A stretch of DNA of 33,615 bases from Myxococcota bacterium (GTDB taxonomy: Bacteria; Myxococcota_A; UBA9160; SZUA-336), in assembly GCA_035498015.1 (NCBI GenBank), contig DATKAO010000013.1, positions 1-33,615 of the forward strand, written 5' to 3'. Both the position numbers and the translations under genes were made by a program. The notes below the pieces were generated by a model. That model worked only from the letters and a program-made list of their open reading frames with translations. It had not been told where the DNA came from and did not search any database. Shown here piece by piece: positions 1 through 33,615 of this stretch (the stretch's first letter is position 1; every line of letters starts with the position of its first letter).

Positions 1-438
1 GCCGACGAGCCGGTCTCGTCGCTCGACGTGTCGATCCAGGCGCAGATCCTGAACCTGTTGCTCGAGCTGCAGCAGCGCTTCGGGCTCGCGTACCTGTTCA
101 TCTCGCACGACCTGCGGGTGGTGCGCCACCTGTCGCGGCGCGTGGCGGTGATGTATCTGGGCCGCGTGGTCGAGAACGCGCCGGCCGAGCGGCTCTACGA
201 GCACCCGCAGCACCCCTATACGCAGGCGCTGCTGTCGGCGGTGCCCGTGCCCGAGCCGGGCGCGGGCCGGCGGCGCATCGTGCTGTCCGGCGACGTGCCG
301 AGCCCGCTCGACCCGCCGTCCGGCTGTCCGTTCCACCCGCGCTGCCCCAAGGCGATCGAGCGCTGCTCGGTCGAGCGGCCGCGCTTGCGCGAGGTCGCGC
401 CGAGTCATTTCTCGGCCTGTCACCTCGCTCCGTTCTGA
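1..438 (+). CDS. Oligopeptide/dipeptide ABC transporter ATP-binding protein, C-terminal part (5' truncated by window edge)
   Basis: The reading frame is open from base 1 and already contains the Walker B region ([11 protein letters not shown]), so the Walker A and signature motifs lie upstream of the window. The H-loop follows ([10 protein letters not shown]). The C-terminus carries the oligo_HPY extension typical of OppD/OppF/DppF ATPases, with the cysteine-rich stretch [15 protein letters not shown] and a later cysteine. The protein would sit on the cytoplasmic face and power peptide import with OppB/OppC. The matching binding protein and permeases are encoded at 3153-6462, so this is probably the OppF-type subunit of the same system. 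OppD and OppF cannot be told apart from the tail alone, so no symbol is given. Confidence 0.93.
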
Positions 439-464
439 GTCGTCACTGGAGGAGTCCCAAGACC

Positions 465-794
465 ATGCGCGTCGAATACGCCTTTGACCTGTCCACCGTC
501 GACATTCCGTACTTCTCGGTCGAGAGCATGGAGGGGCCGGAAAAGCTGTTCCGGCTGGTCACGCTCGTGATGAACGTGCTCTACGTGCGGCCGCGGGTCG
601 ACGTGATCTTCCACAGCCCGAACCGGGACGACTTGCCCAAGAAGATCGCCGCGTTCGAGGCGATCGTGAAGAGCGCGCCAGCCGCGCCCGCGCTCGAGTT
701 CCGCCAGGGCAACAACGGGTCACTCGGCTCGAGCTACTACTCGTGGGTCAGCATCCACTCCAGCGGTGGGCGCGGCGCAGGCTCTCCGCGATGA
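465..794 (+). CDS. Small conserved-looking protein of unknown function (109 aa)
   Basis: I do not recognise this family. The ATG at 465 is preceded by a very good ribosome binding site (GGAGGAG, 448-454, 10 nt spacing) and starts 26 nt after the Opp ATPase stop, so it is probably co-transcribed with that gene. The product has no signal peptide or membrane segment. The first 90 residues look like a compact alpha/beta fold with alternating hydrophobics (LFRLVTLVMNVLYVRPRVDVIF). The last 15 residues are Gly/Ser/Arg-rich and overlap the convergent kinase gene by 47 nt, so the true tail is less certain than the body. It could be an accessory of the peptide transporter, but nothing in the sequence proves that. 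Confidence 0.68.
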   Translation: MRVEYAFDLSTVDIPYFSVESMEGPEKLFRLVTLVMNVLYVRPRVDVIFHSPNRDDLPKKIAAFEAIVKSAPAAPALEFRQGNNGSLGSSYYSWVSIHSSGGRGAGSPR

Positions 795-2010
795 CGTCGC
801 GGCGCAGGGCGCCGGGCTCGTCGCCGGTCTCGCTCCCGGCGAGATAGGCGGCGAGCGCCCGCTCGCGCAGCGCGGCGGGCACGAGGTCGGGCAGGGCGGC
901 GTTGAGCTGGGCCAGGTTCTTCACCCGGCGCCGGCGACTCACCCGCGCCGAGAAGCGCACGCGGCCGTAGTCCAGCAGCACGGCGGGCTCGCCCGGGCGC
1001 CACACCACGTTGTTGGCCTTCAGGTCGGCGTGGTAGACGCCGCGCCGGTGCGCCAGCGCGAGCAGGCCGCCCAGCGCGTCGGCCAGCTCGGCGCGCTCGA
1101 ACTCCGTACTGCGCGCGAAGTCACTCTCCACCCAGTCGAGGAGCGTCGGGCCGCCGTCCGACATGACGAGCCAGGGGCCCGCCCAGGCGACGGGCGTGCA
1201 CACGCCGATGCCGCGCGCGGCGAGCCCGTTGCCGCCCAGCCAGGCGCGCCGTGCCGCCGCGCGGCTCGGGAAGCGCTTGAGCACGAAGGGCGCGGCGCGG
1301 TAGAGCGCGCCGCCGGCGCTGGTCTTGAACGGCACGGCGTTCGCGCACGCGGCGAGCGCGCGCGCGAGTGACTCGGGGTCGGCGTCGCGGCGGCGGAAGC
1401 CGCTCTCGCCGGCGTGCGCGAAGGCGGTGAAGCCGCCGCTCTCCTGCAGGCAGCGCAGGCTGCGGCTGCGCCAGCGCCGCTGCGCGCGGCGGTCGCGCCA
1501 GAAGCGCACGGGCTCGAGCTCGGCGGGCAGCGGATCGAGCAGCGAGTAGGCGAAGAAGCCCAGCTCGCGGCGGCGCAGCACGCCCGGCACCCAGGGCAGG
1601 AAGCGCGCGCGCTGCAGGTCGAGAAAGATCACCGCGCCCTCGCGCAGCAACAGGTTCCCCAGGTGCAGGTCGTTGTGCAGCATGCCGCGCCGGTGCGCGT
1701 CGTCGAGCGCGCGCCGCAGGAGCGGCAGGTCGGCGCGCGCCGCCGGCCGCGCGCCCGCCTGCCAGCGCGTGGCGGTCCAGTCCGGGCCCACCGCCAGCGT
1801 GTCCGGCACGGGAATGCCGCGCGCGCGGGCGGCGGCCAGCGCGCCCGCTTCGCGCGCCGCGGTCTCCGGCCGGTCGAGGTAGACCTTCAGCACCGCGTCG
1901 CCGGCGCGCGCGGTGACGCGCGCGCGGTTGCGCTTCAGCACCTCGACACCGTCCGGTGTCACGCCGGTGCGCAGCTCCGCGGCGAGCTTCGCGAGCTCGG
2001 CCTCGCTCAA
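748..2010 (-). CDS. Tandem lipopolysaccharide-kinase-like protein (two WaaP/Kdo-kinase-type domains)
   Basis: The predicted 420-residue cytoplasmic protein contains two successive small kinase domains of the lipopolysaccharide kinase (WaaP/KdkA/InaA) type. Domain 1 has the ATP-binding lysine near residue 42 (VLKVY), the catalytic loop HNDLHLGN at 112-119 and the metal-binding Asp near 131 (LDLQ). Domain 2 repeats the pattern: FVLKRF near 245, HADLKANN at 327-334 and DYGRV near 347. Both active sites look intact. The likely role is ATP-dependent phosphorylation of LPS core sugars. The upstream WaaG-like glycosyltransferase supports this, since E. coli has a waaQ-waaG-waaP order. I chose TTG at 2010, which overlaps the glycosyltransferase stop as TTGA and has GGGAG 11 nt upstream. 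GTG at 2028 is the alternative. Confidence 0.85.
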   Translation of the reverse strand: MSEAELAKLAAELRTGVTPDGVEVLKRNRARVTARAGDAVLKVYLDRPETAAREAGALAAARARGIPVPDTLAVGPDWTATRWQAGARPAARADLPLLRRALDDAHRRGMLHNDLHLGNLLLREGAVIFLDLQRARFLPWVPGVLRRRELGFFAYSLLDPLPAELEPVRFWRDRRAQRRWRSRSLRCLQESGGFTAFAHAGESGFRRRDADPESLARALAACANAVPFKTSAGGALYRAAPFVLKRFPSRAAARRAWLGGNGLAARGIGVCTPVAWAGPWLVMSDGGPTLLDWVESDFARSTEFERAELADALGGLLALAHRRGVYHADLKANNVVWRPGEPAVLLDYGRVRFSARVSRRRRVKNLAQLNAALPDLVPAALRERALAAYLAGSETGDEPGALRRDVIAESLRRAHRWSGC

Positions 2011-3098
2011 CGGCGGCGCCGCTCCCACAGCGCCCACACCGCGTCGGCGTGCGCGGCCCAGGTGTGGCGCTCCGCGACGCGCCGCGCGGCGCCGCCCATC
2101 TCGCGCAGCCGCGCGGGGTCGTCGAGCGCGCGGAAGGCGGACGAGAAGTCGTCGGCGCACAGGAAGCCGCTCACGCCCGGCTCGACCAGCTCGGCGGCGC
2201 CGTTGTCGAGCGTGGTCGCGACCGGCACGCCCGCGGCCATGGCCTCGAGACAGGCGTTGGCGAACGGGTCGTAGCGCGTGGGCAGCACGAACAGGTCGGC
2301 GGCGGCGCACACTGCGGGCAGGTCGGGCCGGAGGCCCAGGAAGCGCACGCGCTCGCACACGCCCAGTGACTCGGCCTGGGCGCGGAACGGGCGCGCGTCG
2401 CCCGAGCCCGCCACGGCCAGCTGCGCCTTCACGCCCGCGCGGGCCAGGCCCGCGATCGCGCGGTCCAAACCCTTGCGCGCGAAGCCGCTGCCCGCGAACA
2501 GGGCGATCGGGCCGTCGGCCCCGAGCTCCGCGCGCAGCCGCGGCAGCGCCGCTTCGCGCAGGCGCGGGTGGAAGCGCTCGAGGTCGACGCCGTTGTAGAT
2601 CACCTCGAGTCTCGCGGCCGGCACGCCGTGGCGGCGCGCGATCTCGTCCGCCGCGAAACGCGAGTTGCACAGCACGGTCTGGGTCGGGTCGGCGAAGGCC
2701 GCGCCCTCGATGGCCAGGATCACCGCGTGACGGGGCGAGAGCCGCCGCAGGGCAGGGCGCGCGTACACGCGCTCCATGTAGGCCGCGTGACTCCCGCCGC
2801 CCGCGCGGTACACCGTCTGGCGGCGCGTGCGCGAGTAGCCCTGCACCACGTCGAAGCCGCCTCGAGCCGCCGCGGCCGCCGTGCGGCGCGAGAACTCCAG
2901 AACGCGCAGCGGCTGCCAGAACGCCGGGCCGCCGAGTCTCTCCACGCGCACGCCGGGGGGCGGCTCGCCGACCGATTCCCGGCACAGCACCGTGAGACCG
3001 AGCGCTCGCCTGCCCAGCTCGCTCGCGAGCGCGAACGCGGCCGCCTCGACCCCGCCGGGGCCGGGCCGGAAGCTCTCGATCGAGATCGCCGCGCGCAC
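2007..3098 (-). CDS. WaaG-like glycosyltransferase (GT4 family, LPS core)
   Basis: This 363-aa protein has the two-lobed GT-B layout of family GT4. The N-terminal domain holds a Gly-rich acceptor loop (GPGGVEAAAFAL) and the C-terminal domain has a GxGxxRKGxDRAI-type stretch (FAGSGFARKGLDRAI). The donor-binding ExxxE-like region reads FANACLEAMAAGVPVATT. The combination NSRFAADEI...VIYNGVDLERF plus the RKGLDR segment resembles WaaG, the UDP-glucose:heptosyl-LPS glucosyltransferase. The probable role is adding a hexose to the LPS inner core at the inner membrane. GTG at 3098 is chosen because the next upstream in-frame starts would extend the gene through oppA on the other strand. The stop overlaps the kinase start, so the two are translationally coupled. 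Confidence 0.88.
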   Translation of the reverse strand: MRAAISIESFRPGPGGVEAAAFALASELGRRALGLTVLCRESVGEPPPGVRVERLGGPAFWQPLRVLEFSRRTAAAAARGGFDVVQGYSRTRRQTVYRAGGGSHAAYMERVYARPALRRLSPRHAVILAIEGAAFADPTQTVLCNSRFAADEIARRHGVPAARLEVIYNGVDLERFHPRLREAALPRLRAELGADGPIALFAGSGFARKGLDRAIAGLARAGVKAQLAVAGSGDARPFRAQAESLGVCERVRFLGLRPDLPAVCAAADLFVLPTRYDPFANACLEAMAAGVPVATTLDNGAAELVEPGVSGFLCADDFSSAFRALDDPARLREMGGAARRVAERHTWAAHADAVWALWERRRR

Positions 3099-3152
3099 CG
3101 CCCGAGAGTAGCCTGGCGACCGCGCGCAATCCCCACTAACTGATTCGCGCGG

Positions 3153-4709
3153 ATGCGAACGCGCGGCGCGCTGCTCTCCCTCTTCGCGGTGCTCGCGACC
3201 GCCTGCCTGCGCGGCCAGGACCGCGCCCCCGCGCGCGTGCTGCGCATCAACCTCGAGACCGAGCCGCCCACGCTCGACTGGAACCTGGCCACCGACGGCG
3301 TGTCGATCGTGGCGATCGAGCAGCTCATGCGCGGGCTGACTCGGCTGGGCCCCGACCTCGTGCCGCAGCCCGATCTCGCAGAGAGCTGGCGGGTTTCGGA
3401 CGACGGTCGCACGTACACCTTCAACCTGCGCCCGGGCGTCTTGTGGAGCGACGGCGTGCCGCTGCGCGCGCAGCACTTCGTGGACTCGTGGCAGCGGCTG
3501 CTCGATCCGAAGACCGCCGCCGAGTACGCCTACAGCCTGTTCGGCATCCACAACGCGCGCGCGTTCAACTCGGGTCAGCTCCGCGACTTCGCGCAGGTCG
3601 GCGTGCGCGCGCCCGACGACCGCACGCTCGTGGTCGAGCTCGACGCGCCGCTGGTCTACTTCCCGGCGCTGGTGAACTTCATGGTGACCTTCCCGCTGCG
3701 CGCGGACCTGGTCGCGCGCTTCGGCGAGCGCTGGACCGACCCGGGGAACCTGGTGACTCTAGGGCCGTTCGTGCTCGAGGAGTGGCGCCACGACTACCGG
3801 CTCGTGCTGCGCGCGAACGAGCGCTACTGGGCGGGCCGCCCGGCGCTCGACCGGATCTACGCGTACATGGTCACCGAGGGCAGCACGGCGCTGGTCCTGT
3901 TCGAGCAGGGTCTGCTCGACCTGGTGCGCATTCCGTCGCTCGAGATCCGCCGCTATGTGGGCCGGCCCGAGTATCTGCGCCAGCCGCTGCTGCGCGGCTA
4001 CTACTACGGCTTCAACGTGAAGAAGCCGCCCTTCGACGACGTGCGCGTGCGCCGCGCGTTCGCGCTCGCGATCGACCGCTCGAAGTTCCCCGAGGTGCTG
4101 CGCGGCGGTGAGCAGCCCTGGCCCTCGTGGATCCCGCCCGGCATGCCCTACGCGAACCCCGCGCTCGGCCTGCGCTTCGATCCCGAGCGCGCGCGCTCAC
4201 TCCTGCGCGAAGCCGGCGTCGACCCGGCCACGCTGCCGCCGGTCGCGATCGTCTACAACAACGACCAGACGCACAAGCTGGTCGCCGAGCTGGTGCAGGC
4301 GTTCTGGCGCGACAACCTGGGCGTGCGGGTCGAGCTCCAGAACCGCGAGTGGAAGGTGTTCCTCGCCGAGGTCACGCACGACCCGCCGGCGGTCTTCCGC
4401 ATGGGCTGGGGCGCCGATTTCCCCGACCCCGACAACTTCATGAATCTCTTCACGTCCGAGAGCGAGAACAACCACACGCGCTGGGGGAATCACGCCTACG
4501 ACGACCGGGTGGAGCGCGCGGCGCGCGAGCCCGATCCCGCGCGCCGCCAGGCGCTCTACGACGAGGCGCAGCGCATCCTCGTGGAAGAAGACGTGCCGAT
4601 CGTGCCGCTGTTCGTGACCTCGGCGAACTTCGCGCTGCAGCCGCGGGTGCGCGGCTTCGTGCCCAGCCCCCTCGACCTGTTCTTCTTCGACCAGGTCCAC
4701 ACCGAGTGA
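3153..4709 (+). CDS. oppA: Oligopeptide ABC transporter substrate-binding lipoprotein (SBP_bac_5 family)
   Basis: A 518-aa family 5 solute-binding protein. The N-terminus is a lipoprotein-type signal (RTRGALLSLFAVLATAC) with the acylated Cys at about residue 18, although the -3 residue is Ala rather than the usual Leu. The family hallmarks follow in order: EPPTLDWN, LAESWRVSDDGRTYTFNLRPG, FVDSWQRLLDPKTAAEYAYS, FNVKKPPFDDVRVRRAFALAID and the C-terminal HTRWGNHAYDDRV. The FVDSWQRL-DPKTA segment is closer to OppA than to DppA. It would bind peptides in the periplasm and deliver them to OppB/OppC. Its stop overlaps the oppB start by four bases. No strong ribosome binding site is visible, but the ATG gives a good signal peptide. 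Confidence 0.94.
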   Translation: MRTRGALLSLFAVLATACLRGQDRAPARVLRINLETEPPTLDWNLATDGVSIVAIEQLMRGLTRLGPDLVPQPDLAESWRVSDDGRTYTFNLRPGVLWSDGVPLRAQHFVDSWQRLLDPKTAAEYAYSLFGIHNARAFNSGQLRDFAQVGVRAPDDRTLVVELDAPLVYFPALVNFMVTFPLRADLVARFGERWTDPGNLVTLGPFVLEEWRHDYRLVLRANERYWAGRPALDRIYAYMVTEGSTALVLFEQGLLDLVRIPSLEIRRYVGRPEYLRQPLLRGYYYGFNVKKPPFDDVRVRRAFALAIDRSKFPEVLRGGEQPWPSWIPPGMPYANPALGLRFDPERARSLLREAGVDPATLPPVAIVYNNDQTHKLVAELVQAFWRDNLGVRVELQNREWKVFLAEVTHDPPAVFRMGWGADFPDPDNFMNLFTSESENNHTRWGNHAYDDRVERAAREPDPARRQALYDEAQRILVEEDVPIVPLFVTSANFALQPRVRGFVPSPLDLFFFDQVHTE

Positions 4710-5632
4710 TTCGCCTGGCGCTCGGGCGCGCGGCAGCCGCCATCCCCGTGCTCTGGGCGGTGGCCACGCTGACGTTCCTGTTGCTGCGCTTCCTGCCCGG
4801 CGGGCCGTTCGACAAGGAGCGCAGCCTGCCGCCCGAGATCATGCGCAACCTCGCGCACCGCTACGCGCTCGACCGGCCCGTGAGCGAGCAGTACGCCGAC
4901 TATCTCGAGCGCGTGGTGCGCGGCGACCTCGGGCCCTCGTACAAATACCTGGGCCGCGACGTGGCCGACATCGTGCGCGACGCCATGCCCGTGTCACTCG
5001 AGCTCGGCGGAGCGGCCTTCGTGCTCTCGCTCGCGGGCGGGATCGCGCTGGGGCTGGCCGCGGGCGCGCGGCGCGGCAGCGCGCTGGACCAGCTCGTGAC
5101 CCTGGGGTCACTCGTGGGCGTGTCGGCGCCGAGCTTCGTGATCGGCGCCGGTCTGATCCTCTCGTTCGGCCTGGCGCTGCGCTGGCTGCCGGCCGGTCTC
5201 TGGGAGGGGCCGGCGCACGTGATCCTGCCGGCGCTCACGCTGGCGGCGCTGCCCATGGCCTACGCGGCCCAGCTCACGCGCACGCAGGTGCTCGAGGCGC
5301 TGGACCAGGACTGGGTGCGCACGGCGCGCGCGCTCGGCGTGCCCGAGGGGCGCGTGCGCCGGCGGCACGTGCTGCGCAACGCGCTGCTCGCCGTGATGAC
5401 TTACTCGGGCCCGCTGCTCGCCAACCTGCTCACCGGCTCGTTCGTGGTGGAGCACATCTTCGCCGTGCCGGGCCTGGGCCGCTTCTTCGTGACCGCCGTC
5501 GCCAACCGCGACTACCCGCTCGTGCTGGGAGTCACTCTGGTGTACGCGGCCTTCGTGGTGCTCGCCAACCTGCTGGTCGACCTGGCCTACGCCTGGGCCG
5601 ACCCGCGCATCCGCATCGGGGGCGGCCGGTGA
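4706..5632 (+). CDS. oppB: Oligopeptide ABC transporter permease, OppB type
   Basis: A 308-aa integral membrane permease (BPD_transp_1). The first transmembrane helix (LGRAAAAIPVLWAVATLTFLL) is followed by the OppB/DppB N-terminal signature FLPGGPFD, a periplasmic segment (LDRPVSEQYADYLERVVRGDLGPSY) and further membrane segments. The EAA coupling loop is clear: RTARALGVPEGRVRRRHVLRNA. The C-terminal VEHIFAVPGLGRFFVTAVANRDYPLV is diagnostic of the OppB branch. GTG at 4706 overlaps the oppA stop as GTGA, which fixes the start. It pairs with OppC to form the translocation channel. Confidence 0.95.
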   Translation: MIRLALGRAAAAIPVLWAVATLTFLLLRFLPGGPFDKERSLPPEIMRNLAHRYALDRPVSEQYADYLERVVRGDLGPSYKYLGRDVADIVRDAMPVSLELGGAAFVLSLAGGIALGLAAGARRGSALDQLVTLGSLVGVSAPSFVIGAGLILSFGLALRWLPAGLWEGPAHVILPALTLAALPMAYAAQLTRTQVLEALDQDWVRTARALGVPEGRVRRRHVLRNALLAVMTYSGPLLANLLTGSFVVEHIFAVPGLGRFFVTAVANRDYPLVLGVTLVYAAFVVLANLLVDLAYAWADPRIRIGGGR

Positions 5633-6462
5633 GCCCTCGCGGCTGGGTGGGCGCCGGGCTGCTCGTGGTTCTCACGCTCTTCGCCGTGGCCGGAGACCGG
5701 GTCGCCGGCTACCGCTTCGACGCGCAGGACCCGGCCCACGCGCTCGAGCCGCCCTCGCGCACTCACTGGCTGGGCTGCGATGCGCTGGGCCGCGACCTTC
5801 TGGCGCGGCTGTGCGAGGGCGGCCGGGTGTCGCTCCTGGTCGCGGTGGGCGCCACCGCGCTCGCGATCGCGCTGGGGCTCGGCTACGGGGCGCTCTCGGG
5901 CTGGGTCGGCGGGCGGACCGACGCGCTGCTCATGCGCGTGATCGAGGTGCTGTACGCGCTGCCCGACGTGCTGGTGATCGTGCTCCTGATCGAGGTGCTG
6001 ACGGCCGCCTTCGGCGGGCTGCCCGATCTCTTGCGGCGGCTGTTCGCGATCGCGGTGGCGCTCGGCTTCACCGGCTTCGTGGGCGTGGCGCGCCTGGTGC
6101 GCGCGCTGGTGCTCCAGGCGCGCGAGGAGACCTGGGTCGAGGCGGCGCGCGCGAGCGGGGCCGGACCGACCCGCATCCTGATGCGGCACGTGCTGCCCAA
6201 CGTGGCGGCCCCGGTCTTGGTGAGCGCGGCGCTCCAGGTGCCGGCCGCGATCCGCGCCGAGTCGATCGTCTCGTTCATCGGCCTGGGCATCAAGCCCCCG
6301 TTCTCGAGCTGGGGCACGCTCGCGGCCGACGGCTTTGAAGCAATGCGCTCGTTCCCGCATCTGATCTTTTTTCCGTGCCTGGCGATCCTCGCTTCATTGC
6401 TCGGGTTTCATCTGCTGCGGGAGGCGCTCCAGGAAAGACTCGATCCGCGCCGGCGGCCGTGA
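5629..6462 (+). CDS. oppC: Oligopeptide ABC transporter permease, OppC type
   Basis: A 277-aa membrane permease. Features in order are a first membrane helix (VGAGLLVVLTLFAVAG), the OppC N-terminal motif HWLGCDALGRDLLARL near residues 45-60, several transmembrane helices, and the EAA loop (EAARASGAGPTRILMRHVLPN). It ends with the family-typical IVSFIGLGIKPPFSSWGTLAADGFEAM. GTG at 5629 overlaps the oppB stop by four bases. No ATPase gene follows; the only Opp ATPase visible lies upstream at 1-438, so the operon order is rearranged compared with oppABCDF. Confidence 0.94.
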   Translation: MSPRGWVGAGLLVVLTLFAVAGDRVAGYRFDAQDPAHALEPPSRTHWLGCDALGRDLLARLCEGGRVSLLVAVGATALAIALGLGYGALSGWVGGRTDALLMRVIEVLYALPDVLVIVLLIEVLTAAFGGLPDLLRRLFAIAVALGFTGFVGVARLVRALVLQAREETWVEAARASGAGPTRILMRHVLPNVAAPVLVSAALQVPAAIRAESIVSFIGLGIKPPFSSWGTLAADGFEAMRSFPHLIFFPCLAILASLLGFHLLREALQERLDPRRRP

Positions 6463-6469
6463 AAGTGTC

Positions 6470-6497
6470 TTGAACGGGCACTCTTCCGGGATAAACT
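6470..6497 (+). promoter_or_regulatory. Candidate sigma-70 promoter for the Gld-like transporter operon
   Basis: TTGAAC (6470-6475) and TAAACT (6492-6497) are separated by 16 bp in the 69-bp gap after oppC. They lie 34 bp upstream of the GTG of the ATPase gene. The stretch is markedly AT-richer than its surroundings. Seen by pattern only. Confidence 0.45.
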
Positions 6498-6531
6498 CCC
6501 GCGCGCCCATGATCCGTTCGAGGAGTCGCCC

Positions 6532-7284
6532 GTGATCCAAGCGCGAGCACTGACCAAACGTTACGGCGGACTGACTGCCATCCAGAACGTGTCGTTCGAG
6601 ATCGCCAAGGGCGAGGTGGTCGGCTTCCTGGGCCCCAACGCCGCGGGCAAGACCACCACCATGCGCATCCTGACCGGCTACATCCCGGCCTCCTCGGGCT
6701 CGGTCTCGGTGGGCGGCTTCGACGTGGCGCTCGACCCGCGCTCGGCCAAGCGAGTCACCGGCTATCTGCCCGAGACACCGCCGCTCTATCCCGAGATGCT
6801 CGTGCACGAGTATCTCCACTACGCGGCGACCCTGCACGACGTGCCGCGCGGCGAGCGCCGCGACAAGGTGGCGCGCGCGATCGCCTCGTGCGGGCTCGAG
6901 GCGGTGAGCGAGCGCGTGATCCGCACGCTCTCCAAGGGCTACCGCCAGCGTGTCGGCCTGGCGCAGGCGATCGTGCACGACCCGGCGGTGCTGATCCTGG
7001 ACGAGCCGACCGCGGGCCTCGACCCGATCCAGATCGACGAGATCCGCAAGCTGATCACGCGGCTCGCGGACGAGCAGGGCCGCACGGTCATTCTCTCCAC
7101 CCACATCATGGGCGAGGTCCAGGCCATCTGTAAGCGCGTGCTGTTGATCGCCTTCGGCAAGCTGCGGCTCGACGCCGCGCTCGACGCGTTGCAGGCCCAG
7201 GGCTCGCTCGAGCAGATGTTCCTGAGCGAGGTCGAGAAGGCCAAGCGCGAGGAGCTGGGTGGCGCAGCGGAGGGTTCGGCGTGA
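6532..7284 (+). CDS. ABC transporter ATP-binding protein, GldA-like
   Basis: A complete 250-aa ABC ATPase: Walker A GPNAAGKT at 34-41, signature LSKGYRQ at about 133, Walker B LILDEPTAGLDP at about 154, and an H-loop (LSTHIMGEV). The Walker A has Ala-Ala where Gly-Ala is usual, which should not affect function. The TGYLPETPPLYPEM Q-loop region is typical of the GldA/CcmA-like exporter ATPases of ABC-2 systems. GTG at 6532 is set by AGGAG at 6521-6525 (6 nt spacing); the ATG at 6509 is out of frame. It would energise the permease and auxiliary proteins encoded next. GldA belongs to the gliding-motility transporter of Bacteroidetes, but homologues occur in many non-gliding bacteria, so the substrate is unknown. 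Confidence 0.93.
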   Translation: MIQARALTKRYGGLTAIQNVSFEIAKGEVVGFLGPNAAGKTTTMRILTGYIPASSGSVSVGGFDVALDPRSAKRVTGYLPETPPLYPEMLVHEYLHYAATLHDVPRGERRDKVARAIASCGLEAVSERVIRTLSKGYRQRVGLAQAIVHDPAVLILDEPTAGLDPIQIDEIRKLITRLADEQGRTVILSTHIMGEVQAICKRVLLIAFGKLRLDAALDALQAQGSLEQMFLSEVEKAKREELGGAAEGSA

Positions 7285-8057
7285 GTCACGTATTCGCCAT
7301 CTGCGGGCGCGAGCTGCGCTCCATGTTCACCACGCCGGACGCCTACGTGCTGATCGGCGTCTACATGTTCTTCGCGGGCTTCGTGTTCTTCTTCAGCCTG
7401 GGCTCGTTCATCCTGGCCATCCAGCAGATCCAGGCGCTGGGCGCGACCCAGTATCTCGAAGAGTGGAACCTGCAGGACAAGGTGGTCGCCGACTCGCTCT
7501 CCACCTTCTCGATCCTGCTGGGCATCGTGGTGCCGCTTTTGGCCATGCGCGGCTTCGCCGCCGAGCGCGCGACCGGCTCGATCGAGCTCTTGCTCACCAG
7601 CCCCATCACCAGCGCCGAGATCGTGATCGGCAAGTTCCTGGCGATCGCGATCCTGCTCGCGGTCGTGACCGCGCTGACCAGCCTGTTCGTGGCGCTGCTC
7701 TTCCTGTACGGGAACCCGGAGGTCTGGCAGACCCTGTCGGGGCTGCAGATCCTGTTCCTGTACGCGCTCGCGATCGCCGCGATCTCGAGCTTCGTCTCGT
7801 CGCTCACGCGCAGCCAGATCGTCGCGGGGATCCTGGGCATCGTGATCTCGATCCTGCTGCTCTTCCTGCCCGTGGCGGGCTACTTCTCGCAGAGTGAGAC
7901 GCTGCGGAACCTGTTGATCTGGCTCGGCCCCAACACGCACCTCGAGCCGGCGCTGCGCGGCGACGTGCGCTCCGAGGACCTGGCCTACTTCGCGATCGTG
8001 GTCGTGGCCTTCCTGTCGCTCGCGCGGGCCGCGGTCGACTCACTGCGCTGGAGCTGA
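7281..8057 (+). CDS. ABC-2 type permease, GldF-like
   Basis: A 258-aa multi-spanning membrane protein with about six hydrophobic segments, e.g. DAYVLIGVYMFFAGFVFFF, FSILLGIVVPLLAMRGFA, FLAIAILLAVVTALTSLFV and GILGIVISILLLFLP. The amphipathic start HVFAICGRELRSMFTTPDAYV and the FAAERATGSIELLLTSPIT loop are characteristic of ABC-2/GldF permeases. GTG at 7281 overlaps the ATPase stop as GTGA. It forms the membrane channel for the ATPase at 6532. The transported substrate cannot be read from the sequence. Confidence 0.92.
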   Translation: MSHVFAICGRELRSMFTTPDAYVLIGVYMFFAGFVFFFSLGSFILAIQQIQALGATQYLEEWNLQDKVVADSLSTFSILLGIVVPLLAMRGFAAERATGSIELLLTSPITSAEIVIGKFLAIAILLAVVTALTSLFVALLFLYGNPEVWQTLSGLQILFLYALAIAAISSFVSSLTRSQIVAGILGIVISILLLFLPVAGYFSQSETLRNLLIWLGPNTHLEPALRGDVRSEDLAYFAIVVVAFLSLARAAVDSLRWS

Positions 8058-8063
8058 CCCGCG

Positions 8064-9614
8064 ATGGATGCGTTGTACGGCGTCGTCGGTGCGGTGCTCC
8101 TGGCCTTCGGGCTGATCGGCCTGTTCGCGGCGGCGGCGCCCGCGATCGTGGGGCTGCACCTGGTGCTGGGCGGCGGGCTCCTGGCGCTGGCAGGCCTGCG
8201 CAGCTTCCGGCGCGTGGCCGAGGCCATGGGCACCTCGAACGCCCGCATCGGCGCGAACTCACTCGTGCAGGCGCTGGTCGCGCTCGTGATCTGCGGGCTG
8301 CTCGGGTATCTCACCGTGCGCCACCCGGTGCACTGGGACTGGACCGAGGCCAAGGAGCACACGCTGGCGCAGGGCTCGCTCGACACGATCGCCGCGATCC
8401 CGAAGGACGGTCAGCTCGACCTGTACGCGTTCTTCCCGCGCGGCGCCGAGGGCCCGGCCAAGACACTGCTCGAGCAGTACCAGTACGCGGGTCAGAAGGC
8501 CGACCGCAAAGTCACGCTGAACTGGTTCTCGCCCACCGAGCACCCGGATCTCGCGCAGCGCTTCCAGGTCGCGAGCACCTCGGGCATGGTCGTGGTGTGC
8601 TCCGGGCCGTGCGACACGGCCAAGGGCACGGTCAAGGTCACCGACTTCACCGAGCAGGCGCTGACTCGCGCCGTGCGCCAGGTGCTGTCGTCGAAGAAGA
8701 AGATCTACTTCCTGCAGGGCCACGGCGAGGCCGACCCCGAGGACCGCAAGGGCCCGGGCGCGGCGGGCGTGAAGGGCGGGCTCGAGGACGAGAACGCCAC
8801 CGTCGAGTCACTCGTGCTCACGGGCGCGAAGGACATCCCGGCCGACGCCGATGCCGTGATCGTCGCGGGTCCGGACCACGCGCTGTCCGACGGCGAGCTC
8901 GCGATCCTGGACGCGTATTTGAAGCGCGGCGGGGCGCTCCTGGTGGCGCTCGATCCGGCGGTGGAGACCCACCTCGAAGGCCAGCTCAAGGCCTGGGGCA
9001 TCGACGCCGGCCCCGAAGTCGTCGTGGAGCAGCAGCTCCAGCTCTTCGCCGGGCCGTCGATCGGCGTGCAGATCGTGGTGCAGAAGTACGGCGCGCACGC
9101 GATCACCGAGAAGCTCAACGCCCAGACCCCGACCATGTTCCGGCTGGCGCGGCCGGTGCGGCGCGCCGAGGGCAGCGAGGCCAACGTGACCGAGCTCGCG
9201 CTGACCAGCCCCGAGAGCTGGGCCGAGTCCGACGTGAAGGACCTTCTGGCCTCGAAGCCCGTGTCACTCGACCCCACCAAGGACCGCGCGGGCCCGCTCG
9301 CGCTCGCGGTGGCGCGCGAGTTCGCCCCGTCCGACGGCGCCAAGCGCGGCGGCCGGCTGATCGTGGTGGGTGACTCGGACTGGCTGCGCAACCGCTACGT
9401 GACCGAGGTCTTCAACGCCGACCTGTTCCTGAACATGACCGGCTGGCTCACGGGCTCGGAGCAGTTCGCGACCATCGACCGCAAGCGCCCGCGCGCCGCC
9501 ACGGTGAATCTCACGCTGGAGCAGTTCGCGAACTTCCGCTTCCTGGCGCTGTTCGCGTTGCCGGAGCTGATCCTCTTGCTCGGGGTGCTGAATTGGTGGC
9601 GCCGGAGGGCCTGA
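8064..9614 (+). CDS. GldG-like ABC transporter auxiliary protein (ABC_transp_aux)
   Basis: A 516-aa membrane-anchored protein. The N-terminus has two hydrophobic helices in the first 45 residues and another near 68-90 (LVQALVALVICGLLGYLTV). A large extracytoplasmic domain of the ABC_transp_aux/GldG type follows: DWTEAKEHTLAQGSLDTI, KIYFLQGHGEADP, DAVIVAGPDHALSDGELAILDAYLKRGGALLVALDP and GGRLIVVGDSDWLRN. A C-terminal membrane anchor ends in NWWRRRA. The fold is related to thioredoxin-like/GATase-like modules. It starts 6 nt after the permease stop and probably forms the periplasmic part of the same exporter. Confidence 0.9.
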   Translation: MDALYGVVGAVLLAFGLIGLFAAAAPAIVGLHLVLGGGLLALAGLRSFRRVAEAMGTSNARIGANSLVQALVALVICGLLGYLTVRHPVHWDWTEAKEHTLAQGSLDTIAAIPKDGQLDLYAFFPRGAEGPAKTLLEQYQYAGQKADRKVTLNWFSPTEHPDLAQRFQVASTSGMVVVCSGPCDTAKGTVKVTDFTEQALTRAVRQVLSSKKKIYFLQGHGEADPEDRKGPGAAGVKGGLEDENATVESLVLTGAKDIPADADAVIVAGPDHALSDGELAILDAYLKRGGALLVALDPAVETHLEGQLKAWGIDAGPEVVVEQQLQLFAGPSIGVQIVVQKYGAHAITEKLNAQTPTMFRLARPVRRAEGSEANVTELALTSPESWAESDVKDLLASKPVSLDPTKDRAGPLALAVAREFAPSDGAKRGGRLIVVGDSDWLRNRYVTEVFNADLFLNMTGWLTGSEQFATIDRKRPRAATVNLTLEQFANFRFLALFALPELILLLGVLNWWRRRA

Positions 9615-9615
9615 G

Positions 9616-11016
9616 GTGAGCTCGCGCTGGACCTTCGCCCTGGTGGCGCTCGCCGCGGCGCTCGGCGCCTGGGTGTACTTCGGCGAGGTGCGCGGCGACG
9701 TGCGCAAGCAGGAGCGCGAGACCGCGGAGAAGCACGTCTTCGGCGTGGAGTCGGCGAAGGTCACCGCGCTCGAGCTGCCGCTCACCGACAACCGCACCGC
9801 GCGCCTCGAGCGCGACGGCCAGAACGGCTGGAAGCTCGAGTCGCCCGTGGCGTATCCGGCGGACCCCGACGCCGTCGAGCGCGCGCTGCACGTGCTCGCG
9901 AACGTGCAGTCGACCGCGTCGATCTCGCCCGTGCCGAGCGACCTTTTGCCCTTCGGGCTCGGGCCCGCGGGTCAGACCGTGCGCGTGTTCACCGGCCCGG
10001 GCGAGCCGCAGACGCTCAGCGTGGGCCGGCCCACGCCGGTGGGCGGCGGGCGCTACCTGTCGGTGGGTAGTGACTCCGGGCGCATCTTCACGGTCGCGGC
10101 GGGCGACGTGTTCGGGCTCATGCCCGCGCTCGTCGACTTGCGCGACAAGCGGCTCACGCGGCTCTCGGCCGGCGCGGTCGACGACGTGACCGTGCGCTCC
10201 GGGGGCCAGCTCGTGGCGCGCGTGAAGCGGGCCGAGTCGAACTGGCTCCTGGTCGAGCCCCAGCCCGCGCCCGGCGACGTGGAGAAGATCCAGCGCATGC
10301 TCGACGAGCTCTCGATGGCGCGCGCCACCGACTTCGCCGACACGCCCGACGCGGCGGCCACCGCCTCGCTGCAGAATCCGGAGCTCGAGATCGTGCTGCA
10401 CACGCCGGAGCGCGAGGAACGGCTGGCGTTCGGGCGTGCGGGCGACAAGACCTGGCTCGAGCGCGCGGGCGACCCGGTGCTGCTCGCGGTGAGTCCCGCG
10501 GCGGTGTCCGCCGTTCCCGCCAAGACCTTCGACTACCGCGCGAAGCGCGTGCAGACGCTCGAGAGCGACCAGGTGAAGGCGCTCGAGCTGACCTGGCCGC
10601 GCGCGGGAGTCACGCATCGCTTCGAGCTCGCGGAGAGCGACTGGAAGTCGGCCGAGCCGGGCGTGGAGCTCAAGCCCTTGAAGGTCGAGGACATGCTCTT
10701 GGCCGTGGCGCGGCTCGACGCCACGGGCATCGAGCCTTCGGGCGCCGACCGGAAGGCGCTCGGCCTCGATCCGCCGGCGGTCACGATCCGCGCGCTCGAC
10801 GCGCAGGGCAAGGAGCTGGGCGCGCTGTCCCTGGGCGACGCGTCCCCCGACCGCGGCCTGCCCGCAGTGTCTTCGCAGAGCGGCGACGTGTGGCGCGTCT
10901 CGAACGACCTCGGCGGAACGGTGCCGCTGTCTGCGGAGGCCTACACGAACATGTTCGTGAAGGTGACCCCGACGCAGGCCGCGCCCCCTGCCGCACAAGC
11001 TAGCCCGGAGAAGTAG
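9616..11016 (+). CDS. DUF4340 domain protein, fourth gene of the Gld-like transporter operon
   Basis: A 466-aa protein with an N-terminal membrane anchor (RWTFALVALAAALGAWVYFGEV) and a large predicted periplasmic part. Repeated beta-rich DUF4340 units contain motifs such as LERDGQNGWKLESPVAYPAD and DLLPFGLGPAGQTVRVF. Related patterns recur near residues 170-260 and 320-420 (RFELAESDWKSAEP; RKALGLDPPAVTIRALD). GTG at 9616 begins directly after the preceding stop. DUF4340 genes commonly follow gldG-like genes in delta-proteobacterial genomes, so it is probably a structural or substrate-handling component. Its last 17 nt overlap the convergent phosphatase gene. Confidence 0.88.
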   Translation: MSSRWTFALVALAAALGAWVYFGEVRGDVRKQERETAEKHVFGVESAKVTALELPLTDNRTARLERDGQNGWKLESPVAYPADPDAVERALHVLANVQSTASISPVPSDLLPFGLGPAGQTVRVFTGPGEPQTLSVGRPTPVGGGRYLSVGSDSGRIFTVAAGDVFGLMPALVDLRDKRLTRLSAGAVDDVTVRSGGQLVARVKRAESNWLLVEPQPAPGDVEKIQRMLDELSMARATDFADTPDAAATASLQNPELEIVLHTPEREERLAFGRAGDKTWLERAGDPVLLAVSPAAVSAVPAKTFDYRAKRVQTLESDQVKALELTWPRAGVTHRFELAESDWKSAEPGVELKPLKVEDMLLAVARLDATGIEPSGADRKALGLDPPAVTIRALDAQGKELGALSLGDASPDRGLPAVSSQSGDVWRVSNDLGGTVPLSAEAYTNMFVKVTPTQAAPPAAQASPEK

Positions 11017-11782
11017 TCAGGGTCCCGAGCATCGCGTCGTGAATGCGTCCGTTGCTGGCCACCACGCGCGTGCCCGAGGCGGGTGCGGGGCCGGCGTCGA
11101 AGTCACTGACGCGTCCGCCGGCCTCCTCGACCAGGAGCAAGCCCGCGGCGACGTCCCACGGCGCCAGGTGGAGCTCCCAGTAGCCGTCGAAGCGGCCGCA
11201 GGCTACGTAGGCGAGGTCGAGCGCCGCCGAGCCCGCGCGCCGGATGGCCTGCGCCGTGCCGATGAAGCGCTCGAAGTAAGTCAGGTTCGGCGTGCGCTTC
11301 TGGTGCACGTCGTAGGCGAAGCCGGTGGCCAGCAGGGCGCGCCGCAGCTCGCTCACTTCCGAGACGCGCACCGGCTTGCCGTTCAGCTCGGCGCCGCGCC
11401 CGGCTTCGGCCGAGAACAGCTCGTCGCGCATCGGGTCGTAGACCACGCCCACGGCGCGGCGGCCGTCGACCTCGACGCCGATCGAGATCGCGAAGTGCGG
11501 AAAGGCGTGCGCGTAGTTGGTGGTGCCGTCGAGCGGGTCGACGATCCAGCGCACGCCGCTCGAGCCCGACTCGGCCTGACTCTCCTCGGTGAGCAGGGCG
11601 TCGTGCGCGCGCGCAGCGCGGATGCGCTCGCGAATCAGCCGGTCGAGCGCCTGGTCGACGTCGGTCACCAGGTCGATCTCACTGGTCTTGGTGCGGATCG
11701 TGCGCGGGTCGTGGAAGCGCTCGCGCGCGATGCCGCCGGCCTCGCGCGCGATCGCGGTCGCGAGCTCGCGCAGCTCTCTCAT
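11000..11782 (-). CDS. Inositol monophosphatase family protein
   Basis: A 260-aa enzyme of the Mg2+-dependent, Li+-sensitive phosphatase superfamily. The metal and substrate motifs are present: DLVTDVD, the Glu pair LLTEES, IVDPLDGTTNYAHAFPHFAISIGV and the C-terminal WDVAAGLLLVEEAGGRVSDF. It is predicted to be a cytosolic hydrolase of sugar or inositol monophosphates. In bacteria this family (SuhB) also works as a transcription or ribosome-assembly factor, and the sequence does not separate the roles. ATG at 11782 overlaps the tatD stop (ATGA), so it is the last gene of a holB-tatD-phosphatase operon. Confidence 0.92.
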   Translation of the reverse strand: MRELRELATAIAREAGGIARERFHDPRTIRTKTSEIDLVTDVDQALDRLIRERIRAARAHDALLTEESQAESGSSGVRWIVDPLDGTTNYAHAFPHFAISIGVEVDGRRAVGVVYDPMRDELFSAEAGRGAELNGKPVRVSEVSELRRALLATGFAYDVHQKRTPNLTYFERFIGTAQAIRRAGSAALDLAYVACGRFDGYWELHLAPWDVAAGLLLVEEAGGRVSDFDAGPAPASGTRVVASNGRIHDAMLGTLTTSPG

Positions 11783-12582
11783 GCGCCCGGCCCGAGCCGG
11801 AAGCGCGCGCGCGCCCGCTCGGCGGTCGCCGCGCCGATCTCGTCGGCGGAGCGGCCGTGCAGCTCTGCCAGCGTCTCGACCACGCGCGCGACCCACGCCG
11901 GCTCGTTGCGCCGGCCGCGATGCGGCGCCGGCGCGAGCAGCGGCGTGTCGGTCTCGACCAGGAGTCGCTCGAGCGGCAGCTGGCGCGCGACCTCGCGCAG
12001 CTCGTCCGCGTTCTTGAAGGTCAGGATGCCCGAGAAGCTGATGTCGAAGCCGCGCGCGAGACACTCGCGCGCGAACGGCAGGTCGCCGGTGAAGCAGTGG
12101 ATCACGCCGCCGCAGCGCTCCGCGCCCTCGCGGTCGAAGATCTCGACCAGCTCCTCGAACGCGTCGCGCTGGCCCTGCGCCGGCCGCACGTGGATCACGA
12201 GCGGACGTTCGGCCGCGCGCGCGATGCCGATCTGCGCGGCCAGCGCCGCGCGCTGCGCGTCGCGCGGCGAGTGATCGTAGAAGTAGTCGAGCCCGCACTC
12301 GCCGACGGCCACCACGCGCGGGTGCGCGAGCCAGCCGTCGAGCGCGGTCGCGGCGAGCTCGCTCCACTGGTCCGCGTCGTGCGGGTGCACGCCGACCGAA
12401 GCCCACACGCCGCGCTGCTCGTCGGCGAGCATGACTGCGCCGGCGTTGGCACCCACGCCGTAGCCGGCGCCGACCGCGATCATGCCCTCGACCCCCGCCT
12501 CGCGCGCGCGCGCGATCATGGCGGGCGCGTCGGCGAGCAGCTCCGGCGCGCCGATGTGCGCGTGACTGTCGAAGAGTCTCAC
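11779..12582 (-). CDS. tatD: TatD family metal-dependent hydrolase (DNase-like)
   Basis: A 267-aa TIM-barrel amidohydrolase-fold protein. The metal ligands are visible: FDSHAHI near the start (His7, His9), VGECGLDYFY (Glu), LVIHVRPA (His), GVIHCFTG (His) and the late Asp in VETDTPLLAPAPHRGRRNEP. Family members act as 3'-5' DNA exonucleases or D-aminoacyl-tRNA deacylases. GTG at 12582 overlaps the stop of the holB-like gene. The holB-tatD order is widespread in bacteria and supports the annotation. Confidence 0.94.
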   Translation of the reverse strand: MRLFDSHAHIGAPELLADAPAMIARAREAGVEGMIAVGAGYGVGANAGAVMLADEQRGVWASVGVHPHDADQWSELAATALDGWLAHPRVVAVGECGLDYFYDHSPRDAQRAALAAQIGIARAAERPLVIHVRPAQGQRDAFEELVEIFDREGAERCGGVIHCFTGDLPFARECLARGFDISFSGILTFKNADELREVARQLPLERLLVETDTPLLAPAPHRGRRNEPAWVARVVETLAELHGRSADEIGAATAERARARFRLGPGA

Positions 12583-13511
12583 GAGCGCAGCTCGAGCAGC
12601 AGCGACTCGACCAAGAGCTGGGGGTTCAGGTTGCGCCGCTCGAGCTCGAGGCGCGCGGCGGAAGCCGACTCGAACGCGCGCAGCCAGCGCTCGAGCGCGC
12701 GCGTCTCGCCCGCGGCCGCGGCCGCTTCGGCGCGCGCGCGCGCGAACGCCGACTGCACGTCGATGAACGCGCGCGCCTGGTCGCGCCCGGCGTCGCCCGG
12801 GCGCCGGAAGCCCTCGGCGAAGTCGAGGATCTCGGTCACGCTGAGTGAGTCGACCCGTTCCAAGAGCGCCTTCGTCTCGCGCGCGTCCGCCAGCGACTCT
12901 TCGGCCCAGGCGCGCGCCGCCGCGGGGCTCGCCCCGCCGAGCTGGCTGGCGAGCGCGGCGTCGTCCGCGGGCATGCCCTCGGCTTCGAGCGCCGCTGCGA
13001 TCTCACGTTCGCCGGCGCGCGGGAAGCGCACGCGCACCGTGCGCGAGCGCAGGGTGCGCGGCAGCGCCTCGGGCGCGGCAGTCACGAGCAGCAGCACCGT
13101 CGCCGGCGGCGGCTCCTCGAGCGTCTTGAGCAGCGCGTTCGCGGCCTCGACCCGGAGTCTCTCGGCGTCGGCGATCAGCCCCACGCGGCGCCCGCGCTCG
13201 TTGGCCACGAGCGACAGCGCCGCCCGCAGCTCGCGCACGGCGTCGACCTTGATCCACGCGCCGTCGACCTCGACCCGGTGCAGGTCCGGGTGCGCGCCCG
13301 TCGCGAACAGCCGGCAGTCGTGACACGTCCCGCACGGCCCGGCCGCGGCCGCCGGCGCGCCCTTGCACAGCAGCAGCTGTGCAAACCAGAGCGCCGTCTC
13401 GAGCTTGCCCGTGCCGGGCGGTCCGTCGAACAAGTACGCGCTGTGGACCTTCCCGGTCCCGCGCGCGCGCGCCAGCTCCGCCCGGATCTCGCCGCTTCCG
13501 CCTGCCGCCAT
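12579..13511 (-). CDS. holB: DNA polymerase III subunit delta-prime (clamp loader)
   Basis: A 310-aa AAA+ clamp-loader subunit. Walker A is GPPGTGK near residue 37. The four-cysteine zinc module follows (first Cys in LLLCKG, then GPCGTCHDC), then the Walker B-like region and the sensor motif NALLKTLEEPPP. In this position the helix SRTVRVRFPRAGEREI is typical of delta-prime. It works with DnaX and HolA to load the sliding clamp. ATG at 13511 opens just before the conserved HSAYLFDGPPGTGK segment. A weak promoter-like pair (TTGAGA 13548-13553 and TATGCT 13523-13528, 19 bp apart on this strand) lies close upstream. The usual neighbour tmk is absent. Confidence 0.92.
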   Translation of the reverse strand: MAAGGSGEIRAELARARGTGKVHSAYLFDGPPGTGKLETALWFAQLLLCKGAPAAAAGPCGTCHDCRLFATGAHPDLHRVEVDGAWIKVDAVRELRAALSLVANERGRRVGLIADAERLRVEAANALLKTLEEPPPATVLLLVTAAPEALPRTLRSRTVRVRFPRAGEREIAAALEAEGMPADDAALASQLGGASPAAARAWAEESLADARETKALLERVDSLSVTEILDFAEGFRRPGDAGRDQARAFIDVQSAFARARAEAAAAAGETRALERWLRAFESASAARLELERRNLNPQLLVESLLLELRS

Positions 13512-13614
13512 CAGCGGCCGGCAGCATAGCGCCCGAGTCGATGGAGATCTCAAGGATCCGGCGCGCGCTCCGATACGGCCCCAAGGGACGACGACCTCGA
13601 GGAGTACGGCGCAC

Positions 13615-14061
13615 ATGGCGTTCAATGACTTCCGCAAGACCAAGGACGAGCCCGGCAAGGCGCCGATGACCAACGCCGGTGGCGTGGGCGCGCTGACCGC
13701 GTTCATCGACCAGGGCTCGGAGTTCTCGGGCAAGCTCAACTTCAAGGACACGGTCCGCATCGACGGCCGGTTCGAAGGCGAGATCGCGAGTGAGAACACG
13801 CTGATCGTGGGCGAGAGCGGCTCGGTCACCGCCACGATCAAGTCGCAGATCGTGATCATCTCGGGTGAGGTCCACGGCGAGATCAACGCCGGCGGCCAGG
13901 TCGTCCTGCACAAGACGGCGCGGGTCGACGGCAACATCCACTCGCCGCGGCTGGTCGTGGAAGACGGCGCGGTGTTCACGGGACGCATCGAGATGGGTGC
14001 CGTGAAGCCCGCGAAGAGCGTCCCGCCGACCAAGGATTCGTCCGCGCCGAAGATGCTCTAG
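13615..14061 (+). CDS. Bactofilin (polymer-forming cytoskeletal protein)
   Basis: A 148-aa protein with a short disordered N-terminus (about 25 residues), a central right-handed beta-helix repeat region and a Pro/Lys/Ser tail. The bactofilin signature is plain: FKDTVRIDGRFEGEI, SENTLIVGESGSVTATI, VIISGEVHGEI and GQVVLHKTARVDGNIHSPRLVVEDGAVFTGRIEM. Bactofilins polymerise without nucleotide and act in cell shape, stalk formation or chromosome organisation. ATG at 13615 is chosen because GAGGAG (13599-13604) lies 10 nt upstream, and upstream codons overlap the divergent holB gene. It stands alone, with no adjacent M23 peptidase gene. Confidence 0.93.
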   Translation: MAFNDFRKTKDEPGKAPMTNAGGVGALTAFIDQGSEFSGKLNFKDTVRIDGRFEGEIASENTLIVGESGSVTATIKSQIVIISGEVHGEINAGGQVVLHKTARVDGNIHSPRLVVEDGAVFTGRIEMGAVKPAKSVPPTKDSSAPKML

Positions 14062-14073
14062 GCCCGGGCGCGC

Positions 14074-14340
14074 TCAGATCAGAACGGCAGTGACTCCCGG
14101 GACCCGCGCGCGCAGCGCGGGCTCCAGCACCAGCCGGCGCGTCATCTCGCGCGCGGGGCAACGCGCGCAGGCGCCTTGCAGCTCGAGGCGCACGAGCCCG
14201 TCCTCGGTCACCGAGATCAGCTCGGCGTTCCCGCCGTCGGCCACCAGCCCGGGCCGGACCACGTCGAGCGCCTTGCGCACGGTCTCGGGGCGCAGGTCCG
14301 CGTTGATCTGGCGGGACCCATCTCCTAGGCTTCCGGCCAT
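14074..14340 (-). CDS. NifU C-terminal-domain-like Fe-S scaffold protein
   Basis: A short (88 aa) protein matching the NifU C-terminal domain: VRKALDVVRPGLVADGGNAELISV followed by the CxxC motif GACARCPAREM (Cys58, Cys61) and an ERR-like tail (LEPALRARVPGVTAV). Such proteins carry a transient [4Fe-4S] cluster for apo-protein targets. The ATG at 14340 shares bases with the ATG of the divergent moaD-moaE gene. Internal GTG at 14280 would give a 69-aa protein that begins at the conserved core. It is convergent with the bactofilin gene, 12 bp away. Confidence 0.82.
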   Translation of the reverse strand: MAGSLGDGSRQINADLRPETVRKALDVVRPGLVADGGNAELISVTEDGLVRLELQGACARCPAREMTRRLVLEPALRARVPGVTAVLI

Positions 14341-14998
14341 GCGCGTGCGCGTGCTCCTGTTCGCGGCCCTGCGAGAAGCGGTCGGCGAGAAGACACTGGA
14401 GCTTGAGCTGCGCGCGCACGCCACGCTGGCCGACGCGCTCGCGCAGCTCGAGTCGCAACATCGCGAGCTGGCACGCTATGGCGGGCGGCTGCTGGTGGCC
14501 CTGAACGAGCAGCGCGTGCCGCGCACGGCGGAGCTTCACGACGGCGACGAGATCGCGCTGCTGCCGCCCGTGTCGGGCGGGTCCGAGCGCGCCTGGATCG
14601 ACTCCGCGCCGCTGTCACTCGACGCGCTCGTGCGCGAGGTGAGCGGCCCCGAGATGGGCGGGCTCGTCACCTTCACCGGCGTAGTGCGCAACCACGCGCG
14701 CGGTGAGTCGATCGACCACCTGGAGTACGAGGCGTACGCGCCCATGGCCGAGAAGGAGCTGCGCAAGATCGTCGCGGCCGCGCGCGAGCGCTGGCCGCAC
14801 GTGCGCCTGGCCGTCTCGCACCGCGTCGGGCGGCTGGCGATCGGCGACGCCGCGGTGATGATCGCCGCCGCCGGGCCGCACCGCGCCGAGGCCTTCGAGG
14901 CCTGCCGCTTCGCCATCGACCAGCTGAAGAAGAGCGTGCCGATCTGGAAGAAGGAGTTCGCGAGCAGCGGCTCCTACTGGGTCGAGGAGAACCCGTGA
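14339..14998 (+). CDS. MoaD-MoaE fusion, molybdopterin synthase
   Basis: A 219-aa fusion. Residues 1-81 are a ubiquitin-like MoaD (RVRVLLFAALREAVGEKTLEL..., LLVALNEQRV, GDEIALLPPVSGG) ending in the Gly-Gly that normally carries the thiocarboxylate. Residues 82-219 are MoaE (GGLVTFTGVVRNHARGESIDHLEYEAY, HRVGRLAIGDAAVMIAAAG, LKKSVPIWKKEF). Together they insert two sulfurs into cPMP to make molybdopterin in the cytosol. The fusion is in one frame with no stop. Gly80-Gly81 is followed by Ser82, like the junction in mycobacterial MoaX, which is cleaved after its Gly-Gly. The start ATG overlaps the divergent NifU-like ATG. The downstream moaB gene overlaps by GTGA. Confidence 0.93.
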   Translation: MRVRVLLFAALREAVGEKTLELELRAHATLADALAQLESQHRELARYGGRLLVALNEQRVPRTAELHDGDEIALLPPVSGGSERAWIDSAPLSLDALVREVSGPEMGGLVTFTGVVRNHARGESIDHLEYEAYAPMAEKELRKIVAAARERWPHVRLAVSHRVGRLAIGDAAVMIAAAGPHRAEAFEACRFAIDQLKKSVPIWKKEFASSGSYWVEENP

Positions 14999-15549
14999 GC
15001 GGGAGCGCGCCGGCCGAGCACCGCGCGTACGCGCCCAAGAGCGTGGGCTGCGCCGTGCTCACGGTGAGTGACTCGCGCAGCCTGGAGACCGACTCCTCGG
15101 GCCAGGCGATCCGCGCCGCGCTCGAGGCCGCGGGTCACCGCGCCGTGCGCCACGAGATCGTGCCCGACGAGCTCGAGACGATCCGGCTGGCCGTGCTGCG
15201 CGCGCTCGCGCAAAAGAGCGTCGACGCCGTGATCGCCACCGGCGGCACGGGTGTCTCGCCGCGCGACGTCACGCCCGAGGCGATCGAGCCGCTGTTCGAG
15301 AAGCCGCTGGCGGGCTTCGGCGAGCTGTTCCGCGTGCTGTCGTTCCAGGAGATCGGCGCCGCGGCGCTGCTGTCGCGCGCGGCCGCGGGCACGACCGGCG
15401 GCAAGGTCGTGTTCGTGCTGCCCGGCTCGTCCGGGGCCGTGAAGCTCGGCATGGAGCGGCTGATCGTGCCCGAGCTGGCGCACTTGGTGGGCCAGCTGCG
15501 CCGCAGCGACGCCCCGGCTTCAGGGCACGACAAACACGCCCGAAAATAG
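14995..15549 (+). CDS. moaB: Molybdenum cofactor biosynthesis protein MoaB/MogA family
   Basis: A 184-aa protein of the MPT-binding fold. Motifs are AVLTVSDSRSLETDSSGQAI near the start, the MPT-binding ATGGTGVSPRDVTPEAIEPLF, and LSFQEIGAAALLSRAAAGT followed by VFVLPGSSGAVKLG. The GFGELFRVLSFQEIG region is closer to MoaB than to E. coli MogA. Function: adenylylation of molybdopterin before Mo insertion (MogA/MoaB-type activity). GTG at 14995 overlaps the MoaD-MoaE stop, giving a two-gene Moco operon. The C-terminal 15 residues are polar and probably unstructured. Confidence 0.93.
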   Translation: MSGSAPAEHRAYAPKSVGCAVLTVSDSRSLETDSSGQAIRAALEAAGHRAVRHEIVPDELETIRLAVLRALAQKSVDAVIATGGTGVSPRDVTPEAIEPLFEKPLAGFGELFRVLSFQEIGAAALLSRAAAGTTGGKVVFVLPGSSGAVKLGMERLIVPELAHLVGQLRRSDAPASGHDKHARK

Positions 15550-15552
15550 AGG

Positions 15553-16827
15553 GTGACCTCGCGACTCCTGCGCCACCTCGGACTCGCGCTCCTGTTCCTG
15601 TGTGTCGCCATCATCCTGCCGAGCGAAGTCTCGGTCTGGGTGGACGGGCAGGGGAACACTTGGCTCACCGACTCCGAGCACAGCCCGGCGGCGGGCGCCG
15701 AGCGAGTCACGCCCGAGGAGCTGTCGATCCGCTGGGACGGCAAGGTGACGGGCGAGCCGCTGCCCAAGGGCGTGCGCTCCGGGGACGACGACGACCGCTA
15801 CCTGTCCGAGGTGCGCACGGCGCGCGCCGACGCGCAGCGCGGCAACATGGAGCTCGCCCTGCGCGCGCTGCGCCGCCTGCAGCGCGAGCATCCGGCGCGG
15901 CCCGAGGCGCCGCTCCTTTTGGCGCAGATCGAGCGCCACCGCGGCCGCTACGAGCCCGCGCGCGACGCGCTCGACGCGGTGCTGAGCACCGCGTCGCACA
16001 TGCCCCAGGCCTGGCGCGACGCGGCCGAGCGCGAGCGGGCCGAGATCGGCGAGGAGCTGGCGCTGGCCAAGGCCAAGGACGGCGAGACCTGGCAGACGCG
16101 CTCGGTCGACTCCAGTCACTTCCGGCTCACCTACGACCACCAGTTCGCGGGCCGCGAGTACGGCGAGCAGGTGATCGACGTGCTGGAGCAGGCGCGCGCC
16201 GCCATGCTGCGCACGCTGGGGCGCGAGCTGCGCCAGCCGCTCGAGGTGCAGCTGTACACGCGCGCGCACTATCTCGAGGCGTACCAGCACCGCTTCGGCT
16301 TCGCGACCGTGGGCTTCTACGACGGCGCGATCCACGTGGTGTCGGCGCAGCGTCCGCGCAACGAGCTGTATGCGCTGCTGGTCCACGAGTACGTGCACGC
16401 GCTGTTCAAGGACGCCGTGGGCTCGCACCAGCCGTTCTGGCTGAACGAGGGCATCGCCGTCGCCGAGGAGGAGCGCGCGCGCGGCCGGCCGCAGCTCTCG
16501 CGCGAGGAGTGGCGCAGGCTGCTCGACTCACTGCGCGAGGAGAGCTGGATCCCGCTCGACTCGCTGGTGCAGGGCTTCTCGGGCGTGCAGGGCAGCCGCG
16601 CGCTCCTGGCCTATCTCGAGTCGCGTGCCGCGATCGAGCACATCACGGCCGCGCACCCGCGCGCGATCGCGGGCCTGCTCGACCGCTGCGCCACGGGCGA
16701 GACCTGGCAGGCGGCGCTCCTGGCCGAGACCGGCTGGACGCCGCAGTCACTCGAGCGCTCGCTGCAGGAAGACGTGCGCTCGCGCTTCCCCGAGGACCCG
16801 CTCGCCGCCGGCAGCGCGCCCGAGTAA
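15553..16827 (+). CDS. Exported peptidase-MA-like metalloprotease with TPR-like region
   Basis: A 424-aa protein with an N-terminal signal/anchor (RLLRHLGLALLFLCVAIILP). A short DUF4124-like segment follows (VSVWVDGQGNTWLTDS), then a helical TPR-like region at about 80-170 (ALRALRRLQREHPARPEAPLLLAQI). The C-terminal gluzincin domain has HEYVH at 278-282 and the third zinc ligand Glu299 in WLNEGIAVAEEE, 16 residues after the second His. This matches the peptidase_MA family, whose substrates are mostly unknown. It would act in the periplasm. GTG at 15553 is preceded at once by AGAGG, so the binding-site spacing is poor, but this start gives the only sensible signal peptide. Confidence 0.83.
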   Translation: MTSRLLRHLGLALLFLCVAIILPSEVSVWVDGQGNTWLTDSEHSPAAGAERVTPEELSIRWDGKVTGEPLPKGVRSGDDDDRYLSEVRTARADAQRGNMELALRALRRLQREHPARPEAPLLLAQIERHRGRYEPARDALDAVLSTASHMPQAWRDAAERERAEIGEELALAKAKDGETWQTRSVDSSHFRLTYDHQFAGREYGEQVIDVLEQARAAMLRTLGRELRQPLEVQLYTRAHYLEAYQHRFGFATVGFYDGAIHVVSAQRPRNELYALLVHEYVHALFKDAVGSHQPFWLNEGIAVAEEERARGRPQLSREEWRRLLDSLREESWIPLDSLVQGFSGVQGSRALLAYLESRAAIEHITAAHPRAIAGLLDRCATGETWQAALLAETGWTPQSLERSLQEDVRSRFPEDPLAAGSAPE

Positions 16828-16838
16828 GATCGCGGGCC

Positions 16839-16843
16839 GGAGG
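16839..16843 (+). promoter_or_regulatory. Ribosome binding site that fixes the nnrU start
   Basis: GGAGG at 16839-16843 ends on the first base of an in-frame GTG (16843), so that GTG cannot use it. The ATG at 16852 lies 8 nt downstream, which is the expected distance. Confidence 0.7.
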
Positions 16844-16851
16844 TGCGCGCG

Positions 16852-17523
16852 ATGGACCCCGCGCCGGGCATCCTGGCTCTCTGGGCTGCGTTCACGGCGA
16901 GCCACATCGGGCTGTCGAGCGCGCGCCTGCGCCCGCGGCTGGTGGCGGCGCTCGGGCCGCTCGGCTTCCAGGCGCTCTACTCAGTGATCGCGCTCGCGAT
17001 CTTCGTGCCGCTGATCCGGCTCTACTTCGTGAACAAGCACGCGGGGCCGCCCTTGTGGCAGATCCCGCGCGGGCCCGCGCTCACCTGGACGGTGTATCTC
17101 GGCATGGCCGTGGCGTTCGTGCTGCTCGCGTCGAGCTTCCTGCAGCCGAGCCCCGCGGGCATGGCGCCCGCCAGCCTGACACCGCGCGGTGTACAGCGCA
17201 TCACGCGCCACCCGCTGGTGATGTCGTTCGTGGTGTTCGCGGCGGTGCACCTGTTGCCCAACGGCTACGCCTCGGACGTGGCGTTCTTCGGCGGCTTCGT
17301 GGCCTTCGCGCTGCTGGGCGCCGCGCACCAGGACCGGCGCAAGATCGCGACCGGGCCGGAAGGCTACGCGGCCTTCGTGCGCGCCACGCCGTTCGTGCCC
17401 TTCACCGGCCGCGAGACGCTGCGCGGCCTGCGCGAGCTGGCGCCGCTGGCACTGGTCGCCGGCATCGGGGCGGCGCTCGTCGTGCGCTATTTCCACGCGA
17501 GCTGGTTCGGCGGCAATCCATGA
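16852..17523 (+). CDS. NnrU family integral membrane protein
   Basis: A 223-aa polytopic membrane protein with about six membrane helices. The NnrU features are ALWAAFTASHIGLSSARLRPRL at the N-terminus, QALYSVIALAIFVPLIRLYF, and GVQRITRHPLVMSFVVFAAVHLL with the conserved His residues. NnrU occurs beside nitrite/nitric-oxide reductase genes in some proteobacteria and is related to methyltransferase-like membrane proteins (NnrU/MddA/isoprenylcysteine methyltransferase fold). No denitrification genes are nearby, so its role here is open. The ATG is chosen on the ribosome binding site at 16839-16843. It converges on the sigma factor gene with a 19-bp gap. Confidence 0.86.
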   Translation: MDPAPGILALWAAFTASHIGLSSARLRPRLVAALGPLGFQALYSVIALAIFVPLIRLYFVNKHAGPPLWQIPRGPALTWTVYLGMAVAFVLLASSFLQPSPAGMAPASLTPRGVQRITRHPLVMSFVVFAAVHLLPNGYASDVAFFGGFVAFALLGAAHQDRRKIATGPEGYAAFVRATPFVPFTGRETLRGLRELAPLALVAGIGAALVVRYFHASWFGGNP

Positions 17524-17542
17524 CCGATGGCGGTGATGAGGC

Positions 17543-18562
17543 TCAGCCCTCGGGCGCCCAGTAGTCGAAGTCGACCAGGTTCGCCTTCAGAAACTCGCGC
17601 AGGTTGTCCACCAGCTTCTTCTCGATCTGGCGCACGCGCTCGCGCGTGAGTCCGAAGTCGTCGCCGATCTCCTGCAGCGTGCGCGGCTCGTCGGCCAGGA
17701 TGCGCTGGCGCAGGATCGCCGACTCACGCGGGTCGAGGTCGACCGCGAAGCGCTCGACCTGCTCGCGGAAGGCGCGCCGCATGTCCTGGTCGGCCACGGG
17801 GTCGGCCTCGCGCGCGTCTTCGCCCGCGACCGCCTCGCCGAAGGTGCCGCCGCCCGGGTCGTCGCGCCGCGCGGGCGCGTCCATCGACAGGTCGCCTTGC
17901 GCGAGCCGGTGCTGCAGGTCGACCACCTCGGGCTCGCGCACGCCGAGCTTCTCGGCGAGCAGGGCGGGAGTGACTTCGCGGCCTTCCTGCACGAGCTCGC
18001 GGCGCGCGCGCGAGAGCTGGAAGAACAGCTTGCGCTCGGCGCGGCTCGAGCCGACCCGCACCATGCGGATGTTGTCGATCAGATACTTCAGGATGTACGC
18101 GCGGATCCAATACGAGGCGTAGGACGAGAGCTTCACGCCGCGGTCGGGGTCGAAGCGCTTCACGCCCTGCAGGAGGCCGACGTTCCCTTCTTGGATCAGG
18201 TCGAGCAGGTTCGTCCACACGCGGCGATACTCGAGCGCGATCTTCACCACCAGGCGCAGGTTCGAGAGCACGAGCTTCTGCGCGGCCTCGGCGTCGTTCG
18301 CGCCGTGCACCTTGCGCGCGAGCTCGAGCTCCTCCTCGCGCGACAGGAGCGGGTACCTCGCGACCTCGGCGAAGTAGCGCTGGAGTGTGTCGCGCGGATA
18401 GGCGTCGAGCGACGGCGCGGGCGCCGGCACCGGGAGCCGCGTGTTCGCCGCAGGGCCGTCGGGCTCCGCTGCGGGAGCCGGCTCCGAAGTCCGGGGGGTC
18501 TCCGAAGCCGGGGGGTTCTTCGCCGCGCGCTTGCGCGTACGGGGCCGAGGCGGCTTGCTCAC
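17543..18562 (-). CDS. rpoH: RpoH-type (sigma-32-like) RNA polymerase sigma factor
   Basis: A 339-aa sigma-70 family factor. An N-terminal Pro/Ala-rich, positively charged extension of about 50 residues precedes region 1.2 (RYFAEVARYPLLSREEELELARK). Region 2 is LVLSNLRLVVKIALEYRR, NLLDLIQEGNVGLLQGVKRFD and SYASYWIRAYILKYLIDN. The RpoH-box-like RAERKLFFQLSRAR follows, then region 3. Region 4 is LDPRESAILRQRIL and LQEIGDDFGLTRERVRQIEKKL. The absence of region 1.1 and the KLFFQL box favour RpoH over RpoD. Myxobacterial paralogues (SigB/SigC) have developmental roles, so heat shock is not guaranteed. GTG at 18562 is the likely start. A weak CCGACA-N17-TACTTT pair sits only 7 nt before it. Confidence 0.88.
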   Translation of the reverse strand: MSKPPRPRTRKRAAKNPPASETPRTSEPAPAAEPDGPAANTRLPVPAPAPSLDAYPRDTLQRYFAEVARYPLLSREEELELARKVHGANDAEAAQKLVLSNLRLVVKIALEYRRVWTNLLDLIQEGNVGLLQGVKRFDPDRGVKLSSYASYWIRAYILKYLIDNIRMVRVGSSRAERKLFFQLSRARRELVQEGREVTPALLAEKLGVREPEVVDLQHRLAQGDLSMDAPARRDDPGGGTFGEAVAGEDAREADPVADQDMRRAFREQVERFAVDLDPRESAILRQRILADEPRTLQEIGDDFGLTRERVRQIEKKLVDNLREFLKANLVDFDYWAPEG

Positions 18563-18611
18563 GCCTGCAAAAGTACCCCGCCGCGGGCGGTCTGTCGGGC
18601 GGGCGCCGGGC

Positions 18612-18995
18612 TTACTTTTTCTTCAGCGACATCACGTACTTGATGACGGACCAGCGGTCGGCCTCGGGGATCACCGCGCCCCAGGGGGCCATGAGCGGCG
18701 AGCCGCCCTTCGCCGCGGCGCCGCCGGTGACGACCTCGAAGTGCGCGCGCGGCGTGTCGCCGTACTTGAACTTGCCTTCCTGGAAGTTGCGCGGCGGCGG
18801 GTTCAGCGTCTTGCCGACCGGTCCGTCGCCCAGGCCCTGCGGACCGTGACAGGTCACGCAGTACTGCTGGAAGATCTGGGCACCCTTGGCCATGTCGGCC
18901 TTCGCCACTTCCGCGGAGCCGTCGTCCGCGGCGCGAGCCAGGCCGGCGAGCGCGAAGAGCACGAAGACGGACAAAGCGACGAAACGAGAGCGCAT
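18612..18995 (-). CDS. Small periplasmic mono-haem cytochrome c
   Basis: A 127-aa class I cytochrome c. A signal peptide (residues 1-22, FVALSVFVLFALAGLARA) is followed by the haem attachment motif CVTCH (Cys46, Cys49, His50) and the distal Met102 in GGSPLMAPW. The last helix is WSVIKYVMSL. It would be an electron carrier in the periplasm; the partner oxidase or reductase is not encoded nearby. ATG at 18995 is set by GAGGGG about 7 nt upstream. It has its own promoter (19027-19055) and lies 49 bp ahead of the sigma factor gene. Confidence 0.92.
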   Translation of the reverse strand: MRSRFVALSVFVLFALAGLARAADDGSAEVAKADMAKGAQIFQQYCVTCHGPQGLGDGPVGKTLNPPPRNFQEGKFKYGDTPRAHFEVVTGGAAAKGGSPLMAPWGAVIPEADRWSVIKYVMSLKKK

Positions 18996-19012
18996 TTTCG
19001 ATTCCCCTCGTG

Positions 19013-19043
19013 AAAAAGCGGCGCGGAGCTTACGGGCCGCGCC
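19013..19043 (-). terminator. Candidate intrinsic terminator downstream of pepA
   Basis: Read on the minus strand, GGCGCGG (19043-19037) pairs with CCGCGCC (19026-19020) across a 10-nt loop. GC and five Ts (19017-19013) follow. It lies 46 bp after the pepA stop. The loop contains the -10 element of the cytochrome promoter, so terminator and promoter overlap. Confidence 0.45.
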
Positions 19044-19055
19044 CCCCCGTGTCAA
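19027..19055 (-). promoter_or_regulatory. Sigma-70-type promoter for the cytochrome c gene
   Basis: On the minus strand TTGACA (19055-19050) and TAAGCT (19032-19027) are 17 bp apart and 32 bp upstream of the ATG. The -35 is a perfect consensus. It would also drive the downstream sigma factor gene. Confidence 0.6.
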
Positions 19056-19088
19056 AGCAACCTTCTGCTGCGGTCTCAACCGCCGCTC

Positions 19089-20594
19089 TCACTTCCAGTT
19101 TCGCGCCAGGTCCACGAGCAGGCGCACGCCGAAGCCGGTCGCGCCCTTGGCGTAGTAGGGCGTCTCCTTGGTGGTCCACGCGGTGCCGGCGATGTCGAGG
19201 TGCGCCCAGGGGACTTCACCCACGAAGTGAGACAGGAACGCGGCCGCGGTCGACACGCCGGCGTTGCGCCCGCCCGTGTTCACGATGTCGCCGAACGTGC
19301 CCTTGATCGCGGCCTTGTGTTCGTCCCAGAGCGGGAGCGGCCAGGCGCGCTCATGAGTCGCCTCGCCCGCGTCGCGCACCTTCTCGGCCAGCTGCTCGTC
19401 GTTGCCCAGCACGGCGCAGCACACGTCGCCCAGCGCCACGAGACACGCGCCGGTGAGCGTGGCCAGGTCGATGATGGCGTCGGGCTCGAAGGTGGTGGCG
19501 TAGTGCAGCGCGTCGGAGAGCACGATGCGGCCCTCGGCGTCGGTGTTCAGCACCTCGATGGTCTTGCCGCGCGCGCTCGTGATCACGTCGCCCGGCACGT
19601 AGGCGTTGCCGTCGGGCATGTTCTGCGCGGCGGCGACCAGGCCCACCGCGTGCACGGGAAGCTTCAGGTCGGCGATCGCGCGCAGCGCGCCGATCACCGC
19701 GGCCGCGCCCGACATGTCGTGCTTCATCTCGTCCATGTTCGCGGCGGGCTTGATCGAGATACCGCCCGAGTCGAACGTGATGCCCTTGCCGACGAACACC
19801 AAGGTCGGCCTTCGGCGCGCGCCCTTCGCCGCCTTCTTCGGCGCGGCGCCGTACTCGAGCGCGATCAGGCGCGGCGGGTTGGCGCTGCCGCGTCCGACTG
19901 CGAGGATGCCGGCCATCTTCTCGCGCGCGAGCTCCTTCTCGCCGAACACGGTGACTTTCAGCCCGTGCGAGCGCGCGAGCTTGCGCGCCTCGGCGGCGAG
20001 ATACTCGGGCGTGCAGGCGCCGCCCGGCTCGTTCGACAGGTCGCGCGCCAGGTTCGCGGACTCGGACACGAGCTTCCCGAAAGCGGCGCCGCGGCGCAGC
20101 GCGGTCACCTGGCGCGCGTCGGCGGCGAGCAGGGTGACCCGCGCGAGCTCGGTCGGCTTGTCGTTCCCGGTCTTGTACTTGTCGAAACGGTAGGCGCCCA
20201 GCACCAGCCCCTCGGCGAGCGCCTGCGCGGCGGCCTCGGGAGTGACTCGCCGCAGCGCCGGCACGGCGACCGACGCCGCCTCGGCCTTGGCGCGCGCCAG
20301 CGCCTTGGCGGCGCGCCCGCCGGCAGCGCGCAGGGCCTCGGCGCTGGCATGCTTCTCGTCGCCCAGACCGATCAGCACCACGCGCTTGGCTGCGATCCCC
20401 GCCACGGGCAGTGAGACGAGCTCGCCGGCCTTGCCCGTGAAGTCACCCGCCGCCCACACCCGCGCGCACAGGCCGCCGAGCGCCTCGTCGAACGCGCGCA
20501 GGGCGCGCGGCGGCGCGTCGGCCTTGGTGAGCGGAATCACGACCGCGTCGCCGGTGGCGGCGGCGAGGTCCTTGCGCGAGACGTCGAGCTCCAT
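19089..20594 (-). CDS. pepA: Cytosol (leucyl) aminopeptidase, M17 family
   Basis: A 501-aa M17 aminopeptidase. After an N-terminal alpha/beta domain come the catalytic motifs: VGKGITFDSGGISIKP (metal-binding Lys and Asp), MDEMKHDMSGAAAVIGAL, and the family signature NTDAEGRIVLSDAL. The C-terminal region is TWERAWPLPL-like (HERAWPLPLWDEH), then FGDIVNTGGRNAGVSTAAAFLSHF and PWAHLDIAGTAW. It removes N-terminal residues from peptides as a cytosolic hexamer and could process peptides brought in by Opp. I start at ATG 20594, which has GGGGG about 5 nt upstream. A TTG six codons earlier (20612) is the alternative. It is divergent from the tol operon. Confidence 0.95.
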   Translation of the reverse strand: MELDVSRKDLAAATGDAVVIPLTKADAPPRALRAFDEALGGLCARVWAAGDFTGKAGELVSLPVAGIAAKRVVLIGLGDEKHASAEALRAAGGRAAKALARAKAEAASVAVPALRRVTPEAAAQALAEGLVLGAYRFDKYKTGNDKPTELARVTLLAADARQVTALRRGAAFGKLVSESANLARDLSNEPGGACTPEYLAAEARKLARSHGLKVTVFGEKELAREKMAGILAVGRGSANPPRLIALEYGAAPKKAAKGARRRPTLVFVGKGITFDSGGISIKPAANMDEMKHDMSGAAAVIGALRAIADLKLPVHAVGLVAAAQNMPDGNAYVPGDVITSARGKTIEVLNTDAEGRIVLSDALHYATTFEPDAIIDLATLTGACLVALGDVCCAVLGNDEQLAEKVRDAGEATHERAWPLPLWDEHKAAIKGTFGDIVNTGGRNAGVSTAAAFLSHFVGEVPWAHLDIAGTAWTTKETPYYAKGATGFGVRLLVDLARNWK

Positions 20595-20659
20595 GCATCC
20601 CCCTTTGTGCAATGCGGCAGCGGCGCGCGACAGCGTAGCGCGGCCGGCGCGAACTTCCG

Positions 20660-20688
20660 TTGACGCTCCCCCCCGTTCTCACTAGCTT
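20660..20688 (+). promoter_or_regulatory. Sigma-70-type promoter for the tol operon
   Basis: TTGACG (20660-20665) and TAGCTT (20683-20688) are spaced by 17 bp, about 60 bp before the tolQ ATG. The gap to pepA (20595-20747, 153 bp) holds little else recognisable. Confidence 0.55.
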
Positions 20689-20747
20689 CCGTCGGCCCCG
20701 AGAGCTCCGTCCCTGAGCTCGCGTACTTCTCCCCTGGGGTCCGCCGA

Positions 20748-21410
20748 ATGCTCGACTACATCCTGGGCTCCAGTCCGATCGTCTCTGCGGTGCTTTTGAT
20801 CCTGATCCTCGCGTCGGTCTCGTCGTGGGCGATCATGATCATGAAGTTCCGTGAGTTCCGCGCCGCGGAGCGAGACACCGAAGACTTCGTCGAGGCCTAC
20901 CTCGAGAGCCCGCTCGAGAACGCATACGAGGTGGCGCGCAAGCACCCGTCGAGCCCGCTCGCCACGGTGTTCCGCGCGGGCTACACGGAGCTCGCTCGGC
21001 TCGAGAAGCTGCAGGCCGGCAGCAACCGGGTCACTCGCGACCAGGTCGAGGGCGTGATCAGCCGCCTGGGCTGGATCCGCGGCGAAGAGGTGCACCGGCT
21101 CGAACGCGGGCTCTCCTTCCTGGCCACGATCGCGAGCTCGGGCCCGTTCGTGGGCCTGTTCGGCACCGTCGTGGGCATCATGAATTCGTTCCAGCAGATC
21201 GGCGCCATGCAGTCGGCCAGCCTGGCGGTGGTCGCGCCGGGCATCGCCGAGGCGCTGGTCGCCACCGCCTTCGGGCTCGCGGCCGCGATCCCGGCCGCGG
21301 TCGGATACAACTACACGAGCGCGCGCCTGAACCGGCTCGCGGCCCGGCTCGAGACCTTCGGCGCCGAGTTCGCCGAGGTCCTGCGCCGCACGGCGCACCG
21401 CGCGGCATGA
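20748..21410 (+). CDS. tolQ: Tol-Pal system protein TolQ
   Basis: A 220-aa MotA/TolQ/ExbB-family proton-channel protein with three membrane helices: near 8-30 (SPIVSAVLLILILASVSSWA), near 125-150 (FLATIASSGPFVGLFGTVVGI) and near 160-190 (PGIAEALVATAFGLAAAIPA). The TVVGIMNSFQQIG loop and GIAEALVATAFGL motif are diagnostic. With TolR it uses the proton motive force to energise TolA during outer-membrane constriction at division. Its adjacency to tolR, tolA and tolB separates it from ExbB. The stop overlaps the tolR ATG (ATGA). Confidence 0.95.
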   Translation: MLDYILGSSPIVSAVLLILILASVSSWAIMIMKFREFRAAERDTEDFVEAYLESPLENAYEVARKHPSSPLATVFRAGYTELARLEKLQAGSNRVTRDQVEGVISRLGWIRGEEVHRLERGLSFLATIASSGPFVGLFGTVVGIMNSFQQIGAMQSASLAVVAPGIAEALVATAFGLAAAIPAAVGYNYTSARLNRLAARLETFGAEFAEVLRRTAHRAA

Positions 21411-21817
21411 ACGTCGCCGACGGCCGCGGCGGGCGGCGGCAGCTGTCCGAGATCAACGTGACTCCGTTCGTCGACGTGATGCTCGTGCTGCTGATCATCT
21501 TCATGGTGACTGCGCCACTGATGGAGCAGGGCATCGACGTGAACCTGCCCAAGACCCAGTCCAAGGGCCTGCGCACCGACCAGCAGCCGCTGGTGGTCAC
21601 CGTGAAGCGCGATGGCCAGATCTTCGTCCAAAGCTCGCAGGTGCCGATCGATCAGCTGGCCGGCAAGCTGCAGGCGATCTTCGAGACACGCGGCGACCAC
21701 CTGGTCTACCTGCGCGCGGACGAGAAAGTGGCCTACGGAATCGTGGCGAAGACACTCGCGATCCTGCGCGGCGCCGGCGCGACCGGAATCGGCATGGTGA
21801 CCGAGCCCGAGGCGTGA
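21407..21817 (+). CDS. tolR: Tol-Pal system protein TolR
   Basis: A 136-aa TolR/ExbD protein. A short cytoplasmic N-terminus (RRQLSEINVTPFVDVMLVLL) contains the conserved Asp of the proton path within the single membrane helix VDVMLVLLIIFMVTAPL. A periplasmic domain follows (VNLPKTQSKGL, VTVKRDGQIFV, VYLRADEKVAYGIV). It is the partner of TolQ in the inner-membrane motor. ATG at 21407 overlaps the tolQ stop and its own stop overlaps tolA by GTGA. Confidence 0.95.
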   Translation: MNVADGRGGRRQLSEINVTPFVDVMLVLLIIFMVTAPLMEQGIDVNLPKTQSKGLRTDQQPLVVTVKRDGQIFVQSSQVPIDQLAGKLQAIFETRGDHLVYLRADEKVAYGIVAKTLAILRGAGATGIGMVTEPEA

Positions 21818-22584
21818 GCTCCTTCTACGTACCGGTCGAGAGCCTGCTGGAGAGCCGCGCCTTCCGGCGGCTGCTCGTGCTCTCGCTGGTCGGGCACGTG
21901 CTCGTGTTCGCGGCCCTGGTGCTGCGGCCCTCGCGTCACGGCGAGCGGATCGCCTCCGCGCCCGTGATGGTGCAGGTGGTCCAGATGCCCAAGACCGCGC
22001 TGCCCAAGCCCGCGCCGCCGGCCGCCAAGCCGCCGCCGCCCAAGCCCGAAGCCAAGCCGCCCGAGCCCCCGCCGCCGCCGCCGAAGCCGGTGGTGAAGGA
22101 GATCGTGATTCCCAAGGAGCCCGCGCCGCTGCCCGCAAAGCCCAAGCCGGCTCCGCCGGTCGAGACCAAGCCGAAGACCCCGCCGCCCAGCGCCGAGGAG
22201 CTCCTGGCCAAGATGACCGAACGGGTCGAGGCCCAGGAAGCCGCGAAGGCGCCGCCGGCGACCGAGCCGCAGCCCGATGCGCCCGCCGCCGCCGTGCCCT
22301 CGCCGGGCCGCTTCGACCCGGTGTACTCGCCCTGGATCGCCAAGGTGAAGTCGTGGATCAACGCCAACTGGACCGGTGCGAGCGTGTGCACCGCGCAGTC
22401 GCTCTTCGACGTCGACATCGGCCCGGACGGCAAAGTGACTCGCGTGGTGCTCACGCAGTCCTCCGGCGACCCGCACTGCGACGACACCGCCTACCGCGCG
22501 ATCACCAAGTCGAGCCCGCTGCCGCCGCCGCCGCGCGCGGCGACCTACGAGCTCGGCATGGACCCGAAGGAAGTCGCACAGTGA
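21814..22584 (+). CDS. tolA: TolA / TonB-like energy-transducing protein
   Basis: A 256-aa protein with one N-terminal membrane helix (LLVLSLVGHVLVFAALVL). A Pro/Lys/Ala-rich linker spans about residues 55-165, with PPPPKPEAKPPEPPPPPPKP-type runs. The C-terminal TolA/TonB-like domain is WIAKVKSWINANWTGA..., FDVDIGPDGKVTRVVL, SSGDPHCDDTAYRAI. It spans the periplasm and transmits TolQR energy to TolB/Pal. The linker is more TonB-like (Pro-Lys) than the Ala-helical linker of E. coli TolA. Two cysteines in the C-terminal domain could form a disulfide. GTG start, overlapping tolR. Confidence 0.9.
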   Translation: MSSFYVPVESLLESRAFRRLLVLSLVGHVLVFAALVLRPSRHGERIASAPVMVQVVQMPKTALPKPAPPAAKPPPPKPEAKPPEPPPPPPKPVVKEIVIPKEPAPLPAKPKPAPPVETKPKTPPPSAEELLAKMTERVEAQEAAKAPPATEPQPDAPAAAVPSPGRFDPVYSPWIAKVKSWINANWTGASVCTAQSLFDVDIGPDGKVTRVVLTQSSGDPHCDDTAYRAITKSSPLPPPPRAATYELGMDPKEVAQ

Positions 22585-23870
22585 GTCGCGTCGTCCTGGG
22601 CCTGGTGGCGGCGCTCGCCGTCGCGCGCCTGGCCCCCGCGCAGAAGATCCGCATCGACGTGAACGCGCCGCAGAAGCCGATTCCCGTGGCGGTGCAGCGC
22701 TTCGCGGGCACGGCGCCGCTGCCCGACGACTTCTACGGCCCGCTCGTGGCCGGCCTCGAGTACTCGAGCCTGATCGTGCACGTGAACCCCGAGGCCTTCC
22801 TCGAGTCACGCGACACCAAGGACGTCGAGTCCGCCGGCATCCCGTGCGACAGCTGGAAAGGCATCGGCGCCGAAGGCCTGGTGCAGGGCGAGGTGCGCGA
22901 GCAGCAGGGCAAGCTGCAGGTGCGCTACCGCGTCTGGGACACCATCCGGTGTCGGCCGCTGGGCGATCTGGCCTTCCGCGAGCGCGACAAGAACGAGCTG
23001 CCGATGCTCGCGCACCTGGTGGCCGACGACATCGTGGCGCGCTTCACCGGCCGGCGCGGCGTGTCGTCGACGCAGATCGCCTTCGTGTCGGACAACGGCC
23101 GCAAGAACAAAGAGATCTGGCTGATGAACGCCGACGGCACGAACAAGCTGCGGCTCACCAACAACGGCTCGATCAACCTGTTCCCCGGCTGGTCACCCGA
23201 CGCCAAGACGCTGGTCTACACCTCGTTCAAGGGCGGGCTGTCCGAGCTGTATCTCCTGTTCCGCGGCACGCGGCCGGGCGTCAAGCTGATCCAGACCCGC
23301 GACGACAAGTACCGCGGGGTGTGGGCGCCCGACGGCGAGTCACTCGCCGTGGTGGTGAGTCGCCAGGGCAACACCGACATCTGGAGCGTCGCCCCGAGCG
23401 GCAAGGACCCCAAGCGCATCACCGAAGACCGCGCGATCGAGTCTTCGCCCGCTTGGTCGCCCGACGGCCGCAAGCTCGCATTCGTGTCCGATCGCACGGG
23501 CAGCCCGCAGATCTTCGTGAAGGACCTGGCATCGGGCGAGGAGAAGCGACTCACTTACAGCGGCGACTACAACGCGAGCCCGGCCTGGTCGCCCACGGGC
23601 GAGTGGATCGCCTACGCGGCGCAGGCCGGAAACGACTTCGACATCTACCTGATCACGCCCGATGGCAGCTTCACGCAGCCGCTGGTCGCCAACACCCGCA
23701 GCGACGAGGACCCGGCCTGGTCGCCCGACGGCCGGAAGCTCGCCTTCAGCTCCAACCGCCGCGGGCGAAAGGAGATCTACCGCGTGGACGTGAACGGTGA
23801 GAACACGGTCCTGTTGACCGACGGCGGGGGCAACTGCACGAACCCCGCCTGGTCGCCGTGGCTCGAGTAG
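22581..23870 (+). CDS. tolB: Tol-Pal system periplasmic protein TolB
   Basis: A 429-aa protein with a signal peptide (SRVVLGLVAALAVARLAPAQ). The TolB N-terminal domain follows (VAVQRFAGTAPLPDDFYGPLV, GEVREQQGKLQVRYRVWD). The C-terminal beta-propeller is built of PD40/TolB repeats, each with a WSPDGRKLAF-like motif: near FPGWSPDAKTLVY, AWSPDGRKLAFVSDR, AWSPTGEWIAY and AWSPDGRKLAFSSNRRG. It acts in the periplasm between TolA and Pal. GTG at 22581 overlaps the tolA stop and gives the signal peptide. Confidence 0.95.
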   Translation: MSRVVLGLVAALAVARLAPAQKIRIDVNAPQKPIPVAVQRFAGTAPLPDDFYGPLVAGLEYSSLIVHVNPEAFLESRDTKDVESAGIPCDSWKGIGAEGLVQGEVREQQGKLQVRYRVWDTIRCRPLGDLAFRERDKNELPMLAHLVADDIVARFTGRRGVSSTQIAFVSDNGRKNKEIWLMNADGTNKLRLTNNGSINLFPGWSPDAKTLVYTSFKGGLSELYLLFRGTRPGVKLIQTRDDKYRGVWAPDGESLAVVVSRQGNTDIWSVAPSGKDPKRITEDRAIESSPAWSPDGRKLAFVSDRTGSPQIFVKDLASGEEKRLTYSGDYNASPAWSPTGEWIAYAAQAGNDFDIYLITPDGSFTQPLVANTRSDEDPAWSPDGRKLAFSSNRRGRKEIYRVDVNGENTVLLTDGGGNCTNPAWSPWLE

Positions 23871-23892
23871 CGGGCCAAAGGCGCAGAATTTC

Positions 23893-23921
23893 TTGCAAGT
23901 TCGGGGATTCCCCGTTAGAGA
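23893..23921 (+). promoter_or_regulatory. Candidate promoter upstream of pal, with a palindrome in the spacer
   Basis: TTGCAA (23893-23898) and TAGAGA (23916-23921) are 17 bp apart. The spacer holds the inverted repeat CGGGG-ATT-CCCCG (23902-23914), which could be a repressor site or a short hairpin. The rest of the 171-bp gap up to pal looks like an untranslated leader. Confidence 0.45.
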
Positions 23922-24027
23922 ATGCACCGGTTTTCGGGGGTTGTTCCCGATTTGCGATCGGTGCGCTGGATCACTGAATCGGAGCTTCGTAGTTCCGCTG
24001 CAAGGTCCTGGCGAGACGTGCGAGAAG

Positions 24028-24033
24028 AGGAGG
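24028..24033 (+). promoter_or_regulatory. Ribosome binding site for pal
   Basis: AGGAGG at 24028-24033 lies 8 nt before the first of two adjacent in-frame GTG codons (24042 and 24045). It rules out the longer reading from 23922. Confidence 0.65.
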
Positions 24034-24041
24034 GGCGAAGG

Positions 24042-24524
24042 GTGGTGAAGCGATTTCTCGGAGTAGCGATCCTGTGCGCGGCGATGGCGGCCTGCGAGTC
24101 GTCGGGCACGAACAAGGCTGCGAGCCCCAGCACGGGCTTCGGCAACGAGCAGAACCCGCCGAGCCACGGCGGCATGAGCAGCAGCGCCGACAGCAGCATG
24201 TTCAAGACGATCTACTTCGACTTCGATCACTCGGACCTGCGCGCCGACGCGCGCGAGGGCCTGCAGGCCAACGCCAGCTACCTGAAGGGTAACTCGGGCG
24301 TGCAGATCACGATCGAGGGCAACTGCGACGAGCGCGGCAGCAACGAGTACAACCTCGCGCTGGGCAAGCGCCGCGCGGAAGCCGCGTACAAGTATCTGGT
24401 CGATCTGGGCGTCGAATCGTCGCGGATGACCACCGTCAGCTACGGCGAAGAGAAGCCTGCGGCCGAGGGACACAACGAGCTCGCTTGGGCCAAGAACCGG
24501 CGCGACGACTTCAAAGTCCGCTGA
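24042..24524 (+). CDS. pal: Peptidoglycan-associated lipoprotein Pal
   Basis: A 160-aa outer-membrane lipoprotein. The signal peptide is KRFLGVAILCAAMAAC, with acylation at the Cys. A Ser/Gly-rich linker of about 45 residues follows, then an OmpA-like peptidoglycan-binding domain: IYFDFDHSDLRADA, ITIEGNCDERGSNEYNLALGKRRAEAAYKYL and YGEEKPAAEGHNE. It anchors the outer membrane to peptidoglycan and binds TolB. GTG at 24042 or 24045 is chosen on the AGGAGG site. The longer reading adds about 40 residues with no signal. It has its own promoter candidate, separating it from tolB by 171 bp. Confidence 0.94.
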   Translation: MVKRFLGVAILCAAMAACESSGTNKAASPSTGFGNEQNPPSHGGMSSSADSSMFKTIYFDFDHSDLRADAREGLQANASYLKGNSGVQITIEGNCDERGSNEYNLALGKRRAEAAYKYLVDLGVESSRMTTVSYGEEKPAAEGHNELAWAKNRRDDFKVR

Positions 24525-24525
24525 T

Positions 24526-25389
24526 TTGAGCGGGAAGCTGCTCCGCCGCGGTCTCGCGGCGGTCTCACTTCTCGCGCTCTCCGGCTGCGTCACCGTGCCG
24601 GAGTTCCAGGCCCTGCGCCGCAAGGTCGACGCGCTCGAGAGCCGCGGCGGCGGCAAGGGCTCGGACGACTGGAGCAAGTCGGGCGCGAGTGGCGGCGCGG
24701 CGTCGGGCAACCGGCTGGCCGACCTCGACGCCGAAGTGACTTCGCTGCGCGACGAGGTGGCCAAGCTCCAAGGCGAGGTCGACGCGCTGAAGAAGGAGCT
24801 CGACCGGCAGCACGCCGCGGCGCCAGGCGCCGCAGCGGCCGGAGCTGCGGCAGGTGCGGCCGCTGCGCCCGCCGAAGGCGCCGCTGGAGCGCCGGGAACG
24901 GCCGCCCCCGCGCCTGGAACCAATGCCCCGGTCGCGGCACCTAACCCGACCACGGAAACCCCGGCGCCCGGGGCCACGAATGCGTCGAGCGAAGAGGTCC
25001 GGGACTACGAGGCTGCCTTCAGCATGTATCGCGCAGGCAAATACGCAGACGCCATTGACCGGTTTCAGGCCTTCCTCCAGACTCACCCGTCCTCCGAGTT
25101 CGCGGACAATGCCCTGTTCTGGATGGGCGAGTCGTACTTCAAGCTGAACGACTTCGAGCAGGCCGCGGTGGCATTCGATCGAGTGGTGAAGCGGTTCCCG
25201 AAGGGGAACAAGGTGCCCGACGCACTGTACCGGCAGGGCGTTTCACTCCAGGAGATCGGAAACCGGACCGGGCAGCAGTCCACATACGGGCCGGCGGCGT
25301 GCCAGATCTTCAAGCGCATCGCCGACGACTACCCATCCTCGGAGCGTGTGGCAGAGGCTCGGCGTCAATTGGAGAAGTGTCCGTCGTGA
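24526..25389 (+). CDS. cpoB: Tol-Pal accessory protein CpoB/YbgF
   Basis: A 287-aa protein beginning with a lipoprotein-type signal (LRRGLAAVSLLALSGC, Cys at about 21). A coiled-coil segment (LADLDAEVTSLRDEVAKLQG through about residue 105) is followed by an Ala/Pro-rich linker of about 55 residues. The C-terminal TPR/YbgF domain starts near 165 (YEAAFSMYRAGKYADAIDRF, FADNALFWMGESYFKLNDFE, VPDALYRQGVSLQEIG). CpoB links Tol function to peptidoglycan synthesis at the septum. E. coli CpoB has a cleaved signal peptide, so a lipid anchor is a difference. TTG at 24526 is the only start that preserves the signal; no clear ribosome binding site is seen, but it follows pal by one base. Confidence 0.88.
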   Translation: MSGKLLRRGLAAVSLLALSGCVTVPEFQALRRKVDALESRGGGKGSDDWSKSGASGGAASGNRLADLDAEVTSLRDEVAKLQGEVDALKKELDRQHAAAPGAAAAGAAAGAAAAPAEGAAGAPGTAAPAPGTNAPVAAPNPTTETPAPGATNASSEEVRDYEAAFSMYRAGKYADAIDRFQAFLQTHPSSEFADNALFWMGESYFKLNDFEQAAVAFDRVVKRFPKGNKVPDALYRQGVSLQEIGNRTGQQSTYGPAACQIFKRIADDYPSSERVAEARRQLEKCPS

Positions 25390-25739
25390 AGAAGAACGAC
25401 CAGAAGAAGTTCCAGAAGATGCTCATGGAGCAGCGTGACAAGCTCATGGTGAACGCGAAGCGCGCGGTCACCGGCGACATCCATCTGGACCCCGATGACT
25501 TTTCGGACGAGATCGACTCCGCCTCCTCGGAGAGCGGTCTCGCGTTCGTGGGCCGCTTGCGCGAGCGCGAGCGGGCTCTGCTGCAGAAGATCGAGGCGTC
25601 GCTCGCGAAGATCGAAGCCGGCACGTTCGGCACCTGCGTGCAGTGCGGCGAGGACATCGGCCTGAAGCGCCTCGAGGCGCGGCCGGTCGCGAGCCTCTGC
25701 ATCGACTGCAAGAGCCAGCAGGAGAAGCTCGAGCACTGA
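25386..25739 (+). CDS. dksA: DksA/TraR family zinc-finger transcription regulator
   Basis: A 117-aa protein with an N-terminal coiled coil (KKFQKMLMEQRDKLMVNAKRAV), the acidic tip region (DPDDFSDEIDSASSESG), a second helix (RLRERERALLQKIEASLAKIEAG) and a C4 zinc finger (CVQC near 91 and CIDC near 108-111). DksA binds in the RNA polymerase secondary channel and works with ppGpp. The tip residues here are D-x-x-D-E-type, as in DksA proper. GTG at 25386 overlaps the cpoB stop (GTGA) with GGAGA 10 nt upstream. GTG at 25377 is possible but too close to that site. Confidence 0.9.
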   Translation: MKKNDQKKFQKMLMEQRDKLMVNAKRAVTGDIHLDPDDFSDEIDSASSESGLAFVGRLRERERALLQKIEASLAKIEAGTFGTCVQCGEDIGLKRLEARPVASLCIDCKSQQEKLEH

Positions 25740-25742
25740 GCC

Positions 25743-26786
25743 GTGGCGCTCATCCTCGCGCTCGAGAGCTCGTGTGACGACCTGGCCGCGGCGCTCGTGC
25801 GCGACGGCACGCAGGTACTCGCGTCGGTCGTGCAGAGTCAGGATCGCCTGCATGCGCCCTACGGCGGCGTGGTGCCGGAGCTCGCCAGCCGAGACCACGT
25901 CCGTCACCTGTATGGCGTGCTGGGCGCGGCGCTCGAGCGCGCCGGTGTGCCGTTGGGCTCGGTCGACGCGATCGCGTGCACGGCGGGGCCGGGACTGATC
26001 GGGTCGCTCTTGGTCGGCGTGTCGTTCGCCAAGGCGCTGGCCTACCGGCTGGGCAAGCCGCTGGTCGCCGTGCACCACATCGAGGGCCACCTGGCCTCGG
26101 CGCGGCTGGGTGACCCCCCGCTGGGGTTCCCGTTCCTGGGCTTCGTGGTCTCTGGCGGCCACACGCAGCTCTACCGCGTGACGACACTTTCTCGTGTAGA
26201 GCTCCTGGGCGAGACGCGCGACGACTCGGCGGGCGAGGCGTTCGACAAGGTGGCCAAGCGGCTGGGCCTGGGCTACCCGGGCGGGCGCGAGGTCGACCTG
26301 GCCGCGCGCCGCGGCCGCGCGGGGCGCTTCCGCTTCCCGCGCCCGATGCTGCGCGAGCCGGGCCTCGAGCTGTCGTTCTCCGGGCTCAAGACCGCGCTGG
26401 CGCTCGAGGCCGAGCGCATCGAGGGTGACTCGACCCACGGACTCACTGCGCAGGACGTCGACGACCTGTGCGCCTCGTTCCAGGAGGCCGCGGTCGACGT
26501 GCTGGTCGAGAAGGCGCGCCGCGCGCTCGAGCAGACCGGGCTCTCGCGCCTGGCGCTGGTGGGCGGCCTGGCCGCGAACGCGCGCCTGCGCGAGCGCATG
26601 GCCGAGCTCGCGCGCGAGCGCGGCATCGAGACTCACTTCCCGCCCATCGCGCTCTGCACCGACAACGCGGCGATGATCGGCGCGGTCGCCGACGGCATGC
26701 TGCGCGAGGGCCGTGTCGCCGCGCTCGACCTCGAGGCGTTCTCGCGCATCCCCGTGGGCGCCGCGCTGCCCCCGGGCGCGCCATAG
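25743..26786 (+). CDS. tsaD: tRNA N6-adenosine threonylcarbamoyltransferase TsaD
   Basis: A 347-aa ASKHA-fold enzyme that transfers threonylcarbamoyl to A37 of ANN-decoding tRNAs (t6A). Motifs are LALESSCDDLAAALV (usually ETSCDET), the iron ligands in VHHIEGHLASA (His112, His116), VSGGHTQLY, DDSAGEAFDKVAKRLGLGYPGG and SFSGLKTAL. The C-terminal LALVGGLAANARLRERM and LCTDNAAMIGAV are also present. The first catalytic block is slightly degenerate (SCDD for SCDE), which is tolerated in some homologues. GTG at 25743 starts three bases after dksA. Its TAG stop overlaps the proposed AUA start of rsmA. Confidence 0.95.
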   Translation: MALILALESSCDDLAAALVRDGTQVLASVVQSQDRLHAPYGGVVPELASRDHVRHLYGVLGAALERAGVPLGSVDAIACTAGPGLIGSLLVGVSFAKALAYRLGKPLVAVHHIEGHLASARLGDPPLGFPFLGFVVSGGHTQLYRVTTLSRVELLGETRDDSAGEAFDKVAKRLGLGYPGGREVDLAARRGRAGRFRFPRPMLREPGLELSFSGLKTALALEAERIEGDSTHGLTAQDVDDLCASFQEAAVDVLVEKARRALEQTGLSRLALVGGLAANARLRERMAELARERGIETHFPPIALCTDNAAMIGAVADGMLREGRVAALDLEAFSRIPVGAALPPGAP

Positions 26787-27607
26787 CCTCGGCGCGCCAG
26801 AAGCTCGCCGCGCACGGGCTCGCGCCCTCGAAGGCGCGCGGCCAGAACTTCCTGCGCCGGCCCGAGGTCGCGGCGCAGATCGTCGAGAAGCTCGGCGTGC
26901 GCGCGACCGACGCCGCGCTCGAGGTCGGCCCCGGCACCGGTCAGCTCACGCGCGCGCTGGCCGCGGTCGCGCGGCGCACGCTCGCGCTCGAGGTCGACCG
27001 CGGCCTGGTCGCCCTGCTCGCCGCCGAAGGCGAGCTGCCGGGCTACGTCGAGGTGCGGCTGGCCGATGCGCTCGAGGCCAACTGGCCGGCGCTCGCGCGC
27101 GAGCTCTGCAAGCCCGTGGTCCTGGTCGGCAACCTGCCGTACTCGATCGCCGGGCGGCTCTTGGGAGACTGGCTGGTGCCCGACTCTCCGTTCCGGCGCA
27201 TCGGCTGCATGCTGCAGCGCGAGCTCGCCGACCGGGTGCTGGCGGCGCCCGGCAGCGAGGCCTACGGCACGCTCAGCGTGTACGCGCGGCTCTGGTTCAC
27301 CGGCGAGCGCCTGCTCGAGCTATCGCGCGAGGAGTTCTCGCCGCGCCCGCGCGTGCGCTCGACCTTCCTCGCGCTCACCCCGCGGCCGACACCGCCGCGT
27401 GTCGCCGACGTCGAGACACTCCGCCGGCTGGTGCGCGCCGCCTTCGGCCAGCGCCGCAAGCAGCTCAAGCGCGCCCTCGCGCTCGAGTTCCCGCAGGCCG
27501 GGGCGGCGCTCGCCGCGACGCGCATCGACCCGACCCGCCGGGGCGAGACGCTCGACGAAGGCGAGTTCGCGGCGCTGGCCGATGCGCTGGCAGTTGCCGG
27601 TTCCTGA
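26783..27607 (+). CDS. rsmA: 16S rRNA adenine(1518/1519)-N6-dimethyltransferase RsmA (KsgA), proposed AUA start
   Basis: A 274-aa (usual size) SAM-dependent methyltransferase. Motifs with AUA as residue 1 are GQNFL at 20-24, the SAM-binding LEVGPGTG at 46-53, LALEVDRGL, the catalytic NLPYSIA at 117-123, RELADRVLAAPGSEAYG and the C-terminal RRKQLKRAL. It dimethylates two adjacent adenines near the 3' end of 16S rRNA. The start is unusual. In this frame there is no ATG, GTG or TTG between a GTG deep inside tsaD (26468) and a GTG at codon 39 that would lose GQNFL. ATA at 26783 forms an ATAG overlap with the tsaD stop, in the same way as the GTGA junctions elsewhere. Confidence 0.88.
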   Translation: MASARQKLAAHGLAPSKARGQNFLRRPEVAAQIVEKLGVRATDAALEVGPGTGQLTRALAAVARRTLALEVDRGLVALLAAEGELPGYVEVRLADALEANWPALARELCKPVVLVGNLPYSIAGRLLGDWLVPDSPFRRIGCMLQRELADRVLAAPGSEAYGTLSVYARLWFTGERLLELSREEFSPRPRVRSTFLALTPRPTPPRVADVETLRRLVRAAFGQRRKQLKRALALEFPQAGAALAATRIDPTRRGETLDEGEFAALADALAVAGS

Positions 27608-27626
27608 AGCCCGCCGCGCGCGGAAG

Positions 27627-27656
27627 TTGACACTCCGGCCGGATCCCCCTTAGCCT
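27627..27656 (+). promoter_or_regulatory. Sigma-70-type promoter for the panBCD operon
   Basis: A perfect -35 TTGACA (27627-27632) and TAGCCT (27651-27656) are separated by 18 bp (17 if TTAGCC is used), 211 bp before panB. It starts 20 nt after the rsmA stop. Confidence 0.55.
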
Positions 27657-27662
27657 CTTCTG

Positions 27663-27867
27663 CGCAGCGAGTCCGCATCGATTGAGCCCGGAAGCTTGGA
27701 TCTCGAACGAGACCGAGACCGAAGGCGCGATGTTCGATGCGGTCGGTCCCGAGGCCGAAGGCCGAAGATCGGGCCGTCCGCAGTCCGCACGCGAAGGGCG
27801 CCTTCTGATCTCGTCGCAACGACGATCAGGGCGCTCGATTCGTTTGTGGCTCGCCGGAGGGCCCCCC
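27663..27867 (+). promoter_or_regulatory. Structured untranslated leader of panBCD (candidate RNA regulatory element)
   Basis: About 205 nt with no convincing gene and several inverted repeats. TCTC-GAAC-GAGA lies at 27701-27712. An outer arm GGTCCCGA (27745-27752) with TCGGGCC (27769-27775) encloses GGCC-GAA-GGCC (27753-27763). GAAGG-GCG-CCTTC is at 27793-27805. CTGATCTCGTCG-CAA-CGACGATCAG (27805-27829) is a 10-bp stem with a two-base bulge. The panB ribosome binding site GGAGG is at 27856-27860. The panB frame stays open back to TTG 27682, but the extra 62 residues resemble no PanB. I do not recognise a known riboswitch class. Confidence 0.4.
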
Positions 27868-28677
27868 ATGAACACCCCCGAAGCCCGAGTCACCGTACCC
27901 GCCTTCGCGCGCAAGAAGGCACGCGGCGAGAAGATCGCCATGCTCACCGCGTACGACTTCCCGTTCGCGCGCCTGTTCGACCAGGCCGGCATCGACGCGC
28001 TCTTGGTCGGAGACACCATGGGTCACGTGGTGCAGGGTCACGACACCACGCTCCCGGTCACGCTCGACGAGGTGATCTACCACTGCCGCATGGTGAGTCG
28101 CGCGGTGCGGCGCGCGCTGGTCGTCGGCGACATGCCGTTCGGCAGCTACCAGGTGAGCGTGGAAGACGCCCTGCGCAACGCGGTGCGCATGATGAAGGAG
28201 GGCGGGGCGCACGCGGTGAAGCTCGAGGGCGGCGAGCGCATGGCGGACCGGATCGCCGCGTTCGCGCGCGCCGACATCCCGGTCATGGGCCACGTGGGAC
28301 TCACTCCGCAGTCGGTGCATCAGGTCGGCGGCTACCGCGTGCAGGGCCGCGACGACGCGGGTCACGAGAAGGTGCTGCGCGACGCGCGCGCGGTCGAGGC
28401 CGCCGGCGCGTTCGCGGTCGTGCTCGAGTGCGTGCCGCGCGCGCTCGGAGCCGAGATCACGCGCGCGCTCTCCATCCCCACGATCGGCATCGGCGCGGGC
28501 GTGGGCTGCGACGGCCAGGTGCTGGTCATGCACGACCTGCTCGGCCTGGGCGAGGCCGCGCCGCCGCGCTTCGTGCGCCAGTACGTGGGCTTGGGCGACG
28601 TGGTGCGCCGCGCCGCCGAGATGTACGCCGAAGACGTCCGCCAGCAGAAGTTCCCCGGCGATGCTGAATCCTATTGA
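27868..28677 (+). CDS. panB: 3-methyl-2-oxobutanoate hydroxymethyltransferase
   Basis: A 269-aa TIM-barrel enzyme, first committed step of pantothenate (vitamin B5, CoA precursor) synthesis: ketoisovalerate plus methylene-THF gives ketopantoate. Motifs are KIAMLTAYDFPFARLFDQAGIDALLVGDTMG, HDTTLPVTLDEVIYHCRMV, VVGDMPFGSYQ, AHAVKLEGGE, MGHVGLTPQSVHQVGGY and the C-terminal GIGAGVGCDGQVLVMHDLLG. The ATG has GGAGG 7 nt upstream. It is first in a panB-panC-panD operon behind a long leader; its 3' end overlaps panC by 17 nt. Confidence 0.97.
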   Translation: MNTPEARVTVPAFARKKARGEKIAMLTAYDFPFARLFDQAGIDALLVGDTMGHVVQGHDTTLPVTLDEVIYHCRMVSRAVRRALVVGDMPFGSYQVSVEDALRNAVRMMKEGGAHAVKLEGGERMADRIAAFARADIPVMGHVGLTPQSVHQVGGYRVQGRDDAGHEKVLRDARAVEAAGAFAVVLECVPRALGAEITRALSIPTIGIGAGVGCDGQVLVMHDLLGLGEAAPPRFVRQYVGLGDVVRRAAEMYAEDVRQQKFPGDAESY

Positions 28678-29533
28678 GCCGCGGCTGATCCGCAGCACGG
28701 CGGAGCTCTCCCGCTGGTCCGAGGAGCAGCGGGTCATGGGCCGGCGCATCGCGCTGGTGCCCACGATGGGCGCGCTGCACGAGGGGCACGTCTCGCTCGT
28801 GCGCATCGGCTACAACCACGCCGACCGCGTGGTGGTGTCGATCTTCGTGAACCCGACCCAGTTCGGGCCGGCCGAGGACTTCGCGCGCTACCCGCGCGAC
28901 CTGGCGCGCGACCTGGAGCTCCTGCGCAAGGCCGGCGCCGACGTGGTGTTCGCCCCGCCCGTGGAAGAGATCTATCCCGCGGGTGACTCGACCTGGGTCG
29001 AGGTCGAGCGGCTCACCTCGGGGCTGTGCGGCCGCAGCCGGCCCGGTCATTTCCGTGGAGTCACCACGGTGGTGGCGCGGCTGTTCAACGCGGCTCGCCC
29101 GCACGTGGCGGTGTTCGGCGAGAAGGACTACCAGCAGCTCGCGGTCGTGCGGCGCATGGCGCGCGACCTGGCGTTCGGGATCGACGTGATCGGCGGGCCG
29201 ATCGTGCGCGAGCCCGATGGGCTGGCCATGAGCTCGCGCAACGCCTTGCTCTCGCCGCGCGCGCGCCAGCAGGCCACCGCGCTGCACGCCGCGCTGCACG
29301 AGGTGCGCGCCGCCCTGCGCGCCGGCGTGCGCGACGCCGCGGCGCTGTGCGCGGTTGCGCGCCAGCGCATCGAGAAGGAGCCGCTGGCCGAGCTCGACTA
29401 CGTGGAGCTGGTCTCCTCCGACACGCTCGAGCCGCTGCGCGAGCTGCGCGGCCCGGCGGTGCTGGCGCTCGCGGTGCGCTTCGAGGGCACGCGGCTGATC
29501 GACAACACGCTGCTCAACGGAGAAACACTCTGA
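28661..29533 (+). CDS. panC: Pantothenate synthetase (pantoate-beta-alanine ligase)
   Basis: A 290-aa enzyme of the HIGH-type nucleotidyltransferase superfamily that joins pantoate and beta-alanine with ATP. Motifs are [16 protein letters not shown] (HEGH at 40-43), [65 protein letters not shown] and [17 protein letters not shown] (the KMSKS-like loop). The C-terminal dimerisation part is [11 protein letters not shown] at 28661 lies inside the panB 3' end in another frame. Its stop overlaps the panD ATG as TGATG. Confidence 0.97.
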
Positions 29534-29880
29534 TGCTGCGCACGTTTCTCAAGTCGAAGATCCACCGCGCCACGGTCACCGAGGCGAACCTGGACTACGA
29601 GGGCTCGATCACCATCGACGGGCTGCTCGCCGACGCCGCCGACCTGTGGCCCAACGAGCGGGTCGAGATCTACGACGTGACCAACGGCCATCGCCTCGCC
29701 ACCTATGTGATTCGCGGCGAGGAGGGCAGCGGGGTGATCGCCATCAACGGCGCGGCCGCGCACCTGGTGAAGCCCGGCGATCTGGTGATCATTGCGAGCT
29801 ACGCCCAGATGACCTCGGACGAGGCGCGTGACTGGCAGCCGCGCATCTGCTTCGTCGACGGGGAGAACGCCCTCCGCTAG
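29533..29880 (+). CDS. panD: Aspartate 1-decarboxylase (pyruvoyl enzyme precursor)
   Basis: A 115-aa precursor. The self-cleavage site Gly24-Ser25 lies in DYEGSITID, which yields the pyruvoyl group; Lys9 and His11 ([10 protein letters not shown]) and Tyr22 are also conserved. [25 protein letters not shown] and [11 protein letters not shown] follow. It makes beta-alanine for PanC from aspartate in the cytosol. The full panBCD set in one operon means the pathway is self-contained here except for panE/ilvC activity. ATG overlaps the panC stop. Confidence 0.97.
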
Positions 29881-29892
29881 GCTCGGGCGGCC

Positions 29893-30369
29893 TTGGCCGA
29901 GCCGCCCCGCAAGAGCATCTGCAAGAACCGGAAGGCGCGCTTTCAGTACTCGATCGAGGAGACGATCGAGGCGGGCCTCGTGCTCACTGGAAGCGAGGTG
30001 AAGTCGCTGCGCGCCGGCGGCGCGAACCTGGTCGACTCCTACGCCCAGGTGCACGGCAGCGAGGTGTTCCTGCACAAGGCGCACATCGCCCCCTACGTGT
30101 ACGCGGGCCGCGAGAACCACCTGCCCGAGCGCGTGCGCAAGCTGCTCATGCACCGGCGCGAGATACACCGCCTGGGCGGCCGGCTGCGCGAGAAGGGACT
30201 CACCCTGGTCCCGCTCGAGCTGTACTTCAAGAACGGCCGGGCCAAGGTCGAGCTCGGGCTGGCGCGCGGCAAGAAGCTCCACGACAAGCGCCAGGCGATC
30301 GCCGACCGCGAGTCCGACCGGCGCCTGCGCCAGGTGACCCGGCGCCACGCGAAGCGGGGCGGCGGATGA
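29893..30369 (+). CDS. smpB: SsrA-binding protein SmpB
   Basis: A 158-aa OB-fold protein that escorts tmRNA to stalled ribosomes. Motifs are KNRKARFQYSIEETIEAGLVLTGSEVKSLRAG, NLVDSYAQV, YVYAGRENHLPERVRKLLMHRREI, GLTLVPLELYFKNGRAKVELGLARGKKLHDKRQ and a basic C-terminal tail (DRRLRQVTRRHAKRGGG) that enters the decoding channel. TTG at 29893 is the only start that leaves the usual few residues before NRKAR. Its stop overlaps the next ATG. The tmRNA gene itself begins at 33480. Confidence 0.95.
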   Translation: MAEPPRKSICKNRKARFQYSIEETIEAGLVLTGSEVKSLRAGGANLVDSYAQVHGSEVFLHKAHIAPYVYAGRENHLPERVRKLLMHRREIHRLGGRLREKGLTLVPLELYFKNGRAKVELGLARGKKLHDKRQAIADRESDRRLRQVTRRHAKRGGG

Positions 30370-31628
30370 AGGCCGCCTGCCCCGCCGTGCTGCTGCTCGC
30401 CCTGTGCGGCTGCCAGAGCGCGCCGGTCGAGTACCGCCACAACCGCTGGGACTACTGGAGCTTCGCCAAGCGCTTCGCCGACCTGCCCGAGCCGAACTAT
30501 CTGCCCTGGGCGCTGCACCGCGAGCTCCTGCCCGACGGCAAGGAGGGCCTGGTGGTGTGCCGCTGGGCCGACGACGCGCTGCCGCTGCGCTACTTCGTGG
30601 AGCCGCCGGTGATTCCCGAGTCACTCGCCGGCGAGTGGGCGGAGCGCCGGCCCGAGGACTACGTGACCGCGGTCGACGAGGCGTTCGCGCTCTGGCAGCG
30701 CGCGCTCGGCGGCCCGGCCCGCTTCCAGAGCGTGGCGAGCCGCAAGGAGGCGCAGGTCACGATCCACCTCGCCGCCGAGGTCGAAGAGGTCGAGGAAGGG
30801 CAGGTGCTCGGCGTGGTGCACGGCGAGGCCGAGCGCTGCACGGTCACCAAGGCCGGCCCCGGCGCCGACCAGGTGCAGATCCGCTTCGCGCCCCACGACG
30901 CCTCGGTGTTCATCGCGGACTCGGTCGGCCTGCTCACGCCGCGCCAGGTGCGCGCGGTGGCGCTGCACGAGATCGGCCACGTGCTGGGTGTCTCGGGCCA
31001 GCACAGTCCCCTGGCGGGCGACGTCATGTTCCCGGTCGCGGGCGACCGGCGCATCGAGGCGCTGTCGGAGCACGACAAGAACACGCTGCGCGCGCTCTAC
31101 TCACTCCCGCCCGGCACGATCTACGCGCGCCTGGCCGAGGTGCAGCCGCCCAAGATCGGCGCCGTGCGGCGCGAGCCGCCCACGCTCGCGGGCGAGACCA
31201 TCGACCCGCGCCACGGCTTCGAGGTGCACTTCCCGAAGGGCTGGCAGGTGATCAAGACGCCGAGCGGCTGGATCGCCGTCGACGGAGTGTCTTGGGACTA
31301 CGACGCGTCGATCCAGGTCGTGGCCTCGCGCGGCGACGTGGGCTCGCACCTGTCGCTCCTGGCCGGGCGCAGCCGCGCGCGCGGCGACGACGTGCGCCGC
31401 GAGGTGTTCGAGCTCGACGGCGAGACGGTCGCGCGCCTGATCGCGCGCGGCCCCGAGCGCGCCGAGCAGAGCGACGTGGTCGACTGGGGTGACGGCTTCG
31501 TGCTGGTGGTCATGGCCGACGCAGCCACCAAGGACTTCGAGTTCTACCGGCCCTGGTTCCAGCGCGTGCTGCTGTCGGTGCAGCACATCGACTCACCGGT
31601 CACTCGGAAGCCGAAGGCTTCGCGCTGA
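30366..31628 (+). CDS. Matrixin-like (M10/metzincin) lipoprotein
   Basis: A 420-aa predicted lipoprotein (KAACPAVLLLALCGC, Cys at about 15). The middle part is a metzincin-type zinc protease: an early RYFVEPP strand, then HEIGHVLG (His201, Glu202, His205) and a third His at 213. The Met-turn follows (GDVMFPV) and LSEHDKNTLRALYSLPPGT closes the domain. The spacing from the conserved Gly to the third His is two residues longer than in classical matrixins. The C-terminal about 150 residues (HGFEVHFPKGWQVIKTPSGWIAVDG) look like a separate beta domain. Substrate unknown; probable location is the periplasm or outer membrane. ATG overlaps the smpB stop; the 3' end overlaps the convergent gene by 29 nt. 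Confidence 0.82.
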   Translation: MKAACPAVLLLALCGCQSAPVEYRHNRWDYWSFAKRFADLPEPNYLPWALHRELLPDGKEGLVVCRWADDALPLRYFVEPPVIPESLAGEWAERRPEDYVTAVDEAFALWQRALGGPARFQSVASRKEAQVTIHLAAEVEEVEEGQVLGVVHGEAERCTVTKAGPGADQVQIRFAPHDASVFIADSVGLLTPRQVRAVALHEIGHVLGVSGQHSPLAGDVMFPVAGDRRIEALSEHDKNTLRALYSLPPGTIYARLAEVQPPKIGAVRREPPTLAGETIDPRHGFEVHFPKGWQVIKTPSGWIAVDGVSWDYDASIQVVASRGDVGSHLSLLAGRSRARGDDVRREVFELDGETVARLIARGPERAEQSDVVDWGDGFVLVVMADAATKDFEFYRPWFQRVLLSVQHIDSPVTRKPKASR

Positions 31629-32271
31629 GCCAGCGCCGCGCGAATACCGTGCACACCAGCGCCGCGATGCCGAACGCGACCGCGAGTCCGATGTTGCGCA
31701 CGCTGGGCTGGGCCGCGGCGCGGCCCGCGAGCGCGAACAACGCCGCGCGCGGCACGAAGCCCAGCCCCGTGGCGGTGAGAAACAGGCCGAAGTTCATGCG
31801 CGAGAGACCCGCGACCGCGAACACCGGCGTGAGCCAGCTGACCGGAATCGCCGTGTAGAGCGCGAGCCACGGCGCGCCGCGCAGCGCCAGGAACTCCTCG
31901 AGCGAGCGCAGCGCGCCCACGCCCAGGTAGCTCTGCACCGACTCGCGCCCGAGCGCGCGCGCGATGCCGAAGATGAGCGCGCCGCCGAGCGTGCCGCCCA
32001 CCGCGCCGCACACCGTGCCGAGCACGGGCCCGAACAGCATGCCGGTGGCGATCATGACCAGCCACGAGGGCAGGCCGAGAAACGGGCGGAACGTCATGAT
32101 GCCGATCATCGCGATCGGACCCCACACGCCGAGCCCCGCGATGTGGTCGCGGAGTGACTCGGGCTTCCACTGGATCCCGCTCTCGAAATACAGGTACGCG
32201 AACCCGCCCAGCCCGGCCAGGATGGCCGCGAGCGCGAGCAGCTTCTGGATGCGGCGCGGCCCGCGAATCAC
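31600..32271 (-). CDS. VTT/DedA (SNARE-associated, TVP38-like) family membrane protein
   Basis: A 223-aa polytopic inner-membrane protein. The N-terminal helix is RIQKLLALAAILAGLGGFAYLYF. The VTT core has FRPFLGLPSWLVMIATGMLFGP, VLGTVCGAVGGTLGGALIFGIARALGR and PVSWLTPVFAVAGLSRMNFGLFLTATGLGFVPRAALFAL, with the conserved Gly/Pro re-entrant loops and an Arg. The C-terminal helix is VAFGIAALVCTVFA. Family members act as lipid scramblases/flippases (C55-P or phosphatidylethanolamine). GTG at 32271 overlaps the rlmI-like stop (GTGA). Confidence 0.87.
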   Translation of the reverse strand: MIRGPRRIQKLLALAAILAGLGGFAYLYFESGIQWKPESLRDHIAGLGVWGPIAMIGIMTFRPFLGLPSWLVMIATGMLFGPVLGTVCGAVGGTLGGALIFGIARALGRESVQSYLGVGALRSLEEFLALRGAPWLALYTAIPVSWLTPVFAVAGLSRMNFGLFLTATGLGFVPRAALFALAGRAAAQPSVRNIGLAVAFGIAALVCTVFARRWLSAKPSASE

Positions 32272-33416
32272 GCCGCACCGCCCACGCGCAGCAGCAGGCC
32301 CTTCAGATACTCGCCCTGCGGGTGCCGGATCGAGACCGGGTGGTCGGGCGGCGCGCGCAGCTCGCCCAGCACCTGCACCTCGCGCCGCGCGTCGAGCGCC
32401 GCCGCGGACACGAGCTTGCGGAACAGCTCGGGCTCCACGTGGTGCGAGCAGCTGAAGGTGAGCACGTGCGCGCCGCGCGCAGCCCGCGCCAGCGCGCGCA
32501 GGTTCAGGTCCTTGTAGGCGCGGCTCGCCGCCGCCACGTCGCGCTTGCGCTTGGCGAACGGTGGCGGGTCCACGGCCAGGAGGTCGAACTCGCGTGTCTC
32601 GCGGCGCAGGAACTCGTTCGCGTCGCCGGTCACGAGCTCGCAGCCCGGCGCGTTGCGGACCAACAGCGCCGCCGCCTCCCGCGAAGACTCCACGGCGGTC
32701 ACCGCGGCTGCGCCGCCCTGTTGCGCCGCGCGCGCGAAGCCGCCGGTGTGCGCGAACAGGTCGAGCGCGCGCGTGCCGCGAGCCAGCCGGGCGAACAAGT
32801 CGCGCGCGTCGCGCTGGTCGAGATAGAAGCCCGTCTTCTGGCCGTGCTTGAGGTCGACAAGGTAGGCGCGTCCCGACTCCTGGATCTCGATCGGCGCATC
32901 GGGGACGGAACCGAACAGCTCGCGACCGGGCGCGCCTTCACTGCGCAGCCATGCACTGCGCGCGCCACTGAGCCCGCGCGCGATCGCGCCGATCTCGTCG
33001 GCGCGCCGCGCCATCCCCGGCGTTCCCACGCGCAGCGCGAGGTGGTCCGCGTAGCGGTCGACCACGAGGCCCGGCAGGCCGTCCGCCTCGGCGTGAACCA
33101 GCCGCAACGCGTCGCTGCCGGCCAGCAACGGATGCCCGGCACGCGCCTCGAACGCGGCCCGGAGCCGCGCCGCGAGCCACGCCGCGGGCTCGGGCTCGTC
33201 CTTGCCGAAGGTCAGGATGCGCACCCGGATCTGCGCGTCCGGGTCCCAGTCGCCATGCGCCAGCACCGCCCCGGCCTCGTCGCGCACCGCCACGAGGTCG
33301 CCCGGCGCCGGATCGCCCTCCACGCGCGCCACGCTGCCCGACAGGAGCCAGGGATGCCCGAGCGCGACCGAGCGCTCGCGCCCCCGCCGCAGCACCACGG
33401 TGCCGTTGCGGCTCAT
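32268..33416 (-). CDS. RlmI-like 23S rRNA (cytosine-C5)-methyltransferase, class I SAM-dependent
   Basis: A 382-aa enzyme with an N-terminal PUA domain (VVLRRGRERSVALGHPWLLSGSV) and a short linker. The Rossmann methyltransferase domain has DLKHGQKTGFYLDQRDAR, RALDLFAHTGGFARAA (SAM), AVESSREAA, DPPPFAKRKRDVA (motif IV) and TFSCSHHVEPELF (motif VI with Cys). RlmI modifies C1962 of E. coli 23S rRNA. The close RlmK/RlmL/RlmO paralogues make the exact target uncertain, so no symbol is given. ATG at 33416 is preferred; GTG two codons earlier (33422) is nearly equal. It is divergent from ssrA. Confidence 0.9.
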   Translation of the reverse strand: MSRNGTVVLRRGRERSVALGHPWLLSGSVARVEGDPAPGDLVAVRDEAGAVLAHGDWDPDAQIRVRILTFGKDEPEPAAWLAARLRAAFEARAGHPLLAGSDALRLVHAEADGLPGLVVDRYADHLALRVGTPGMARRADEIGAIARGLSGARSAWLRSEGAPGRELFGSVPDAPIEIQESGRAYLVDLKHGQKTGFYLDQRDARDLFARLARGTRALDLFAHTGGFARAAQQGGAAAVTAVESSREAAALLVRNAPGCELVTGDANEFLRRETREFDLLAVDPPPFAKRKRDVAAASRAYKDLNLRALARAARGAHVLTFSCSHHVEPELFRKLVSAAALDARREVQVLGELRAPPDHPVSIRHPQGEYLKGLLLRVGGAA

Positions 33417-33440
33417 TTGCACACCAGGGGGAGGGTCAGC

Positions 33441-33468
33441 TTGACGGGCATGGGGGGCTTTCTAGTAT
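33441..33468 (+). promoter_or_regulatory. Sigma-70-type promoter for ssrA
   Basis: TTGACG (33441-33446) and TAGTAT (33463-33468) are 16 bp apart and end 12 bp before the mature tmRNA 5' end. This is the clearest promoter in the window and fits a short 5' leader removed by RNase P. Confidence 0.65.
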
Positions 33469-33479
33469 GCGGGGCGTTT

Positions 33480-33615
33480 GGGGGCGATCGGTTTCGACGG
33501 ATGGTCGAGGTCGCCCGCTGCGTGCCGAGGTGCCGAGTCCTCGCAAAACTCGCGGCAAGGCAATCTAATTGCCAACGAAAATCTCGCTCTCGCTGCTTAG
33601 TTAATACCTAAGACA
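33480..33615 (+). ncRNA. ssrA: tmRNA (ssrA), 5' part, truncated by the window end
   Basis: The 5' end GGGGGCGATCGGTTTCGACG is the conserved tmRNA start that pairs with the 3' end into the tRNA-like acceptor domain. The tag reading frame starts at GCC 33571 and reads Ala-Asn-Glu-Asn-Leu-Ala-Leu-Ala-Ala, then TAG at 33598-33600. With the alanine carried by the tmRNA the tag is A-ANENLALAA, ending in the ALAA degron read by ClpXP/ClpAP. Between lies the pseudoknot PK1 region, including GCCGAGTCCTCGC and GCGGC. The layout is the one-piece form. The remaining pseudoknots and the 3' half are outside the window. Confidence 0.95.

Follow-up and report, generated by a model that had tools for sequence, protein, structure and literature searches.

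The rsmA gene of a Myxococcota bacterium and several relatives very probably starts with AUA in a four-base overlap with tsaD

According to our analysis, the window, by which we mean the whole stretch of 33,615 nucleotides analysed (contig DATKAO010000013.1), carries on its forward strand two genes that share four bases. The first, tsaD (25743 to 26786), encodes a subunit of tRNA threonylcarbamoyladenosine transferase, starts with GTG, ends with TAG at 26784 to 26786, and scores 405.2 bits against TIGR03723, whose cut-off is 296.1. The second, rsmA/ksgA (26783 to 27607), scores 203.7 bits against TIGR00755 (cut-off 171), and its product is by profile score and motifs a clear candidate for the 16S rRNA A1518/A1519 dimethyltransferase RsmA/KsgA. 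The GQNFL, E-x-GPG-x-G-x-LT, and NLPY stretches, which we take to be functional motifs of this family, are intact and conserved in the alignment of the order to which the window genome belongs, and the closest-matching solved RsmA structure covers residues 6 to 269 of the window protein. Downstream of rsmA, a gap of about 260 bases (27608 to 27867), to which no gene was assigned, precedes a panB-like gene, and a panD-like gene begins near 29533; both were named by eye.

Direct reading of the rsmA frame gives 274 codons from the ATA at 26783 to 26785 to the TGA at 27605 to 27607. Within the window, no ATG, GTG, or TTG occurs in this frame between a GTG at 26468 to 26470, which lies 315 bases upstream, deep within tsaD, and is not a credible start, and a GTG at 26897 to 26899 (codon 39, +114). 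The latter is an implausible start since its use would remove GQNFL, which occupies codons 20 to 24 (26840 to 26854) and is unchanged in all seven sequences of the order that were aligned. The only other near-cognate codons over the same range are CTG at −129, CTG at +69, and ATC at +96. A mechanical open reading frame call places the start at GTG 26468, 315 bases too early. The ATA is part of an ATAG at 26783 to 26786, in which the rsmA start and the tsaD UAG stop overlap by four bases, the arrangement typical of termination-reinitiation pairs; according to the ends in the mechanical list of open reading frames, similar junctions lie nearby, namely, GTGA at 5629, 7281, 14995, and 21814 and ATGA at 21407. 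A preliminary description of the window had reported the absence of canonical codons from 26468 to codon 39, the 274-codon frame whose GQNFL a start at codon 39 would cost, and the resemblance to neighboring overlaps, all of which are borne out by the sequence, the alignment, and the frame ends.

The order comprises 11 genomes, the window genome being designated G000, and rsmA with its junction was found in eight of them. The three others (G003, G004, and G005) are all 73 to 75% complete, and a weak rsmA match in G004 (E value of 3.1e-4, 29% identity) was left out of the counts. ATA occupies the aligned start position in four of the eight junctions (G000, G001, G002, and G007), always in an ATAG overlap with the tsaD stop; these genomes span three genera, G000 and G001 sharing one. 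A fourth genus, represented by G008, has ATC at this position. Relatives with ATG or GTG at the junction, which the preliminary description had set against an AUA start, do exist in three of the eight cases, with ATG in an ATGA overlap in G009, ATG in G010, and GTG one codon earlier in G006, whereas four have ATA and one has ATC; a weak start is thus not required for rsmA in this order. In G007 an in-frame TGA stands 6 bases (two codons) upstream of the ATA, so that no upstream start is possible there, which makes this genome the case hardest to explain away. Alternatives of poor quality are present in two genomes: G002 also has a GTG two codons upstream of its ATA, just 1 base past its GGAGG, and G008 has a CTGA overlap whose CTG lies at +9, as well as GTG codons 43 and 58 codons ahead of GQNF. 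The window genome, G001, and G007 have no ATG, GTG, or TTG at any credible start. We also observed that ATC in G008 (locus L006) follows GGGGAGG at a spacing of 7 bases, that its genus mate G010 has ATG there with the same spacing, and that in both genomes the tsaD stop forms the CTGA overlap 9 bases inside rsmA. The comparison of relatives agrees with the proposal of the preliminary description, and AUA, or AUC in G008, is very probably the start codon of rsmA.

The branching within the order is poorly resolved. G000 and G001 are firmly grouped in both the RsmA and the TsaD trees, and the TsaD tree leaves the remainder open. In the RsmA tree, G007 is joined to the GTG-using G006 (88/86), a grouping that implies more than one change of start codon.

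In the four ATA genomes, tsaD closes with the codon CCA, CGA, CAA, or AAA, whose third base, always A, supplies the A of ATAG, so that the other bases have changed and the A has stayed. At third positions of tsaD, A makes up only 2.0% in G000, 3.2% in G001, 4.3% in G002, and 7.9% in G007, and since it is so rare there and yet recurs, the presence of ATAG at four of the eight junctions appears to be more than chance. These frequencies yield no P value, since shared ancestry weakens their product, and the tsaD TAG stop by itself accounts for part of the conservation of T and A. Among called genes ending in TAG, an A just before the stop was found in 2 of 6 in the window, 4 of 43 in G001, 4 of 47 in G007, and 0 of 19 in G010, counts that include tsaD where present.

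The 24 bases upstream of the AUA in the window genome (26759 to 26782) hold no Shine-Dalgarno match; their predicted pairing with the 16S rRNA tail reaches −2.5 kcal/mol, a value equaled or exceeded in strength by 88% of tsaD segments. The corresponding values are −6.2 kcal/mol in G001, −11.6 in G002, −14.5 in G007, and −12.0 in G008, and −12.0, −5.3, and −8.9 in the canonical-start relatives G010, G009, and G006. A search for 16S rRNA in the window genome gave no match. G008 has a standard 16S tail, and the 3′ end of its 16S rRNA, inspected for the GGAA target in h45, reads GGGGAACC ... GGATCACCTCCTTT. A special initiator tRNA or a tRNA-Ile with a UAU anticodon was considered and set aside, as none was present among the 43 tRNAs matched in the window genome, all of which were examined; this set is incomplete (Ile-GAU, Trp, and Ala-UGC are absent from it), so that a tRNA may have been missed. 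Three tRNAs with a CAU anticodon were found, one of which shows initiator features by eye.

How unusual the absence of a canonical start is was assessed by surveys that count the canonical codons available rather than proven starts. In the order, three of the eight rsmA loci (those of the window, G001, and G007) have no canonical codon between −45 and −10 codons of GQNF; G002 counts as canonical only through the GTG one base past GGAGG, and G008 only through the GTG 43 codons ahead of GQNF. Elsewhere in the window's phylum none of the 131 loci read lacks one, with 0 of 23 in the class and 0 of 30 in the phylum over the same interval and 0 of 78 further phylum loci between −45 and −7. These loci are not a random sample, as they represent the best 30 matches per search and, for the further phylum set, 80 of the matches listed. 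The counts leave out three loci in which no GQNF-like match was found, L205 from 31 phylum loci and L295 and L300 from the 80 further ones; read by hand, all three have ATG or GTG. Among 24 loci from named records, two lack a canonical codon in the survey, L045 from Binatia and L057, and the latter was rejected as an AUH case because its N-terminus is short and an ATG at −9 makes it ordinary. In a tsaD control, none of 84 loci lacked a canonical codon; these were kept from 116, the others having no tsaD match, N-terminus, or motif.

Two further scans looked beyond these loci. The pattern of ATAG before GGNCARAAYTTY matched in 17 of the 90 genomes of the class and in 58 of the 377 of the phylum, and the only matches judged by eye to be rsmA starts were those of the four genomes of the order. 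One candidate, an rsmA in G362 with ATA at the aligned place, was discarded, a GTGA overlap 27 bases upstream providing a canonical start. A homology-free scan with a retrained gene caller covered 400 called genes of at least 300 bases in 433 kb of G000, G001, G007, and G010 and flagged nine, three of which are the three ATA rsmA genes that the set held. The six others look by eye like late ATG starts or probable shadow open reading frames, the least clear being those at 123667 in G007 and 23303 in G010. General use of AUA at ATAG overlaps was rejected: the 433 kb of the four genomes contain six such overlaps, of which three are rsmA and three, all in G007, have ATG, GTG, or TTG alternatives close by. 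As a separate observation, a gene judged by eye to be cysteine-desulfurase-like in G010 (contig C48, about 82523, loci L133 to L138 joined; VYLDYQATTPCDP near its start) carries a CTG that forms a CTGA overlap; with canonical codons lacking over the interval from −150 to +60 around it, this CTG is a candidate start.

A second lineage came to light when the alignment of the order was used to search named records and found JAJDXX010000036.1 (L045), labeled Binatia, whose rsmA is without a canonical start. In the Binatia order to which it belongs, 32 of 35 genomes have rsmA matches, and we read the junctions of the 30 loci returned from these 32 genomes. ATC is the predicted rsmA start codon in three (L217, L219, and L220, from G377, which is the genome of L045, and from G382 and G384, 89% and 87% identical to G377), while the same codon is ATG in 21 relatives and, in the remaining six, GTG or ATG occupies that codon or the next. 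An in-frame TGA lies seven codons ahead of the ATC in all three, and a GAGGA ends 7 bases upstream of it, with modest pairing (−5.6, −6.1, and −5.6 kcal/mol). A CTG three codons downstream is a less likely start because of its greater distance from GAGGA. The tsaD TGA ends upstream and does not overlap rsmA, and the retention of ATG by 21 relatives of the same order argues for a separate origin of this ATC, not forced by a stop codon. On one 94-kb contig of G382, the homology-free scan flagged a single gene of 84, namely, rsmA; all four AUH rsmA genes present in the 400- and 84-gene scans were thus flagged.

From these observations we infer AUA use, low output, coupling to tsaD, and upkeep by selection. 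The ordinary initiator tRNA would read the AUA; in the window genome, ribosomes terminating at the overlapping tsaD UAG would restart one base back on it, and in relatives with a Shine-Dalgarno sequence direct initiation could add to restarts derived from tsaD. Coupling, which the preliminary description had proposed together with low output, is plausible and, given that the 24 upstream bases contain no Shine-Dalgarno match, nearly required in the window genome, which probably relies on ribosomes finishing tsaD. It does not appear to be a general rule, since pairing is strong in G002, G007, and G008, which could initiate rsmA directly, and since the Binatia AUC starts lie outside any stop overlap. 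The weak start would keep RsmA low, and its output would depend on how strictly ribosomes reject non-AUG codons. We consider the explanation as a whole, an AUA-initiated rsmA of low output, fed by tsaD in the window genome and dependent on stringency, to be likely on the sequence evidence.

The mechanism has partial precedents. In Staphylococcus aureus, AUA starts of infC and ccpN have been mapped, and in poor medium reporters of ccpN (AUA), citZ (AUA), and cvfC1 (AUU) reached about 10% of the AUG level, that of ccpN rising to as much as 30% when the medium was rich (PMC13009471). The conserved AUA of ccpN resembles that of rsmA but is directed by an extended Shine-Dalgarno sequence (PMC13009471), and none is present at the window junction. 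The infC gene, which starts with ATT in E. coli and ATC in Streptomyces and autoregulates (PMC5472188), is similar in that it has an AUH start and a product that influences which start codons the 30S subunit selects (PMC5472188, PMC13009471); rsmA differs by encoding an rRNA methyltransferase whose feedback is only putative. The comparison with infC drawn in the preliminary description fits in principle, but in the window's order infC itself is apparently GTG started. No AUU start was seen among its 10 loci in the order, where GTG occupies the same place in six and is the first canonical codon in two more, one of the remaining loci having been missed by the filter and one being partial. The classic infC AUH start thus seems to be absent from this order; loci L147 and L149 to L153 share an apparent GTG start and a conserved N-terminus, mostly MGFRRRRWR. 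Streptomyces sigR, with a GTC start repressed by IF3, likewise has a misannotated, noncanonical start that limits the amount of protein made from one gene of a translationally coupled pair; it is different in using GTC, in being the first gene of its pair, in encoding no ribosome factor, and in having been demonstrated experimentally (PMC5472188). Termination-reinitiation systems share the four-base stop/start overlap, although the part of their description available to us lists NTG starts, with ATT only for −5 overlaps, and there makes no mention of ATA in ATAG (PMC10666635). Chlamydia ksgA, which begins with GUG or UUG, also has a weak start, and a change from GUG to AUG strengthened its effect in E. 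coli, but both codons are canonical alternatives (PMC2807437). Our literature searches, conducted among open-licence papers, found no publication that describes rsmA/ksgA as starting with AUA or AUC.

The pattern hints that a weak start holds RsmA low and perhaps makes its level self-adjusting. In an extension of the AUA-start explanation, which we regard as possible though somewhat doubtful, scarcity of RsmA would make 30S subunits laxer, AUA or AUC initiation would rise, and more RsmA would be made; methylation of h45 by RsmA would tighten start-codon selection, as IF3 acts through the AUU of infC. Since loss of RsmA is reported to raise non-AUG initiation, RsmA in short supply would, through a weak start, boost its own synthesis. 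Loss of KsgA reportedly increased such initiation in a bacterial reporter, a result from O'Connor 1997, and the proteins raised in E. coli and Haloferax volcanii KsgA deletions are enriched for non-AUG starts, although the authors call the E. coli proteome data variable (PMC7897474). Loss of both h45 methylations is described as relaxing initiator selection in a region that is an IF3 binding site (PMC7949028), a site that KsgA overlaps (PMC9032327). Within our data, two distant lineages have AUH starts at rsmA, and the scanned stretches yielded no other gene with clear support for one. The canonical codons available at 131 of 131 rsmA loci elsewhere in the phylum speak against such feedback being general. 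Autogenous control of E. coli ksgA has reportedly been found by van Gemen and co-workers. That rsmA is, after infC, a second gene whose own AUH start senses start-codon stringency, the loop having arisen separately at least twice (in the window's order and in the Binatia clade), is a conjecture that we would hold with slightly more reserve.

Drift into a stop-codon trap would do without regulation: an ATGA overlap such as that present in G009 would pass through ATAA to ATAG, silently for tsaD, and the resulting weak start would be tolerated if little RsmA is needed. The step from TGA to TAA would yield AUA for free, E. coli ksgA is nonessential (PMC9032327), and the same facts, bar the repeat in Binatia, are explained with less. 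However, neither in G008 nor in the three Binatia genomes does the ATC start sit in such a trap, and one-base changes at other N-terminal codons would yield ATG, GTG, or TTG. We rate this account, too, as possible but tentative. A start at a canonical codon within tsaD, or a frameshift fusion from tsaD, would be compatible with the window, where the rsmA frame is open up to GTG 26468, but it is highly improbable and was rejected, given the TGA in G007, the lack of a canonical codon within 330 bases upstream in G001, and last tsaD codons that differ and form no common slippery heptamer by eye. An assembly or sequencing error at 26783 to 26786, conceivable in a contig of a metagenome-assembled genome, is very unlikely and receives the least credence of all, since the same ATAG stands in three other genomes, G001, G007, and G002, whose RsmA is 68%, 55 to 56%, and 77% (over the 35 residues present) identical to that of the window, the latter two genomes matching the separately deposited records JABSQV010000023.1 and DAOVBF010000109.1.

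An rsmA very probably initiated at AUA or AUC would add to the few characterized bacterial starts of this kind, which gene finders assuming ATG, GTG, or TTG miss. The rsmA gene stands out because its product acts on start-codon selection, the same step on which its weak start would depend. If the feedback is true, quality control of the 30S subunit would be tied to start-codon stringency in one loop, and the influence that RsmA methylation is reported to have on non-AUG initiation would gain a possible use.
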